Positions 1 to 64,000 of a stretch of DNA of 64,000 nucleotides are shown here, piece after piece. Made by a program: the position numbers and the translations under genes. The DNA lies in contig CADACS010000001.1 in assembly GCA_902786505.1 (NCBI GenBank), forward strand, positions 62,001-126,000, written 5' to 3'. This DNA is from an uncultured Planctomycetota bacterium (GTDB lineage Bacteria; Planctomycetota; Planctomycetia; Pirellulales; Thermoguttaceae). The notes beneath the pieces were generated by a model. That model was not told the DNA's origin and made no database searches. It was given only the letters and a program-made list of their open reading frames with translations. How positions within the stretch are numbered: the first letter of the stretch is position 1; each line of letters opens with the position of its first letter.

Positions 1-683
1 TCTATCCGAACGTGCCCGCGTTCGACGGAGAGACCGGCGAAGTTCTCGCCAAGCGGCTCCGTCCGGACGTGAAGTCCTCGTGGTCCTTTGCGTGTTCCGC
101 GTTCGGCGCGCTCGCATGGAACGTCGCCTCGTGGATCGCGTTCCTCTATGTGATCGTTACGTCGAAAACGGCCGCAGACTACTGGTACGCGGCGCTCTTC
201 GGCGCGCTCTTCTGCGGGGTAGGAGTCCTCTTTACCTGCCGGCTCTGGGGGCTCTATCGGATCGAACGCGTCGTCGGAGCGACCGTCTTGGAAATTTCAA
301 CGTCTCCCATCGTGCCGGGCAGAAAAGTCAAAGCGTGTCTCTTTCTGCGGGGCCGCGTCGAAGCGAAACGGCTCGACGTGTTCGTTAAGTGCGACGAAAT
401 CGCGCGGTACGTGCAGGGCACGAACTCCATTTGCCATCGGCACGAGATCTTTTCGCGCCCCGTCTATACGCAGTACGCGCTCGACGTGCCCGCAAAAGCA
501 GAAGAGCAGGCGCGGTTTACCTTTGCGCTCCCGATCGGCGTCGCGCATTCGTTCGTCGCGGAGCACAACGAGATCGAATGGAAGCTTGTCGTCCAGATGG
601 AATTTGCCGACGGAGGCGTCTTTACCCGCGATTTCGCGATCGTCGTTCACCCGTTCTTAGGGGAACGCGATTCCGGACGGTAG
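1..683 (+). CDS. Membrane protein of unknown function, 5'-truncated by window edge
   Basis: The reading frame is open from the first base (first full codon at 3) to TAG at 681-683, so the true start lies upstream; the GTG at 12 has no convincing ribosome site. Two hydrophobic segments are visible, about residues 20-46 and 56-80 counted from position 12. A soluble tail of about 140 residues follows, rich in beta-strand-like hydrophobic alternation and ending in a VVHPF-like strand. The layout recalls DUF3592-type bacterial membrane proteins, whose two helices flank an extracytoplasmic beta domain, but no diagnostic motif is seen. The function is unknown. Translation in this frame is clean and codon use matches neighbouring genes. 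Confidence 0.6.
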   Translation, partial: YPNVPAFDGETGEVLAKRLRPDVKSSWSFACSAFGALAWNVASWIAFLYVIVTSKTAADYWYAALFGALFCGVGVLFTCRLWGLYRIERVVGATVLEISTSPIVPGRKVKACLFLRGRVEAKRLDVFVKCDEIARYVQGTNSICHRHEIFSRPVYTQYALDVPAKAEEQARFTFALPIGVAHSFVAEHNEIEWKLVVQMEFADGGVFTRDFAIVVHPFLGERDSGR

Positions 684-861
684 TTTGCGGCGGGTCAAAA
701 AGAAGAACGGCGCCGCGGTTGAACGCGGGGCTGCAGGTTTGACAAAGGCGCGACGTTTGCCCTGCTGCGTCACGCCTTAGCGTCCGTCCAGACGTGTAGA
801 AAAGAAGGCGGTTTATTTCAACGCCTTCGTTTTTATCTACGATTTGAACGGGACGGTCTTT

Positions 862-1179
862 TCAAAAATCGTAACTAATATCGTTCTGAATCTCGTATTT
901 CCCATTATTCTTTTCAATAATGTACGCGACCGCTTTATCAATGAGATCTTTGAGACGCTTTCTTGTTTCTTCGTCGGGGCAGCCGATATAGCGAAACTCA
1001 TGCGGAGTATCGATGAAGAACGTATCGTATAAATCGCTGACCGCCATAAAAGCGTCCGTTAGTTCCTGGTCGTCGTCCCATTCGGGCGGATTGTCTGTGT
1101 CGATAACGCCGCCGTCTTCGGCATAAAGCCAGATGGGATAGGTTTTGTATTCCAAAAGAAGCCTTATTTTTTTAATCAT
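862..1179 (-). CDS. Small acidic hypothetical protein
   Basis: This 105-residue protein starts at an ATG at 1179; an in-frame GTG-type start at 1230 would add a poorly conserved-looking Arg/Lys/His-rich leader. It is acidic, with an EWDDD cluster near residue 35 and an amphipathic C-terminal helix (PDEETRKRLKDL). There is no signal peptide, membrane helix or recognisable catalytic motif. The gene is more AT-rich than its surroundings and ends 68 bases before the end of the next minus-strand gene's neighbourhood. Its size and acidity resemble immunity-type proteins of polymorphic toxin systems, but no toxin is nearby, so that is only a possibility. Confidence 0.55.
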   Translation of the reverse strand: MIKKIRLLLEYKTYPIWLYAEDGGVIDTDNPPEWDDDQELTDAFMAVSDLYDTFFIDTPHEFRYIGCPDEETRKRLKDLIDKAVAYIIEKNNGKYEIQNDISYDF

Positions 1180-1247
1180 TTTGCTTTCACAGCGCTTATG
1201 CCTTTTGTGTCGGCGAGGGCGTCTTATCAATGTTTACGCGTTTACTC

Positions 1248-2282
1248 TTAGGGATTTATCTCGCGCCACAAATGTTGAAAACGCTCGTCGTCGCGGAGAT
1301 AAAACGCGCGGTTGGCTTCGCCTTTATCCTTGGCTTCGGGCGTCTTGGATTGCTGAACGGAGTCTGACGTCTCCGCCGACGCCGCGTCCCGTAAAAATTG
1401 AACGGCGCGTTCGTACTTTTCCGGCGCTTCCGTCTGTTCATACTGACGGTTGAGCCAGTCTAAAAAGGAGCCGTAACCGTTAAAAACGGGCGAGTTCTGA
1501 TCTTCGTTAAAAAAGAGAACGCGCCGTTTTATCAGTCCGCGACAGGCGGCCTTTGCCTGCTCGGGCGTAACTGAATACAGTTTAACGGCGTTCTCATACT
1601 GGCAGATCGCGAGTTCGGCTAGCTGGCAGTAGGCGTTAAACGCGTCCGCGTATCTTTCCTGTTTATAGTATACGCGGGCGCAAAACGAATACGCGCCGAC
1701 GTCGATAATCTGATATTGCCTGAGGCTTTTCTCGTATTCGCCGTTAAGTTCGTAAGCGATTCCAAGACAGATATATTTTGAACCCGGATTATAGGGAACG
1801 CCTTTAAAGCCCCTGATTCCGTTGGCGAGAGAAAGAGCCTTGGCTTTATCGCGGTTTTGAACGGCTTGCGCGAATTTCACATACTGACGTTCTGTAAGGT
1901 AAGAATTCACATTCTTTTGTATGACTATGACCGGGAATATCGAAAACGCCGAACAGGCTAAAAAAAGACAAAGCGGCGCTAAATATAACCGTCTGGAAAC
2001 CCAGTATTTAACAGAAATAAGAAGCACAAGCGCGGCAAGCGGCGGCGCATAGAATCCAAAATAGCCGAACGCCGCCGCCGTCTTTAGATAAAAAGGCATT
2101 TGGCTAAACGGTTGCTGCGACATGGCTATGCCAAAGAGAATGAATATCGACAGCGGATGAATAAGAAGCGCCAGACTCGGAATAAGCCAAAGCAAGTCGC
2201 TCTTCCAGGAACCGGATTCAGAATGACCGTCCCTGTTGTCGGCGTTTGTATGGATCGCGCCGCTTTTAGCGTCAGTCGTCAT
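1248..2282 (-). CDS. Multi-pass membrane protein with TPR-like soluble domain
   Basis: The 344-residue product begins at an ATG preceded by AAAGGGA. Residues 1-27 are polar. Three hydrophobic segments follow at about 29-55, 68-92 and 98-122. After these comes a soluble region with helix-turn-helix repeats of TPR type (ICLGIAYELNGEYEKSLRQY, then a second unit with YYKQERYADAFNAY). The C-terminus is charged. No enzymatic motif is visible. TPR domains usually mediate protein contacts, so a membrane-tethered scaffold role is inferred. It lies upstream of the 105-aa orphan on the same strand, separated by about 70 bases, and the two may be co-transcribed. Confidence 0.65.
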   Translation of the reverse strand: MTTDAKSGAIHTNADNRDGHSESGSWKSDLLWLIPSLALLIHPLSIFILFGIAMSQQPFSQMPFYLKTAAAFGYFGFYAPPLAALVLLISVKYWVSRRLYLAPLCLFLACSAFSIFPVIVIQKNVNSYLTERQYVKFAQAVQNRDKAKALSLANGIRGFKGVPYNPGSKYICLGIAYELNGEYEKSLRQYQIIDVGAYSFCARVYYKQERYADAFNAYCQLAELAICQYENAVKLYSVTPEQAKAACRGLIKRRVLFFNEDQNSPVFNGYGSFLDWLNRQYEQTEAPEKYERAVQFLRDAASAETSDSVQQSKTPEAKDKGEANRAFYLRDDERFQHLWREINP

Positions 2283-2495
2283 GAGATTCCCTTTCTTCTT
2301 ATTTTACGCGCTGCGGCGTTGACCGTATTTTTTAAGACGCCGCAACTATACTTATATACGGCGCTTAACTGCGGCGTCAAAATCAAGCGCCGAGTGGCGG
2401 CGCGGCAAAATTTTGCGGCGTGGAGAGGTAAAGAAAAGGGCGCCGCGTTTGAACGCGGCGCCTGCGGCTATTCGCGGCTGGCGACGACGCGGCAG

Positions 2496-3302
2496 TCAGG
2501 AATCGAGCCATTTCTGATATTCGGGGTCGAGCCACGAGACGTCGGCGAGCGCTTCGCCGAGCGGGTCGTAATCTTCGCTTGAGAAGCCGAGACTGTTGTG
2601 CCGGCGCCATCCTTCGGCGTATTCGTATTTTCCGGAGAGTTTTCCGGTAAGCGCGGCGGCTTCCTGCATGGAGTCGAGATAGGAGTCGTAGCCCTGCGAG
2701 ACGTCGAGCCATTCCTTCTGGCTCTTGTGGCACGCGAGCGCGGCGCGTTTGCGCGGTATGACGCTCGAGACGTCGACGTACCGTTCGGACCGCACGAGCT
2801 TGCGCATCGCGTCCCGATTTCCGTGCGGCGCGGCGTGATAGACCGCGACGTCCTGAAAGGTCGCGGGCATGGGCGGTTCGGTCGGCGCGTTGGTCATGCC
2901 GCGGCAGAACGCGGCGGTTACGGCGAGCCGGACGGCGTTCTGATGATCTTCCATATAGTCGGACGGGGACTGGCAGAGGACGACGTCCGGCTTAACTTCG
3001 CGCATCGTCGCAATGAGCTGCAGGAGCGTGCGGCGGTCGTAGAAGATCTCCAGATCGTCGACGAGCGATTCGTGATAGGTCGCGCCGAGATATTCCGCGG
3101 CCGCGATCGACTCGGCGCGCCGCGCGCGGATGATCTGCTCGCGCGTCATGGTCGCGGTTCCCCACGAGCCGTTGGAGACCGTCATGTAGTGAAGGTCCCA
3201 GCCGCGGTCTTTCAGGAGGAGCATCGTCCCCGCCATAGTGAATTCAATATCGTCGGGATGCGCGGAAACGGCGAACACGGTCTTTTTCTCTTTTGGTTCC
3301 AT
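2496..3302 (-). CDS. PIG-L/LmbE-family zinc-dependent N-deacetylase
   Basis: The family removes acetyl groups from N-acetylglucosamine-type substrates (GlcNAc-PI, mycothiol and bacillithiol precursors, glycopeptides); the substrate here cannot be told. The AHPDD motif at residues 14-18 provides zinc ligands and the catalytic Asp, and the distal DYMEDHQNA motif supplies the second metal-binding His. The ATG at 3302 gives 268 aa, a normal family length, with GAGGA 10 bases upstream; an upstream TTG at 3329 is possible but less likely. It is a monocistronic gene with its own well-formed promoter at 3386-3414. The tail (SWLDPEYQKWLDS) is short and charged. Family assignment is firm. Confidence 0.9.
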   Translation of the reverse strand: MEPKEKKTVFAVSAHPDDIEFTMAGTMLLLKDRGWDLHYMTVSNGSWGTATMTREQIIRARRAESIAAAEYLGATYHESLVDDLEIFYDRRTLLQLIATMREVKPDVVLCQSPSDYMEDHQNAVRLAVTAAFCRGMTNAPTEPPMPATFQDVAVYHAAPHGNRDAMRKLVRSERYVDVSSVIPRKRAALACHKSQKEWLDVSQGYDSYLDSMQEAAALTGKLSGKYEYAEGWRRHNSLGFSSEDYDPLGEALADVSWLDPEYQKWLDS

Positions 3303-3385
3303 TTTAGCTATATCCTCATATGTCAACAAAGAGGCGCGGGCGCGCGGCCGACGCGAATCGGGCCGGCCCGCGGGGCGCGTCCGCT

Positions 3386-3414
3386 ATTATACCGCGCCGC
3401 GTGCGGAAAGTCAA
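3386..3414 (-). promoter_or_regulatory. Sigma-70-type promoter of the PIG-L deacetylase gene
   Basis: On the minus strand there is TTGACT (3414-3409), a 17-base spacer and a perfect TATAAT (3391-3386). Transcription would start near 3379, giving a leader of about 75 bases before the ATG at 3302. This is one of the best consensus promoters in the window. Confidence 0.75.
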
Positions 3415-3587
3415 AACGTGGAATTCTGAGCGCCGGAGTCTGTCTTTTTGATAAAAAATAACGGTTTTGCAGATTTTTCTAATTATATCGCCCCCTGCGG
3501 ACGATAAGAACGGTAAGCGGCGCCGCGTCCGTTGAGCGCGCCGCGTTTACCTATTTGAATTTAACCGTTCCGAAAGGACTTTTCACA

Positions 3588-4277
3588 ATGTCTCATAGCC
3601 GACGCCTTCTCTTTACGCTAGCGTTAACGACGCTCATGTCGCTGTCGTTTTTTGCCGCGTCCGGTTGCGCCGGAGCGCTCATGATGCCCTATTACCTTAT
3701 CTACGGAACCGACGCGCCCGCTAAGTACAAGAAGGTCGTTAAGGATATTCCGAAAGGGTCGACGATCGTCGTCATATGCCGTTCGAACCTGAATCTGTAC
3801 GGTTCGTCGAGCCCGAACGCCGATCTGTCTCAGGCGCTCACCTACGTCCTTTCGACTCAAATGACCGACGTGAAAAAGAAGAAGTTCGTCTGGATTTCCT
3901 ACGACGAAGTGGAATCGAAGTTCGAAGAGGACGAGCTTACGTCGCAGAGCTTTGAGAAGCTCGGAAACGCCCTCAAGGCCGACTACGTCGTCGGGGTCGA
4001 GATCGACGATTTCGACGTCCACCATTCGACGCAGTTCTATCAGGGCAAGGCCAAAGTTCTCGTGCGTCTTGTCGACGTGAAACACGCCGAAACGGTTACG
4101 AAAGATTCGATGCCCACGTACGTCTATCCTCCGACCCCGATTCCGAGTTCCGATTACGACGAGCTGGAATTCCAAAAGACCTTTATTACGCGTCTTGCCA
4201 AGCACATCGGAACGCTCTTCTGCCCGCACGATCCGCACGAAGAGTACGCCGCCGACTCCGATTTCCCGGAACGCTGA
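3588..4277 (+). CDS. Lipoprotein of unknown function
   Basis: The ATG at 3588 has GAAAGGA 9 bases upstream, which favours it over the in-frame ATG-like start at 3555. The first residues are a classical lipoprotein signal: a basic start, a hydrophobic core, and a lipobox ending SGC at about residue 27. The mature protein (about 200 aa) has alternating beta strands and helices, including a segment that reads like a periplasmic component of a GNA1162/LpoB-like fold (IVVICRSNL... LGNALKADYVVGVEID). The KADYVVGVEI segment is typical of lipoproteins in which a small protein senses or activates envelope enzymes. The function is unproven. It is followed by a strong terminator, so transcription is probably monocistronic. 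Confidence 0.75.
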   Translation: MSHSRRLLFTLALTTLMSLSFFAASGCAGALMMPYYLIYGTDAPAKYKKVVKDIPKGSTIVVICRSNLNLYGSSSPNADLSQALTYVLSTQMTDVKKKKFVWISYDEVESKFEEDELTSQSFEKLGNALKADYVVGVEIDDFDVHHSTQFYQGKAKVLVRLVDVKHAETVTKDSMPTYVYPPTPIPSSDYDELEFQKTFITRLAKHIGTLFCPHDPHEEYAADSDFPER

Positions 4278-4335
4278 CCGCGTTCGGAACGGCGCCGCCG
4301 TACCCCCTGGCGCCGCCCGAGCCGTTCGGCAAATA

Positions 4336-4372
4336 AAAGAACCGCGTCTTTTATAAGGCGCGGTTCTTTTTG
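4336..4372. terminator. Bidirectional rho-independent terminator between lipoprotein gene and nadB
   Basis: Arms 4336-4350 and 4355-4369 pair over 15 bases with one G-T and a TTAT loop. The hairpin is flanked by A residues on the left and T residues on the right. It sits between convergent genes and can serve both. Confidence 0.85.
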
Positions 4373-4395
4373 TTTCTGCTCGGGTTTCAGAAAAC

Positions 4396-6072
4396 TCAGG
4401 CGTTTTCTTCTTCGCTTTCCCTGTCGCTGTTGACGAAGAGGGAGTGCGCGGCGGGCTCGTTCGGATCGAACGGCTGGCAGTCGCTCCGGTTATGGCTTCC
4501 GCGCGTTTCGTTTCTCGCGAGCGCGCCTTCCACAATGAGCCGGGAGACGACGAGCATATTCTGCGTTTCCCACGCTTCGACCGTCGTGAACTGTTTATTG
4601 AAGAGCACCTTAGACCAATTCCGAATATTCTGAAGCGCCTCTTTGAGCCCGACTTCCGACCGCACGACGCCGCACAGACGCTGCATCGTCGACCGGAGCG
4701 AATTGCGCACGTCGGCGACGTCGAGCGCGTCGGTCGTTCCGTTCGGATGCGGCTTGTTCTCCAAGGGGAGCGCGTGGTATTCGTCGCTCGTCTGAACGGC
4801 GATTTCACCCGCGAGACGGCCGGTCTGTTCTCCGTAAACGAGCGCCTCGAGCAGACTGTTCGACGCGAGCCGGTTCGCGCCGTGCAGGCCCGTGCTGCTC
4901 GCCTCGCCCGCCGCCCAAAGCCCTTTGAGCGTCGTGCGTCCGTGAACGTCGACGAGAACGCCGCCCATGGAGTAGTGCGCGCCCGGCCGGACCGGAATCC
5001 GGTCTTTCGTAATATCGACGCCGAACTCGGCGCAGATCGCGGCGATGCCGGGGAACCGGTGGAGAATCCAGTCGTGATCCTTGTGCGTGAGATCGAGATA
5101 GACGTTTGGGGAATTCGTCTTCTCCATCTGCTTAACGATCGAGCGGCTCACGACGTCGCGCGGCGCGAGCTCCATGCGGTCGTCGTAGTCGCCCATAAAG
5201 CGGTAGCCGTTCTTATCGACTAAGAGGGCGCCCTCGCCGCGCATCGCTTCGGTAATCAGGCTGCGGCTCCCGCCCGCAATATAGAGGACGGTCGGGTGAA
5301 ACTGAACGAATTCCAGATCGCGGCAAACCGCGCCGGCGCGGAACGCCATGGCGACGCCGTCCCCGCACGCGACGTTCGGATTCGTCGTCTCGCGATAGAC
5401 CTGACCGAGCCCTCCGGACGCGAGAATCGTCTGTTTGGCCCAGATGAGCTCCGTCTCGCCCTCTTTTTCCCAGTAGACGACCGCGCCGCGGCAGAATCCG
5501 CCGTACGTTAGAAAGTCGAGCGCGAACGTGTCTTCCCAGACGCGGATATTCGGCCGCCGCTTGACCTCTTCGACGGTCGCGCGCATGATTTCTTCGCCGG
5601 TCGAATCGCCGTTCGCGTGCAGAACGCGGAAGTGATCGTGGCCCCCTTCGCGCCCGAGCAGAATATCGCCCTTGTCGTCCAGGTCGAACTTGGTTCCGTA
5701 CGAGATGATCTTTTTGACTTCGTCCGGTCCCCGCCGAACGATATGCTCGACGATCTCCCTTTCGCAGAGCGCGCCGCCGGCGACGAGCGTGTCTTTTACG
5801 TGGTTCTCGAACTTGTCGTCCGGCACGTCCCACACGCACGCGACGCCCCCTTGCGCCTTAACGCTGTTCGACTGGCGCAGGCCCGCTTTGCAAACGACGA
5901 GGACCTTCTGGGACGGATCGACCGAAAGCGCCGCGCTTAAGCCCGCAAGCCCGCCCCCTATGACAAGCACGTCCGTAAAGAAGTGTGGGTGAAGCTTCGC
6001 GTGAAACGACGCCAGATAGCGCGGATATCCGCCAACGGAAATTTTACGGTTTACATTAGGCGCGTTCGTCAT
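4396..6072 (-). CDS. nadB: L-aspartate oxidase
   Basis: This flavoenzyme oxidises L-aspartate to iminoaspartate, the first step of de novo NAD synthesis. The 558-aa length fits. The FAD-binding Rossmann motif VIGGGLAGLSAAL is near residue 37. NadB-type signatures follow: QGGVA near residue 75, a GGHDH segment, QFHPT, and the TGLHGANRLASNSLLE block that separates NadB from SdhA/FrdA. Arg and His residues of the active site lie within these blocks. The ATG at 6072 has GAGGA 8 bases upstream. It lies 77 bases after the split-Soret cytochrome gene on the same strand. No nadA or nadC is adjacent. The oxygen-independent forms pass electrons to fumarate or quinone; the acceptor here is unknown. Confidence 0.93.
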   Translation of the reverse strand: MTNAPNVNRKISVGGYPRYLASFHAKLHPHFFTDVLVIGGGLAGLSAALSVDPSQKVLVVCKAGLRQSNSVKAQGGVACVWDVPDDKFENHVKDTLVAGGALCEREIVEHIVRRGPDEVKKIISYGTKFDLDDKGDILLGREGGHDHFRVLHANGDSTGEEIMRATVEEVKRRPNIRVWEDTFALDFLTYGGFCRGAVVYWEKEGETELIWAKQTILASGGLGQVYRETTNPNVACGDGVAMAFRAGAVCRDLEFVQFHPTVLYIAGGSRSLITEAMRGEGALLVDKNGYRFMGDYDDRMELAPRDVVSRSIVKQMEKTNSPNVYLDLTHKDHDWILHRFPGIAAICAEFGVDITKDRIPVRPGAHYSMGGVLVDVHGRTTLKGLWAAGEASSTGLHGANRLASNSLLEALVYGEQTGRLAGEIAVQTSDEYHALPLENKPHPNGTTDALDVADVRNSLRSTMQRLCGVVRSEVGLKEALQNIRNWSKVLFNKQFTTVEAWETQNMLVVSRLIVEGALARNETRGSHNRSDCQPFDPNEPAAHSLFVNSDRESEEENA

Positions 6073-6149
6073 TATATCGTCCTCGGTAACAGCGGCGTAT
6101 CAGATCGGAAAAGGGCCGTTTCGGCGCCGAACCTGCGCGGCCTGCGCGG

Positions 6150-6983
6150 TCAGTCCTGCAGGGAGTGGTCCGGGGTCTTTTCCGGATGGCATTCCCGGCA
6201 CGTCATTTTGCCGATCGTATTGGAGGTCGTCCCGCCCTTATTGTGGCACTTAATGCACGTCGCGGCGGGCTCCGGACGCTTGAGCGCGACGATCGGCGCG
6301 ATTTCTTCCACGTTGAGCGATTTAATATTCAAATTGAGGAGCTCGGCCGTTTTTTTCGCCATATCGGCGGAGAGCCGGGAGCAGCGGTCGGTCCGTTCGG
6401 GCGAATCGGTTCGGTATTTCGAGACCTGCGCCCACTTGCCGACGGAAACGTGGCAGAGCACGGAGCCGGAAATCGACTGCGGGAGCGGGTCGGCGTCGTC
6501 GGGCATGAAGTTCGGGAACATTGTCCGTTCGTAGTAGTTCCCAAGCTCGTCGCAGATCGCTTTGAGCGTCTTTTCGTTCGCGCAGAAGAGATTGACCGCC
6601 GCCATCGCGCCGTTGAGCGAACCGCAGAGCGTCCCCCAGCCGTTCGCGCCCGACGCCCCGTAATGGAGCATGTGGAACGGGAAATTGAGCATCGCCGCGC
6701 TCGCGAGCGGATCCGTCTTTTCGAGCGCCGACGCGACGTTCGTGACGATCGACGTAAACGTCGTGTGCATGCAGTGGCCGACGTGATACCCGTAGTACGC
6801 GTCGCGCGCGACTTTTTCGGGGTCGATGATTGCGTACTTCCACGCTTCCGTTCCCTCGACGAGCGCGGGGTTCGTTTGCGGGAGGGGCGACGCCGACGCG
6901 GATTGCGCCGCGCCGCACGCGAACAGCGAGCCAAGGCCGACGCCGGCAAATCGCATGGCGTCTCGACGGTTCATTTTTGTCAT
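6150..6983 (-). CDS. Tat-exported diheme split-Soret cytochrome c-like protein
   Basis: The 277-aa product starts at an ATG with AAGGAGAG 7 bases upstream. An N-terminal twin-arginine signal (NRRDAMRFAG, then a hydrophobic stretch and an ASA cleavage region) predicts Tat export. The central part has the GWGTLCGSLNGA block and preceding GHCMH segment typical of the C_GCAxxG_C_C redox family. Two c-type heme motifs, CIKCH and CRECH, lie close together near the C-terminus. This combination and length match split-Soret cytochrome c described in Desulfovibrio. Tat export of a cytochrome with a Cys-rich domain suggests a metal cofactor inserted before export. It is first in a probable operon with nadB and divergent from a LysR regulator. 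Confidence 0.82.
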   Translation of the reverse strand: MTKMNRRDAMRFAGVGLGSLFACGAAQSASASPLPQTNPALVEGTEAWKYAIIDPEKVARDAYYGYHVGHCMHTTFTSIVTNVASALEKTDPLASAAMLNFPFHMLHYGASGANGWGTLCGSLNGAMAAVNLFCANEKTLKAICDELGNYYERTMFPNFMPDDADPLPQSISGSVLCHVSVGKWAQVSKYRTDSPERTDRCSRLSADMAKKTAELLNLNIKSLNVEEIAPIVALKRPEPAATCIKCHNKGGTTSNTIGKMTCRECHPEKTPDHSLQD

Positions 6984-7359
6984 GGGTATCTCTCCTTCGG
7001 GCGGAAACGCGGGTATTAACCGACGCGGCAGATATAAAATTTCCGCGGCGCGCTTCCGCCGCGGTGAAAGCGTAATTATAGCGCTTTTTATCGACTCAAG
7101 AAGGGAGTAAATCCAATCGAACCGTCCGCGCGCGGCGGATTCCAGACCCCGGTTTGACGTCCGGCGTCCCCGACGTCGGGCCGAATCGGGGCTAGAATGA
7201 GTAAAAATTATAATCTTGTCGTCTTGTACAACGAAAAAATAATGTTAATATATACCTAACTTTACTGGCGCGCGTTGTTATCAGGGGGCTGTTTCCGGCG
7301 CGTCTGTTATTCGTTCCACGAAGCCAGAGTCATATTTGGATATTCGCTCGGAGATTAGT
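6984..7359. promoter_or_regulatory. Divergent regulatory region between cytochrome-nadB operon and LysR gene
   Basis: On the minus strand a perfect TATAAT (7080-7075) stands about 90 bases before the cytochrome ATG, with only weak -35 matches (TTGAGT at 7099-7094 has a short spacer). On the plus strand TTGTAC (7224-7229), 16 bases, then TAATAT (7246-7251) could serve the LysR gene. The 7195-7260 part is strongly AT-rich. Divergent placement is the usual arrangement for LysR autoregulation and control of the opposite operon. No gene is seen inside. Confidence 0.45.
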
Positions 7360-8331
7360 ATGAACACGGAGACGTTCAGGATTTTTTGCGACGTCGTTCA
7401 CTATCAGAGTTTTTCTCGCGGCGCAGAAGTCAACAATATCAGTCAGTCGGCGGCGACGCAGTCGATTCACCGGCTCGAAAAGCAATTGGGCGTTCAACTT
7501 ATCGACCGTTCAAAACGCCCGTTCGTTCTTACCCCGGAAGGAAAGATTTGTTACGACGGATTTCATGAAATATTAGAGACTTACGATTCCGTCGTTTCGC
7601 GCGTTCAGGCGTCGAAGTCGCAGTCGGGCGGCGTTATTCGGGTCGCGGCGATCTACTCCGTCGGTCTTCACGACATGAGCAAGTGCATGCGCGAGTTCAT
7701 GAAGCAGGAGCCGAAGACGAAAATCCGGCTTGAATTCCTGCATCCGGACAAAGTCTACGAGGCGGTCATTAACTCGGAAGCGGATCTTGGCGTCATTTCG
7801 TACCCGACGGCGACGTCGGAGCTCAACGTGATTCCGCTCCGGTCCGAGGAAATGGTCGTCGTTATGCCGCCGGACCATCCGCTCGCCAAGTCGAGGTCAA
7901 TTCCGATCGAACGGCTCGAAGGGCTCGACTACGTCGCGTTCGATCACGATCTCCCGATTCGCCGCGAGACCGACCGGCACATGCGCGCGCACGGCGTCCG
8001 CGTCAATATAGTTACGGAATTCGACAATATCGAAACGATTAAGCAGGCGATCGAAGTCGGCATGGGCGTCTCGCTGCTCCCCGCGCCGTCGGTGCTCGAC
8101 GATCTGGAAGCGCGCCGTCTCGCCGCCGTTTCCCTAGAAGCGCCGAAAATCTCGCGTCCGATCGGCGTCATCTACCGCCGGCGCAAGATATTCTCCGCGC
8201 AGACGACTAAGTTTATCGAGATGCTCGGCGGCGCGCTCGTGAAGTCGAACGCGATCAGTTCGAGCTCTTCCGAAAGCGGATTCCAGACCCCGGCCGGCGA
8301 ACAGCTCTATAAGATCGAGCCGCGCGGATAA
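7360..8331 (+). CDS. LysR-family transcriptional regulator
   Basis: The ATG at 7360 has GGAG at 7350-7353 and gives 323 aa; an in-frame TTG at 7336 is less likely. The N-terminal winged helix-turn-helix covers about residues 1-60 (FSRGAEVNNISQSAATQSIHRLEKQLGVQL is the recognition region, in the order sensor helix then recognition helix). The rest is a two-lobed periplasmic-binding-like effector domain of the CysB/CbbR type, with LGVISYPT and GMGVSLLP segments. It is divergent from the split-Soret cytochrome-nadB operon, which it probably controls. The inducer is unknown. The last 25 residues are Ser-rich and lack predicted structure. Confidence 0.88.
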   Translation: MNTETFRIFCDVVHYQSFSRGAEVNNISQSAATQSIHRLEKQLGVQLIDRSKRPFVLTPEGKICYDGFHEILETYDSVVSRVQASKSQSGGVIRVAAIYSVGLHDMSKCMREFMKQEPKTKIRLEFLHPDKVYEAVINSEADLGVISYPTATSELNVIPLRSEEMVVVMPPDHPLAKSRSIPIERLEGLDYVAFDHDLPIRRETDRHMRAHGVRVNIVTEFDNIETIKQAIEVGMGVSLLPAPSVLDDLEARRLAAVSLEAPKISRPIGVIYRRRKIFSAQTTKFIEMLGGALVKSNAISSSSSESGFQTPAGEQLYKIEPRG

Positions 8332-8434
8332 GCGGCCCCGGCGGACAGACCGCCTTACCTTAAAGACAAACGCGGCGTCCGCGGCCGGCCCTCTTTTGAG
8401 AACGCCGCGCGCGGTTCCGCGCAGGAACACAGAT

Positions 8435-9229
8435 ATGATTAAAGTTGCGTTTTTTGGCGCGGCCGGTAAGATGGGCAAGATGCTCGTCGCGCACGCCGCA
8501 GGTAATCCCGAATTCCAAATTGTCGCGGCGCTCGACGCGCCCGCATGCCCCGCGCTCGGAAAAGACGCGGGCGAAAACGCCGGCGTCGGCCCGATCGGCG
8601 TTCCGATTACGTCGGAGCTTCCCGCCGACGCGAAGCCGGACGTACTCGTCGATTTTTCGTCGGCGCGCGCGTTTGAGACGGTTCTCGCGCTGTGTACGTC
8701 GCGCAAGATCCCGCTCGTCTACGCGACGACGGGCCTGACCGACGCGCAGCTCGAACAGCTCGCCGAGGCCGCCAAGTCGATTCCTATTCTCCGATCGCCG
8801 AGTATGAGTCCGGCGGTCAACTTAACAATGAAGCTCTCGCAGATCGCCGCGCGCGCGCTCAAAGACGCCGACGCCGACGTGGAAATCGTCGAACGGCATC
8901 ACCGCTATAAGATCGACGCGCCGAGCGGAACCGCGCTCAAATTCGGCGACCTTATCGCCAAAGAGATGGGAATCGACCAATTCCGGCACGGCCGGGAAGG
9001 GAAAGTCGGGGCCCGGCCGCACAACGAGATCGCGTACCACGCGCTGCGAACCGGCGACGATCCCGGCCAGCATACGGTTATTTTCGGAATGCTCGGCGAG
9101 ACGCTCGAACTGACCGTGAAGTCGTCGAGCCGCGATTCCTACGCGTCCGGCGCCCTCGAAGCGGCCAAGTTTCTCGTCGCTCAGAAGCCGGGCCGAGTCT
9201 ACGATATGTACGACGTGCTCGACCTGTAA
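8435..9229 (+). CDS. dapB: 4-hydroxy-tetrahydrodipicolinate reductase
   Basis: DapB reduces hydroxytetrahydrodipicolinate with NAD(P)H in the diaminopimelate/lysine pathway. The ATG at 8435 (AGGAAC upstream) gives 264 aa, typical for the family; the longer frame from 8396 adds a non-conserved leader. The nucleotide-binding GAAGKMG is at residues 7-13, and ATTGL lies near residue 97. The catalytic block reads ERHHRYKIDAPSGTA near residue 153, containing the His-His pair and the Lys that protonates the substrate. Its synthesis of meso-diaminopimelate implies a peptidoglycan cell wall, relevant for a planctomycete. It stands alone, downstream of LysR. Confidence 0.95.
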   Translation: MIKVAFFGAAGKMGKMLVAHAAGNPEFQIVAALDAPACPALGKDAGENAGVGPIGVPITSELPADAKPDVLVDFSSARAFETVLALCTSRKIPLVYATTGLTDAQLEQLAEAAKSIPILRSPSMSPAVNLTMKLSQIAARALKDADADVEIVERHHRYKIDAPSGTALKFGDLIAKEMGIDQFRHGREGKVGARPHNEIAYHALRTGDDPGQHTVIFGMLGETLELTVKSSSRDSYASGALEAAKFLVAQKPGRVYDMYDVLDL

Positions 9230-9318
9230 TATGGGGAATTTGCGGTAAAATCGGGGATTTTTCGCCCTTTCTTGCCGCGCGCACGCCCGCGCCCCCTTTT
9301 CAGATAAAAAAAGGGCGC

Positions 9319-9324
9319 TATAAT
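9319..9324 (+). promoter_or_regulatory. Candidate -10 element for rpmE transcription
   Basis: A perfect TATAAT at 9319-9324 lies about 190 bases upstream of rpmE. No good -35 is seen at the right distance. It sits on the right arm of an imperfect GC-rich inverted repeat (about 9289-9319) that may end dapB transcription. Confidence 0.35.
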
Positions 9325-9511
9325 GCCCCGATGATTGACGACTGGTCGCCCGACGTTGCGTCGTCGCGTCCTCATTATCCGTAAAACAACATACACCGAA
9401 GCCGTCGGCGTTCGTTCCTTATCGATCGCGCGGTGAGCACGAGGCTCATAACCGCGGTTGCGCGCAGGGAGCGGAAAACCTCGGCGGCATGCCAAGAACA
9501 GAGACTTTACG

Positions 9512-9727
9512 ATGAAAGAGAACATTCATCCGAAATACATGGAGTGCAAGGTTACTTGCGGTTGCGGTAATTCTTTTGTTACCCGCGATACGAAGCCTGA
9601 GCTCAAAGTCGATATCTGCAACGCCTGCCATCCGTTCTATACGGGCCGCGTTAAGTTCGTCGACACCGCTGGGCGTATCGAAAAGTTCAAGAACAAGTTC
9701 GGCGGCAAATACGGCAAGAAGGCGTAG
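9512..9727 (+). CDS. rpmE: Ribosomal protein bL31 (zinc-binding form)
   Basis: The ATG at 9512 gives 71 aa, the standard bL31 length; the longer frame from 9458 has a non-conserved leader. The protein begins [10 protein letters not shown] and has the Cys-containing zinc site: C at [11 protein letters not shown] and C at [11 protein letters not shown]. This is the C-plus form, which is replaced by a C-minus paralogue under zinc limitation in many bacteria. The C-terminus is Lys/Gly-rich, as in the family. It is directly upstream of prfA, a common arrangement, in the order rpmE-prfA-prmC. Confidence 0.96.
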
Positions 9728-9887
9728 TTTCTTCTTGACGCGTCGGGCGACGCAATTCGCAAGCGGGTCTTTGGAGCCTTTCCGGAGAGCCGCTTGTTGC
9801 GCTTTAGCTAAACGGCGCCGACGCTATGGCCGAGCCTCTTTTTTACCGGTTGCTTCTCTCTCCTATCCGACTCCATAAAGGTATTCG

Positions 9888-10961
9888 ATGCGCAAATTAC
9901 TCGACGAGAAACTCGCCCGATTTGAAGAACTCGAACGTCAGATGAACGATCCGGACGTCCTCGCCGACTCCAGCCGTCTGGCGGCGGTCGCGCGCGAACA
10001 CGGCTCTCTTGCGAAACTGTGCGGAAAATACCGGCGGTTTAAAAAGCTCAACGAGGAGATCGAAGAGGCCAAAGAGATGCTCGAAGGGGACGATCCCGAA
10101 CTGCGCGAACTCGCGGAATCGGAACTGCCGGAACTGCGCGCCGAACGCGAAGTCCACTGGAACGAGCTGCTCGATATGACGATCGGGGGCGAAGACGCGA
10201 ACCGGTCCCGCTGCATTATGGAGATCCACGCGGGGACGGGCGGCGACGAAGCGGCCCTTTTCGCGCGCGACCTCTATGAGATGTACCGCCATTTCTGCGA
10301 ATCGAAGAAGTGGAAGATCGAGATCATGTCGATGAACGCGACCGAAATGGGCGGGTTCAAAGAAATTACGCTCGGAATCGACGGGGAAGGCTGCTTCCGG
10401 GAACTCCAGTTTGAGAGCGGCGGGCACCGCGTTCAGCGCGTCCCGGAGACGGAAGCGAAAGGGCGGATTCACACCTCGGCGGCGACCGTCGCCGTTATGG
10501 CGGAGCCGGAAGACGTGGAAATCGAGCTCAAAGAGAGCGACTACCGGGTCGACCGCTTCTGCGCGAGCGGGCCTGGCGGCCAGCACGTCAATAAGACGGC
10601 GTCGGCCATTCGGCTTACGCACTTCGAGACCGGCTTGGTCGTGAGCTGCCAGGACGAAAAGAGCCAGATTAAGAACCTCGCCAAGGCGCTTCGCGTTCTC
10701 AAGACGCGCCTTTACGAACTCAAGCGCTCGCAAGAGCAGGCGAAACGGTCGCAGGAGCGCATGAGCAAGCTCGGGAGCGGCGACCGCAGCGAACGTATTC
10801 GGACCTATAATTTTCCTGAAAACCGCGTGACGGATCACCGAATCGGGTTGACTTTATACAAGCTTGACGTTATTCTTGCGGGCGACCTTTCCCCGGTAAT
10901 CGACGCGTTGCTCGATTACGAACGTCAGGAATTGCGCAGCTCGTTCGGGACGATCGAGTAA
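9888..10961 (+). CDS. prfA: Peptide chain release factor 1
   Basis: RF1 recognises UAA and UAG and hydrolyses peptidyl-tRNA. The 357-aa protein has an N-terminal coiled-coil helical domain, the central codon-recognition region ([11 protein letters not shown]-like block, here [12 protein letters not shown]), and the GGQ catalytic motif at residues 230-232 within [13 protein letters not shown]. The Gln of GGQ is methylated by PrmC, whose gene follows. Length and motif order separate it from RF2, which carries a programmed frameshift and lacks this block. It begins 160 bases after rpmE and is in an apparent translation operon. Confidence 0.96.
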
Positions 10962-11019
10962 AGGCGCCGGCGCGGGTCTTGGCTCGCGGCGCGCTCTCAT
11001 GTCAGGAAGAATACAGATC

Positions 11020-11988
11020 ATGTCGCAAGTAGAAAATTGGACGTTCCGGAATCTTCGCTCTTGGACGGCGTCCTTTCTTGAAAAAAAAGGCGCGGATTCG
11101 CCCCTTCTCGAGACGGAAATCTTACTGGCGCACGCGGCGCACACGACGCGCGTCGATCTCTTTATGCGGCTCGACGAGACGCCCGACGACGCCACGCGCG
11201 CGGCCTTTCGCGAGCTTGTCCGCCGCCGCGGCATGGGCGAGCCGGTCGCCTATCTGATCGGCAAAAAGGAATTCTACGCGCTCGATTTCGACGTCGATTC
11301 GAACGTGCTCGTGCCGCGTCCGGAGACCGAACAGCTCGCGCTCGAAGCGATCGAGTACATTAAGAAGCGCGCCAAGACGTTCGGCAAGAGCGCGAAAGAG
11401 ATCGGGAACGGCTCGGAAGAGAGCGAGCCGGCCGACGCAGCGGCTTCGAACGCGCCCGAAACGTGGAATATCTGCGACGTCGGCGTCGGGAGCGGCTGTA
11501 TTTCCGTCGCGCTCGCCAAGCACGTGCCGAACGCGCGGATCGTCGCGATCGACCTGAGCGCGAGCGCGCTCGACGTCGCGAAGAAGAACGCCGAAAAACA
11601 CGGCGTCGGCCAGAAGATCGAGTTCGTTCAGAGCGACCTGTTCGCGGCGTTCCGGCGGGACTTGCCAGAAGAGGCCCGATTTGATATGATAGTCTCGAAT
11701 CCGCCCTACGTTTCCGAGGCCGAATACGCGGCTCTTGAGCCGACCGTTAAGAACTTTGAGCCGGAGCTGGCGCTTGTGGGCGGTCCGACCGGTTCGGAAC
11801 TCCCGATTCGGCTCGTCGAGCAGGCCGCCGAGCAGATAAAATCAGGCGGACGGCTCTTTTTGGAACTCAGTCCGACGACGGTCCACGCGGTCGCCGAGCG
11901 GCTCGCCGCCGACGGACGCTGGCAGGACGTCGCGGTCAAAAAGGATTTCGGGAATCTCGAACGGTTCGTATTTGCCACGCGAAAATAA
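11020..11988 (+). CDS. prmC: Release factor glutamine methyltransferase
   Basis: PrmC methylates the GGQ glutamine of RF1 and RF2 using S-adenosylmethionine. The ATG at 11020 has AGGAAG 10 bases upstream, giving 322 aa. An N-terminal helical domain (about residues 1-80) is followed by a Rossmann methyltransferase domain with the SAM motif VGVGSGCIS and the hallmark NPPY at 227-230. A Ser/Glu-rich insertion near residues 125-145 is slightly longer than usual. It is immediately downstream of its substrate gene prfA, with a 58-base gap. Confidence 0.94.
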   Translation: MSQVENWTFRNLRSWTASFLEKKGADSPLLETEILLAHAAHTTRVDLFMRLDETPDDATRAAFRELVRRRGMGEPVAYLIGKKEFYALDFDVDSNVLVPRPETEQLALEAIEYIKKRAKTFGKSAKEIGNGSEESEPADAAASNAPETWNICDVGVGSGCISVALAKHVPNARIVAIDLSASALDVAKKNAEKHGVGQKIEFVQSDLFAAFRRDLPEEARFDMIVSNPPYVSEAEYAALEPTVKNFEPELALVGGPTGSELPIRLVEQAAEQIKSGGRLFLELSPTTVHAVAERLAADGRWQDVAVKKDFGNLERFVFATRK

Positions 11989-12070
11989 AAAGGATTGGCC
12001 GCTTTTCGCACGCTAACTCGGCGGACAAGAAGAGTCCCGCCGACGTTTTACAAAGTCAGGAATTGGTATC

Positions 12071-12556
12071 ATGTCCGACAACAAAGCCGACATTTTTGGT
12101 CTCGACGGTATCCGGATGCTCCTTCAGCTCATGAAGGAGAACGACGTTTCCGAGCTCAGTCTCGAACAGGGCGACAGCCGTATGAAACTGCTCCGCGGAG
12201 GCGTCGCGCCGACGGCGCACGCGCCCGTTCAGACCGCCGCGCCCGCGCAAGCGCCGGAAGCCGCGCCCGCGCACGCCGAGCCCGCCAAGCCGGAAGTCGA
12301 CGACTCCGCCTATATTAAGACGATCAATTCCCCAATGGTCGGCACGTTCTACGCGGCCGCGAATCCGGACAAACCGCCGTTCGTCAAAGTCGGCGACGTC
12401 ATAACGCCGGATAAGACGGTCTGCATTATCGAGGCGATGAAGGTCTTCAACGACATTCAGGCGGAAATTTCCGGCAAGATCGTCGAAGCGGTCGCCAAAG
12501 ACGGCCAGGTCGTCGAGTACGGCGCCCCGCTCTTTAAAGTCGATATTCGCGGCTGA
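12071..12556 (+). CDS. accB: Biotin carboxyl carrier protein of acetyl-CoA carboxylase
   Basis: AccB carries biotin between the carboxylase and transferase sites of acetyl-CoA carboxylase, committing carbon to fatty acid synthesis. The 161-aa protein has an N-terminal helix ([13 protein letters not shown]), an Ala/Pro/Glu linker at about 50-75, and a C-terminal biotinyl domain with the EAMKV motif; the biotinylated residue is Lys124. The ATG at 12071 follows the run CAGGAATTGGTATC. It is 44 bases upstream of accC, with which it forms the usual pair. The transferase subunits accA/accD are not in the window. Confidence 0.95.
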
Positions 12557-12600
12557 CGCGCGTTCCGCGGCGACGCGGGGATCATAGGATTGGATCATAC

Positions 12601-13944
12601 ATGTTTAAACGAATTTTAATCGCCAACCGCGGGGAAATCGCGCTTCGCGTTATTCGCGCGTGCCGCGAACTCGGCGTCGAGTCGGTAGTCGCGTTCAGCG
12701 AAGCGGACCGCGACGCGCGGTACGTCCAACTCGCCGACAGAGCCGTCTGTATTGGGCCCGCGCGCTCCGACCAGAGCTATCTTAAAGTCGACCGCATTAT
12801 CAGCGCGGCCGAAGTCGCCGACGTCGACGCGATCCATCCGGGTTACGGTTTCCTTTCCGAAAACTCCCATTTCGCGGAAAAATGCCGCGATTCCGGCTAC
12901 GAATTTATCGGGCCGACGGTCGAGGCGATGGAGCGGCTCGGCGATAAGAACGCCGCGCGCGCTATGGCGAAAGAGTGCGGCGTTCCGATCGTGCCCGGCA
13001 GCGACGGTCTGATCGAGTCCGAATCGCAGGCGCTCGCGTGCGCGCGCAAGATCGGGTATCCCGTCCTCGTTAAGGCGTCGGCCGGAGGCGGAGGCCGCGG
13101 CATCCGTCAGGCGAACGACGACCGTCAGCTCCGCCGCGCGCTGCAGGAGGCGTCCCGGGAAGCGGCGACCGCGTTTGGCGTCGCCGACGTCTATATCGAA
13201 AAGTTCATTGAGAATCCGCGCCACGTCGAGGCGCAGCTCCTGGCCGACAATTACGGAAACGCGATCCACCTTTGGGAGCGCGACTGCTCGATTCAGCGCC
13301 GGCGTCAGAAGCTCGTCGAGCTCACGCCCGCGCCCGCAATGACGCTCGAAAAGCGAAAGGCGCTCTGCGAATCCGCCGTCCGCATCGCGAAAGCGGCCGG
13401 CTATACGAACGCGGGCACGGTCGAATTCATCGTCGATTCGAAGGGGGATTTCTACTTCATCGAGATGAACGCGCGTATTCAGGTCGAGCATCCGGTTACG
13501 GAAATGGCGACCGGAATCGATCTCATTCAGCAGCAGATTCGAATCGCGTCGGGCGAGAAACTCGAAATCCGGCAGGAAGACGTCGTTCACCGCGGGTTCG
13601 CGATGGAATGCCGCATTAACGCCGAAGACGCCGAGCATAATTTCCGTCCTTCGCCGGGCAAAATCGAGCTCCTCGTTCCGCCCGGCGGGTTCGGCGTCCG
13701 GTTCGATTCCCACGCGTATTCGGGCTACTCGGTCAGTCCTTATTACGACTCCATGATCGGGAAACTCATCGTCCAGCGCGCGACGCGCGAAGAGGGCGTC
13801 GCGACCATGATCCGCGCGCTTGAGGAATTGGAGGTCAAAGGGGTCAAGACGTCGGTTCCGCTCCTGCTCAAGATTCTCAAGAGCGAAGAATTCGCGAACG
13901 AAGTTCCCGACGTTGGGTTCCTCGAACGCTACTTTGTGAAATAA
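12601..13944 (+). CDS. accC: Biotin carboxylase of acetyl-CoA carboxylase
   Basis: AccC carboxylates biotin on AccB using ATP and bicarbonate. The 447-aa length is standard. It begins [20 protein letters not shown], the conserved AccC start. The Gly-rich ATP loop (SAGGGGRGI) is near residue 160, the catalytic ERDCSIQRR block near residue 230, and the [16 protein letters not shown] segment near residue 290 is an invariant active-site motif. The Met1-adjacent NRGE and the conserved Glu/Arg residues are all present. It lies directly behind accB and is followed by a strong terminator, so it is the last gene of rpmE-prfA-prmC-accB-accC. Confidence 0.96.
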
Positions 13945-13990
13945 AGGCCCGTTGCCGGCTTTTTTTGCGCTTTTTGGCGCCGCTTTAACT

Positions 13991-14040
13991 AAACGCGGAA
14001 AACAAAGGAGTTACGACTTCATGTTTTCCGCGTTTTGTTC
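13991..14040 (+). terminator. Rho-independent terminator after accC
   Basis: Arms 13991-14004 and 14022-14035 are a perfect 14-base inverted repeat (AAACGCGGAAAACA) with a 17-base loop. The right arm ends in TTT and runs into TTGTTCTCTT. It follows accC by about 45 bases. Confidence 0.75.
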
Positions 14041-14214
14041 TCTTGGGCGCCTAATTTGTGACACGCGTCCCAAAATTTTTTGATTTTTTTGCTCTTTTTT
14101 TGAATTGGGGTTGTGTGAACTGCCGATTTTTCTCATAATCAGTAAGTGACCGTGCGTCAAACGAAGGTTCGAAAATCGTAATAAAACAAAAATTGAGAAT
14201 TTTCGGAAAAACGC

Positions 14215-14242
14215 TCAAGTTGAACAAACAAACGGTCGATAA
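14215..14242 (+). promoter_or_regulatory. Sigma-28 (FliA)-like promoter upstream of flgM
   Basis: TCAAGTTG (14215-14222), a 12-base spacer and GTCGATAA (14235-14242) match the sigma-28 consensus TAAAGTTT-N11-GCCGATAA at 13 of 16 positions with a spacer one base longer. It lies about 205 bases before the flgM ATG. The surrounding 14041-14447 stretch is AT-rich and holds no gene. Autoregulation of flgM by sigma-28 is a common wiring. Confidence 0.45.
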
Positions 14243-14447
14243 AGTTAGCGAGGTACGCGCGCAGCAGAGCGCGGCTCCAAGCCTAAGCGGTAAAAAACGA
14301 GTCAAGGACGCGTCGCGAGGGCGGGAACGGATTTCCTGCGTTGACTTTTCAACGTGAAACTAAAACAAAGAATTTTCGTCGAGTCAGGCGCGATTTTCGC
14401 AAACGACGCGAACGTAACTTCTGGATCGAACTTTCAGGAGAATAAAG

Positions 14448-14738
14448 ATGAGTATTCATGGCGTTAATGGTTTGAACGGCGTTTCCGCTGCCAATCAAGT
14501 TTCCAGCGTTAAGCGCAACGACGTTTCCGAGAACGCGTCGAAGCCGGTCGCGCGCGACGAGATGGAAATCTCGACTCAGAACCGCGCCGAAGCCGCCGCG
14601 AGCGTCTCCTTCGATTCCGAAGGAATCCGCGTCGATCTCGTCAACCGCGTTCGCGCCGAAATCGCGGCGGGCACCTACTACTCCGACGAGAAATTTGAAA
14701 AAGCGCTCGACCGCCTCTTCGCGTCGTTCGAGTCCTGA
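14448..14738 (+). CDS. flgM: FlgM-like anti-sigma-28 factor
   Basis: FlgM holds the flagellar sigma factor FliA inactive until the hook is complete. The 96-aa protein has a disordered N-terminal half (Asn/Ser-rich, SIHGVNGLNGVSAANQVSS) and the C-terminal sigma-binding signature IRVDLVNRVRAEIAAGTYYSDEKFEKALDRL, matching the FlgM_C block: the VNRVRAEIAAGTY stretch is the most diagnostic. The ATG at 14448 has AGGAGA 6 bases upstream. No other flagellar gene is within the window; only csrA (27609) is a possible functional relative. A sigma-28-like promoter is upstream. It is followed by an opposing gene. Confidence 0.85.
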   Translation: MSIHGVNGLNGVSAANQVSSVKRNDVSENASKPVARDEMEISTQNRAEAAASVSFDSEGIRVDLVNRVRAEIAAGTYYSDEKFEKALDRLFASFES

Positions 14739-14943
14739 AATCGGCGGGAGCGATTCGATCCCCAGCCCGTCCGGAGTCTGCCGCTCCGACGCGGCGTCGG
14801 CTTGAACAGGTAGTTCGCCGGCGTTTCGCGTAAGGCGGAGCCAATAGCAGGAGACGGATGGCGAGCAGAATCGGCCTTCCCCTATAAGAACAGAGCGCGT
14901 TTTGCGAGCCGCCAAGCCGCGGCGTACGCGAAACGCGCTTTTT

Positions 14944-15960
14944 TTATTTTTTTTCGGCCCGTTCTTTCGCGGCGTCCGACAGGTCGAACGCGACTTCTTT
15001 CGACGTCTTGTTCAGTTTTCGCCAGACGTTGAGTTTCTGCCGTTGATACGCGTAGATCGCTTTCTTTTCCTCCGGAGCGGTTCTTCTCCGGCTTACGCCG
15101 TCGTAGAGTATGCCCCCGAAGGAATAATTCTGAGGCGCGTCGAAACGGCCCCAGTAGACGACGCGGCCCTCTCGCGTCGAAATAAAGAAGGTCGGTTCCG
15201 TCTCGCCGAGCGTCTTGAACGCGTGGATCGTTTCGATTCCGAACTGCCTGACCGCGTCGAACGATTCGAGAAATGCGGCGAACGCGGCCGCTTTGGCGGT
15301 AAAGTCGCCGTAAGGGCCGTAGGTTTTCACCGTGGGCAAAAGCTCCCGCTCTTTCTTGTTCTTTCGGAAATAGGAGTCGTCCATACTTTCCCCTTCGCCG
15401 TCGAGGAGCGCCGTCTCGGGCGCGGCGGCGGTTCCGCCTTGCGGATCGGGCGGTTCGAAAGAGGTTTCCTGCTCGAGCCGTTCGAGGAATTCGTCTTCCG
15501 GAAAGAGGGTTCTAAAATCCTGAATCTGCTCGAGCCGGCCCGTTTCGTCGGGGTCGAAGAACGCGGCCGGCGTCTTGAATTTGAGCGCGACGTCGACCGT
15601 CGCCGGGTACGAGACGACGATCGATTCGACGCTCGCGACGCGGGGATTATTGGAAAACGCGCGGACGAGACTGTCGACCAAGCCCGGATTGAGCGCGTTG
15701 AGTCCTTTCGCGCGCTCTTCCGTGGGGATATATCCGAGCGCCTCTTCGACGAAATTATCGGGAATCCAGGGGGGCGGATTCCAGACGCGGAAGTTGGCCG
15801 CGCTGAGCTGATAGACGTCCTGACTTAGAATCTGAGGCCGGAAAAAGGACCATAGCGCCCCCGTTAGACCGCACAGCAGGAGAAAGATTGCAAGCTGCGC
15901 GAAGACGGCCCGCTGCGCTTGGCCTCCGAGGAAGTATCTAACGGCGTTCCAGATTCTCAC
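14944..15960 (-). CDS. FtsQ/POTRA-like single-pass membrane protein
   Basis: I choose a GTG start at 15960, with GGAG (15971-15968) 7 bases upstream; a longer frame from 16083 lacks a ribosome site. The product is 338 aa: a short cytoplasmic stretch, one transmembrane helix at about residues 21-44 and a large extracytoplasmic part. The latter starts with a POTRA-like segment (helix then VESIVVSYPATVDVALKF strands), followed by an acidic linker and a C-terminal beta-rich region ending in a Lys/Glu-rich helix. The topology matches FtsQ-type divisome proteins, which many planctomycetes keep although they lack FtsZ. The assignment to division is inference from domain order, not from conserved residues. 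Confidence 0.6.
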   Translation of the reverse strand: MRIWNAVRYFLGGQAQRAVFAQLAIFLLLCGLTGALWSFFRPQILSQDVYQLSAANFRVWNPPPWIPDNFVEEALGYIPTEERAKGLNALNPGLVDSLVRAFSNNPRVASVESIVVSYPATVDVALKFKTPAAFFDPDETGRLEQIQDFRTLFPEDEFLERLEQETSFEPPDPQGGTAAAPETALLDGEGESMDDSYFRKNKKERELLPTVKTYGPYGDFTAKAAAFAAFLESFDAVRQFGIETIHAFKTLGETEPTFFISTREGRVVYWGRFDAPQNYSFGGILYDGVSRRRTAPEEKKAIYAYQRQKLNVWRKLNKTSKEVAFDLSDAAKERAEKK

Positions 15961-16046
15961 GGAATGTCTCCGATTCTTTTCAGCCTGTCCTAAAAGGAGA
16001 TCAATTCGTAAAACGCTCTTGTTCCGCTTGGGGAAAAAGAGTACTC

Positions 16047-16079
16047 TTAGCGCGGCGGGGTAGGCGCATGCCGCGCTAA
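16047..16079. promoter_or_regulatory. Perfect 10-bp inverted repeat in a divergent intergenic region
   Basis: TTAGCGCGGC at 16047-16056 is inverted as GCCGCGCTAA at 16070-16079, with a 13-base GC-rich spacer. There is no T-tract on either strand, so it is more likely an operator than a terminator. It lies between the divergent starts of the POTRA-like protein (15960) and the LpoB-like lipoprotein (16129). Confidence 0.4.
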
Positions 16080-16128
16080 CCAAACCCGCCGTTTAGCGTA
16101 ACCGTACTTTGACTCGAAGGAGCCGTCA

Positions 16129-16707
16129 ATGACGTCGCGTCATACCGTATCCGCCGACCGTCTTTCGCGCCGCGCTTTTGTCGCGGCGGCCTGCGCCGGC
16201 CTGCTCGCCGCGCCGGCGGGCTGCGCCCTTTTCAACCGCCCGAAAAAAATCGATCCGTCCGTATTTGAGCCGGCGGTGAACCGCGTGACGAAAGACGCGA
16301 TTAAGGAGCTCAACCGTCATTCGGAACTCGAACAGGAAAAGAAGACCAATCCGACCGTCTGCTTCCTCGGCGTTAAGGGGGAGAGCGCGGAATCGATCTC
16401 CGAGGCCACGCGCGCGGAACTCCAGGACGGAGAAGGGTATACGCTCCTCAAAAAGGAGGACGTCAAAGAGGCCCTTTCCGAGGCCGGCATTCGCGCGAAC
16501 GACGTCTTTATTCCGGCGGAACGCAAAAAGTTTCTCCGCGAGCTCGGCCGTCCGGTCGACTACTTCCTTGCGGGGTACGTCGAGGACGTCGAAGAGCGCG
16601 TCGATCCGAACGACGAGGAGAGCCAAACGGTTCCTAAACGCGTCTACCGTCTGGAGCTTCTCTGCCTCGAAACGAATAAGAAATCGGAATTCGTCGCCGA
16701 TCTGTAA
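16129..16707 (+). CDS. LpoB-like lipoprotein
   Basis: The 192-aa product begins with a lipoprotein signal containing a run of Arg (LSRRAF, possibly Tat-like) and a lipobox ending AGC at about residue 25. The mature domain has the strand-helix pattern of LpoB-type penicillin-binding-protein activators: TVCFLGVKGES, then a helix, then YTLLKKEDVKEAL, and DYFLAGYVEDVEERV. LpoB proteins activate bifunctional PBPs in the periplasm. The family match is from fold pattern and not from diagnostic residues. It has GAAGGAG 8 bases upstream of ATG and is divergent from the POTRA-like membrane protein, suggesting a shared envelope role. Confidence 0.6.
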   Translation: MTSRHTVSADRLSRRAFVAAACAGLLAAPAGCALFNRPKKIDPSVFEPAVNRVTKDAIKELNRHSELEQEKKTNPTVCFLGVKGESAESISEATRAELQDGEGYTLLKKEDVKEALSEAGIRANDVFIPAERKKFLRELGRPVDYFLAGYVEDVEERVDPNDEESQTVPKRVYRLELLCLETNKKSEFVADL

Positions 16708-16722
16708 TCGCTTTCGTTCGGG

Positions 16723-17703
16723 CTATTCGAGGTATTTTCGAATCTCTCCGCAAATCTCTTCCCGCAGCGCGTCGGCCGACTTTCCCGCGGCGTCGATTCT
16801 GCGCGCCCCTTGCGCCGTCAGGGAACGGAACCACGTTTCCTGACGTTTCGCAAAGTTTCTCGTGAGCCGCTTAATCGTCTCGACCGCCTCTTCCAGCGCC
16901 AGCCGCCCGTCCAACACGTCTTTTAATTCCCGGTATCCGACCGCTTTCGACGCCGTCGGTCCCGGCGGAGGATCGCTCTCAAAGAGCCGCCGCGTCTCCT
17001 CTAAAAAGCCGGCGCGCATCATTTCGTCGACCCGACGGTTGATACGGTCGTAAAGCTCGTCGCGCTCGCGCGTTAATATAAAGATTCTGCCCGGTTCGAA
17101 CAGCGGGGGCGCGCTGAACTCTTTGAGCTGCGCCGACATCGGCTTGCCCGTAAGACGGACGACTTCTATTGCGCGAACGACCCGTTTTACGTCGTTCTGA
17201 TGCAGCCGCAGCGCCGATTCCGGATCTTCCTCGCGCAGTATGCTCCAGAGCGCGTAAGGCCCTTCTTTTTCCGCGATAGCGCGCAGCTCCTCACGCAGCC
17301 GCGGGTCGGACGCGGGCGCGTCGAAGACGCCGAACAGCATCGTTTTGAGATAGAGCGGCGTTCCCCCGACAAAGAGCGCTATGGCGCCGCGCTCGCGAAT
17401 TCCGCGCACGGCCTCCGCCGCCTGACGCATATACTCGACGACGGAGAACTGCTCCGACGCGTCGACGACGTCGAGCATGTGATGCGGGACGCCGCCCCGT
17501 TCTTCAAGCGTCGGCTTGGCCGTGCCGACGTCCATCTTGCGATAGACCGCCATCGAGTCGAGCGACACAATTTCCGCGCCCAGTTCACGCGCAATCGCGA
17601 CGCCGAGCGCCGTTTTGCCGCTTGCCGTCGCGCCGGTCAAAAAGAAGGAATCGGCGAACGGAGACGGCGCGCGCCAGGACGCGTCCTGTTTTGTTGTCTG
17701 CAT
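16723..17703 (-). CDS. miaA: tRNA dimethylallyltransferase
   Basis: MiaA transfers a dimethylallyl group to N6 of A37 in tRNAs that read codons beginning with U. The 326-aa protein has the P-loop GATASGKTALG at residues 23-33, the DSMAVYRKMDVGTAKP block, VGGTPLYLK near residue 117, and the C-terminal TRNFAKRQETWFR motif. All are characteristic of MiaA. The ATG at 17703 has AAGGAG 5 bases upstream. It ends 16 bases from the end of the LpoB-like gene on the opposite strand and is divergent from dciA-gyrB. Confidence 0.95.
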   Translation of the reverse strand: MQTTKQDASWRAPSPFADSFFLTGATASGKTALGVAIARELGAEIVSLDSMAVYRKMDVGTAKPTLEERGGVPHHMLDVVDASEQFSVVEYMRQAAEAVRGIRERGAIALFVGGTPLYLKTMLFGVFDAPASDPRLREELRAIAEKEGPYALWSILREEDPESALRLHQNDVKRVVRAIEVVRLTGKPMSAQLKEFSAPPLFEPGRIFILTRERDELYDRINRRVDEMMRAGFLEETRRLFESDPPPGPTASKAVGYRELKDVLDGRLALEEAVETIKRLTRNFAKRQETWFRSLTAQGARRIDAAGKSADALREEICGEIRKYLE

Positions 17704-17829
17704 GCGTTCTCCTTGGTCGCGGTTAACTCGTTGTGTTCGCGTCGGTTACGCAGCGCCGCGCGCGCCCGTTCCGCCCCTGTTTTTCCGCGGTTTGGCGGCC
17801 GGCCGTTTCGACGGTCGAAATCGGGCTTT

Positions 17830-17845
17830 TTTTTGGCGCCAAAAA
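17830..17845. promoter_or_regulatory. 16-bp perfect palindrome upstream of dciA-gyrB
   Basis: TTTTTGGCGCCAAAAA is fully palindromic and lies 46 bases upstream of the -35 element of the dciA promoter and 127 bases upstream of miaA. The 17704-18035 region otherwise has AT tracts and no gene. A regulator binding site is possible; a T-run plus short stem could also act as a weak terminator. Confidence 0.3.
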
Positions 17846-17890
17846 GGGCCGTTTTGTCGAAAAAAAACGGTATGAAAACGCCGGTTTCGC

Positions 17891-17918
17891 TTGTCGAAAA
17901 CGCGCTTTCTGTTATAAT
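17891..17918 (+). promoter_or_regulatory. Sigma-70-type promoter of dciA-gyrB
   Basis: TTGTCG at 17891-17896, a 16-base spacer and perfect TATAAT at 17913-17918. Transcription would begin near 17925, about 110 bases before the dciA ATG. Confidence 0.65.
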
Positions 17919-18035
17919 TTATCCAACGCGGACGGAGGCGTCCGTTTCCGTTGGATTCGGCCTTTTGCACAAGCCGTTTGAAGGCGATTTTTGCGCGCGA
18001 AAAGCGCCGATCGAACCCGACGGCAAATCAGTATA

Positions 18036-18527
18036 ATGAAAAAACCAAGTTCACCCAATAGCCCGGGCGAGTCCGGCCGTTCAAAAAGAACGAATTCGGC
18101 GAAAAAAAACCGCGACCCGTTCGCGCGTCCTCCCCATCCGCTCGGCTACCGCTTCCTGAGCGACGAGCGGCCGATTCGCGCGTCGCGGTTCGGCACTATT
18201 ATTCCGTCGGTCATGGCGAAATACGGGCTTGGCCGCCGAATCGGGGTCGAGCGGTTTCACGAAGCGTGGCGCGGCGCGCTGGAAACCGTCTTTGACGGGC
18301 CGGACGACGAGTTCGCGCCCGAGCTCGACGGGGGCGCCTCCGACAAGCTGCAGACCTACCTGCAATACGCGCGGCCCGTCTCCTTTCGGAGCGGAACCCT
18401 GCGCGTCGAGATCGCCTCGAACCTGCTTTATCAGGAATTGCAGTTTTATCTAAGCCAGATACTGCAGGAGATTCGGCGGCGTTTGCCCGACGAAAACATA
18501 CAGTCGATCAAGTTGATCGTTCGTTAA
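18036..18527 (+). CDS. dciA: DciA (DUF721) replicative helicase loader-like protein
   Basis: The ATG at 18036 gives 163 aa. A basic, disordered N-terminus of about 45 residues precedes a DUF721 domain: VMAKYGLGRRIGVERFHEAWRGALE, then a central loop, then strands RPVSFRSGTLRVEIASNLLYQELQFYLSQILQEIRRRLP. DUF721 proteins, renamed DciA, operate with the DnaB helicase at origins in bacteria without DnaC/DnaI. The gene typically lies beside gyrB, as here, with a 55-base gap to the gyrB ATG. The family identity is good; the loader function is by homology. Confidence 0.85.
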   Translation: MKKPSSPNSPGESGRSKRTNSAKKNRDPFARPPHPLGYRFLSDERPIRASRFGTIIPSVMAKYGLGRRIGVERFHEAWRGALETVFDGPDDEFAPELDGGASDKLQTYLQYARPVSFRSGTLRVEIASNLLYQELQFYLSQILQEIRRRLPDENIQSIKLIVR

Positions 18528-18582
18528 CCGCGCGCGGCCTCGCGCCGCCGCCGTTTTTAACATTTAGAAGTCAGTGAAGATC

Positions 18583-21216
18583 ATGTCAGAATACGAGTCT
18601 AATCCGAACGCGGAACCGAAAGACGCGCCCGAACAACCTGTGGACGAAAACCAGGGGAATCAAACGCCCGAAGGAGCGACGCCGACGGAGCAGGAACTCG
18701 AATTTGAAGTCCTCGACGACGGCTTTCGCGACGAACGCAAGGCGAAAGACGAATACGTCGAGACCGACTTGGAAGCCCTTTCCGACCTCGAACACGTGCG
18801 CAAACGCCCGTCGATGTACATTGGCGACGTCGCCGCGCAGGGCCTGCATCATCTGGTCAACGAAGTCGTCGACAACTCGCTCGACGAGGCGCTCGCCGGA
18901 TTCGCGACGGAGATTTCCGTTACGATTAACGCCAACGGCTCCGTTACGGTCGAGGACGACGGCCGCGGCATTCCGGTCGGGATTCACCCGGATCTGGGCG
19001 TCTCGACCCTCGAAGGCGTTATGACCAAGCTGAAGTTCGGCGGCAAGTTCAATAAGGGCGCGTATCAGACGTCCGGCGGGCTGCACGGCGTCGGCGTTAC
19101 GGTCGTCAACTTCCTCTCCGAATGGTGCAACGTGGAAGTCTGCCGCGACGGACGCCAGTACTATCAGGAATACGAGCGCGGCGTTCCGCTCGCCCCGGTC
19201 GCCGAGGGAATCAAAACGGAAAAGCACGGGACGAAAACAACCTTTAAGCCCGACCCGGAAATCTTTCCCGAAACGAAATTTTCGTACAGCACCCTCTACA
19301 ACCGCCTGCGCGACCTCGCCTTCCTGAATCCGAATATTCAGATCAATTTCCGCGACGAGCGCGACGGGCGCGGCGAGACGTTCCATTCCAAGAATGGCGT
19401 GGTCGACTTCGTTCAGTTCCTCAATAAGACGTATCAGCCGGTCCACAACGACGTTATCTGCGTCCGCGGCGGCCGCGACAACGTCGCCGTCGAGATCGCG
19501 CTCCAGTACACCGACAACGACGCGGAGACGATTCGCACGTACGTCAACAACGTGCACACGCACGAAGGCGGCACGCACGTAACCGGATTCCGCTCCGCGC
19601 TCACGAGCGTGCTGACGAAATACGGCGTCGAAAAGAACCTCTTCGGCAAGAATGTGCCGGACGGCGAAGATTTCCGGGAAGGGCTCACGGTCGTTATTTC
19701 CGTGCGCGTTCCGGAACCGAAGTTCGAAGGCCAGACGAAAACGAAGCTTGGCAACACGGAAGTCTCGAGCATTGTCCAGTCGGTCTTTGCTCCGGCCATG
19801 ACGGGCTACATGGAGAACGTCAAAAACAGAGAGAGCGCGCGCGAAATTATCAAACGCGCCACGCTCGCTCTGGAAGCGCGCGAAGCGGCCAAACGCGCGC
19901 GCCAGCTCGTTAAGGACCGCAAGAACGTCCTCAACGGGGGCGGCATGCCGGGCAAATTGCGCGACTGCACGAGCCGCGACGTCGATAAGTGCGAGCTCTA
20001 TCTCGTCGAGGGGAACTCGGCGGGCGGGTCCGCAGAAGGGGGCCGCATTCGCGAATTCCAGGCGATTCTTCCGCTCCGCGGCAAGGTCATTAACGCGTAT
20101 AAAGCGCAGGACGAGCGCGTTCTCAAGAACGAGGAAGTCCGCAGTATGATCGTCGCGTTCGGCGGCGGGTTCGGCAAAGAGAACAGTATGGACCTGAGCA
20201 AGCGCCGCTACGGCAAGATCGTCATCATGACAGACGCCGACGTCGACGGTTCGCACATCAGGACCTTGCTCCTGACGTTCTTCTACCGTCAGATGTACGA
20301 CATGGTCAAGGCGGGATTCGTCTACGTCGCCCAGCCGCCTCTCTTCCGCGTCCGGAAAAAGGGCGGAAAAGGCCCGGCGCGTTACGTTCAGACCGAAGAG
20401 GAGATGAAGAAAGAGCTCCTCGATACCGGTATTCAGAACGCCCAGCTCGACCCGCGCGACGGCCGGCTCATTAAAGACGACGACATGATCGCCCTCTGCC
20501 GTATTCTGAGCTCGCTCGAAGAGTCGATTCAATCGCTCGAAAAGCGCGGCTTCAGCCTCCGCGAACTGGCCATGCGTCAGGATCCGGAAACCGCGAAGCT
20601 GCCCATGTACCACGTTACCTGGAAGAAGCAGGAGAGCTGGTTCTTCGAACGGCGCGAGCTTACCGAATACCTCACGCAAATCGAGCAGGAGACGGGCCAG
20701 ACGATCGAGCAGCTTCAGGGCTCGATTTCCGACTCCCTCAATCAGAAATCCGATAAGGTTTTCGAAGAGGGCGACGAAATCGAATCGAAACTGCGCGTCG
20801 TCAATCTCGACGAAGTGCGCTCGGTGAACCGCCAGCTCGCGGAACTGCGCAAGTTCGGATTCGAGATCGACTCGCTCTATCCGATTCAGCGGACCGGCGT
20901 CGAAGGCGCGCGCTACGCGATTATTCGCGGCGAGACCGAAGTCGGAGTCGAAGATCTGCGTCAGATGCTCGTCGCGATTCGCGAGGCCGGCGAAAAAGGC
21001 TGGCAGATTACGCGCTTTAAGGGCCTTGGCGAAATGGACCCGGAAGAGCTTCGCGAAACGACTCTCGATCCGGTCAACCGCACGCTCGTTCAAGTTACCA
21101 TGGAGGACGCGGAGGCCGCCGACGAGCTCTTCCGCATACTCATGGGCGAGCAAGTCGAGCCGCGGCGCGAGTTTATCGAGAAATTCGCGCTCGACGTCAA
21201 GAATCTCGACGTCTGA
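18583..21216 (+). CDS. gyrB: DNA gyrase subunit B
   Basis: GyrB supplies the ATPase and TOPRIM domains of DNA gyrase, which introduces negative supercoils. From the ATG at 18583 it is 877 aa, longer than the roughly 800 aa of Escherichia coli. The GHKL ATP-binding block (HVRKRPSMYIGD from residue 71, NEVVDNSLDEAL, GRGIPV) is preceded by about 50 extra acidic residues. The TOPRIM segment has LVEGNSAGGSA and DADVDGSHIRTLLL with the metal-binding Asp residues, and an insertion of about 160 residues follows, as in proteobacterial GyrB. It lies behind dciA in one transcription unit. Acidic-leader function is unknown. Confidence 0.96.
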   Translation: MSEYESNPNAEPKDAPEQPVDENQGNQTPEGATPTEQELEFEVLDDGFRDERKAKDEYVETDLEALSDLEHVRKRPSMYIGDVAAQGLHHLVNEVVDNSLDEALAGFATEISVTINANGSVTVEDDGRGIPVGIHPDLGVSTLEGVMTKLKFGGKFNKGAYQTSGGLHGVGVTVVNFLSEWCNVEVCRDGRQYYQEYERGVPLAPVAEGIKTEKHGTKTTFKPDPEIFPETKFSYSTLYNRLRDLAFLNPNIQINFRDERDGRGETFHSKNGVVDFVQFLNKTYQPVHNDVICVRGGRDNVAVEIALQYTDNDAETIRTYVNNVHTHEGGTHVTGFRSALTSVLTKYGVEKNLFGKNVPDGEDFREGLTVVISVRVPEPKFEGQTKTKLGNTEVSSIVQSVFAPAMTGYMENVKNRESAREIIKRATLALEAREAAKRARQLVKDRKNVLNGGGMPGKLRDCTSRDVDKCELYLVEGNSAGGSAEGGRIREFQAILPLRGKVINAYKAQDERVLKNEEVRSMIVAFGGGFGKENSMDLSKRRYGKIVIMTDADVDGSHIRTLLLTFFYRQMYDMVKAGFVYVAQPPLFRVRKKGGKGPARYVQTEEEMKKELLDTGIQNAQLDPRDGRLIKDDDMIALCRILSSLEESIQSLEKRGFSLRELAMRQDPETAKLPMYHVTWKKQESWFFERRELTEYLTQIEQETGQTIEQLQGSISDSLNQKSDKVFEEGDEIESKLRVVNLDEVRSVNRQLAELRKFGFEIDSLYPIQRTGVEGARYAIIRGETEVGVEDLRQMLVAIREAGEKGWQITRFKGLGEMDPEELRETTLDPVNRTLVQVTMEDAEAADELFRILMGEQVEPRREFIEKFALDVKNLDV

Positions 21217-21326
21217 CCTTTGTTATTGCTTTTACGTCGCGGCGCGAACGAACTTCGCGTCGCGTATCTTTATATAGCGCGTAAGTTGCGCGTTTCCCCC
21301 TTACCCTGATTAAGACGCGGCGTATT

Positions 21327-22157
21327 ATGAAATCAGACGAATCTCCCAAGCGCGAGAACGCGCGCGGCGGCAAAAAGGGCAAGGGCGCTCAAATCTCGCT
21401 CGACGCCTCCAAAAACAGACGCGGCCTGGCCGAAACCATGTGCGCGTCCGCGAAAGAGGCCTTTGAAGAAGGCGATTTCGACGACGCCTTTGAGACGTAT
21501 CAGCGCGCGCTCAAGCTGGAGCCCTGTTCCGTCGACGCAAGAGTAGGCGTCGGGAGGATTTGGCTCGAATTTGGCGAATACGAGCGCGCCTACGAAGAGG
21601 GCGATCGCGCCGTCAAGCTTGACTCCGGCCGCGCCGACGCGTTCGAGCTGCGCGGGCACGCCGAACGCTTTCTCGAACGGTACGACCGCGCCATACGCGA
21701 TTACGACCGCGCCATTGAGCTCGACGGCAAGGCTTACGTCGCGTATTACGGCCGCGCGATCGCGTACGACATGCTCGGCCAGACGGACGCGGCGCTCGAA
21801 GATTTCCGCCGCTGCCTAACGCTCGCGCCCGAATTTGTCAGCGCGTATTACGACCGCGGCGTACTGCTCGCGAACGAGAACCGGCTCCGCGAGGCCGTCG
21901 ACGACTATACGAAAGCGCTCGAACGGGATCCGGAATTCGCGCACTGCTACGTCGCGCGCGGGGAAGCGTACGCCGAACTGGGCGATCCGAAACGCGCGCT
22001 TCGCGACTTCAACGCGGCGCTCGAACTGGAGCCGGAGAATCCCGACGCCTATTACTACCGCGCGACCGCGTATAAGCAGCTCGGCGACGAACGCGCGGCG
22101 AAGCGCGATCTGCAGCTCGCGCGCGAACTGGGATTTAACGAAGAGACCGACGCGTAA
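21327..22157 (+). CDS. TPR-repeat protein
   Basis: The 276-aa protein consists of a Lys/Gly-rich N-terminal tail (about 30 residues) and about seven tandem tetratricopeptide repeats with spacing 34 residues. Each unit shows the W/L-G-Y-A-F-A-P pattern (for example AIAYDMLGQTDAALEDFRR and ARGEAYAELGDPKRALRDF). No signal peptide or transmembrane helix is seen, so it is probably cytoplasmic and mediates protein contacts. It follows gyrB by 110 bases on the same strand and precedes the U32 peptidase by 72 bases. The partner cannot be inferred from sequence. Confidence 0.8.
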   Translation: MKSDESPKRENARGGKKGKGAQISLDASKNRRGLAETMCASAKEAFEEGDFDDAFETYQRALKLEPCSVDARVGVGRIWLEFGEYERAYEEGDRAVKLDSGRADAFELRGHAERFLERYDRAIRDYDRAIELDGKAYVAYYGRAIAYDMLGQTDAALEDFRRCLTLAPEFVSAYYDRGVLLANENRLREAVDDYTKALERDPEFAHCYVARGEAYAELGDPKRALRDFNAALELEPENPDAYYYRATAYKQLGDERAAKRDLQLARELGFNEETDA

Positions 22158-22228
22158 TTCGCCGCGTCTGCGCGCGTTGGACGCGAACGGTTCCTCGGAG
22201 CGTTTTCTGTCTGAAGAGGGGTTTCTCT

Positions 22229-24697
22229 ATGAAAATTATGGCGCCGGCGGGCGATCGCGAACGGCTTAATGCGGCTATTCAAGCGGGCGCGGACGAAGTC
22301 TATATGGGTCTTGCCGGATTCGGCGCGCGCCGGTTCGCGAAGAATTTCGACGCCGCCGAATATTGCGCCGCGATCGACTTCGCGCACCGCTCGAACGTCG
22401 ACGTTCACCTCACGTTCAATACGGTCCTCTCGGACGCCGAACTCAATCTCGTCTATCCCGATCTCAAGCGCCTTTACGAATGCGGCCTCGACGAAGTCAT
22501 CGTTCAGGATCTCGGCGCGGCCGCGTGGCTTCGCGACGCGTTTCCGGAGCTCCCGCTGTGCGCGTCGACTCAGCTTTCGCCCGCGTCGGGAATTGAGCTC
22601 GAATGGTTTGAAAAACAAGGGTTTAAGCGCGTTGTTTTGGCGCGCGAACTGTCCCTCGAAGAGATCCGCTCGATACGCGGTCAGTCGCCGATCGAACTGG
22701 AAGTCTTTATTTCGGGCGCGCTCTGTCTCGGATGTTCCGGAAAGTGCTATCTTTCCAGCTTTATCGGGGGCCGGAGCGGCAATCGCGGCATGTGCGCGCA
22801 GCCCTGCAGGCAGTATTACAAAGCGCAGCCGCTCGGCGGCGCCGCAGAAGACGAATCGGGCTCCTACGGCTACTTCCTTTCCCTCAAAGATCAGCTCCAA
22901 GGTCAAAAAGAGATCGGCGAACTGGTTCGAATCGGCGTCGATTCGGTCAAGATCGAGGGGCGCATGAAGGCGCCCAACTACGTCTACGAAGTCGTGCGGT
23001 ACTATCGCGATCTCGTTGACGCGGCGTCGGGCGTATCGCGCGCCGATACGGCGAAACGGCTCTCGATTAAACAGAGCGCGGACGCGGCGCGCGCGGCCGA
23101 ACGCGCGGCGGCCGACGGTCCGATTTCCGCGCGGGAAGAAGAGTCGCGCCGCGCCGACGTCGCCGGAATCTTCAATCGCGGCTACGGTTACGGATATTTC
23201 TACGAATCCGATCCCGCCATTGTCAATACGCTTTATTCGTCGAATTTCGGCGTGGAAGTCGGCTCGGTGCGCCGGGACGCCGTTCGGCTCTCGCAGCCGC
23301 TTCGCAACGGGGACGGGGTCGTCTTTCTCGACGGAACGGCGCGCAAACTCGGCGGCCTCAACGTGAGCGGAATTAAACTCGTCGATCCGACGAACACGCG
23401 CCGCCGGCGCATTGTCGAAAGCGCGGAACCGAACGACTTAGTGAAATTCGACGATCCGATTCCCGACGGCGCCGAGACCCTCTACCGCACGTTCAACCAC
23501 GGCCTGAATAAAGAGATTGAAAACGCGATTAAGCAGACGCGCCGGCACGAGCCGATCGACGCCGAGCTCGTCGCGAAAATCGGCAAGCCGCTTACCCTTA
23601 CGTTAAAGTCGGGCCGCGCGTCCGTTACGGCCGCCGCCGAACAGAACGTCGAGCCCGCGCAGAAGAGGGGCGTCGACGCCGACGCGCTGCGCGAACTGCT
23701 CGACCGATTCGGAGAGACGCCCTTTTATCTCCGCGAATTCAAGCCGGAATTCGATAAGAACGCGTTTGTGCCGAAATCGCTCCTAAATCAGCTCCGCCAA
23801 GAGGCTTCCGACGCGCTCGAAAAGAAGATTCTCGAATCGTACCGACGCGCCGCGCCCGAACGGCCGGCCGCCGAAGAGCCGAAGCCGGAACGAATCTGGG
23901 CGAGCGACTTGAACGGCCCCCTCGACTTAACGCCCTATATCGCGGCGGTCGTGCGCACGCGCGCGCAGTACGACGCGTGTAAACTGTGCGGAATTAAGAA
24001 GATATACGGCGAGACGCAGCCGGTTCAATTTGAATCGCGCTTTCGCTTTCAGGCGTCCGAAGAGCTCGCGCCGCTCGCCGGCTCGCTCGCCGAAGCGATT
24101 CGGCTCGACGCGCTGGGCGCGCCCTTTACGCTCGACTGGTTCTTTAACGTCGCGAACTCGCGCTCCGTTAAATACTTAGCCGAACGGTTTCCCAACGCCG
24201 AGACAATCTGCCTTTCGCCGGAAATCTCCGACCGCGCCGTGTCCGCGCTCTTCGCGAATTTGAATCAGGCCCCGCCGGCGCGGCGCGTTAAGCTCGCGCT
24301 GCCCGTCTACGGCAGACTGCTGGCCATGTTTACGCAAAAGACCCTTTTCGACGCGCCGCGCGTGCGCATAACGAACGCCGACGACCGCAGAATTCTCGTC
24401 GTCAGGAACGCCGCGCGCGCCAAAGAAGCGTTCGGAGTCTTTACCGCGTCGGCGGACCGAGAGCCGGCCCCGGTTCGGGAAGAAGTTTCCGGGAGCGCGC
24501 TCTATCTCGACGAACCGCTGAATATAATCGACGCGGCGCCGTGGATTCTGCGCGCCGGAATCGAAGAGCTCCGGTTTGAATTTACGAACGAGAAATTCGC
24601 GGAAGTCGAGCAGATACTCAATCGGGCGAAACGCGTCGGCTCTTCGGAAAAATATTCGACGTTTTCCTACGGCTTTACGCGCGACGGCGTCTTCTAG
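22229..24697 (+). CDS. U32 family peptidase-like protein (RlhA/YdcP type)
   Basis: The 822-aa protein starts MKIMAPAGDRERLNAAIQAGADEVYMG, the typical U32 barrel opening. The iron-sulfur-type Cys cluster appears in GALCLGCSGKCYLS and the following GMCAQPCRQYY, and the SLKDQL and VKIEGRMK segments are the family's conserved blocks. Relatives in E. coli include RlhA, which hydroxylates C2501 of 23S rRNA, and TrhP, which modifies tRNA; both use prephenate-derived chemistry. Here the C-terminal half (DUF3656-like) is long. Length and Cys content suggest the RlhA branch over a secreted collagenase. The ATG at 22229 has GAGGGG 9 bases upstream. Confidence 0.8.
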   Translation: MKIMAPAGDRERLNAAIQAGADEVYMGLAGFGARRFAKNFDAAEYCAAIDFAHRSNVDVHLTFNTVLSDAELNLVYPDLKRLYECGLDEVIVQDLGAAAWLRDAFPELPLCASTQLSPASGIELEWFEKQGFKRVVLARELSLEEIRSIRGQSPIELEVFISGALCLGCSGKCYLSSFIGGRSGNRGMCAQPCRQYYKAQPLGGAAEDESGSYGYFLSLKDQLQGQKEIGELVRIGVDSVKIEGRMKAPNYVYEVVRYYRDLVDAASGVSRADTAKRLSIKQSADAARAAERAAADGPISAREEESRRADVAGIFNRGYGYGYFYESDPAIVNTLYSSNFGVEVGSVRRDAVRLSQPLRNGDGVVFLDGTARKLGGLNVSGIKLVDPTNTRRRRIVESAEPNDLVKFDDPIPDGAETLYRTFNHGLNKEIENAIKQTRRHEPIDAELVAKIGKPLTLTLKSGRASVTAAAEQNVEPAQKRGVDADALRELLDRFGETPFYLREFKPEFDKNAFVPKSLLNQLRQEASDALEKKILESYRRAAPERPAAEEPKPERIWASDLNGPLDLTPYIAAVVRTRAQYDACKLCGIKKIYGETQPVQFESRFRFQASEELAPLAGSLAEAIRLDALGAPFTLDWFFNVANSRSVKYLAERFPNAETICLSPEISDRAVSALFANLNQAPPARRVKLALPVYGRLLAMFTQKTLFDAPRVRITNADDRRILVVRNAARAKEAFGVFTASADREPAPVREEVSGSALYLDEPLNIIDAAPWILRAGIEELRFEFTNEKFAEVEQILNRAKRVGSSEKYSTFSYGFTRDGVF

Positions 24698-24733
24698 CGC
24701 GGAAAAGGCAGAGCGGTTGGCGCCGACGAGTCA

Positions 24734-24769
24734 GAAAAAAAAACGCGCCCGGTTTGACTCGGGCGCGTT
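24734..24769 (-). terminator. Rho-independent terminator after trmB
   Basis: Arms 24742-24751 and 24760-24769 form a perfect 10-base GC-rich hairpin. A run of A at 24735-24743 is a U-tract on the minus-strand transcript. It sits just beyond the trmB stop. Confidence 0.85.
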
Positions 24770-24778
24770 GGAATGTTC

Positions 24779-25516
24779 TCATTTAACGAAATAGGATCTA
24801 TAGACGGGCAGCTCGTTGAGCCGCGTTCTTCTTTCGAAGTGGGTTCGGAAATCGAGGTCGCCGGAAGAAGGCCGTTCCGGAACGGAATACGGCCCGGAGA
24901 GGTTCGTCGACAGCTTAATGATCTCGACGCCCGAATCGAAGTACTCTTTGACGTCGGTCCAGAAGTGCAGTATTCCGCCGGGCGCGAGCCGCGCTTCGAT
25001 CATGCTAACGACGTCGGGCCGAACGATTCGGCGTTTGCGATGCGCTTTTTTCCACCACGGGTCGGGGAAGTAGATATGCGCGGCGACGAGCGATTCGAGC
25101 GGTACGAGCTCGCGGAGTACGCGCGCGGCGTCGGCGGCCATCATAACGCCGTTGGGCGTGTTCTGTTTCGCGAGCTTCGACGCGGACATGAGCGCATAGC
25201 GGTACGCGATTTCCACGCCGAGAATATTGCGGTCGGGCCGCGCTTTTGCGTAACTTGAAATAAAGAGCCCTTTGCCGGACCCAATTTCAAATTCCATTGG
25301 GGCGACGCGGCCAAAGATCCGTTCGGAGAACTGCTCGGCCGTCATGCCGGACAGAGACGCGTACGTTACGCGCTTGACCTTATCGGCGCCGTCGCCCGGC
25401 TGCGCGAGCGCCGCCGTCTCCGGATCGACCTGCGCCATGAATTCGAATTCCATCGGGATGAAATAGTGGGAGACGTCCCGATTACCTTGAATTTTGGGCA
25501 ACGATCTGCGCGGCAT
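24779..25516 (-). CDS. trmB: tRNA (guanine-N7-)-methyltransferase
   Basis: TrmB methylates N7 of G46 in the tRNA variable loop. The 245-aa protein has the motif EIGSGKGLFI (SAM-binding) near residue 75 and the TrmB signature HIYFPDPWWKKAHRKRRI near residue 150. The C-terminus carries the conserved TxFExR-like block, here TRLNELPVYRSYF. The N-terminal 45 residues (MPRRSLPKIQGNRDVSHY) are charged and contain an extra segment between the start and the SAM domain. It is 13 bases downstream of fabZ and shares its transcript. A terminator follows. Confidence 0.93.
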   Translation of the reverse strand: MPRRSLPKIQGNRDVSHYFIPMEFEFMAQVDPETAALAQPGDGADKVKRVTYASLSGMTAEQFSERIFGRVAPMEFEIGSGKGLFISSYAKARPDRNILGVEIAYRYALMSASKLAKQNTPNGVMMAADAARVLRELVPLESLVAAHIYFPDPWWKKAHRKRRIVRPDVVSMIEARLAPGGILHFWTDVKEYFDSGVEIIKLSTNLSGPYSVPERPSSGDLDFRTHFERRTRLNELPVYRSYFVK

Positions 25517-25529
25517 GAAATACGCTCCC

Positions 25530-26063
25530 TTAACGTTCCGTCGACTGCGCTTTCGCCTGTTCGGCGGCGGCCAGATGCTGAAGCGGGAGCGGCGAGCCTT
25601 TGATGATCCCTTCGCAGACGATCTCGTCGTTAACGACGCACATAAATCGCGCCGTAAAGATAATCTTGCGCCATTTGAGCGCTTCGCACTGAACGACGAC
25701 GCGGTCGCCCGGCCGGACCATGCCGCGGAACTTCACTTCTTCGAGGCCCGCGAATCCCATGACCGCGTTCTCGAACATCTGATGCTTCGTCGTAAAGTAG
25801 CTCGCAAGCTGCGCCGCGACTTCGACGAGAACGACGCCGGGCGTGAGCGGGAAATCCGGCATGTGCCCGCGAACCCAGAATTCGTTTTCCGTCATGTCTT
25901 TGTAGCCGACGCACTTCAGCGTGTCGAAATCGTCGTACACGACGGCCGTCAGCTGTTCCATTTCGTAACGCTGGCTGTTATATTTGCGAATCTCTTCTAA
26001 CGTGGCGACCGGACGGTCGAGGTCGTACAACGACGGATCGACGAGCAAGGGCTTTTTGGCCAT
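25530..26063 (-). CDS. fabZ: 3-hydroxyacyl-ACP dehydratase FabZ-like protein
   Basis: FabZ dehydrates 3-hydroxyacyl-ACP in the fatty acid elongation cycle. The 177-aa product, slightly longer than usual (about 150), has the hot-dog active-site block WVRGHMPDFPLTPGVVLVEVAAQL, with the catalytic His in GHMPDFP and the Glu in VEVAAQ. FKPGDRV-type strand is present as MVRPGDRVVV. The His-Pro spacing varies from the canonical HFP. The ATG at 26063 has GGAGGAG upstream, a strong ribosome site. It lies upstream of trmB in one operon, away from the acpP-fabF module at 39 kb. Confidence 0.85.
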   Translation of the reverse strand: MAKKPLLVDPSLYDLDRPVATLEEIRKYNSQRYEMEQLTAVVYDDFDTLKCVGYKDMTENEFWVRGHMPDFPLTPGVVLVEVAAQLASYFTTKHQMFENAVMGFAGLEEVKFRGMVRPGDRVVVQCEALKWRKIIFTARFMCVVNDEIVCEGIIKGSPLPLQHLAAAEQAKAQSTER

Positions 26064-26104
26064 GGTTCCGTCTCCTCCTGATGTTGGATATGACAGACGC
26101 CGTG

Positions 26105-26145
26105 AAAAAAAAACGCGATTGAGGCGACGAAACGCCTAATCGCGC
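26105..26145 (-). terminator. Rho-independent terminator of the small basic protein gene
   Basis: A hairpin with arms around 26113-26125 and 26132-26143 (CGCGATTGAGGCG against CGCCTAATCGCG, one bulge). An A-run at 26105-26113 gives a U-tract in the minus-strand transcript. It lies 40 bases beyond the stop at 26184. Confidence 0.75.
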
Positions 26146-26183
26146 TTTTGTATAATATGGACGCTCTAGCGAACGAAACGCTA

Positions 26184-26282
26184 TCAGGTCTTGACGATTC
26201 GGCGCTTGGCGCGACGCGATTTCGCGTTCGCGGGACGTTTGCCGTGGTTCGCCTTCTTGACGACTCTACCAGGTTTAGCCAT
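26184..26282 (-). CDS. 32-aa very basic protein, unrecognised
   Basis: The reading frame from ATG 26282 to TGA 26184 encodes MAKPGRVVKKANHGKRPANA followed by KSRRAKRRIVKT, 32 residues, 14 of them Lys or Arg and one His. The ribosome site AAAGGAG is 6 bases upstream and near perfect. A promoter-like TATAAT and a terminator bracket it. The protein is unlikely to form a compact fold alone. Its length, charge and Gly/Pro-containing start are like tiny ribosomal proteins (for example bTHX or bL36-sized proteins), but I do not recognise the family. Strong signals argue that it is a real and highly expressed gene. Flanks are fabZ and the uracil-DNA glycosylase. Confidence 0.7.
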   Translation of the reverse strand: MAKPGRVVKKANHGKRPANAKSRRAKRRIVKT

Positions 26283-26482
26283 TTTATACTCCTTTAAGTA
26301 ACTTAAGCTCAAGCCGCTTCCCGTACGCGTCGGCGACTCGAACCGCCGGGAACCGAACGACTCCCGGACAAAATTTTCGATATATCGAATCTTTCAAAAA
26401 CGGCGGCCCGCATTGAAAGGAAATCGCGGCTCCGGCGCGGCGCGCCAGAGACGGCGCTATCGCGCGTCAAATTGCAAGCGGT

Positions 26483-26510
26483 ATTATAACGAAGAAATCT
26501 CTTTTGAAAA
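26483..26510 (-). promoter_or_regulatory. Candidate promoter of the 32-aa basic protein gene
   Basis: TTTTCA (26510-26505), 16-base spacer, TATAAT (26488-26483) on the minus strand. The leader would be about 195 bases. It contains a 14-bp perfect palindrome, TTCGATATATCGAA (26376-26389), of unknown role. No gene occupies 26283-26572. Confidence 0.5.
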
Positions 26511-26572
26511 GGGCGCCCCCGCCGACATTTGCGCTCTTTTTTTGGAAAATCGTCGGGCCGGGGCCCGTTCGG

Positions 26573-27415
26573 CTACCTTTCGGGTAGTTCGAGCCCCATT
26601 TCCGCCATGAGGAGCTGGAGATCCTCCCACGCCTGTTTCTTTGCGGGCGGGTTTCTCAGCAGGTAGGCGGGGTGGTACGTGCAGACGACCTTCGCGCCGT
26701 TGTATTCGTGGACTTTTCCGCGCATTTTTCCGATCGGCAGCTCGGAATGCAGAAGATTCGTCGCGGCGATCGAGCCGAGGCAGCAGATGAACTTCGGCTT
26801 AATGATTTCGAGCGTCGCGTCGAGGAAGGGCCGGCAGGCGTTCGCTTCCTCTTTTTCCGGATTGCGGTTTTGCGGAGGCCGGCACCGCACAATATTGCAG
26901 ATAAAGACGGAGCTGCGCTTAATTCCCATGCCCTTTTCGATCATGTCGGTGAGGAGCTGACCGCTGCGCCCGACGAACGGCTTGCCCTGCAGATCTTCCT
27001 CGGCGCCGGGGCCCTCGCCGATAAAGCACAGTTCCGCGTACGGATTGCCGGTTCCGAAGACCGTCTGCGTGCGGTTCGCGACAAGCTTGGGGCACAAGGC
27101 GCACTTCGCGACCTGCGCGGCCAGCTCGGTCAGTTTGGCCGCGCGCCCTTCCGGATCGGACTCGGCCGTAATCGCCGGGGCGCTCTCCGGGCCGCGAATC
27201 GGAACGACGGGCGCGGCGCGGCGCGCCGGTTTGGGCGCCGGCGCGGCAGTTCGCGCGTGCTTGGCGCGTTCGGCGGACTCCGGCGCGTTCTCCGGCGGCT
27301 GTTTCGCCCCCTTTGCCTCGTCGCCGCGATAAAAATCCTTAACGCCCGCGCGGCCGAGATCCTCGAGATACTCGGAGAGATAGTAGTTCAGCGACGTTTT
27401 CGACAGTTTCTTCAT
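26573..27415 (-). CDS. Uracil-DNA glycosylase family 4/5 (Fe-S)
   Basis: This enzyme removes uracil from DNA in base-excision repair. The catalytic half begins at about residue 95 and has CALCPKL, a classical start for family 4 proteins, followed by the [23 protein letters not shown] block (active-site motif I) and [13 protein letters not shown]. Cys residues at CALC and in ICNIVRC...ACRPFLD supply the [4Fe-4S] ligands. The motif HPAYLLR near residue 250 is the usual HPxYxxR block. The N-terminal 90 residues are Ala/Pro/Lys-rich and disordered, longer than usual. The start ATG at 27415 has AAGGAAAA 10 bases upstream. Family 4 enzymes are found mainly in anaerobes and thermophiles. Confidence 0.9.
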
Positions 27416-27490
27416 AGGGAATTTTCCTTATTCGCGGGACGAAGCTCGGTCCGGATTCCGCGCGCCTCACGGACGGAACGGGCGCCCTAT

Positions 27491-27518
27491 ATTATAGACA
27501 GGGCGCGCCGGATAGCAA
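27491..27518 (-). promoter_or_regulatory. Promoter of the uracil-DNA glycosylase gene
   Basis: On the minus strand TTGCTA (27518-27513), 16-base spacer, TATAAT (27496-27491). Transcription would start about 70 bases before the ATG at 27415. Confidence 0.5.
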
Positions 27519-27534
27519 CATGAGCCGAGCCAAT

Positions 27535-27571
27535 AAAAAAACGCGCGGCGAACAAAACGCTCGCCGCGCGT
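27535..27571 (-). terminator. Rho-independent terminator after csrA
   Basis: Arms 27541-27551 and 27561-27571 (ACGCGCGGCGA/TCGCCGCGCGT) form an 11-base perfect hairpin. The A-run at 27535-27541 is a U-tract in the minus-strand transcript. The csrA stop is 38 bases upstream in transcription order. Confidence 0.85.
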
Positions 27572-27608
27572 TATACGGTTTCGTCCGCCGAAACGGCTGA
27601 ATCCGGTT

Positions 27609-27866
27609 TTATCGAAGTTTGAACTCGTAATCCGCGGAACACGGTTTCATAGCTTCGGGTCTGCGCGGGCGGTATTCGCCGCGCGCCATAGACGGTTCGG
27701 CGTTCTCGCGCTGAATCGCTTCGTAGATCTCCTGGCGGTGCACCGGCACGTTGGCGGGCGCCTCGATTCCGAGACGGATGCGATCCCCTCGAACGTCGAC
27801 GATTGTTACGACAATGTCGTCGCCGATATAGATGCTCTGATCCTTATATCTTGATAAAACAAGCAT
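27609..27866 (-). CDS. csrA: Carbon storage regulator CsrA
   Basis: CsrA binds GGA motifs in mRNA leaders and controls translation and stability; with FliW it governs flagellin in many bacteria. The 85-aa product has the full beta1-beta5 domain: MLVLSRYKDQSIYIGDDIVVTIVDVRGDRIRLGIEAPANVPVHRQEIYEAI, with the conserved LVLSR-GxxIxIG, RLGI-AP and VHRxEIY positions. A C-terminal extension of about 30 residues, rich in Arg and Pro, lengthens it beyond the usual 60-70. The ATG at 27866 has AAGGAG 8 bases upstream. A terminator follows. FlgM at 14.4 kb is the only other flagellum-linked gene seen. Confidence 0.94.
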   Translation of the reverse strand: MLVLSRYKDQSIYIGDDIVVTIVDVRGDRIRLGIEAPANVPVHRQEIYEAIQRENAEPSMARGEYRPRRPEAMKPCSADYEFKLR

Positions 27867-28760
27867 AGTAACTGCTCCTTCTTGTACTATTTAGCGTTCG
27901 AGCGTTCCTGACGCGGCAATACCCGAGACGCGGGAAACTGTCGGAAGGAAGCCGACGTTCCTCAAGCCAAGACCGCCATGCGTATTTCGGGGGCGGGACC
28001 GCTCGCGGAGACTCCGTCAACCGCGTCGTTCGTCTGACTTTCCGGAACGCGTTCGTCGAATTGTAGTTGCGTTTCTGCAATAGAGTACGCGAACAATCAA
28101 ATAAATTTACGGAAAAAATAAAAATAAACTTAGATTGTTCAGTAAACGTCTTGTAAAAACGCCTCCTCGACGCCGCTCAACGGCTACGTATTGGAGATCT
28201 GCGCGTCCGGCGCGAACGTGATCCTTGCGCGCTTAGCGTACAGCGCGCTTACAGCGTCCGCGCCTTCCGGAACGCCGCTCCGACGGGAATCGAAACGGCG
28301 GTTCTTATGCGCATATCCGTCGCGCCGCGCATGAAAAAATCTTCCGCGCGGCGCTTTCATTTCGACAGGCAAAGAATCGACGATTCGCGCAAACTCATAT
28401 CACAAAAAAGGCTGTTCACACGGGAAAACGTCGCGTTTGCTTCCGCTTTGTATCCTGTGTAACGCAAGGGAAGATTGTAGCGGTTATGCGCAAGAACGAA
28501 ACTTGTTCTTTCGGTATGATAATGGCGTTGTGAACGCAACGAAAAATTGCGATTTGACTTTTGTCGCAAAAGAATCGGATAGTCTAAAGTCATTGTTTGA
28601 ATAGATTGCTAAATGTTTTACGGTTGGTCAAAACAAAAGAGTTCTGACGCTTATAACGGTCGGTAAAAATATACGGCCAAAAGTGGGCGTTCGCCTTTTC
28701 GTTTTTTTTGTAAATCTTTAATTTATCATCATTTTTTCAGGGATTTTTACATTCAGACTC
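27867..28760. other. Long AT-rich stretch without a recognisable gene
   Basis: About 900 bases between csrA and the 28870 lipoprotein. It is more AT-rich than the genes around it, especially 28080-28140 and 28590-28760. An 8-base inverted repeat, GAACAATC at 28091-28098 with GATTGTTC at 28133-28140, encloses an A-rich loop of 34 bases. Two small minus-strand frames (28184-28372, 28357-28593) lack ribosome sites and look like shadow frames. I find no tRNA-, tmRNA- or RNase P-like core. It could be a long leader, an unannotated RNA gene, or decayed DNA. Confidence 0.4.
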
Positions 28761-28789
28761 TTTATTTCTCTTTGCCTACAGATTATAAT
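28761..28789 (+). promoter_or_regulatory. Candidate promoter of the repeat-rich lipoprotein gene
   Basis: TTTATT (28761-28766), 17-base spacer, perfect TATAAT (28784-28789). The -35 is weak. The leader to ATG 28870 would be about 75 bases. Confidence 0.45.
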
Positions 28790-28869
28790 TAGAACGTCAA
28801 CATGCGCGGACCCTTTTTGGATTAGTTTCCACAGAGAGATTCGCGCTTAGTCTTGAGGACGACAAACAC

Positions 28870-30081
28870 ATGAAGAAGGCGAAAGATCTCGGAGCGGTCT
28901 CTCGGGACCGACGTTCCCTTTTCCTCTTGGGCGCTGCGTTCGCCGCGTTCTGTTTATCGCTCGCGGTCGGTTGCGCTACGGTACGACCGAATACGCCCAC
29001 CCAGTTTGAATGCCGATCGCAGGATTGCCATTATCATTATGAGATTGGCAGCGACGGAACTATTACGAGCAGCGACGCCAGCGACGGCGTGAAACCGGCG
29101 ACGCTCAATCCGGACGGCACGTGGGGGCCGCAGACGCCCGATGCGGCCGTGCCCGCGGAGACCGCCGCTAAGGTCGATCAAACGGCGCAAGACGCGCACA
29201 ACGTCGCGCGCGCCGAGACTCCGGCCGAGCAGTTCCGTCAAGGCGAGACGGCGGTTACGCCCCTTGGCGACTGCGCCGCGCCGAACGAAAAAGTTAAGGT
29301 AGACGTATGCGCCGCCGACAGTGTGTCGTCGGATCCCGCCGCGAATAAGCCGGAACTCAATCCGTCGACCAGTCAGGGCGATCCGCTGCCCACGCAGGCC
29401 GCGCCCGCCGCGACCGAGGCCGCTCCCGCCGCGACCGAGGCCGCTCCCGCCGACGCGGCTCCTGCGCCTGCCGCGACCGAGGCCGCTCCCGCCGACGCCG
29501 CTCCGGCTCCTGCCGCGACCGAGGCCGCTCCTGCCGAATCCGCGCCGGCTCCTGTTGCGACCGAGGCCGCTCCCGCCGAATCTGCGCCGAATACCGGCAT
29601 GGCCGGCGATTCGACCGTCGCCGCGGAAGCGCAGAACGACGCGAACGCGCAGCAGTCGTTCCCGCCCGCCGAGAACAACGGCGTTATTTATCCTGACGCC
29701 GGCGCCTCCGACGCAAATCCGTCCGACGCCGAAAAGTCCGACGACGACCGTTTCGTTAACTACAATCCCCGCAACGGCGCGCGGCTGACCGGCGTTTCCC
29801 AGAAGAAAGGCCGAACGGTCCAGTTCAAGAATTCGGTAACGACCGCGAAAAGCTCCCCTGTGAACGGAAAACCGGAACTCGTTCCGACGACCGGCGCCGT
29901 CTACTATGCGTCGCGGCCTCTTCCGGCTCAGGCGCCCGCCCCGAGATACGCCGGCCCCGGCAAGCCCGCCGCCGCGCGCACGCTCAATGAAGCGCGCATG
30001 ACCGCGCCTCAGAGCGGCGTTAAGAGCGACCGCAATCCGCAGGGACTGCCCGTTCTGGACGCGAGCCAAGGGCGCAGATAA
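28870..30081 (+). CDS. Repeat-rich lipoprotein
   Basis: The 403-aa product has a lipoprotein signal (RRSLFLLGAAFAAFCLSLAVGC, Cys at about residue 35). The next region contains a Cys-His pair in ECRSQDCHYHYEI. A low-complexity central domain (about residues 177-240) is made of tandem 14-residue repeats rich in Ala, Pro, Thr and Glu (AATEAAPADAAPAP-type units). The C-terminal part is positively charged and includes NPRNGARLTG and Pro-rich stretches. Such repeats are typical of surface-exposed stalks or spacers that hold a domain away from the membrane. There is no recognisable enzyme domain. GAGGA is about 12 bases upstream of the ATG. A strong terminator follows. Confidence 0.75.
   Translation: MKKAKDLGAVSRDRRSLFLLGAAFAAFCLSLAVGCATVRPNTPTQFECRSQDCHYHYEIGSDGTITSSDASDGVKPATLNPDGTWGPQTPDAAVPAETAAKVDQTAQDAHNVARAETPAEQFRQGETAVTPLGDCAAPNEKVKVDVCAADSVSSDPAANKPELNPSTSQGDPLPTQAAPAATEAAPAATEAAPADAAPAPAATEAAPADAAPAPAATEAAPAESAPAPVATEAAPAESAPNTGMAGDSTVAAEAQNDANAQQSFPPAENNGVIYPDAGASDANPSDAEKSDDDRFVNYNPRNGARLTGVSQKKGRTVQFKNSVTTAKSSPVNGKPELVPTTGAVYYASRPLPAQAPAPRYAGPGKPAAARTLNEARMTAPQSGVKSDRNPQGLPVLDASQGRR
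29397..29590 (+). repeat. Tandem 42-bp repeat within lipoprotein gene
   Basis: The core unit is about 42 bases (GCGACCGAGGCCGCTCC plus variable half), encoding AATEAAPADAAPAP-type 14-mers. About four full units plus short 21-base half-units are visible, with third-base differences between copies, so some divergence has occurred. Such arrays expand or contract by slippage and recombination, and a MAG assembly may have collapsed it. Confidence 0.85.
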
Positions 30082-30126
30082 GCCGATTTCGTTCGGCGCC
30101 GCGCAACCCGCGATCCGAACGCGCAT

Positions 30127-30166
30127 AAAAAAAGGCCCCGCGATGATTACGTCGCGGGGCTTTTTT
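30127..30166. terminator. Bidirectional terminator between lipoprotein and TlpA-like gene
   Basis: GCCCCGCGA (30135-30143) pairs with TCGCGGGGC (30152-30160), loop TGATTACG. An A-run precedes it and six T follow, so it can end transcripts from either side. Confidence 0.9.
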
Positions 30167-30204
30167 CGTTCTCTGGCGAACGCTGTTTTTTCCGGCGCGC
30201 CCGA

Positions 30205-31455
30205 TTATTTATCGGGGCTGGCGACGCGCTGGCTGAAGTCGGTCGCGGGGTCCCAACCGAGCGGCTCGACGTCGGGGAAGAGCTCTTTGAGGGCGTCGGC
30301 CAGTTTGCATCCTCGCGCGTCGGTCATAACGACTTTCCCGTCGCGCCCGACGAGAATCATCTCCGGCACGCCGTTAATCGAGTAGTATTCGTAAAGCCCT
30401 TTGTATCCGGCTTCTTCCGATTTCTTCTGCGACGTCATGGGCCACGGAATCTCGTTGTCGACGAGGAACTTTTTGAGCGCGTCGAGATCCTGATCGATAC
30501 TGTACCCGATAATATCCAAGCCCGCGGCGTGATATTTTTCATAGACCTCTTTCAGACGCGGAATTTCGCGCCGGCACGGGCCGCACCACGTCGCCCAGAC
30601 TTCAATGAGGACGACTTTATTCTCGTGTTCTTTCCAGTCGAACTTTTTGGTAAATTCGTCTCCGTCAAGCTCCATCGCCTCAAAATAAGGCGCTTCGCCG
30701 ACCATTCGTGCGTATCGGCGCAGTCCGAGCGTCTTCTGAATCGGCTTAACGAGCGCGGGCTTGCCGGACGCCTCAAACGATTCGCACATGGCGTCGAGCG
30801 CTTCTTCGCCGAGTTCGGGCGAAAAGGTTCGGACCGTCGTTACGATACTGTTAGTCGTTTCGCCGAATTCGGGCACGGCGAGCGCGAACGTAACAGCGTC
30901 CCCTATAATACTGACGAATTCGCCGTCCCGTTCGGCCTCCGGAAGCGCGAGCGCGCGCTTGAGGCGGACGCTGAACTGCTGCTTAACGTAAGCTAAGAAA
31001 ATTTTAAGCGTTTCGTCGGTTTGGCCTTCGGCGTACTCTTTTCCCGCTTGCGCGGCCTCGCGCGTAAGCTCGTTGAATTTTTCGCCGAATCCGCCGTTCT
31101 TTTCCGCCTCGTTGAGCGCGTAGCTGCCAAGAATGCCCGCGAACTGCTCCGAGTACTGAAGTCTCTCTTCGGACGTAAGCTCTAATTTCAAGAGCGCTTT
31201 GGTCGATTTGTAGTATCCTTCCGCGGTCGCGTTCCAGAACGCTTCTTCGTTCGCGGCGGCCGCGTTACCCCACGTTTCAAGGTCTTCCTGATACTTAACG
31301 AGCGCCGCTTTGTCCTTTTCGTCGGGATATTTCGGCGGCTCCGGCTGCGCGAAGGCGGCCGGGCTTAGCGCGGCGCAGAAGGAGAAGAGCAGGAGAACGC
31401 GGAGAGACCGCGCAAGAACGCGCGCGGCGCGCGTCGGGGTCGCGTGATGCGTCAT
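30205..31455 (-). CDS. Exported TlpA-like thioredoxin-family protein
   Basis: The 416-aa protein has an N-terminal signal peptide (LRVLLLFSFCAALSPAAFAQ). An all-helical domain of about 200 residues follows, then a TlpA/ResA-type thioredoxin domain starting near residue 250. The redox-active WCGPC places its two Cys at residues 291 and 294, and the cis-Pro segment is in INGVPEMILVGRDGKV. TlpA-like proteins reduce apocytochrome thiols or envelope disulfides. A split-Soret cytochrome is encoded elsewhere in the window (6150-6983), which makes a cytochrome-maturation role plausible, but no heme-lyase genes are adjacent. The helical part has no assigned function. Confidence 0.85.
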   Translation of the reverse strand: MTHHATPTRAARVLARSLRVLLLFSFCAALSPAAFAQPEPPKYPDEKDKAALVKYQEDLETWGNAAAANEEAFWNATAEGYYKSTKALLKLELTSEERLQYSEQFAGILGSYALNEAEKNGGFGEKFNELTREAAQAGKEYAEGQTDETLKIFLAYVKQQFSVRLKRALALPEAERDGEFVSIIGDAVTFALAVPEFGETTNSIVTTVRTFSPELGEEALDAMCESFEASGKPALVKPIQKTLGLRRYARMVGEAPYFEAMELDGDEFTKKFDWKEHENKVVLIEVWATWCGPCRREIPRLKEVYEKYHAAGLDIIGYSIDQDLDALKKFLVDNEIPWPMTSQKKSEEAGYKGLYEYYSINGVPEMILVGRDGKVVMTDARGCKLADALKELFPDVEPLGWDPATDFSQRVASPDK

Positions 31456-31500
31456 TTTTCTTCTTTCTTTACGGTTTTCCGGACAGGCGCGCCACCGCTG

Positions 31501-32055
31501 TCAGAACGGATTGTGCACGTCGATCGAGCCGCCCGGAAAAGGTTCTTGCGTCAGTTCATAGTACATGGGGTAGTCGGACTGCATGTGAATCGGCAGTTCC
31601 CGATCGCGCCACATAATCATCGGGTCGTACGGGAGCTTCCAGCCGAGCCGGCTGTAGAATTGCACGAGCGGCTCGCGGCAGAACAGAATGGCGTAGAGGT
31701 ATCCGATTCTGCGCGATTCGTCGAGCGCCATGTCAATGAGTTTGCGCGCGAGCCCTTCGCCGCGCCGGCTGGGCGCGACCGAGACGCCCTGCACGCTGGC
31801 GACCGGATACCGGCAGTTCCACTCGGTCGAGATCGTGCGCTCGACAATGGCGACGTGCCCGGCGATCGCGCCGTTCTTATTGGTTGCGAGCACGGTAAAG
31901 ATCGGCTTGGCGTCGTGCCAGGTCCGGCGCGTCCTGAAGATCGACTCCCAGTTGGGAAAGAGCTCGCAGAGGAACGCGCGCAGCTTGGCGTCGAGCGCCT
32001 CGTCGACCTCGAATTCAGGGATGATTGCGACGGATATTTGTTCTTCAGACGGCAT
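31501..32055 (-). CDS. GNAT-family N-acetyltransferase
   Basis: The 184-aa protein has a GNAT fold: VQGVSVAPSRRGEGLARKLIDMALDESRRIGY holds the acetyl-CoA binding motif A (R/Q-x-x-G-x-G/A, here RRGEGLA) and the following helix. The final strands are AILFCREPLVQFYSRLGWKLPYD. The C-terminus (ELTQEPFPGGSIDVHNPF) is similar to the NodA/aminoglycoside acetyltransferase subgroup. The substrate is unknown. The ATG at 32055 has AGGAAG upstream. It may be read with the TlpA-like gene 45 bases downstream on the same strand. Confidence 0.8.
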   Translation of the reverse strand: MPSEEQISVAIIPEFEVDEALDAKLRAFLCELFPNWESIFRTRRTWHDAKPIFTVLATNKNGAIAGHVAIVERTISTEWNCRYPVASVQGVSVAPSRRGEGLARKLIDMALDESRRIGYLYAILFCREPLVQFYSRLGWKLPYDPMIMWRDRELPIHMQSDYPMYYELTQEPFPGGSIDVHNPF

Positions 32056-32451
32056 AACGGCTTCCTGTTCGTCGGTCTGTTTAGCGAACCGCGAGCGCGA
32101 TTCGTAAAAAGACGCAAACGCCCCGCGCGCAAACCGCTTGCCGGGACGCCGACAATTTTACGCTGATTGTACTTGCTTTGACAATTAAAAAAAGAGGAAA
32201 TCGGGTTTTTTTCGCGTTTGCGCGCAAGTCGGCCGTTTTCCGCGCGCTCCCGCGTTCGCGCGCATGCCGGCAAAAATTGAAAATCGGAACCGCCCGCCGG
32301 ATTTTATTGGAATTATCGGACCGTTCGATTGATCTCATAGGAACGCCGAATCCGCCGCGCAATCGTTGGAATCAGGCGCTTCTCGCGCCCGGTTTTTGCG
32401 GAAAATGCGCTTTTTTATCGCAAAAAGAGCGCGGGCGACTCAAAATGACGC
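32056..32451. other. Gene-free intergenic region
   Basis: About 400 bases between the divergent GNAT and ferredoxin genes. Sequence is mixed AT/GC with several T-runs. No open frame with a ribosome site and no clear RNA gene was seen. The ferredoxin promoter lies at its right edge. Confidence 0.5.
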
Positions 32452-32523
32452 TTGATTTTATCGCGCAATAGGGGTATTATTAACCCTCGGATTAGCCGCG
32501 AAGGTTATTATTTTTTTCGCGGC
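32452..32523 (+). promoter_or_regulatory. Promoter and leader hairpin of the ferredoxin gene
   Basis: TTGATT (32452-32457), a 17-base spacer and TATTAT (32475-32480) form a good sigma-70-type promoter, with start near 32488. Just inside the leader, GCCGCGAA (32495-32502) and TTCGCGGC (32516-32523) form a perfect 8-base hairpin with a T/A loop, which could stabilise the mRNA. The leader is about 195 bases. Confidence 0.6.
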
Positions 32524-32683
32524 GACGCCGGCGTTTAGCCGTTCGCGAACAAAGAGACGAACACGTCCAGCGCAAGAAAGACGCGCGCGGCGGAATGCGG
32601 CGGACCCAGTTTTTACGCGTTTTTCCGGAAGCAAACTTCTCGGATTCGCGCCCGTTCGAGTAATTTTTCATAGGAGAAGAAAA

Positions 32684-32854
32684 ATGGCTGCTGTAGTTGA
32701 TCAAAATACGTGCGTCGCCTGCGGCGCGTGCGCCGGCGAATGCCCTTGCGGCGCGATTACGATTGAAGATTTTGCCGTCGTCGACGCCGAAGCGTGCGCC
32801 TGCTGCGGCGCGTGCGCCGACGCGTGCCCCTGCGGCGCGATTACCGTCGAATGA
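32684..32854 (+). CDS. 2[4Fe-4S] ferredoxin, 56 aa
   Basis: The ATG at 32684 (AGGAGA 9 bases upstream) to TGA at 32852-32854 encodes a 56-residue clostridial-type ferredoxin. Two clusters, CVACGACAGECPCG (from residue 9) and CACCGACADACPCG (from residue 38), each have the CxxCxxC plus CP pattern that binds one cluster. The two halves are an internal duplication. There are 11 Cys, three more than the 8 needed: one extra before each glycine of CPCG, and one more inside the second motif. Such ferredoxins serve low-potential electron transfer. It is an isolated gene between GNAT and the DUF1232-hydrolase gene. Confidence 0.93.
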   Translation: MAAVVDQNTCVACGACAGECPCGAITIEDFAVVDAEACACCGACADACPCGAITVE

Positions 32855-33043
32855 CGGCCGTCCGGCAAATTCCGTTTCGCGTCTGACTCGGTCAGAATTT
32901 CGCGAAACACGCTGTGTTCCCGACGCGCGGCTTAGCGCTAGCGTCGGGTTGTTCTATATAATGCGGCGTCGATTTCCGGCGCGCCGCGCTCCGTTTGCGC
33001 GCCGCCGTTGCAGACGCCGTTCCCTCTTTTAACGGATATTTCC

Positions 33044-34423
33044 ATGAGCGAAGCCGATTCCTCCGACGTTGGAAATTCCCCCGATTGCGGCTGCGACGGG
33101 GGAAAAGCTTCTGTTCCCGATAGGTTTTCGTCCTGCGCCATAGCGAAGTTTCTCAACGAGATTCGTTCGCGCTCGTCCGACGGCGTCGATCTCAACGCGC
33201 TTGAAAAGGCGGAAGAGACGTTCGACGCGTCCCTTCAGTCGAAAGCGGAAGGGATGCTCGACGGCAAACTTCAGGAGGCGCTGGAGATCGCCGACGATCC
33301 CAACGAGGTCGCCTCCCTTCTGGATTCTCTCAAAAATTGGATCGAGCGGTTTGCGCAGAAACTTCGTCCGAGCGCGTTCGAAGGTCTCACGACGGTCTTT
33401 CGCATGATGAGCGCGACGCTTTCCGGCGAATATACGGGCTTTTCGAAATCGTCTTTTGTCGCGCTCGTCGGGTGCGCGCTCTACTGCGTGTCGCCGATCG
33501 ACGTCATACCGGACGCGATTCCCATTTTCGGCCTTGTCGACGACGCCTTTATTCTCGGCCTGACGCTCAAAAAGATCGCAAGCGAACTCGAGACGTTCCG
33601 GAGATGGGAGCGGCTCAAGTCGGCGCGTTCGATCCTCGCGTGCTATCTCCCTTACTTTAACGACGTCAAGCGCGTTATTCTCGCGCCCGGCTGGCTCTCG
33701 GAAGACGACGACTGTTCCGACGTTATCGAAACGCTGCGCCCGGTCTATCCGAACGCGGCGTTTGAGCGGTTCTCCTGGCTTTCGAATAAGCCGTGGCAGG
33801 ACGCGCGCGATTATATCGACGGTCAGGGCGCGCGCGATCTGCTCAACTTTGTCCGCGAAGGGGGCGACATGGCGACCGTCGCGCTCGTCGGCCATTCGCT
33901 CGGCGCGCGGCTCGTCGTTCGGGCGCTCGCGCGGCTCGCCGAAGAGTCGCCGAAGAAGCCCTTCTGGGCGCGCAAGCCGTCGAACCGAATCGGGCAGGCG
34001 TTTTTGCTCGGCGCAGCGATCGACGCGGACGACCCGGATCTGAAATTGGCGACCGGCGGCGTCAACGCGCCCCTATGCAATTTCTTCAATCGCGCCGACC
34101 GCGTCTTGAGCTACGTCTACCGCATCGCGGAACAGAAGACGCCGCTCGGTCTGTCGGGCAATTCGGAGCTTCGCGACAACTACTACGACTGCGTGCTTTC
34201 GGGCCACGAGGAATACTGGCTCAGCGCGGTCGGGAACGTCGGGTCTATCCTGTCGCTCCTTCAGTCGAAGACGCTTATTTCCAAATTCTCGCTCGCCGAA
34301 TGCGCGGCGGCCGGACTTCCGGAATACGGCCGGCATGAGTTCGATCTCTACGCGCGGTTCTTCCGGGAATCGGTCGTCTTGCCCGATGAAACCCAGACGG
34401 ACGGCGCCGCCGAGCCCGCCTGA
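33044..34423 (+). CDS. DUF1232 (YkvA-like) domain fused to an alpha/beta hydrolase
   Basis: The ATG at 33044 gives 459 aa. Residues 1-100 are a helical, charged N-terminal region. Around residues 135-185 is the DUF1232 pattern: VALVGCALYCVSPIDVIPDAIPIFGLVDDAFILGLTLK, with the SPIDxIPD core seen in YkvA-type membrane-associated proteins. The second half has an alpha/beta hydrolase nucleophile elbow, GHSLGAR, near residue 285, resembling the DUF726/lipase-like group, with possible acid and His in DADDPD and the C-terminal GHEEYW segments. The fusion of a DUF1232 segment and a hydrolase is unusual; the substrate is unknown. It is read from the same direction as the ferredoxin and is followed by a terminator. 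Confidence 0.7.
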   Translation: MSEADSSDVGNSPDCGCDGGKASVPDRFSSCAIAKFLNEIRSRSSDGVDLNALEKAEETFDASLQSKAEGMLDGKLQEALEIADDPNEVASLLDSLKNWIERFAQKLRPSAFEGLTTVFRMMSATLSGEYTGFSKSSFVALVGCALYCVSPIDVIPDAIPIFGLVDDAFILGLTLKKIASELETFRRWERLKSARSILACYLPYFNDVKRVILAPGWLSEDDDCSDVIETLRPVYPNAAFERFSWLSNKPWQDARDYIDGQGARDLLNFVREGGDMATVALVGHSLGARLVVRALARLAEESPKKPFWARKPSNRIGQAFLLGAAIDADDPDLKLATGGVNAPLCNFFNRADRVLSYVYRIAEQKTPLGLSGNSELRDNYYDCVLSGHEEYWLSAVGNVGSILSLLQSKTLISKFSLAECAAAGLPEYGRHEFDLYARFFRESVVLPDETQTDGAAEPA

Positions 34424-34495
34424 TTGGCAAAGTTTCCCGAGCCGCGACCAACAACTTCAAACGCGCCGTGGCGTCTGTCCGGACGTTCCCGTTCG

Positions 34496-34526
34496 CCGCC
34501 TTTTTCCCTGAAAAAGGCGGTTTTTT
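34496..34526 (+). terminator. Rho-independent terminator after the DUF1232-hydrolase gene
   Basis: CCGCCTTTTTC (34496-34506) and GAAAAAGGCGG (34510-34520) are perfect 11-base arms with a 3-base loop, followed by six T. It isolates the MoxR gene from upstream transcription. Confidence 0.9.
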
Positions 34527-34567
34527 GCCTTCTCGCGCGCTTTTTTCTCTCTTTTTTTACGGGCGTC

Positions 34568-34596
34568 TTGAAATTCCGTTTCGTTAATGATAAAAT
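34568..34596 (+). promoter_or_regulatory. Sigma-70-type promoter of the MoxR gene
   Basis: TTGAAA (34568-34573), 17-base spacer, TAAAAT (34591-34596). Transcription would start near 34603, about 74 bases before the GTG at 34677. Confidence 0.75.
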
Positions 34597-34676
34597 AGAC
34601 AAAGTAAGCGGCGCAGCTGTTGCGCGCTCTTGTAAGTTTTATGTTCTATAAAGATACAGAAACGGAGGGTAGGGAC

Positions 34677-35618
34677 GTGGATCCTGCTGTAATTGCGTCA
34701 AGCGTACGTTTATTAGAAGAGAATATAGAAAAAGTTTTTATAGGAAAAAAAGAAGTTGTCAGATTAGCCCTAACGGCGTTTTTTGGAGAGGGCCATTTAC
34801 TTTTAGACGACGTGCCCGGCGTGGGTAAAACACTTCTAGGCCAGGCGCTCGCGCGCAGTTTAAACGCAACTTTTTCACGAATTCAATTTACTTCCGATCT
34901 TTTACCCTCCGACGTGGTCGGGGGCGAAGTGTACCGACAAAAAACCCAAGATTTTCAGTTTATTCCCGGCCCGATCTTTGCCAATATCGTGCTCGCGGAC
35001 GAAGTCAACCGCACGCCGCCGCGCACGCAAAGCGCGACGCTCGAAGCGATGAGCGAGCGCCAGGTTTCCGCCGACGGCAAGACGTACGCGCTTCCGGATC
35101 CGTTCTTCGTCGTCGCGACGGAGAATCCGGTCGAATTTGAGGGCGTCTATCCGCTTCCGGAAAGCCAGCTCGACCGCTTCATGATGCGTCTTTCGATCGG
35201 ATATCCCGACCGGGAATCGGAACTCACTATTCTCGACGTCTGCGGGAAGGGCGACGCGCTCGCGTCGCTCAAGCCGGTTCTCTCTCTGGAACAGGTCAAA
35301 GAGATACGCGAAGCGGTCAAAGAGGTCAAGCTCGATCCCGCGATCGCCAATTATCTGCTCGACGTCGTCGACGCGACGCGCGCTTCTTCCGAACTGCTTG
35401 TCGGGGCAAGTCCCCGCGCGTCCCTGACGTTTGCGCGCGCGGCGCGTTCGCTCGCGCTCATCAGCGGCCGCGACTACGTCGTTCCGGACGACGTCAAGCA
35501 GGTCGCGGTCTACGTGCTCGCGCACCGTCTTATTCCTAAAAACAACCGCCGTGAGGATTCTCGCCGCGTTGTCGAATCTTTCGTACAGCGCGCTCTGTCG
35601 TCTGTCCCAACTCCTTGA
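34677..35618 (+). CDS. MoxR-family AAA+ ATPase
   Basis: I take the GTG at 34677 as start: GGAGGG at 34664-34669 is an excellent ribosome site 7 bases before it, giving 313 aa, the family norm. The AAA+ motifs are Walker A DVPGVGKT, Walker B NIVLADEVNRTPP, sensor 1 VVATENPVEFEG, and the EGVYPLPESQLDRFMMR arginine-finger region. MoxR proteins act with a von Willebrand-factor A or DUF58 partner in complex maturation; neither is adjacent. The first ~240 bases use AT-rich codons (ATA, TTA, AAA) and then switch sharply to GC-rich. It has its own promoter. Confidence 0.9.
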   Translation: MDPAVIASSVRLLEENIEKVFIGKKEVVRLALTAFFGEGHLLLDDVPGVGKTLLGQALARSLNATFSRIQFTSDLLPSDVVGGEVYRQKTQDFQFIPGPIFANIVLADEVNRTPPRTQSATLEAMSERQVSADGKTYALPDPFFVVATENPVEFEGVYPLPESQLDRFMMRLSIGYPDRESELTILDVCGKGDALASLKPVLSLEQVKEIREAVKEVKLDPAIANYLLDVVDATRASSELLVGASPRASLTFARAARSLALISGRDYVVPDDVKQVAVYVLAHRLIPKNNRREDSRRVVESFVQRALSSVPTP

Positions 35619-35956
35619 GTCGCGGTTTCTTTCCGTTCTGTCGCCGCCGTCGGTTCGCGCGTTCGCGCGCTCCGCGGGTTGCGCGTCGGCGGAGCGTCCG
35701 CGTTTGGGCCGGCGTCTTCACGGTTAATTCTTGCGGTCAAATATGACCGACGTTAATTTGCGCTTGGAATCCCCTCTTTATCGGGCGGGATTTCTTGGGT
35801 AATTCTGCGAATTAGCCGGCGCCGAAGTTCGCGCCCGACGTAAATAACACAAAAAACGTCGCAAAAAACGTTCGTTGCGGCGTCTAAATAATTACATATT
35901 TATTTTTTTAAAACTGTGTATTAAACAACCCTCAATTTTGCGAAAGGAAATTTGCC
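35619..35956. other. Gene-free region before the 744-aa gene
   Basis: About 340 bases. The left half is GC-rich, the right half (35880-35945) AT-rich with GAAAGGA as ribosome site for the gene at 35957. No convincing paired -35/-10 boxes and no hairpin with a T-tract were found. Confidence 0.5.
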
Positions 35957-38191
35957 ATGAAAGAGAAAGCTCTGCTGGCCATTTCAGGAAAAGTTTTGGA
36001 AAAGTCGTTTTCTTTAGACGCAATCGGCGTAATAAGAAGCGCGGTCGAACGCGCGTTGTCAGAACGCGACGTGTTATTGACGGAGTGTATAGTCACGCTT
36101 GAACCGTCGAAATTTTTAGCGTCCTCTTTCTTTATGAGCGCGGGCTTTGTCACGGCGCCGGCAGACGACGAGGATTTACAGGCGGCCGCGCTTGTTATGC
36201 GTTCCGTTATGTCGCCCAATTCGCCGGACGAGGTCGTCGTTATGCTTGGAGAAGACGAACCGGTGAATTTTTTGCGCGCGATTACCGGCATGGCGCGCCG
36301 GACGCTCTTGCGGCTGTCCGGGCCGGAAGACGCCGGCGTTTCAGAACAGCTCGCGCAGTCGCTCGAAGGGGTTCTCGATATTCGCGAGCTGCTCTCGAAA
36401 GAGGGCGTCAGCTGGGACGATTACGAGCGCCACACGTGGGACGGCTGGAGCGACCAGTTTGAGCAGTTCATGTCGGTCGGAGTCGGATCGGGCCCAACGC
36501 CGCGCGCGCAGGAGACCGAGCCGTTAGGCGGCGCCGGCGCGGACGTCGACGAGCTCACGAACTTGCCCGACGAACTCACGCGCTTTACGGAGTCGGCGCC
36601 CAAGTGGAACGAGGCGCTCGTCGCGCTCCTTCTGGCAAACGAGATGAAATGCTCCGCGTACAAGGCGACGGAACAGCTCGACCGCGACTTTCCCGGAATT
36701 AACTCGTTCTATCTCAAACGCCGCGGCGACTTTGAGAAGCTCCTCTGCGATCAGGTCCGTTTGACGGTCGACGACAACGGGGGCGCGAGCCTGTGCCACG
36801 TCGACCATTCGGATCTCGCGCCGGTCGACCCGGCCGCGGCGCTCTCGCAGCTCAGTTTAGGGAGCGGCGGAGACGCGCTGCCGGAAGTCCAGCAGGCGCC
36901 CGTCGAGCCGAAACAGGAGGAACTGCCCGATTTCGACGACGTGAGAGAACAGGCGCTCTTCATGCAGGAGATCTGCGAGTGGGCGCTCGAACGCCGGCGG
37001 ATTGTCGCGGAGAAGGGGTTCGCAACGGCCGCGGCGAAGGAGCGGGATCAGGAGTTTATCGAGGGCGGACGCATGCTCGGTTTGTACGTATGGCAGCTGA
37101 CCCCCATCGTCAACAACGTCGACAACGACGATATGCGGAACGCCGCCGACGCCTACGGGCATTTGGCCGACACTATGAAGGTTTTGGAGAAGACGTTCAG
37201 TCTCATCGAGGAGATTTCGATCGAGAGACTGGTTAAAGCGCTGAGCCTTGGCGCGACCGCGCAATGCCTTGTTAAAACGATCCTTTTGCGCAACAACATC
37301 GTTTCTTCGTCCAACTCCAATAATATTCTCGACAACGTGCAGCGCAACGCGTACCGCGCGGTCAACGACTTAACGCGCGGGTATGTCGCCGGACGGGGAT
37401 TTGTCCAGAATCTGCGCTATACCGACCGCGTCGAGCCGGAGGAATTGCCCGACCTTCGTACGAAACTTGACGCCTTTGACCAAGAGATTACCGAGCTCTC
37501 CATGCAGAGCAAAGGGCGCAAGCATTTCGTAGGAAAGCTGAACTACTCCGTCTCGAAACTGCGCGACGACGTCTCGGACGTCTATCAGTGGGAGAACGCG
37601 ATCGAAGCGGTAACCGCGCTCTGTCAGGATTTCGGCGAGAAACCGTCGTCCGTCGCGCTGCGCGAGCAGTTCGTCGATATTATCGACAACATTCCCGAAA
37701 GCGTGGAGCTGACCGACGAGTTCTGCAACGTCGTTCAGGCGATCGAAGTCTATAAGGCGCTCGAACAGGAGAAGGCGGAGACGGAAGCGAACGCCGGCGC
37801 GGAGGAGACGCCCGATTCGCCCGCCGTACAGGCGGTTCGGGAGCATTACCGCGGCTCGAAGGTCGTCTTTATCGGCGGTATTCCGCAAGAACACATTATC
37901 GCGCGGCTCCAGTCGAAATTTGAAATCGAGCTGCTCTGGTCGGTCAACGGGCACGGCAAGTCGCTCAAGACGTTCAATCCGTACCTTAACGACCCCGACG
38001 TCAAGCTGTTCCTGGTCTATATCCCCTGGTGCAGCCATAAACATTCGGAAGAGCTTGCCGTTATGGCGCGCGACGCCAATAAGGATTTCGTGCGTCTCCC
38101 GAAAGGGACGAATCCGGAGAAGATCGCGACCGTAATTTGCGGTCAGATCAAGGATTTCGAAGGCGCGCTTGACGCCAAAACGGCAGAGTGA
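35957..38191 (+). CDS. 744-aa protein with DUF2325-like C-terminus, unrecognised
   Basis: The ATG at 35957 has AAAGGAAA 9 bases upstream. The product has no signal peptide or membrane helix, so it is probably cytoplasmic. Residues 1-150 and 205-280 are soluble alpha/beta and helical segments, the latter with NEMKCSAYKATEQLDRDFPG. The middle (310-610) is acidic and helical. The last 110 residues read VVFIGGIPQEHIIARLQ, then LLWSVNGHGKSLKTFNPYL, LFLVYIPWCSHKHSEEL, and FVRLPKG, resembling the DUF2325 fold, where a nucleotide-like pocket is suspected. The full-length family is not recognised. It is 17 bases upstream of a TetR gene, suggesting a functional link. Confidence 0.65.
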   Translation: MKEKALLAISGKVLEKSFSLDAIGVIRSAVERALSERDVLLTECIVTLEPSKFLASSFFMSAGFVTAPADDEDLQAAALVMRSVMSPNSPDEVVVMLGEDEPVNFLRAITGMARRTLLRLSGPEDAGVSEQLAQSLEGVLDIRELLSKEGVSWDDYERHTWDGWSDQFEQFMSVGVGSGPTPRAQETEPLGGAGADVDELTNLPDELTRFTESAPKWNEALVALLLANEMKCSAYKATEQLDRDFPGINSFYLKRRGDFEKLLCDQVRLTVDDNGGASLCHVDHSDLAPVDPAAALSQLSLGSGGDALPEVQQAPVEPKQEELPDFDDVREQALFMQEICEWALERRRIVAEKGFATAAAKERDQEFIEGGRMLGLYVWQLTPIVNNVDNDDMRNAADAYGHLADTMKVLEKTFSLIEEISIERLVKALSLGATAQCLVKTILLRNNIVSSSNSNNILDNVQRNAYRAVNDLTRGYVAGRGFVQNLRYTDRVEPEELPDLRTKLDAFDQEITELSMQSKGRKHFVGKLNYSVSKLRDDVSDVYQWENAIEAVTALCQDFGEKPSSVALREQFVDIIDNIPESVELTDEFCNVVQAIEVYKALEQEKAETEANAGAEETPDSPAVQAVREHYRGSKVVFIGGIPQEHIIARLQSKFEIELLWSVNGHGKSLKTFNPYLNDPDVKLFLVYIPWCSHKHSEELAVMARDANKDFVRLPKGTNPEKIATVICGQIKDFEGALDAKTAE

Positions 38192-38208
38192 AAGAAACGA
38201 GGCGCCGC

Positions 38209-38958
38209 ATGAAAAAGCAAACGACGAAACGCAGCTCCAAGACCGAGTCCGCGCCGACCGAGGCGGACGCCGCCCTGAAAAAGGACGCGCCAGAGAAGAA
38301 ACGCTCCCGCCGCCCAAACGTTCGCGAGCGGCTCGTGCTCGCGGCGCTCGACGAAGTCGAGGAAGTCGGATTCGCGCGGTTTTCGCTCCGTCATGTGGCG
38401 ACCGCGTGCGGCGTCTCGACCGCCGCGCCCTATAAGCATTTCCGCAATAAGCGCGAGATCATCGAGGCGGTGCTCCGGTACATTAACAGCGACTGGCTGC
38501 GCCGCCAAGACGCCGTCTTGCGGAAATACGCCGACGAGCCGATCCGGCGCAGATTAGTCGAGCTGAGTCTGGAGTTTATCCGGTTCATGTACGAGAATCC
38601 GCAGTTCCGCTCCGTTCTCATGATACGCGGCGACACGTTCGACGCCGAATATCTAAAGATTAAGGCGACGCTCAGCGCCAAGTCGAAAGAGATTATCAGC
38701 GAATACTGCGAGCTCGTCGGCATGCCCGCAAGGGTCGCTAAAATCAAGATGTACGTCGTGCGGTCGCTCATTTACGGCGCTTCGCTCATGTTCAGCAACG
38801 GGGAGCTCGTTTACGACGACTACACGATGGGATTTGTCCGCGCGGCGATCGACCGCGAATTCGATCTTCCGTGGGAGCTGGAATCGTCCGATATTAGCGC
38901 GCAAGCCGGCGAGCGCGGAATTGCCGAGGGATGGTCGAACGCGTTCCCGGAAAAATGA
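38209..38958 (+). CDS. TetR-family transcriptional regulator
   Basis: The ATG at 38209 (GAGG 6 bases upstream) gives 249 aa; a GTG at 38188 overlapping the previous stop is possible. A Lys/Ser/Glu-rich tail of about 35 residues precedes the HTH at about 40-95: RERLVLAALDEVEEVGFARFSLRHVATACGVSTAAPYKHFRNKREIIEAV, the TetR signature. The rest is an all-helical ligand-binding domain with LSLEFIRFMYENPQF. Its ligand may be an acyl-CoA or acyl-ACP, because it sits just upstream of acpP-fabF-ligase, and an operator palindrome is at 39017-39034. It likely controls its own or the module's expression. Confidence 0.85.
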   Translation: MKKQTTKRSSKTESAPTEADAALKKDAPEKKRSRRPNVRERLVLAALDEVEEVGFARFSLRHVATACGVSTAAPYKHFRNKREIIEAVLRYINSDWLRRQDAVLRKYADEPIRRRLVELSLEFIRFMYENPQFRSVLMIRGDTFDAEYLKIKATLSAKSKEIISEYCELVGMPARVAKIKMYVVRSLIYGASLMFSNGELVYDDYTMGFVRAAIDREFDLPWELESSDISAQAGERGIAEGWSNAFPEK

Positions 38959-38976
38959 TTTTTTTCCCGCCGCCTG

Positions 38977-39034
38977 TTGACGCCAAGGTTGGCAAAGGTA
39001 TATTTATCCTGTAAAAGGTTAGCGCCTGCTAACC
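38977..39034 (+). promoter_or_regulatory. Promoter and palindromic operator upstream of acpP
   Basis: TTGACG (38977-38982), a 16-base spacer and TATATT (38999-39004) form the promoter, with start near 39011. Just after it, GGTTAGC (39017-39023) and GCTAACC (39028-39034) are a perfect 7-base inverted repeat with a GCCT spacer. An operator placed at the start site is a typical site for TetR-type repression. The binding protein is inferred to be the neighbouring TetR. Confidence 0.6.
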
Positions 39035-39104
39035 AAAAACGTTCACAACCGCCGCGGCGCGATTCCGGCGAACCGGCGCCGCGGCCTTGCCGATGGAGAA
39101 CGAG

Positions 39105-39335
39105 ATGGACACCTTTCAATTAGTTCAGCGCGCGTTGGCGAAGCGCGTGGGAGTCGAGCCTTCGGAAATCGCTCCGGAGACGGAACTCATGACGCTTGGC
39201 GTCGATTCGCTCGATTCCGCGGAACTGCTCATGGAGCTCGAAGAAGTTCTCGGCGTCGAGATCGAAGTAACTTCCAAAATTAAGACGGTCAAAGATATCG
39301 TCGTCGAAATCGATCAGGCGTGCAAAGACGGTTGA
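39105..39335 (+). CDS. acpP: Acyl carrier protein
   Basis: The ATG at 39105 has GGAG at 39095-39098, giving 76 aa; the upstream in-frame ATG at 39093 has no such site. The acidic helical protein has the phosphopantetheine attachment motif GVDSLDSAEL, with Ser35 in DSL. It carries growing acyl chains for the fatty acid synthase enzymes. The stop at 39335 is 79 bases from fabF. It is the first gene of a three-gene module with fabF and an acyl ligase, below a TetR-controlled promoter, which is unusual for a housekeeping acpP. Confidence 0.94.
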   Translation: MDTFQLVQRALAKRVGVEPSEIAPETELMTLGVDSLDSAELLMELEEVLGVEIEVTSKIKTVKDIVVEIDQACKDG

Positions 39336-39414
39336 TCCGAGCGCGCGCCGTCGCGAGCGGCGATTTTTGCCGCCAGTTAGTGTTTTTTGTGCTTTGTTCA
39401 GGAGAGAGGACTTA

Positions 39415-40650
39415 ATGAACCGTCGCGTTGTCATTACCGGCATGGGCGCCGTAACCCCGGTCGGAATCGGAGTGGAAACGTTCTGGAAGAACCTTCTTGC
39501 GGGCAAGTGCGGCATTGGGCCGATTACCCGCTTTGATCCCACGAATTCGCGCTCTTCTCTCGCGGGCGAAGTGAGCGATTTTGATCCCCTTCAGTATCAG
39601 GATTTCAAGACGGCGTCGCATACGGACCGTTGCGGTCAGTTCGCGCTCGCCGCCGCGGAAGAAGCTGTCTCGCAGAGCGGGGTGGTCGGCACGGTCGATC
39701 CGGAACGCGCCGCGGTCTATCTTGGGACGGGGATCGGCGGTTTCGAAACGACGGAAGCGAATTGCCGCAAATTGGTCGAAAAAGGGCCGCGGCGCGTTTC
39801 CCCTTACTTCATACCGATGATGATCGCGAATATGCCGGCCGGCTCGATCGCGATTAAATACGGCTTCCAAGGTCAGGCGATACCTTCTGTTACCGCGTGC
39901 GCGTCCGGCTCGAACGCGATCGGCGAAGCGGTTCGCGCGATTCGGCACGGCTACGCCGACGTTATCGTAACGGGCGGCGCGGAAGCTCCGATTACGGAAG
40001 TGGGCGTGGCGGGCTTTAATTCAATGAAAGCGCTGTGCACGTCCGAAGATCCGAACGCGGCGTCTATGCCGTTCGACAAGCGCCGCTGCGGATTTGTCAT
40101 CGCCGAAGGGGCCGGGATTCTCGTACTGGAAGAATACGAGCGCGCGGTCAAACGCGGCGCGCCCATTTTGGGCGAACTCGTCGGTTACGGAACCTCGTGC
40201 GACGCGTACCACATGACCGCGCCGAAGCCGGACGGAACGGGCGCGGCGCTCGCCGTGCGTCAGGCGCTTCAGGAAGCAAACTGGCGGCCGGGCGAACGCG
40301 TCTACTGCAACGCGCACGGAACGAGCACGAGCCTTAACGACGCCGCGGAAACGAAAGCGATTAAAATCGCGTTCGGAGAAGAGGAAGCGCGCAAAGTCGT
40401 TATCAGCTCGACGAAGTCGGAGACCGGGCACATGCTCGGCGCGGCGGGCGCGGTCGAAGCGATCGTCTGCGCGATGACGCTCCGCGACAAGATCGTCCCG
40501 CCGACGATCAATCTCCTCGAACAGGATCCCGAATGCGACCTCGACTACACGCCCAATAAGGCGCGGGAAGGGGAATTTGACCTCGCGATTTCCAACTCCT
40601 TTGGATTTGGCGGGCACAACGCGTGCGTCGCGATCCGACCGTGCAAATAA
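39415..40650 (+). CDS. fabF: 3-oxoacyl-ACP synthase II (KAS II)
   Basis: FabF condenses malonyl-ACP with acyl-ACP, with the elongation of unsaturated chains in many bacteria. The ATG at 39415 follows GGAGAGAGGA and gives 411 aa. The catalytic triad is visible: Cys162 in TACASG, His301 in NAHGTSTSLND, and His339 in GHMLGAAGA. These match KAS II and separate it from KAS III. It lies behind acpP in one unit. The gene has no fabG/fabH/fabD neighbours, so either the ring of fatty acid genes is dispersed or this is a specialised condensing enzyme; the motif set cannot separate these. Confidence 0.94.
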   Translation: MNRRVVITGMGAVTPVGIGVETFWKNLLAGKCGIGPITRFDPTNSRSSLAGEVSDFDPLQYQDFKTASHTDRCGQFALAAAEEAVSQSGVVGTVDPERAAVYLGTGIGGFETTEANCRKLVEKGPRRVSPYFIPMMIANMPAGSIAIKYGFQGQAIPSVTACASGSNAIGEAVRAIRHGYADVIVTGGAEAPITEVGVAGFNSMKALCTSEDPNAASMPFDKRRCGFVIAEGAGILVLEEYERAVKRGAPILGELVGYGTSCDAYHMTAPKPDGTGAALAVRQALQEANWRPGERVYCNAHGTSTSLNDAAETKAIKIAFGEEEARKVVISSTKSETGHMLGAAGAVEAIVCAMTLRDKIVPPTINLLEQDPECDLDYTPNKAREGEFDLAISNSFGFGGHNACVAIRPCK

Positions 40651-40776
40651 TTGAATAGAAATTAGACCCGTTTAGAAAGCGCGCCGTCCCGACGGCGGCG
40701 CGCGCCGCGTTTCCCCGCTTCTCTTCATATCCCCTCAAGCGGCTCTAAACGGGATTCCAAAAGAAAGTGTTATACA

Positions 40777-42462
40777 ATGGCCGACTCTAATCTCAACGAT
40801 TCTAATCTCGAACATTTCCGAGCGATTAAAGCTCAGTTTGAAAACGAATACGACTTTCTCATGGCGTTTGAGCGCAACGCGCGACGATTCGCGAAGAAGA
40901 TCGCCGTAAGCGACCCCGTCCGCAATCTTTCCTGGACATACGAAGAGCTCAACCGCCAGGCAAACCGGCTCGCCAACGCGCTGCGCGCCGACGGGCTCGG
41001 CAAAGGGGACGTCTTTACGGTCGTTATGTACAACAGCTACGAGTTCACGCTCGCGTACCTCGCGTCCGAGAAGGTCGGCTCGATCTTTAATCCGCTCAAC
41101 TACAACTGGTCGGCCGACGAAATCGCGTACGCGTTCGAAGATAGCCGCCCGAAGATTCTGCTCTACGACGCGGAGCTCGAAGCGCTCCTCATTAAGGCGT
41201 ACGAACAGGCGGAAAAGAAATCGACGTGGACGCCCCCTCTTTCGATTATCAACGGGGATCCGGAAGTCGACGCGTTCAAGAGCGTTCGGCTCGCCGCGTA
41301 CGTCGCGCAGGCGAGCGACGAGCAGCTCCCGCGCGGAAAGGACGTCTCTATTTTCGACGAGATCGTCCGCCTCTATACGTCCGGAACGACCGGCCGCGCC
41401 AAGGGCGTGCCGCTCAGCCGTATGAACGAGCTCATGTCGGTCCACGAAGTGGCGATGCGCTATCCGATGTCCTCCAACGACGTTACGATCAATACGACGC
41501 CGTGGTTCCATCGCGGCGGATTCCACGGCGGCATGACGCCGACGCTCCACCTCGGCGGCGAAATCGTTATTCTGAAGCAGTTCAACGCGACGACCTGCCT
41601 TAAAAATATCGTCAAGCGCGACGTAACGATCCTGCTCGGCGTTCCGTCCGCCGCCGTTATGGTCGCCAATAAGAAGGCCAAGAGCGAAACGAATATCGAC
41701 TCCGTTCGGCTCCTCGTCATGATGGGGAGCGACTTGGAAAGAGCGACCTATTTCTACCTCAAAGAAGTCTTTGGCGACGTCGAGTTCATTAACAGCTACG
41801 GCACGACCGAGGCGTTTTTGAGCACGTTCCTTGAAACGCGGGACCTCCCGGAATACGCGGGCTCGGCCGGCCGCGCCAGTATCGACGACGACGTTATTCT
41901 CGTCGAGCCGGTCGAAGACGGCTGGGGCGATCCGAACGTTTTAGTTCCCAAAGACGGCAAGTCGCTCGGCGAAGTCATTGTCCGCTGCACCAGCAAGACG
42001 ACGGGCGGATACTACAATAAGCCTCACGAGTCCGCGCGCAAATTCCACGACGGATACCTCTATACCGGCGACCTCGCGAAATGGGACGAAAAGGAGTTTA
42101 TCTGGATCGTCGGTCGCAAAGACGACATGATGATCTCCGCGGGCGAGAATATCTATCCGCAGCCGATTGAAGAGGCTATTTGCAAAAATGAGAAGGTCAA
42201 CGACTGCATCGTCGTGCCCGTCTCCGAAATGGCGCGCGGCCAGGCGCTCTGCGCGTACGTCGTGCGCAACGACGACTCCCTGACGATTCGCGAACTGCTT
42301 GCCTTCTGCGCCGAATCCTCGTCCCTTTCCGGGTTTACCACCCCGCGGTTCTACGCGTTCGTTAAGGAACTCCCCTATACGCCGACGGGCAAAAAGCAGC
42401 GCTACATTCTAAAAGCGCAGGCGCCCAAAGACTTGGAGGAAGGGACGCTGCGCCGATTCTGA
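40777..42462 (+). CDS. AMP-forming acyl-CoA/acyl-ACP ligase
   Basis: The 561-aa protein is an ANL-superfamily adenylating enzyme. The ATP motif LYTSGTTGRAKGVPLS lies near residue 206, followed by the NSYGTTEA block, the YTGDLAKWDE hinge region, and the GRKDDMMISAGENIYP signature with the C-terminal domain and a late Lys (PTGKKQRY) that completes adenylation. It activates a carboxylic acid for CoA or ACP; the acyl specificity is not predictable. A length of 561 and N-terminal FENEYDFLMAFERNARRF segment fit fatty acyl ligases. Downstream of fabF by 126 bases, it may feed acyl chains into ACP, an acyl-ACP synthetase role. Confidence 0.85.
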   Translation: MADSNLNDSNLEHFRAIKAQFENEYDFLMAFERNARRFAKKIAVSDPVRNLSWTYEELNRQANRLANALRADGLGKGDVFTVVMYNSYEFTLAYLASEKVGSIFNPLNYNWSADEIAYAFEDSRPKILLYDAELEALLIKAYEQAEKKSTWTPPLSIINGDPEVDAFKSVRLAAYVAQASDEQLPRGKDVSIFDEIVRLYTSGTTGRAKGVPLSRMNELMSVHEVAMRYPMSSNDVTINTTPWFHRGGFHGGMTPTLHLGGEIVILKQFNATTCLKNIVKRDVTILLGVPSAAVMVANKKAKSETNIDSVRLLVMMGSDLERATYFYLKEVFGDVEFINSYGTTEAFLSTFLETRDLPEYAGSAGRASIDDDVILVEPVEDGWGDPNVLVPKDGKSLGEVIVRCTSKTTGGYYNKPHESARKFHDGYLYTGDLAKWDEKEFIWIVGRKDDMMISAGENIYPQPIEEAICKNEKVNDCIVVPVSEMARGQALCAYVVRNDDSLTIRELLAFCAESSSLSGFTTPRFYAFVKELPYTPTGKKQRYILKAQAPKDLEEGTLRRF

Positions 42463-42502
42463 CCGCCGGTCTCTTTTTTAGAGCGGTTTTTTCGCGGATT
42501 TT

Positions 42503-42538
42503 AAGCGCGTCGGGATTTAAACCCCGGCGCGCTTTTTT
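42503..42538. terminator. Terminator between the ligase gene and the DUF1559 gene
   Basis: Arms around 42503-42514 and 42523-42534 (AAGCGCGTCGGG against CCCCGGCGCGCTT) form a strong GC hairpin followed by a T-run. It is placed between convergent genes. Confidence 0.85.
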
Positions 42539-42579
42539 TATCGGCGATTTCCGGCCTGAACGCCTTGCGCGCGCCGGAG

Positions 42580-44643
42580 TTACTTCTCCTCTTCCGGGAG
42601 CGGGAGTCCCAGAAAACCGCTTTCAAGTTCCTGTTCCGAGAGCCATTTAGAGACGAAGCGCGTATCGCCGCCGAGGTAGGAGGCGTTCATGCCCGCGGCG
42701 TGACGGAAACATTGGCCGAATTTCTCCAAATCCCACGAGCCGTCGGCGCGGAAGGCGTCGATCTCCAGTTCGGCGTCCGGCTTCATCCAGCAGATCGGAT
42801 CGGCGCGTTCCACGATCATGTACTGCTTAAATATATCGCGGTCGGGCAGATTCCGCATTTCGTCGGGATTCTTGCCCTGTCCGGACGCGTCGAAGAATCC
42901 GTCTTCGCCCAGGAGGACCGAAAAGACCGTCTCGCCCGCCGCCCCCTGCGATTCGCGACAGCAAAAGACTTCCGGGGCCTGTCCGTGGAACGCGCGGTTC
43001 GCTTCGGAATCCCACGGCTCGTCGAGCCGCAGCCGGCCGTAGAGCTCGCGTTCCGTTTCTCCGAGGTACGGGAGAATCAGAACGCGCCAGCTGTGCAGCG
43101 GGGCGCCCTTTTCGTCGACGGTAAACGCGGGTGGGAGAACGCCGTGTTCCGCTTTGTACGCAAGAATCGCGCACGCGAGCGCCGACTCTTTATACGCGCA
43201 GTCGAGGCGGCGGTATTCTCCTCCGTCGAGATCGTCCCAAAGGAGCCACAGCGGCGCCGCCAGAAGCGGCTTGGGAACGGCGGCAAATCTCTTTTCCGGG
43301 GAAGCGGTTAGAAAAGAGAATCCGTCCGTGACTTCGGCGGACCACTTGTTCATAACGGTTTCTTTTTCCGCTTCGGACGGTTCAAGGCTTTTATAATATT
43401 CGAACGCCCTAGCGTCGTCGAGCGGCGGAGCGAGAAAGAGCAGGCGGAATAGGAATTTATCGAACGCGTTAAACTCGCTCCCGTCGCAGCCGAAATCGCG
43501 AATCAATTTGGACCGGTAGTCAAAGACGCCGCCGCGCCGGCGAAGCGTCAGAATATCTTCAAACGTTCCGAGCCGAAAGATATTGTCCGCTTTCTTTGCC
43601 GTCTGGAACAGACGGTCGATCCTCGCGCCGCGGTAGAAAGACGATTTGAGCGCGGCGGCGCGCGCGATCTGGTCCGGGGTCGGCGAGACGTCGGGATTGG
43701 CGAAGACGGGAACGCCGCAGACGAATCCCGCCGCGGCGAATCCGCCTAAGCGGGCTATCCGCGGCGCGGACTCGCTCTCCAGAACCGCGCGGCCGTAAAG
43801 AGCGACCGATTCGAGGTCGTCGAGCGCGCCGTCAAAGTCGCCGGAGCCGACGCGGTAATTCGCGCGCACTGCGAGCAGACGCGCAAATTGGCGCGTTTCC
43901 GAGATGTCCGGTATGGGGATTCCCTCGAAACCGCCCTCTTGCGCGTCGCGCAGAAAGCGCCAGCATTCCAAACGGGGCGAATGCGCGGCCCTGGTCAGGA
44001 CGTCGTACAGATCGGCGTTCTCGTCGATCCAGCGCGCCGCGCAGGGATACTGCTCCGCCGTCCACGGGCCGTTTGCCAGTATGAAGGAAGCCGCCGAGTC
44101 GGTCCGTCTCGGACGCTTTTCGTAATTCTCCCAGTAATAGCCGAACTTAGAGTCGGTTTCGTCCGGGTCCGGCTCGTCGCCCGTTAGCCCGTATTTGCCG
44201 ATATAGCTCCAAAGGTCCATGCGGCCGTACATCGTCGGGCGTTCGCGCGGATCGAGCTTGAACTTTTCGCAGAGCGGCGTCCATTCCTCTTCGAACCACG
44301 CCTTCGATTCTTCCGACGCCGCGATCTCTTCCCAGGGGACCGTATTGGCGATTTTATTGCGTTCCAGCGCGCGCGGACCGAGCGCCTGCAGAAGTAAACG
44401 CCATCCGTTCTCTTCGACAGGCTCTATGCATTTCTTCTGCAGCGCGTTATACGCAAACCGATAATCGACGATCTCCCCTTTTTTGTAATCGACTTTTTCG
44501 TCGAAATTCGCCGTCTGAATCAGTTTCGCGGGCCGGTCGCGATAGAAATAGACGCCCGTTAAAACGGCGGCGATTCCCAGAACGGCGATGCAGAGACGCC
44601 GTCCCCAACGTTTCGGTTTTTTCTCTTTAACTTGTTCCGACAT
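42580..44643 (-). CDS. Membrane-anchored protein with DUF1559-type C-terminus
   Basis: The ATG at 44643 (GGGGA 8 bases upstream) gives 687 aa; the longer frame from 44805 has a non-coding-looking leader. There is one transmembrane helix near residues 14-33. A large helical domain follows. Residues 500-640 have the DUF1559 signature: HSWRVLILPYLGE, RLDEPWDSEANR, then FSVLLGEDGFFD. DUF1559 proteins, often with an N-terminal pilin-like helix, are a large planctomycete-specific surface family. Here the N-terminus is a plain anchor rather than a pilin leader. This gene is the strongest lineage marker in the window. Confidence 0.75.
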   Translation of the reverse strand: MSEQVKEKKPKRWGRRLCIAVLGIAAVLTGVYFYRDRPAKLIQTANFDEKVDYKKGEIVDYRFAYNALQKKCIEPVEENGWRLLLQALGPRALERNKIANTVPWEEIAASEESKAWFEEEWTPLCEKFKLDPRERPTMYGRMDLWSYIGKYGLTGDEPDPDETDSKFGYYWENYEKRPRRTDSAASFILANGPWTAEQYPCAARWIDENADLYDVLTRAAHSPRLECWRFLRDAQEGGFEGIPIPDISETRQFARLLAVRANYRVGSGDFDGALDDLESVALYGRAVLESESAPRIARLGGFAAAGFVCGVPVFANPDVSPTPDQIARAAALKSSFYRGARIDRLFQTAKKADNIFRLGTFEDILTLRRRGGVFDYRSKLIRDFGCDGSEFNAFDKFLFRLLFLAPPLDDARAFEYYKSLEPSEAEKETVMNKWSAEVTDGFSFLTASPEKRFAAVPKPLLAAPLWLLWDDLDGGEYRRLDCAYKESALACAILAYKAEHGVLPPAFTVDEKGAPLHSWRVLILPYLGETERELYGRLRLDEPWDSEANRAFHGQAPEVFCCRESQGAAGETVFSVLLGEDGFFDASGQGKNPDEMRNLPDRDIFKQYMIVERADPICWMKPDAELEIDAFRADGSWDLEKFGQCFRHAAGMNASYLGGDTRFVSKWLSEQELESGFLGLPLPEEEK

Positions 44644-44825
44644 AATAACATCCCCTTCTGCCTGGCCGCGCAATAAGAATAAAAACTTTTGGCAAGTATC
44701 GGCGCCCTTTGCGTATATGCTACCGAACGCCGCCGGCAAATTCAAGCGGCGACGACCGAAACGGCAAAGGAATTCAAAAGAAATCCTGACTTCAAGTGAA
44801 ACCAATCGGCTTTTGCGAATAGAGC

Positions 44826-44859
44826 AAAGGGGGAGCTGGCGCGCCAGTTCCCCCTTTTT
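44826..44859. terminator. Near-perfect 15-bp hairpin with T-tail
   Basis: AAAGGGGGAGCTGGC (44826-44840) pairs with GCCAGTTCCCCCTTT (44843-44857), one mismatch-tolerant G-T pair, loop of 2-4 bases, and TT beyond. The T-tract is on the plus strand, where no gene precedes it, so the role is uncertain. The 44644-45002 gap otherwise holds no gene. Confidence 0.5.
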
Positions 44860-45002
44860 AGTTGCGGCGGGCGAGCGAGCGACGACGGACCGCCCTATCG
44901 TCGCCGCGTTTAACGTCAGCGGAACCTTCTTTAAAAAGAGGCTTTGGCTTGCTTGCCTCTGTCCCCTTCTTATCCATTAATGTCGCGATGGGAGACGCTT
45001 AT

Positions 45003-45446
45003 CTATTGTCGTTCAGGTTCGGGGGCCGGCTGTTGACAATGCTTGTGAAACCAATGCGCGAACTGCCAATTTCGGCACGTATAATACGACTTGTCGTTGT
45101 AATGGGGATTGTCAGGGCTTATGAATTCGGGAGAAATCGGCAGTTTTTCAGCCCCTTCAATGCAAATCGTAACTCCGTTTTGGGTCTCGGTTAACGTCTT
45201 TCCCTCGCACGGCCGGAAAGCCAAGTGGAAGTTCTTGGACCAATTGTACGGATAAACGACCCCGCAAAGATAATGAATCTCGTCTGGCAGCTCGACGTCC
45301 TGGTAGGAACGGACCGTTGGAGTAATCCGATTGTCGCGCTTCCCAACGAGACACTCCATACAATGACGGTCAAGGTTGACGCCCGTGACCGTTTTCATCC
45401 AAAAATATCTGAAATTAGCGTCGACGTCGCATTTGCGAATGATCAT
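45003..45446 (-). CDS. Cys/His-rich hypothetical protein
   Basis: The 147-aa product starts at ATG 45446 with AAAGGAG 7 bases upstream. Cys and His residues are scattered: HCMEC near residue 28, LCGVVY, RPCEG, ICIEG, and TCRNWQFAHWFHKHC near the C-terminus. A zinc site is plausible. The gene is less GC-rich than its flanks. I recognise no family. It is in line with the next upstream orphan (45647-46174), but 200 bases separate them. Confidence 0.55.
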   Translation of the reverse strand: MIIRKCDVDANFRYFWMKTVTGVNLDRHCMECLVGKRDNRITPTVRSYQDVELPDEIHYLCGVVYPYNWSKNFHLAFRPCEGKTLTETQNGVTICIEGAEKLPISPEFISPDNPHYNDKSYYTCRNWQFAHWFHKHCQQPAPEPERQ

Positions 45447-45646
45447 AACCAGGCTCCTTTGTTAAAACGTTTGTTTGATTCTTAACCGTAAACCGCCAAG
45501 GCGCCATAAATTAAAAAGTCTTGAACTGACTCCGAGGAGCGCGCGCGGGGAACTGAACTCTGTCGGCGATTTGTTCTTACATTCGCACTTGAATTTGCAA
45601 ACGACTCGATAAAATCCTCAACGGACTCACAGCGTAAAACTTTCTT

Positions 45647-46174
45647 TTAGCCGACGTTAATTTCAATTAAAGATTCTTCTGTTCCGGTCGCTGACGCGAA
45701 ACTTTTCATAATTTCGTACGAGTACGCCTTAAACGCCGGTTTCATCCATATCGCCGACAACTCGAACGGATTTTTTAATACGGCGATCGCCTGTTCTGTG
45801 AATTGAACGGCCGTGCCCGTCTGATCCGGATCGCCGCAGCAGATCCAATTTGTCTTATTGTCGTAATACATTGGGTAATTCTCGCCAATACATGGAATGG
45901 CGTAATCCCATTTCCCCTGTATTAAAAGGTCGCGTTTTTCGGCGCTTGGCGTTTTTAACGCGCGTGGAATCCATCTGCGGTAATGATCCAGACCGTCAAT
46001 GGAATAGACGCCTTCGCGCCGATCGCGGGAGGAAAAACACAGATAATCGACGAGGAATTCAAAATCCACAAACCGGCTGTTTCCAACGGTATCGAAATAG
46101 CAGGCGTCCCCTTCGAGCAAGTATTCCAATACGACGTTTTTGGGCGTATAGAAGCGGCTCACAATGAATTTCAT
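45647..46174 (-). CDS. Hypothetical protein, AT-richer than neighbours
   Basis: The ATG at 46174 has GGAGAG 7 bases upstream, giving 175 aa. The sequence is mixed alpha/beta with aromatic-rich stretches (FYTPKNVVLEYLLEGDACYFD, DHYRRWIPRALK, YPMYYDNKTNWICCGD). No signal, membrane helix or catalytic motif is seen. Its compact, tyrosine/tryptophan-rich composition is seen in immunity-like and other accessory proteins. No toxin is adjacent. It ends about 60 bases from the large TPR-like gene. Confidence 0.55.
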   Translation of the reverse strand: MKFIVSRFYTPKNVVLEYLLEGDACYFDTVGNSRFVDFEFLVDYLCFSSRDRREGVYSIDGLDHYRRWIPRALKTPSAEKRDLLIQGKWDYAIPCIGENYPMYYDNKTNWICCGDPDQTGTAVQFTEQAIAVLKNPFELSAIWMKPAFKAYSYEIMKSFASATGTEESLIEINVG

Positions 46175-46235
46175 TTGGTGTCTCTCCGTCTTTGTTCGAC
46201 AAAGCTGTTATTCCGATCGGCGCGCCTGTCGCGGT

Positions 46236-48902
46236 TCAGCGCGAATTCTTCCCCGCGTCCGCGATCGTCTTTTCCCAGCGCGCTTTTCTTCCGGGGTCGC
46301 TTGGATCGGACCGGGTCAGCCACAGCGTTTTGAGCATCTTTTGGGCCTGATCCGACTTTCCGATTCTGCAGTAAATTTCGACGCAGCGTTCTTTTGCGTC
46401 CCACCATTCCGGGGAACCGAGCGGTTGAAGATCGGCGTAGTCGGTCCAGTATTTAATTCCCTGTTCGAGCGTCTTTACGCTCTGCTGGCTCGACAGCAGA
46501 AGCGCGATTCCTTTAACCGCTTGCGCGTTTTTAGGATCCTTTTTGCGCAGTTTCGCGTATAAGTTCAGCGCGTCCTGCGATTTGCCGAGCAGGCGGAGCG
46601 CGTCGGCGCGCGCAAGATCGGCGCGGTCGGCGTTCGCAGCCGTACGCCGGATTTTCTCGAGCGCGTCGAGCGAGAATTGCGCGATTCGCGCGCGGTTGGC
46701 TTGCGGAGCGTTTTCGGCGGCGTCGGTCAGTCGAACGACCGCGTCGAGCGCGGCGTCTTCCGCGCCTCCGTCGAACGAGCTCAGGAGCGCCATAAGTTCT
46801 TCGGGCGACTTAACGTCGACGGCGCGCGCGAGCCGGAGCGAACGGATTTTCGCGAGCGCCGTTCGGTCCCTTTCGGCGGCTTCCCAGCGTTCGAGGAGCG
46901 CGTCGATCGGTTCGACGAGTTCGGGCGCTTTGCCGGCCGGCTCGGCGATCGCGAGTTCGAGCGCGAGCGCGAATATCCGGGAATCGGCGGGCTGGAGCGT
47001 TTGCGCGGTCGTCTTTTGCGCGCATTCGGCGATCAGGTTCGCGAGCGCGGCCGTCGAATCGACCGGCTCCGGGGTCATGAACGACGCGCGATTGACCAGG
47101 CGCCCGATCGCGGCGGCAAAGGTTTGCGCGGACGGCGTTTGCGCCATGCGCGCGGCGTAGAGCTTCCGTTCCGTTTCGAGCGCGTCGGGAAATTCGGGCG
47201 CGTCCTCGGGGACCGCGTCGAGCGCGTCGGCGGCCCCGTCGAGATTGTCCGACGCGAGCAGACCGCGCGCGAACTGGAGCGCAAAGGCCGCGCGGTTCGG
47301 CGCGGTCGGAAAGAGTTCGAGATATTCGACGCGCATGGCGTCGAGCTCCGGCCGCGGCGTTTGCGCGTTCTCCGCATGTTCGAGCGCGAGAAGATAGAGC
47401 TGCGGCGCGAGTTCTTCGTTCGGACGCGCTTTCGCGAGCGCCGCGAACCGGTCGCGCGCGTTCGATTCCCACGCGTCGGCGCCGTTCGTTTCCGGCGAAT
47501 CGGCGGCGTCGAAGAGCTTTTCGCGGCATATCTTATCGACGACGCCCGCGGCCGTTCCCGCGAGTCGGTACGCGTCGTCGTTCGCGCCGGCGTCGCGCGC
47601 TCCTTCCGCGGCGCGGTCGTACTCCCGAACCGCGGCGCCGTAATTCCCGTCGGCGAAGTTCGCGTCGGCGCTCGCTTCGACCGTCTGCCAGTCGTCGGAA
47701 TTGGCGCCCGCCGCCTGCGCGAGAAAGACGCCGCGCGTTCGCCAGAAATTCCCTTGCAGCGCGTTCGAAGCGGTTCGCGCCGCGTCGACGAGCGCCTGTT
47801 TGCTCGGCGCGTTTGAGATCGGGGCGCCGTCCTTTTCGTCGCGCGCGGTCTCCGACGCGGTCCAGAACGTTTGCGCGCGCGCTAAGTTCAGTTCCGAAAA
47901 GAGATCCGGGAGTTCGGCCGTGAATCGGCCAAGATTGGGCGGGTAGGGCGCGTCGAGCAGATCGACGTCCTGCGCGGCCGTTCGGAGCGACTCTTCCGCC
48001 TTTCCTTCGTCGGCGAGCAGGCGCGTCTCTTCGGCGGCGAGTCCGAGCGCCGCTTCGACCGGGGCGCCGTCTCCGGACGCGCGTTTGAGCGCGTCGAGCG
48101 TCTCGCGAATTCGGGACGACGCGAGTTCCAGTTTCCCTTGCCGCCGCGCCGATTCGACGAGCAGAAGTCTTGCGTAAAAGCAGTATTCGTCTAGCTTTTG
48201 CCGGGACGCGTTTTCGAGCGCGAGCGCGAGCTTGTCGGCCGTCTCAAAGCGCCGCGGATCGGCGCGGTCGGCGAGCGCCGCCTTGGCGGCCCAGTAGAGG
48301 AACGGGCGCGCCTGCGCGTTTGGGAGCGTCTCGACGCATTCTCTCGCGCGCGCGGCCGCGGCCTTCAGCAGCCGGCTGGCGTCCGGATCGATTGCAGATT
48401 CCGTTTCCGCGTTCTCATTTTGCGGCGCGGTTCCTTCGTCCGCAAGAACGCCGAGCGCGTAGAGCGCGCGCACGTAGGCAAGTTCATAAGCGAGCGACTC
48501 TTGCGGCGCGTCTTTTCCGAACGCCGCGTTCGGCGCGCGGCTCCGTATTTCCGCGATTTCCGCTTCCGCGCGCACGCGGCCGTCTGAATCGCTCAGACGG
48601 GCCGTCTCTATAACGGCGCGTATCGCGAGCGCGCCGTAACGGCAGACCGCTTCCGGAGAGGCGCTTGCGAGCGCGTCCGCGTCGATTCGCGTCAGTCGTT
48701 CCGCGGCAAGATCGGGGAGTCCGCGTTCGAGGAGCGCGGCCGCGAACATGAGTTCCTCCGTCAGCGCGTCCCGCGTTCCGTACGGCGACCAGACGGCGGC
48801 CGGGCCGGACGTCTCGGTCGGCGTTTGCGCGCGCGCCGGCAGACCGGCCGACCAAACGAACGCGGTTGCGGCGATTACAAGCGAGACAAGCGGGAATTTC
48901 AT
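46236..48902 (-). CDS. Secreted helical-repeat protein (TPR-like)
   Basis: The 888-aa product has a signal peptide (residues 1-26, MKFPLVSLVIAATAFVWSAGLPARA) and then an almost purely alpha-helical, Ala/Glu/Asp/Arg-rich sequence with TPR-like units. The C-terminal 130 residues have clear TPR sequence (LRLLGKSQDALNLYAKLRKKDPKNAQA). No catalytic motif is visible. The gene is 45 bases behind exbD, the usual neighbour of such proteins in planctomycete TolQ-ExbD-TPR clusters. The protein may be a periplasmic scaffold that couples the ExbD-type motor to outer-membrane partners. Confidence 0.75.
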   Translation of the reverse strand: MKFPLVSLVIAATAFVWSAGLPARAQTPTETSGPAAVWSPYGTRDALTEELMFAAALLERGLPDLAAERLTRIDADALASASPEAVCRYGALAIRAVIETARLSDSDGRVRAEAEIAEIRSRAPNAAFGKDAPQESLAYELAYVRALYALGVLADEGTAPQNENAETESAIDPDASRLLKAAAARARECVETLPNAQARPFLYWAAKAALADRADPRRFETADKLALALENASRQKLDEYCFYARLLLVESARRQGKLELASSRIRETLDALKRASGDGAPVEAALGLAAEETRLLADEGKAEESLRTAAQDVDLLDAPYPPNLGRFTAELPDLFSELNLARAQTFWTASETARDEKDGAPISNAPSKQALVDAARTASNALQGNFWRTRGVFLAQAAGANSDDWQTVEASADANFADGNYGAAVREYDRAAEGARDAGANDDAYRLAGTAAGVVDKICREKLFDAADSPETNGADAWESNARDRFAALAKARPNEELAPQLYLLALEHAENAQTPRPELDAMRVEYLELFPTAPNRAAFALQFARGLLASDNLDGAADALDAVPEDAPEFPDALETERKLYAARMAQTPSAQTFAAAIGRLVNRASFMTPEPVDSTAALANLIAECAQKTTAQTLQPADSRIFALALELAIAEPAGKAPELVEPIDALLERWEAAERDRTALAKIRSLRLARAVDVKSPEELMALLSSFDGGAEDAALDAVVRLTDAAENAPQANRARIAQFSLDALEKIRRTAANADRADLARADALRLLGKSQDALNLYAKLRKKDPKNAQAVKGIALLLSSQQSVKTLEQGIKYWTDYADLQPLGSPEWWDAKERCVEIYCRIGKSDQAQKMLKTLWLTRSDPSDPGRKARWEKTIADAGKNSR

Positions 48903-48947
48903 GAGCGTCCTTACGTTAGAGCTGGCGGCGAAAGAAAAAACGCGCCG

Positions 48948-49403
48948 TTATCGCGACAGCGCTTCCGGAGAAGCGGCGAATTTTATTTTGGCGAGCCCGA
49001 CCCGGCGCGCGCAGTCGTAGACGTCGAGCACGTTCTCGAGGGGCGTGTTGTAGTCGGGATCGACGACGACCGGAACGTTGGGATCGATCTCCTGAAGTTC
49101 GGCCAGAAGCGCCTCTACTTCTTTAATCGAGGCGACGCGTTTCCCGTCGATCGCGTACTCGACGCGGCCGGACGGCGCGACGGTCAGCCGGGCGACGATT
49201 CTGCCAAGGTCGCGCTCTTCCTGAGTCCGGGTCTCGTCGGCCGCGATCGCGCCCGAACCCAGATTCGTCGGCAGCCGCTTTTCCGGCTCGCGGAAATCGG
49301 TCGTGCAGACAAAGAAGATGAGCAGCAGAAAGATCACGTCGATCATGGACGTGAGATTGAGCTCGATCGAACTGTCCTGTTGATTTGATTTGGGCGTTTT
49401 CAT
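48948..49403 (-). CDS. exbD: ExbD/TolR-family biopolymer transport protein
   Basis: The 151-aa product has one transmembrane helix near residues 19-38 (MIDVIFLLLIFFVCT), with the conserved proton-pathway Asp in MIDV. The periplasmic part contains the LTVAPSGRVEYAIDGKRV strand and VVVDPDYNTPLENVLDVYDCARRVGL, matching ExbD. ExbD forms the ion-driven motor with ExbB, which transmits force to TonB/TolA systems. No exbB/tolQ is adjacent, which is notable. It lies between a MATE exporter upstream (37 bases) and a secreted helical protein downstream. Confidence 0.9.
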   Translation of the reverse strand: MKTPKSNQQDSSIELNLTSMIDVIFLLLIFFVCTTDFREPEKRLPTNLGSGAIAADETRTQEERDLGRIVARLTVAPSGRVEYAIDGKRVASIKEVEALLAELQEIDPNVPVVVDPDYNTPLENVLDVYDCARRVGLAKIKFAASPEALSR

Positions 49404-49439
49404 TTTGGAAGCCTTGCCGGGGTCGATACGACGGCTCCA

Positions 49440-50900
49440 TTATACCAAGTTGGCGTTCGTTTCGACAAGCCCTTTATCGCGCCATTTTCCGCTCCGGAGC
49501 CTAAGTCCGAAGACCGTTATATTGACGAGAAGATAGGTTACCTGAAGCGCCCAGCACCAGTAGACGCCCAGTCCGAATCCAAAGACGCCGCCGAACATGG
49601 CGACGACGATCGACGCGACGACCGCGAACGTCGCGATCATAATGAAGCGCGCGTCCCCCGCGCCGCGCAGCGCCGACGCCAGAATGAGATTGTACGCGTC
49701 CGCGACAAGATAGATTCCGACGATGCGCAGAATGTTCGTCGCGAGCGGCCGGGTCGCGGCAAAAGTTTCCGGCTCGCGCATCGTGTAGATATTGACGAAA
49801 AATTCCGGGACCGTCAGGAAGAGAATCGAAAAGACGCCCGCCACGACGCTCGCGAGCGCCATAGCGGTGCGGGTCGCGCGTCCGACGAGTTCCTGCCGGC
49901 CCGCCCCGACCACGTTGCCCACGATCGTCGAGGTGGCGACGCCGAATCCGATGGCGGGCATATAGAGCAGCGAGTTCATATTGTACGCAATGGCGGTCGC
50001 GGCGCTCGCCTCTTCTCCAAACCAGCCCATAACGAGTACGAAGAGGGTATAGAACCACTGTTCCGCCGACGTCTGCAGCGCGCTCATCGAGCCGAACGAG
50101 AAGAGCCGCTTCATCTCGTGAAAGTTCAGTTTGAGGCTCGACCGAATTCCGTATTCTCCGTTTCGGTCGCGCTTAACGGTATAGTAGACGAACGCGGCGA
50201 ATTTAATCCACATGGCGATCGCGGTCGCAATCGCCGCGCCCTCGACGCCGAGTTCGAGCCGGCCGTTGACTCCAAAAATGAGAATCGGATCGAGAACCAT
50301 ATTGACGGCGAATCCGAGAATCGTGAGCTTCATAACGAGCTTCGTTTCCCGAATCCCGTTAAAGAAGGACTGGAGCGATTCGAGCCCGAGCGACGCGACC
50401 GCCGCGAGCGCCATATATTTCCAGTACGCCTTTTCGAGCGCCGCGAGCTCCGCGGTCTGCCCGATCGCGCGGAAGAACGGCTCGATAAAGGGCGTCGCCG
50501 CAATAAAGAGCAGCCCGAACGACAGCCCGATAAAGACCCCCTGCCAGATCACGCTCCCGATCCGCTTCTTCTGATTCGCCCCGTAATACTGCGCGACGAA
50601 CGTATTGACAAAGACCCCGATTCCCTGCGGAAAACAGATCAGGCCCCAGAAGAGACAGCTCGCCTGAAACGACGCGTTCATCTCCGTCTGACCGTACCAC
50701 GCAAGACAGAGCCGGTCGGTAATCGTCATAACGGTTACCGAGCTCCAGGAGATAATGATGGGAATCGCCAGACGCAGCGTCTCGCGTCCGCCGCATTCGC
50801 GCGCGTACCATATCCGCCAGTACGCGAGCGTAAAGAGCTCGGCAAGGCGGAACGGCCGCGAATAGGCGTCGGCAAGTTCGTTGGGCGTGCGGTCTTTCAT
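49440..50900 (-). CDS. MATE-family multidrug exporter
   Basis: The 486-aa integral membrane protein has about 12 hydrophobic segments in two halves. The first half shows IPIIISWSSVTVMTITDRLCLAWYG, then CFPQGIGVFVNTFVAQYYGA, a typical MATE loop. The second half repeats the pattern, with YMPAIGFGVATSTIVGNVVGA. MATE proteins use sodium or proton gradients to export cationic compounds. The N-terminal ~40 residues are polar. It is upstream of exbD in the same direction with 36 bases between. Family assignment is firm, substrate unknown. Confidence 0.92.
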   Translation of the reverse strand: MKDRTPNELADAYSRPFRLAELFTLAYWRIWYARECGGRETLRLAIPIIISWSSVTVMTITDRLCLAWYGQTEMNASFQASCLFWGLICFPQGIGVFVNTFVAQYYGANQKKRIGSVIWQGVFIGLSFGLLFIAATPFIEPFFRAIGQTAELAALEKAYWKYMALAAVASLGLESLQSFFNGIRETKLVMKLTILGFAVNMVLDPILIFGVNGRLELGVEGAAIATAIAMWIKFAAFVYYTVKRDRNGEYGIRSSLKLNFHEMKRLFSFGSMSALQTSAEQWFYTLFVLVMGWFGEEASAATAIAYNMNSLLYMPAIGFGVATSTIVGNVVGAGRQELVGRATRTAMALASVVAGVFSILFLTVPEFFVNIYTMREPETFAATRPLATNILRIVGIYLVADAYNLILASALRGAGDARFIMIATFAVVASIVVAMFGGVFGFGLGVYWCWALQVTYLLVNITVFGLRLRSGKWRDKGLVETNANLV

Positions 50901-50934
50901 AAAAGGAATTTCGCGCGAACGGCGGGTATATTTT

Positions 50935-51786
50935 TCAGTTCAGGTGCAAAAAGAGAGAGGAGAGGACGATCGCGGCCGTTTCCACGCGATAGACCTGCTT
51001 GCCGAGATCGAGCGGAGTCCAGCCGCCGTCGACCGCGTTTTGAACTTCCGCGTCGGTAAATCCCCCGACCGGTCCGACGAGCGCGAGCGCGGCGTTCGGC
51101 GCGCGGCCATGCCCGTGAACGAGCCGCATAAAGGACGTCTGGCCAAAGAACCCGTCGGAAATCGGGTGCGCGACGACGCGCAGGACGTCGGCGCCCGGCT
51201 TGATTTCGTCGAACAGACCGCAGCCGGCGTACCGTTCGGCGAGCGCTTCCGCGATCGGAGAACGGGGCGCGTCTTTTCCGGCGATCTTCGCGTCGAGGAG
51301 TTCGACGAGTCCCGGGAGTTCGTCGGGTTTAATGGCGGGCAGGACGGGCATGAGCCGGAGCCGTTCGCACTGCTTCGACGCTTCGAGGACCTGCCGTTCG
51401 AGCCGCTCCCGGACGCCGGCGTCGAATTTGACGTCGGCGCGCGCCGCGTCGAGCGGTATGAAGCGCCGGACGCCGAGTTCGGTGAGCTTTTCGAGCGCCC
51501 ACTTCTGCCGGTCCCCTTTCGGGAGCGCCATAATCACGGTGAGCGCAAGTTCCGGCTCGCGGTCGTCTTGGCGCGTTTCCAGAACGGTCAGTTCGACGCG
51601 GTCGCGCCCGATCGATTCGATCCGCGCGCGGTATTCGACGCCCTCGCCGTCAAAGAGGGCCGCTTCGTCGCCTACCTTTTTGCGCATGACGCGCGCGAGA
51701 TGCCGCGCCTCGGAATCCGTTAAAATCGCGGTCCCTTGCGCCAGCGAAGCTCGGTTTGCCGGTTCGACGTAGTATAAGTCGCTCAT
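50935..51786 (-). CDS. rsmE: 16S rRNA (uracil-1498-N3)-methyltransferase
   Basis: RsmE methylates N3 of U1498 in the decoding region of 16S rRNA. The 283-aa protein has an N-terminal PUA-like domain (EARHLARVMRKKVGDEAALFDGEG), followed by the SPOUT domain with deep-trefoil-knot motifs: PKGDRQKWALEKLTELGVRRFIPL, ALVGPVGGFTDAEV and RVETAAIVLSSLF. The usual glycine-rich GPEGGF has Val in place of Glu (GPVGGF). The start ATG at 51786 is fair. It is 34 bases upstream of the MATE gene on the same strand. Confidence 0.93.
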   Translation of the reverse strand: MSDLYYVEPANRASLAQGTAILTDSEARHLARVMRKKVGDEAALFDGEGVEYRARIESIGRDRVELTVLETRQDDREPELALTVIMALPKGDRQKWALEKLTELGVRRFIPLDAARADVKFDAGVRERLERQVLEASKQCERLRLMPVLPAIKPDELPGLVELLDAKIAGKDAPRSPIAEALAERYAGCGLFDEIKPGADVLRVVAHPISDGFFGQTSFMRLVHGHGRAPNAALALVGPVGGFTDAEVQNAVDGGWTPLDLGKQVYRVETAAIVLSSLFLHLN

Positions 51787-51901
51787 GGTCTCTGCTTTCT
51801 AATCTTCCGCGCGCGAAACGCGCCGCCGTATTATATCAGGTTTGCGCCAATCTATAACCCCCGACGCGGCCGTTCGAGCCGCCGCGGCCGCATGCGGAAA
51901 T

Positions 51902-51936
51902 AAAAAGACGCGCGGCGCTAAGGGGCGCCGCGCGTC
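51902..51936 (-). terminator. Rho-independent terminator after the outer-membrane protein gene
   Basis: Arms 51907-51918 and 51925-51936 (GACGCGCGGCGC/GCGCCGCGCGTC) form a perfect 12-base hairpin. The A-run at 51902-51906 is a short U-tract in the minus transcript. Confidence 0.85.
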
Positions 51937-51964
51937 GTGCGGTTCGGCATGGCGGATCGCGGGG

Positions 51965-53302
51965 TCAGAAGAACAGGCCCGCCGAAAGATAGACCGAATC
52001 CCTCGCTTTGAACATCTTGCCCGCCTTCGTGTGAATTTCGCGCCCGAACGCGCCGCCGACTTCAAAGGAGCCTTTGAGCCCTTTGGGGCAGTCGAATCGG
52101 AGCCCGACGCCGACGCGGTAGTCGTTGTAATCGAAATTGTACGTTCGCTTGCCCTTAATTAAATGCTTCGGATCGGACATGAGCCAGCGTCCGCCGCCAA
52201 TGTCGCCGTGGACGTAGAACCACCAGTCCGTCTCGTTGACTTTCGTTAGGAAGTGGCCCCACATCGGGTCGGGGAAGACGATTCGGAGCTCGTTTTTCGT
52301 ATTGGGCGTCCAGACGATACCGGCGATCGGCAGCAGCTTGATTTTTACGCGGTCGTAGTACCCGACGCCGCCGAGCACGCGCACTTTCCGTTCGTCGTCG
52401 ACCGGGAGCGAGCCTTCGGCGCGTCCGCGAACGTAAATCGCTTTGCCCGTGATCTTTTTGAACGTCGACGCGACGCCGACCTGCACTTCGACGCCCCCCT
52501 GGAAATCGTTGAGGCTCAGTTTAAAGGACGTCGTTAAGCCCGCGTCAAAGACGTTTTTAGGGAGGTTAATTCCGACCGATTTATGCTTGGGCGTCTGGAA
52601 GTTTGTATAGTCGAAACTTGGCGTAATCGCGAGAACGCCTTCGTTGATATTATTGTCGCGAAAAGTCTGACAGGGGAACGCGAAGAAGAGACGCACGCCT
52701 CCCTCGATGAGCCCGATTCCGTTTTTGGCGCGCGGAACGTAGACGAACGAGCCGGAGAGGTCCTGCTGGTACTTGAACATTCGTTTGATCGTCGTCGGAT
52801 TGTTTTTGTAATCCTCCATAGTAGCGGGCGGATTGACGTTCGCCGACTCGTAGGTATAGGTGCGGTAGCCGTAATTCTGGCTTTCCGTCGTAGGCGAAAC
52901 GACCGGCGGAGAAACTTGCCCGCGAAAGATCGGATCGGCGAACGACAGAGGAGCGTCAAGCGCCAGCGGATCGGCGAACGCCAGGGGATCGAGCGCGCCG
53001 TCGGTCCAGTAGCCGTCGAAACCGTCGTCTTCGCCGCTCTCGAGCGCGGCTTCCGTCTCCATGGCGAGATCGCCCCAGACGCCGCGCTGCGCGGCCTCGA
53101 GCGCCCAGCTGGGACTGTCGAAGAGAAAATCGTATTCGTCCGCGTCCGCGCCTTCGTCGTCGAGCGCGTCGGGCTCAATCTCCGGCGCGCTCAGAGTAAT
53201 CGGCAGCCCAAGACTGCCCGCGCGCGCCGCGCCGCACGCGGCGAGCAAAGCGCACGCGGCGACCGCCGCAACGAGTATGCGATTCAAGTGTGTACGCCGC
53301 AT
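51965..53302 (-). CDS. Outer-membrane beta-barrel protein (DUF6268-like)
   Basis: The 445-aa product has a signal peptide (residues 1-28, RILVAAVAACALLAACGAARA). An acidic low-complexity section (about 45-130) follows, then a beta-strand-rich barrel of about 300 residues with alternating aromatic/hydrophobic residues. It ends LSAGLFF: the terminal Phe is the BAM-recognition signal of outer-membrane barrels. Overall shape resembles planctomycete DUF6268-type outer membrane proteins. The function (porin or other) is unknown. The ATG at 53302 has AGGAA 10 bases upstream. It is the last gene in its transcript, with a terminator beyond. Confidence 0.8.
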   Translation of the reverse strand: MRRTHLNRILVAAVAACALLAACGAARAGSLGLPITLSAPEIEPDALDDEGADADEYDFLFDSPSWALEAAQRGVWGDLAMETEAALESGEDDGFDGYWTDGALDPLAFADPLALDAPLSFADPIFRGQVSPPVVSPTTESQNYGYRTYTYESANVNPPATMEDYKNNPTTIKRMFKYQQDLSGSFVYVPRAKNGIGLIEGGVRLFFAFPCQTFRDNNINEGVLAITPSFDYTNFQTPKHKSVGINLPKNVFDAGLTTSFKLSLNDFQGGVEVQVGVASTFKKITGKAIYVRGRAEGSLPVDDERKVRVLGGVGYYDRVKIKLLPIAGIVWTPNTKNELRIVFPDPMWGHFLTKVNETDWWFYVHGDIGGGRWLMSDPKHLIKGKRTYNFDYNDYRVGVGLRFDCPKGLKGSFEVGGAFGREIHTKAGKMFKARDSVYLSAGLFF

Positions 53303-53547
53303 TCGTCGATTCCTGTCGAAATAATAAAGACTTTATTCGGTAAAAAGCGCGGCCTCGTTCGTCGGCGCCGCGCGGCGCTTCCTGCGCCCGATATGGCGTA
53401 AGGGGAGATATAACGAATTCCCGTGCGCGCGTCAAGAGCGGCCTGTCAAGAATATAGCGCGCGCGTTCGCAAACCCGGTTCGCGCGGCCGTCGGGAAATT
53501 TTTTGGCAAAAAAACTGTTTTTTCGGCGTTTAGGGCCTTTTTTGTGC

Positions 53548-53575
53548 TTGACGAAATCAAATATAACATTATTAT
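53548..53575 (+). promoter_or_regulatory. Promoter and long leader of rpsA
   Basis: TTGACG (53548-53553), a 16-base spacer and TATTAT (53570-53575) form a good promoter. Transcription would start near 53582, leaving a leader of about 425 bases before the GTG at 54009. S1 proteins often autoregulate through their leader, so this long stretch (53303-54008, no gene) may hold a control structure, though I cannot fold it reliably. Confidence 0.6.
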
Positions 53576-54008
53576 CTTTTGGACGTTTTATATAGAAACG
53601 AGCGCCGCGGTCTTTCGCCGCCAGAAACGCGCTTTAGCGTTTCCGGCGCAGCGTCAGACAGCCGCGGCGGATAGAGCGCGTCGCTGAGCCGATCGAACGG
53701 CGATTGGCCTGCAAGCGCATTTAACCCTGTTTTTTATTGGGGATGAAACAGACGTTCGCGCGCGAGCGCGTTCGTGAAACGCGCGGTTCTCCGCGGGATA
53801 ACGCAAGGTTTACGCGAGCTTTTGCAGATTTGTAATCGATTTGTCGAGTTTCGCCAAGCTATTCGCGCATGCGACAGGCGCGGCGTTGACGCTCCTTTCT
53901 GAATTGAGAAAGCCGGCCGACAACTACGCTGCGGAATTCGACGTCTCGCCGGTATCGGCCGTTTCCGTTTCATCTGGGTAAAACACTTTTAAACTAGGAA
54001 TTTTTGTC

Positions 54009-55775
54009 GTGGTAAATCGTACTCTGATTCGCGGTTTGGACGCTAATGTTGACGACGTGGTCATGCCTGACGAAGATATCATCGAATATCTCGGCGGCGA
54101 CGCGGAAATCGAACTCAATCAAATTCTCGACGGCGTCGTCGTGAGAATTGAAAAAGAATTCGTCATCGTCGACGTAGGATATAAGAGCGAAGGAGCTATC
54201 CCCGTCTCCGAATGGGAAGAAGGGGAAGAAACGCCGAAACCGGGCGATCACGTTAAGGTTCTCGTCGAAGAGCTTGAAGACGCCATGACCGCCGAGGAAG
54301 TTCAGTCCCGCGGTATGATCGTTCTGAGCAAGCGCAAGGCCGCCAAGATCGAATCTTGGATGCGCATGATGGAACGCGTTAAGGAAGGCGACGTCGTCGA
54401 CGGCGTCGTTTCCAAGAAGATCAAGGGCGGTCTGCTCGTCGATATCGGCGTGAACGTCTTCCTGCCCGCGAGTCAAGTCGATATCCGCCGTCCCACCGAC
54501 ATCAACGAGTTCATCGGCAAGCCGATCAAGTGCGTCATTCTCAAGATTGACGAAGCGCGCCGCAATATCGTCGTGAGCCGCCGCGAACTCATCGAACAGG
54601 AACGCAAAGAAAAGAAGACCGCGCTCCTCAACGAACTGCAAGTCGGTCAGATCCGCGAAGGTACCGTCAAGAACATCGCCGAATTCGGCGCGTTCATCGA
54701 CCTGGGCGGCATCGACGGCCTTCTCCACATTACCGATATGAGCTGGGGCCGCATTACCGATCCGAAAGAGCTCGTCTCCATCGATCAGAAGATCGAAGTC
54801 GTCGTTCTCAATATCGACTACGAGAAGGAGAAGATTTCGCTCGGTCTCAAGCAGAAGACCCCGTCTCCGTGGGAACACGTCGAAGAGAAATATCCCGAAG
54901 GCTCCAAAGTCAAGGGTACCGTCGTCAACGTCATGTCCTACGGCGCGTTCGTTAAACTGGAAGAGGGCGTCGAAGGCCTCGTCCACATTAGCGAAATGTC
55001 CTGGACCAAGCGCATCAATCATCCGAACGAAATCCTGACCGTCGGCGAAGAAATCGAAGTCGTCATTCTCGGCATCAATAAGGAAAAGCAGGAGATTTCG
55101 CTCGGTCTCAAGCAGACGATGAACAATCCTTGGGAATCGGTCGATACGAAGTATCCGGTCGGCGCGAAGGTCAAGGGCGTCGTTCGCAACCTGACGAACT
55201 ACGGCGCTTTCGTCGAGCTCGAAGAGGGCGTCGACGGTCTCCTTCACATCAGCGACATGAGCTGGGTCCGCAAGATCACGCATCCGAGCGAAGTCGTTAA
55301 GAAGAACGAAGAGATCGAATGCGTCGTTACGCAGGTCGATAAGAAGAACCGCCGCATCGCGCTCGGTCTCAAGCAGCTTACCGAAGATCCGTGGGCCACG
55401 CGTATTCCCGAAAAATACCGTCCGAACCAGATCGTCAAGGGTAAGGTTACGAAGATCACGAGCTTCGGCGTTTTCGTCAGCCTCGAAGACGACCTCGAAG
55501 GCCTCCTTCACATTTCCGAATTGGCCGACCACAAAGTCGAGAATCCGGAAGAAGTCGTTAAGGTTGGAGAAGAGATCGAAGTCATGGTTCTCCGCGTCGA
55601 TTCCGCCGACCGCAAGATCGGTCTGTCGCGCAAACGCGCCGAAAAGGGCGACGAAGAGCCTGTCGAAGAAGCTCCCGAGCCGACTCCCGCCGTTACCATC
55701 AAGCAGCCTAAGGAACTCAAAGGCGGCATGGGCGGCGACAGCGGTCCTCTCTTCCAGCTTCCCGGCCAGAACTGA
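54009..55775 (+). CDS. rpsA: 30S ribosomal protein S1
   Basis: S1 binds mRNA leaders and aids translation initiation on the 30S subunit. The 588-aa product has six S1 RNA-binding domains in tandem, each with the GxVxxIxxFGAFVxL...GLxHISxMSW...V-x-IxxKxIxLGLKQ pattern (for example [17 protein letters not shown] and [17 protein letters not shown]). Domains 3-5 are most canonical. The first two are typical of the ribosome-binding half. The GTG at 54009 is the likely start, with AGGAA at 53995-53999. Its promoter is at 53548-53575. It has a C-terminal Pro/Glu-rich tail and a terminator. Confidence 0.95.
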
Positions 55776-55824
55776 TTTTCGCGGCGGTCAGCCGCGTCTA
55801 ACTGCGGCCGGCTAATACGCTTTC

Positions 55825-55860
55825 GGGCGTTCCCTGATTTCGGGGAACGCCCCCTTCTTC
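55825..55860 (+). terminator. Terminator after rpsA
   Basis: GGGCGTTCCC (55825-55834) and GGGAACGCCC (55843-55852) form a perfect 10-base hairpin with an 8-base loop, followed by CCTTCTTC, a weak T-tract. Confidence 0.7.
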
Positions 55861-56363
55861 ATGTGCGGTTTTCGCTCCAAAGCGCCGTTTTTTCTGAGGA
55901 ACCGGCGGCCTGAATTTGTTCAAAAATTTTTCTAGAAAAATTCCTTTTTTTGGAACGGCGATTGCATCAAACCATCTAAAGACGGAAAGGTTGCAGGGTA
56001 TACCTTAACTCTGCTGTTTCCTATTGTCCGTTTGTTCGTTTTGTCGCGTTCGAAATTCCAGTCAGCCTTATAGGCTGGCGTCTTTGGGATATTTCTAACG
56101 CGTTGTCTCTCAAACTCAGGGCGCCGATTGGCGCGAATCGAATAACCCAATTGACGGGGTAGGGGCGTTTTTTTGCCCGAAGCGCAAGGATGCGCGGATA
56201 TACTAGACATTAAGTCGTTTTCTATGGAGAAAGAACAGTCGTTTCAACCCTCCTTTTTTCGCGCCAATGGAAAGGATTTTCTTACTAACGTTTCGCTTCG
56301 GCCAGTTCCGGCGTCCTCTATGTTTCTGTTGGTACTTTCTGGTACAGAAAAGGAGAAATCACA
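55861..56363 (+). other. Long, structured leader-like region before rho
   Basis: About 500 bases without a supported gene. Small inverted repeats occur, such as CAGCC-TTAT-AGGCTG near 56065-56081. A TATACT box at 56199-56204 lacks a -35. The 64-codon frame at 56173-56367 has no ribosome site. Rho genes in other bacteria are autoregulated through their leaders, which would fit, but the sequence alone does not show the mechanism. Confidence 0.4.
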
Positions 56364-57552
56364 ATGAAGTCTTACGAATCTGATAATAACAGCGCAAAGA
56401 ACGATATTTATTTCGGTTACAGCGAGGAGCGGGACCGCGGATACGCGCCGGACACGGCGGTCTCGACGCATTTTGTTCGCGGCGTTCTGGAGATCATGCT
56501 AGAAGGATTTGGTTTCCTGCGTCAGCCGGAGGCCGGCCTTGCGCGCGCCCCGGGCGACCCCTACGTTTCCGCGGCTCTGATAAATAAGCTGCGCCTGCGC
56601 AATGGGAACGAGATTGTCGGCAGAGCGAAACATGTCCCCGGCGCGCAAGGTCCGCGCGTGATTCATGTCGACAGTATTGACGGCTTGACGGTAGACGAGA
56701 GTTTTAAAGTCATTCCGTTCGAAAGGTTAACGCCCGTCATGCCGAGGGTGAGGTTTCAGCTTGAAACGAGTCGGGACGTTCTCTCGACGCGTATTATGGA
56801 TCTCTTTACGCCGATGGGCCGCGGTCAGCGCACGCTGATCGTCGCGCCGCCGCGTTCCGGCAAAACGGTGCTCTTAAGGCGCGCATAAGCCGGCGAAAGT
56901 CGTCGTGCTGCTCGTCGACGAACGCCCGGAAGAGGCGACCGATTTCCGCAGAACCGTTAACGCGCAAGTATTTGCCAGTACGCTGGATCGAACGCCGGCC
57001 GATCACGTTCGGCTCGCCGAGCTCGTTGTGGACCGGTGCAAAAGAATGGTCGAGGCGGGCGAGGACGTCGTACTGCTGATCGACTCGATTACGCGACTCG
57101 CGCGCGCGTACAATAAGCTAGTCGATAATGGCGGCAGGACAATGTCCGGCGGCGTCGATATCAGCGCGCTTGACGTTCCCAAGCGGCTCTTCTCGACCGC
57201 GCGCGCGACCGAAGAGGCCGGCACGCTTACCGTTGTCGCGACGGCGCTTATCGATACGGGCAGCCGTATGGACGAGGTGATTTTCCAAGAGTTTAAAGGG
57301 ACGGGCAATATGGAGATTGTCCTGAGCCGAGAGCTTGCGGATAAAAGAATCTGGCCCGCGATCGATTTAGCGCAGTCGGGCACGCGGCGCGAGGAAGCGC
57401 TCATACGCGGCGAAGAAATCGGCATGATCTACACGATCCGGCGCAGTATCGCGAAGTTGCGAATCGACGAAAAGATCGAGCGGCTCAGGGATACGCTTGC
57501 GAAATATCCAACGAACAAGAGTTTTTTGGATAAATGCCAAGCGTTATTTTAA
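56364..57552 (+). pseudogene. rho: Transcription termination factor Rho, disrupted after the P-loop
   Basis: Two adjacent frames encode the N- and C-terminal parts of Rho. The first (56364-56888) has the RNA-binding region (GVLEIMLEGFGFLR) and Walker A APPRSGKTVLL, then stops at TAA. The second, in the +1 frame (open from 56878, ATPase core LLVDERPEEATD, Walker B LLIDSITRLARA, GGVDISAL, TALIDTGSRMDEVI), ends at 57552. Compared with the normal Rho between GKTMLL and the His before VLLIDERPEE, ten residues should be present, but only seven bases remain. A deletion of about 23 bases would explain both the shift and the loss. Rest of both parts is intact, so inactivation is recent or an assembly error. 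Confidence 0.8.
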
Positions 57553-57609
57553 ATCTTGCAACAGTCAAGATTTGCGCCGCAGCCCGCCAGCCGCGGACGC
57601 TCCGCGGAT

Positions 57610-60600
57610 TCATTCGGAGCCGCGGAGCGTTCGCGGATCGGGCGCCCCGGTAAAGGCGGTCGGATCGACGGCCGCGCCGTCCGGAATGTCGAGCGCGCGC
57701 AGGGCCGAGCAGCCCATAAACGCTTCCGCGGCAATCTCTTTTAATCCGCCGGTTCCTGAGACGGAACGGAGCGAAACGCAGTTCTTAAACGCGCCTTCCG
57801 GAAGGACCGTTACGGTTTCGGGAAGAACGGCTTCCGATAAAAGCGGACAGTCGCAAAACGCGTCTTTGCCTAACGTTAGCGCTTCGTTTCCGGACAGATC
57901 TATTTTTTCGAGCGCGAGCGCGCCCCGGAACGCCCCTTCGCCAATTTCCGTTACGGCCGCCGGCGGCTGATACGTTTGGTCGGGCCGGCGCGGAGGATAG
58001 GCGCGCAGTTTTCGCCCGCCGTTCTCAAAGAGCGCTCCCCCGTACGCGGTAAACTGAGCGTCTTCCCCTTCCGTTTCAAACGCGAACAGATTATGACAGC
58101 CTTCGAACGCGGAACTCGCTAAATAGCCGAGCGAACGCGGAATTCTTACCGTTATCAGCGAACGGCATTCTTTAAACGCTTCTTTGTCAATGTGTTCTAT
58201 CGAATTGAGATCCAGCGACGCTAGGCCCGCGCAATGTTTAAACGCGCCTTCCGCGACGTCGGTAAGGGAATCGGGCGCCTTAAACGAGCCGAGCGATTCG
58301 CAATGTTCAAACGCGAATTTACCGATCTTTTTCAGTCCTTCCGGGAGAACGATCTGTTCCAACGCGCCGCAGTGTCGGAACGCCTCCGCGCCAAGTTCGG
58401 CGAACCCGGGCGCCAGCTCGATCGATTCGAGCGACCAGCACCCTAAAAACGCGCGCGAGCCGACCCGCGTTAAGGTCGTCGGACACGCGAACGATTCGAG
58501 CGCGCCGCATCCGGCAAACGCCTCGGTTCCGATCGCCGTCGCCGCCGCGTTGAATTCGACCGTCTTGAGACTTCCGCAGTCGGTAAACGCGTAATCGCCG
58601 ATCTCCGCGAGATTTTCCGGGAACGCGACCGATTTGAGGAGCGCGCACCGCCGGAACGCGGCGCTTTCAATGCGCGTCAGTTTGGCGGGCAGATTCGCCG
58701 AAACGAGCCGCGAACATCCGTAAAACGTTTCCCGATCGATTGTTTCGACGGAATCCGGAAGATCGACCGACATGAGCGCGGCGCAGTTTTTGAACGCGCG
58801 CCGGCCGATCGCAACGACCGATTCGGGCAGCCGTATAAATTGCAGCGAGACGCATCCGGCAAACGCCGCTTCCCCGATCTCTTCAACCGTGTTCGGAATC
58901 TTGACCGAATGGAGGGAAGGGCAGTTCTCAAAGACGCGCGCTTCGACCGTCTTAATGCCCGGACTAAATTCGGCGGCCGTGAGCGAGGCGCAGTCGGCAA
59001 ACGCGCCGGTTCCGATCCGTTCGAGACTCCGCGGAAGCTTGACCGCGACCAGAGACGCGCACGACTTAAAGAGTTCCGGCCCGAGTTCCGCGACGCCCTC
59101 TTGCAAGTCGATCGCGACGAGCTGCTCGCAGCCTTCGAACGCGTTCGCGCCCAGAGATTGGATTCCGGCTGGAATACTGACGGCGTCGAGCCCGACGCAG
59201 CCGGCGAACGCGCGCGCCCCGATTTCGGCGAGCGCGTCGGGAAATTGAACGGCTCTAAGGGAACGGCAGCGTGAAAACGCGGACGCGCCAATACGTTTAA
59301 GATAAGGCGGCATGGGCGCTTCGGTCAGTTTGTCGCACAGCCCAAACGCGGCGTCGCCGATCGAGACGAGCGCTTCGGTTACCGTTACTTTCGCGAGTTT
59401 TTCGCAGTTATAGAAGAGCTTGTCCGGAATTTCCGTCGCGGAGTCGGGCGTCTTGGCGGCCGTCAGGCGCCGGCAGTTGCTGAACGCGCCCGGCTCTAAC
59501 GTCGTAACGGAATTCGGGATATCGACGGACGTCAGCTTATTGCAGAACGAGAACGCTTCCTGCCCGACCGTCTCGAGCTTATCGGACCAGCCGATCTCGA
59601 CGAGCGACTGGCAAAAGTAGAACGCGTTTGCCCCGATTGAAGTTACGTTCGCAAGATTGACCGTTTCAAGCGATCCGCAGTCGGCAAAGAGACTCGGCTC
59701 GAGCGTCTCCAGATTTGGAGAGAGCCTGACGCGCCGGAGCTTGGAACACGCCTTGAACGCGCCCTCGCCCACCGAGACGACGCTTTCGGGCAGGAGAATC
59801 GATTTGAGCTCGGCGCATCCGGCAAACGCTTCCGCGCCGATCGACGTAAGACTGTTCGAGAGCGTGATTTCCAGAAGGCCCGAGCAGTTGGCGAACGCAC
59901 GGTCGCCGACCGTCTCGACCGTATTCGCGACATAGAACGCCGCGAGCGATTCGCACCCTTGGAACGCCTCCGCGCCGATCGCTTCGACCCCTTCCGGGGC
60001 GCCGAGGTATCGGAGCGCGGCGCAGTTCTTTACGATCCTCTCCGGGATTTCCGCAAGCGTGTCCGGCAGTTCGAGTTCCGTGAGCGCGGCGCACCCTTCG
60101 AACGCGCCCGCCCCTAGCGTTTCAAGGTCTTTTGGCACGTCAAACTGCGCGAGTTTCACGCACTTCTGGAACGCCTCGCTTTCGATCGCGGTCAGCTTGC
60201 CGAGCGCCTCAATCTCTTCGAGCGCCTGACAGTTTGAGAACGCGTTCTGGCGGATCGCCGTAATTCCGGCGGGAAGCGTTACGCGCTGAAGCGATTTGCA
60301 GTCGCGGAACGCGGCTGCGCCGAGCGCCTCTAAGGCGTCCGGCAGCGCGATTTCCGAGAGTTTCCCGCATTCCTGAAAGGCTCGGTCTCCAATCGAGGCG
60401 ACCTTGCCGTGGATCGCGATCCGTTCGAGCGACGCGCAGCCTGAAAAGGCGTCGTCCGGAATCGCGTCGACGCGCGGGGGAACCGTAAATTCTTTCAGCG
60501 ACGAGCATTTGCTAACGACGCCCGGGCCAAGTTCCGCGACGCCGTCGGGAATTTCGAGCGCCTGAAGGGAGGAACAGGCCGCGAACGCGCGTTCCGGAAG

Positions 60601-61809
60601 CGCCGTCAGCGAGGCCGGGAACCGAACGTCGACGAGCGAGGAACAGCCCGTAAACGCCCGGTCGCCAAAGGTCGTTATTCCTTCGGGAAGCGCAACTTGC
60701 TTAACGGAAGAGCAGCCGGAGAACGCTTCGCTTTCAATAAAGAGGCCGCGCTCTTCCGAAGAGAGCCCCTCGACGCTTTCGGGCAATTCAAGTTCGGCAA
60801 GCGCCCCGCATCCGCGAAAAGCGCCTTTGCCAATCGAGCGCAGATTCGGCGGGAATTTAACCGATTTCAAAGCGCCGTCGAGCTCAAACGCGAACGCGCC
60901 GATTGAGAGCGCGCTGTTCGGAAGATACGCCGTTTCAAGATTAGCGCAGTCCCAGAAGGCGCCGTCCATAACCGTTTCGACCCCTTCGGAAACGCGGACC
61001 ATTTTCAGCGTCGATTTACTGAACGCCCTCTTGCCGACCGTTTTAACGCCGGGCGGCGTCGCGTAGGTCGTCGCCGACGCCCCGATCGGATACCGGAGCA
61101 GCGTCTCGCCGCTCGCGTCGAAAAGGACCCCGCCCCGGGAAGAGAACGCCGGATTTCCCGCCTCGACTTCAATTTCTTTAAGCCGCTTAAAATCTTGCAG
61201 CGCGTCGGTTTCGATCTCAACGACCTTTTTCGGAACCGCGATTTTAGAGACGCTTTTGATCTTTTTGAGCGTAATTGCGTCGTACGCCGTAACCCCTTCG
61301 GCGGGCTCGAACGGGATATTCAAACCTGTCGGATACGCCAGAAGCAGGGTCCCTTCCGCGTCGTACAGACCGGAATTGACTATCTTAAAAGAGCTGTTTT
61401 CCGGCGCGATTTCGCATTCCCGAAACACTTTCATTTCGACAAACGCCTGCGGATCGATCGACCGCAGTTCGCCGTTCAGGCGGACGGTCCGGAGTTTGGA
61501 CGCCCCGTAGAACGCAAACGGCGCGATCGACTCGACGCCGTCGGGCAAGACGTAGCGTATGCCGGGCCGCGCCTGCGGATAGCAGATAAGCGTCTTGCCC
61601 GACTTGTCGAAAAGGACGCCGTCGATCGCGCGGAACGCGGGGTGAGCTTCGTCGACCTCGAACTGCTCGACTTTTTTTCCCCCGTTGAGCGAGCCCGGCG
61701 CGATCGTCTCCAGTTCCATGGGGACCTCCGCCACGGCAAGGGAGATATCGAAAGGAGGACCCGCCGGCGCGGCGGTCGCGATTTCCTGTTTGTCGGCGTC
61801 TGATTCCAT
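57610..61809 (-). CDS. Giant Treponema-type LRR (BspA-like) protein without signal peptide
   Basis: The 1399-aa product is nearly all leucine-rich repeats of about 23 residues (LRR_5/BspA type), with the pattern IGxxAFxxCxxLxxVxLPxxL, for about 50 units. Four deviating segments contain GVLFD-G-TLL-YP-type units, three near the N-terminus and one near the C-terminus. The N-terminus (MESDADKQEIATAAPAG) has no signal peptide, so it appears cytoplasmic or non-classically exported. The ATG at 61809 has GAGGAA 5 bases upstream. No catalytic domain is visible. BspA-like proteins mediate binding to host or matrix proteins in oral and gut bacteria. A 17-base inverted repeat (57591-57607/57620-57636) overlaps its stop. 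Confidence 0.85.
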   Translation of the reverse strand: MESDADKQEIATAAPAGPPFDISLAVAEVPMELETIAPGSLNGGKKVEQFEVDEAHPAFRAIDGVLFDKSGKTLICYPQARPGIRYVLPDGVESIAPFAFYGASKLRTVRLNGELRSIDPQAFVEMKVFRECEIAPENSSFKIVNSGLYDAEGTLLLAYPTGLNIPFEPAEGVTAYDAITLKKIKSVSKIAVPKKVVEIETDALQDFKRLKEIEVEAGNPAFSSRGGVLFDASGETLLRYPIGASATTYATPPGVKTVGKRAFSKSTLKMVRVSEGVETVMDGAFWDCANLETAYLPNSALSIGAFAFELDGALKSVKFPPNLRSIGKGAFRGCGALAELELPESVEGLSSEERGLFIESEAFSGCSSVKQVALPEGITTFGDRAFTGCSSLVDVRFPASLTALPERAFAACSSLQALEIPDGVAELGPGVVSKCSSLKEFTVPPRVDAIPDDAFSGCASLERIAIHGKVASIGDRAFQECGKLSEIALPDALEALGAAAFRDCKSLQRVTLPAGITAIRQNAFSNCQALEEIEALGKLTAIESEAFQKCVKLAQFDVPKDLETLGAGAFEGCAALTELELPDTLAEIPERIVKNCAALRYLGAPEGVEAIGAEAFQGCESLAAFYVANTVETVGDRAFANCSGLLEITLSNSLTSIGAEAFAGCAELKSILLPESVVSVGEGAFKACSKLRRVRLSPNLETLEPSLFADCGSLETVNLANVTSIGANAFYFCQSLVEIGWSDKLETVGQEAFSFCNKLTSVDIPNSVTTLEPGAFSNCRRLTAAKTPDSATEIPDKLFYNCEKLAKVTVTEALVSIGDAAFGLCDKLTEAPMPPYLKRIGASAFSRCRSLRAVQFPDALAEIGARAFAGCVGLDAVSIPAGIQSLGANAFEGCEQLVAIDLQEGVAELGPELFKSCASLVAVKLPRSLERIGTGAFADCASLTAAEFSPGIKTVEARVFENCPSLHSVKIPNTVEEIGEAAFAGCVSLQFIRLPESVVAIGRRAFKNCAALMSVDLPDSVETIDRETFYGCSRLVSANLPAKLTRIESAAFRRCALLKSVAFPENLAEIGDYAFTDCGSLKTVEFNAAATAIGTEAFAGCGALESFACPTTLTRVGSRAFLGCWSLESIELAPGFAELGAEAFRHCGALEQIVLPEGLKKIGKFAFEHCESLGSFKAPDSLTDVAEGAFKHCAGLASLDLNSIEHIDKEAFKECRSLITVRIPRSLGYLASSAFEGCHNLFAFETEGEDAQFTAYGGALFENGGRKLRAYPPRRPDQTYQPPAAVTEIGEGAFRGALALEKIDLSGNEALTLGKDAFCDCPLLSEAVLPETVTVLPEGAFKNCVSLRSVSGTGGLKEIAAEAFMGCSALRALDIPDGAAVDPTAFTGAPDPRTLRGSE

Positions 61810-62046
61810 GGCTATTCCTCGAACGGAGCGAAAGGGAGGCGGGAAGATAAAAGATTCCCGCTTTCATTGTACTCGATTCCGACGGTCAAACAAGACGCGA
61901 ATGCGCCGACGCCGCCGACGAAAGGGGCCGCGATCCGCTGGACGGAACCGGGAATAAACCGCCCCGAAACGACCGGCCGCGACGCGCAGGACCGCTTTTC
62001 TTGCCGCGTTCAGACTCCCCCGTGTTTTTTTTCTGGCGCAAAGCGC

Positions 62047-62073
62047 TATAATTACTCCCAGTTATTGGGGAGT
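62047..62073 (+). promoter_or_regulatory. Candidate promoter with inverted repeat upstream of purF
   Basis: A TATAAT at 62047-62052 has only a poor -35. Just after it, ACTCCC (62054-62059) and GGGAGT (62068-62073) form a 6-base inverted repeat around the likely start, a possible operator. The gap 61810-62236 holds no gene. Confidence 0.4.
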
Positions 62074-62236
62074 CGGCGGCGCCGGGCCGACCGCGGAAAG
62101 ACGCGGTTTTTTCCGTTTTGTCCGGCTGTTTCCGAATCCGCCGATACGCGCGCCGGAGGAGGTTGCGTTGAGACGCTGCCCGGCGCGCCGCCACAGCTAC
62201 GCCAGACGGAGAAAGCACAGGAGAGCGCGTTTTCTT

Positions 62237-63910
62237 ATGAGCGAATTACATGAAGAGTGCGGAGTCGTCGCCGTTTATCATTTCAAGGGAAAAGGGACGT
62301 CGCCGCTCTGTTCTCATTTAGGAGCGGACCGCGTTTCAAATCTTGTTCCGCGAATGCTCCTCGACGTCCAGAATCGCGGTCAACTCTCCGCGGGCATTAC
62401 CACGTATCGGGACGAGCAAGAGGAGGAAGACTCCTGCACGCGCAGTCAGGAGGAGAAATACTCCCGCCCGCTCCTTATGACGTATAAAGAGCTCGGTCCG
62501 GTCGCGGAAGTCTTTCATCAGAGCCACCGCGATCAGTACGAAAAGCTCATGGAACGGCTCGCCGGGAACGCGGCGATCGGGCATGTCCGTTACGCGACGT
62601 GCGGACGCGACGACAAGAATTTCGCGCATCCTTTCGAGCGGCCGCACATGAGAAAGAACAAATGGTTCAGCTTCGCGTTTAACGGCCAGCTCGCCAACTA
62701 CGAAAAACTCAAAGAAGAAATTAAACGCGATCACGACGTCTGCTTCTCTCGCGATTCCGATTCTGAAATTGTTATGCATTATCTCTGCACGGCGGTGAAA
62801 AACGCCGGGCGCGATCTCCTTGAAGTCTGCAAAAAGACGACGGAAAAACTCGACGGCGCTTACAGTCTCGTCTTTTTGAACGCGTGCGGGGAAATGATGG
62901 TCGTTCGCGATCCGCACGGCTTTAAGCCGCTGTGCTACGCGTTCGACGGCTCTCTCTTCGCGGCGGCGAGCGAGAGCGTCGCGCTCTTCAATCTCGGATT
63001 CAGCCACGACCAGATCAAAGACGTGCCGCCCGGCTCGGTCGTTATTGTAACGCCGGACGGGAACGTCCGCGTCGAGACCTTTATGACGTCGCCCCGAACG
63101 ACGCACTGCTTCTTCGAATGGATCTATTTCGCGAACGTCGCGAGCGTCTTAGACGGCAAGAGCGTCTATCTTGCGCGCAAACGGCTCGGAGAAGTGCTGG
63201 CGGAACAGGAACTTGAGGATGAGAACGGCGTTCCCTTGGACGCCGATTCGATCGTCGTGCCCGTTCCCGATACGAGCAAGGCGGCCGCCGACGGCATGGC
63301 GTACAAACTTGGGATTCCGTGCCTGGAAGGGCTTATGCGCAACCGGTACAGCGGCCGGACCTTTATCGAAGGGGGCGATTCCCGCCGGAGAAAGGCCGAG
63401 ACGAAATATACGCCCCTCCCGCAGGTGCTCGAAGGCAAACGCATCTTTCTGGTCGAAGATTCGATCGTGCGCTCGACGACGATGCGCGTGCTCATCGAAC
63501 GGCTCCGGACCGTCGGACACGCCAAGGAGATCCACGTTCGCGTCGCGTGTCCCCCCATTATGGCGCCGTGCTTCTACGGCATCGACATGTCGACCTATTC
63601 GGAACTCTTTGCAACCCGCTATATGATGAAGCATTACGGACTCGACGGGGTGTTCTCCGAAGACGACGTCTCCACGCGTTGGATTCTGACGCCGGAAATC
63701 GAGCGCGAGATGGCGGAGGATCTCGGTTGCGATTCGCTCCGGTATCTGCCGCCGCGCGCCCTCTCGACGGCGATCGGAATCGCGCCCATGAATCTGTGTC
63801 AGGCGTGCGTCAATCACGAGTATCCGACCGAGGCCGGATGCGAGCTTTCCAGAAAAGCGCTCTTTAATTTCGCCAACGGAAACGAAAGTTCTAAACGCAC
63901 ATACGAGTAA
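62237..63910 (+). CDS. purF: Amidophosphoribosyltransferase
   Basis: PurF makes 5-phosphoribosylamine from PRPP and glutamine, the first step of de novo purine synthesis. From the ATG at 62237 (AGGAGAG 11 bases upstream) it is 557 aa. After a short propeptide (MSELHEE) the exposed catalytic Cys is in ECGVVAVY, as in glutamine amidotransferases of class II. The PRPP-binding motif [14 protein letters not shown] lies near residue 402. A CQAC pair near the C-terminus suggests an Fe-S cluster of the Bacillus type. Several insertions (for example [12 protein letters not shown] after residue 60) make it longer than the usual 470-500. A terminator follows. Confidence 0.92.
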
Positions 63911-63935
63911 CGGTTCCGCCGTCTCCGACTCACGG

Positions 63936-63976
63936 AAAACGCCGACTTCTCACTTTTGCAGACGCCGGCGTTTTTT
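63936..63976 (+). terminator. Rho-independent terminator after purF
   Basis: AAAACGCCG (63936-63944) pairs with CGGCGTTTT (63966-63974), with a 21-base loop and T-run beyond. It is 25 bases past the purF stop. Confidence 0.8.
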
Positions 63977-63978
63977 AT

Positions 63979-63987
63979 TGGTATAAT
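63979..63987 (+). promoter_or_regulatory. Extended -10 promoter pointing out of the window
   Basis: TGG followed by a perfect TATAAT (63982-63987) is an extended -10 element (TGN-TATAAT). No -35 is needed for such promoters. It would drive a gene to the right of the window end. Confidence 0.55.
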
Positions 63988-64000
63988 GAGAACGTATAAG

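Follow-up and report, generated by a model that had tools for sequence, protein, structure and literature searches.

Does the very basic open reading frame of 32 codons at positions 26184-26282 of the analysed stretch of planctomycete DNA (64,000 nucleotides, hereafter the window) encode a protein, and if so, of what kind? An initial sequence-only reading gave these coordinates correctly and left the strand unstated; the frame lies on the minus strand, and the plus strand over the same positions translates into an unrelated peptide. Read from 26282 to 26184, the translation is MAKPGRVVKKANHGKRPANAKSRRAKRRIVKT, in which 13 of the 32 residues (41%; seven Lys and six Arg) are Lys or Arg, so that the earlier description, nearly half, was right about a very basic product and slightly generous about its degree. 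Among the 242 ATG-started frames of 20-60 amino acids in the window, it alone combines at least 40% Lys plus Arg with a Shine-Dalgarno core. The frame and its surroundings carry the following features.

26184-26282, minus strand: the bL37 gene, 32 codons and TGA (ATG at 26282, TGA at 26184)
26283-26295, minus strand: ribosome site read from the sequence, with the Shine-Dalgarno AAAGGAG at 26289-26295 and the 6-nt spacer TATAAA at 26283-26288
26483-26510, minus strand: sigma-70-like promoter TTTTCA-16-TATAAT, upstream of the bL37 ATG
26105-26149, minus strand: intrinsic-terminator-like hairpin and U tract, downstream of the bL37 stop
25530-26063, minus strand: FabA/FabZ-like dehydratase gene, directly downstream of bL37 (Pfam PF07977, E 3.7e-20)
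24779-25516, minus strand: TrmB-like methyltransferase gene (Pfam PF02390, E 1.2e-32)

The expression signals were compared with those of relatives, the nearest named ones being two gut planctomycetes (loci L076 and L100) that are labelled Thermoguttaceae, a family of Pirellulales. The AAAGGAG element ends 6 nt before the ATG, exactly as the sequence-only reading had it, and a ribosome site also precedes the ATG in L076 and L100 (AAGGAG) and in L057 (AGGAG). The promoter-like TATAAT of that reading is present as well, with TTTTCA 16 nt before it, but it lies about 200 bases from the ATG. The pair of hexamers matches the consensus at 10 of 12 positions, and shuffles of the 901-base region hold a mean of 0.4 such sites. 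By eye, this layout recurs in three of the six relatives compared, namely the near-identical pair L076 and L100 and, with TTTTCC, L057; it is not evident in L120, L058 and L019. The long hairpin after the stop codon (-23.4 kcal/mol, z -4.75, with none of 200 shuffles equally stable) agrees with the terminator claimed earlier, though it is absent from the output of a simple terminator scan. A downstream hairpin is seen by eye in two of the six relatives, L076 and L100, at the same place and with a different sequence, and none is evident downstream of bL37 in L057.

The ratio pN/pS ranges from 0.06 to 0.65 and stays below 1 against all 53 other loci of 32 codons that were compared, with synonymous sites near saturation in the distant ones; for the nearest relatives it is 0.06 and 0.17. 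Against the near relative L057 there are 18 synonymous and three non-synonymous differences, against L076 ten and five. Selection on the gene is purifying. The FabZ-like gene stands directly 3' of bL37 and in the same orientation at all 15 loci compared from the window's own order besides the window itself, at nine of 16 named planctomycete loci, at none of the 24 loci of one further family (f3) and at none of the nine from elsewhere in the phylum. The TrmB-like gene is the next neighbour in many relatives, and UDG, CsrA, FabZ-like and TrmB-like neighbours are also found in the L076/L100 region. Because frame, start and stop are kept in relatives with a synonymous excess, and because the downstream gene is conserved, the frame at 26184-26282 is a real, conserved protein-coding gene. 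Conservation and a synonymous excess, whose absence the earlier reader had regarded as telling against the gene, were thus both found. That the frame is spurious is scarcely credible, short as it is and readily as basic frames arise in GC-rich DNA, given the database match and the distribution described below, the synonymous bias, the FabZ-like synteny and the upstream signals in relatives; we rejected this reading on the conservation with its synonymous bias. For annotators of the window, this means calling a gene of 32 codons that length limits would otherwise drop. Elsewhere in the window, a 403-residue frame (28870-30081, plus strand) has a lipoprotein-like start and long repeats of the PAPAATEAAPA type.

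The identity of the product follows from a curated family. No Pfam family matches the 32-residue peptide in a Pfam search, and the NCBIfam model NF047429.1 (ribo_Plancto_bL37, "50S ribosomal protein bL37", a planctomycete equivalog of release 20.0) matches it over positions 1-32 of 32 at 57.9 bits, the cut-off being 40. This full-length match above the cut-off makes it a known kind of protein; in fact, since the family is already named and curated, the find itself is known and ordinary, and the window protein is an ordinary member with no notable difference from the model. The match, the conservation and the synonymous bias together bear out the gene of 32 codons that the sequence-only reading had proposed, and the planctomycete bL37 model lends support to its suggestion of a tiny ribosome-associated protein; its remark that the kind was not recognisable does not stand, for NF047429 names exactly this protein. 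The same reading had offered a nucleoid-associated protein, to which no match in the PDB, NCBIfam or Pfam points. More broadly, the product might be a free basic peptide of that sort, binding DNA or RNA, or an antimicrobial-like one. The 41% Lys/Arg content would suit such a peptide, and bL37 of C. acnes inhibits the growth of Gram-positive bacteria in a disk assay, according to the accessible text of PMC10085706. Yet the conserved core is an uncharged loop motif, which goes beyond charge alone, and a secretion signal is not seen in the 32 residues. We consider this explanation very improbable, and a nucleoid protein was rejected on the missing database matches and the motif-centred conservation.

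The protein is widespread among the window's relatives. It was found in 97 of 198 genomes sampled from the window's class (96 of them over the NF047429 cut-off), a count that may miss divergent copies, and, among the matches listed, in 48 of 49 sampled genomes of the window's order, the listed miss being G419. Across the phylum, the NCBIfam model matches 73 of 294 sampled genomes and profile A1, built from 26 planctomycete sequences of which eight were gathered with the pattern KANHGKRP, matches 53 of 199; none of the 14 control genomes gave a bL37 match. A second search of 20 of the 101 matchless class genomes, made with profile A1 and a larger number of scored candidates, gave a match at E <=1 in 18; we read these as chance matches, the best (E 0.046) containing an internal stop. 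Among the genomes listed, those lacking bL37 belong to four families (f102-f105), apart from one genome of the window's own order, and no family there also shows bL37, with 81 matchless genomes lying outside those listed; the absence looks like lineage-wise loss or strong divergence. A scan for KANHGKRP gave, among the matches listed, 80 loci: 16 from planctomycetes, 63 from actinobacteria as judged from record names, and one (L065) on a contig titled Acidobacteria. The bL37 peptide of the latter is identical to that of an Acidimicrobiaceae locus (L066), and the contig is therefore probably misbinned.

How, then, does the planctomycete protein relate to the bL37 that has been described in actinobacteria, according to the accessible text of PMC5876184, PMC10085706 and PMC10618245? 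Like the actinobacterial protein (NF047428; solved in M. smegmatis, M. tuberculosis and C. acnes), it is tiny and very basic and has the core K-A-N-H-G-K-R-P, or more generally K-A-N-H-G-x-R-P, which is found in bL37 at large; M-[AS]-K opens the sequence of many members in both groups. In the planctomycete alignment, A11, N12, H13, G14, R16 and P17 are invariant in all 26 rows, a conservation that is partly built in because eight rows were gathered with the motif. The actinobacterial set behind profile A2 was gathered with KANHGKRP as well, and the profile search of the PDB, the profile-profile comparison and the shuffle tests are therefore inflated. With this in mind, profile A1 retrieved seven PDB sequences at E <=10: the ciliate mitoribosomal protein mL102 discussed below, five bL37 chains (M. 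tuberculosis at E 0.0011, the others at 0.0074, 0.038, 0.6 and 2.8; one of the five is named only 'peptide') and an unrelated phospholipase A2 in which ANHGKRP occurs by chance (E 0.53). The profile-profile comparison of the planctomycete and actinobacterial sets gave 96.9% over 17 columns, and the actinobacterial peptide scored 17.4 bits with profile A1 against 14.8 for the best of 20,000 shuffles, a small margin. The window sequence alone gave only weak PDB hits, at E 0.056 and 0.57, the latter being a solved bL37.

The two groups also differ. Actinobacterial bL37 has a basic helical stretch before the motif and ends soon after it; according to the accessible text of PMC5876184, an N-terminal helix of about 13 residues is followed by a C-terminal loop. 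The N-terminal part of the planctomycete protein is about five residues shorter, and some 15 basic residues come after the motif, where a low-confidence AlphaFold model of the window peptide (pLDDT 74.7, pTM 0.30) predicts a helix at residues 20-29, besides one at 12-15. The case for homology between the groups comes from a common stretch of some 10-17 residues. These observations leave room for a protein that is ribosomal and yet no orthologue of actinobacterial bL37, ANHGKRP having arisen twice and the planctomycete protein sitting elsewhere on the large subunit. The shortness of the common stretch would agree with this, as would a helix layout that appears inverted when the low-confidence model is set beside the accessible text of PMC5876184, the chance occurrence of ANHGKRP in an unrelated protein, and the score with the mycobacterial model NF047428, which stays at 15.9 bits against a cut-off of 30 and covers residues 8-17 only. 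On the other hand, both groups share the whole order of M-[AS]-K, a few residues and then K-A-N-H-G-K-R-P within a tiny basic frame that has its own ribosome site, bL37 chains are found among just seven PDB sequences, and NCBI curators named both models bL37. A separate origin is therefore unlikely in our view. Altogether, we read the frame as planctomycete bL37, a structural 50S-subunit protein of 32 residues that most likely binds a pocket of H39-H42, H72 and H89 with 5S rRNA, at a probability of roughly 0.88. A literature search, with subscription papers mostly outside it, found no paper joining bL37 and planctomycetes, and the description of the planctomycete protein may be confined to the family database.

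The proposed place in the ribosome is modelled on the structures published for M. smegmatis and C. acnes, from which the pocket, the loop contacts and the effect on H89 are all inferred. As the accessible text of PMC5876184 and PMC10085706 describes it, the actinobacterial pocket is formed by H39, H40, the H41/H42 joint, H72 and H89 under the tip of 5S rRNA, and the bL37 N-terminus contacts H89. By homology, planctomycete bL37 would occupy the pocket that 23S helices H39-H42, H72 and H89 form with the adjacent 5S rRNA; its invariant A-N-H-G-x-R-P loop would insert into the rRNA, its basic flanks would neutralise phosphates, and the protein could in this way brace H89 beside the peptidyl transferase centre. 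More widely, bL37, beside that centre, is a lineage-specific part of the ribosome.

The window's relatives also bear on the relation of bL37 to uL30. None of 198 genomes from the phylum was matched by the bacterial uL30 model, which did match ten of 14 controls, and a uL30 search of 30 planctomycete genomes, chosen with and without bL37, was likewise empty. At eight of eight loci (L198-L205), the frame before uL15, which we take to be uS5 from its sequence, lies flush against uL15, with no space for uL30 between them. Planctomycetes of the window's class thus have bL37 without uL30. Absence of L30 from the wider group containing planctomycetes had already been published (PMC7203096, accessible text). 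In Borreliella, the bL37 pocket is taken up by a uL30 that is extended at its N-terminus, and it was proposed from that ribosome that bL37 and a shorter uL30 arose from a longer uL30 (PMC10618245, accessible text). This extension shares the pocket with bL37 but is part of uL30, and the likeness is one of published position. The presence of bL37 without uL30 means that the two proteins are not tied together, which does not disprove an origin of bL37 from uL30.

The strongest match of profile A1 in the PDB lies outside bacteria. It is residues 62-87 of mL102 from the ciliate mitoribosome, RNARPPKKANHGARPCSSVMRRLKKK (chain AQ of 6z1p, presumably the entry of the paper that describes this protein), which show the planctomycete bL37 layout and are found more strongly (E 8.4e-6) than the solved actinobacterial bL37 (E 0.0011). 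With the same profile, the real stretch scores 31.4 bits and the best of 19,999 scored shuffles 15.4. The accessible text of PMC7326499 describes mL102 as newly identified and does not mention bL37, and the region it gives for mL102 fits the bL37 pocket; no paper linking mL102 with bL37 was found among the matches listed in a literature search. On its sequence, mL102 is a possible unrecognised homologue of bL37. A wider scenario is more tentative, and we would not favour it at present: bL37 would be older and more widely spread than actinobacteria, planctomycetes would carry it with the same rRNA-binding loop, with the basic helix moved across the loop and no uL30, mL102 would be a homologue of planctomycete layout between the central protuberance and the L7/L12 stalk, and bL37 need not derive from a longer uL30. 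Both the occurrence of bL37 in planctomycetes devoid of uL30 and its possible relative in mitochondria are relevant to the origin of such extra ribosomal proteins. In the alignment, R-x-x-KKANHGARP-x-x-S-x-x-RR-x-KKK of mL102 falls on positions 3-28 of planctomycete bL37 and, unlike the latter, belongs to a protein of 109 residues.
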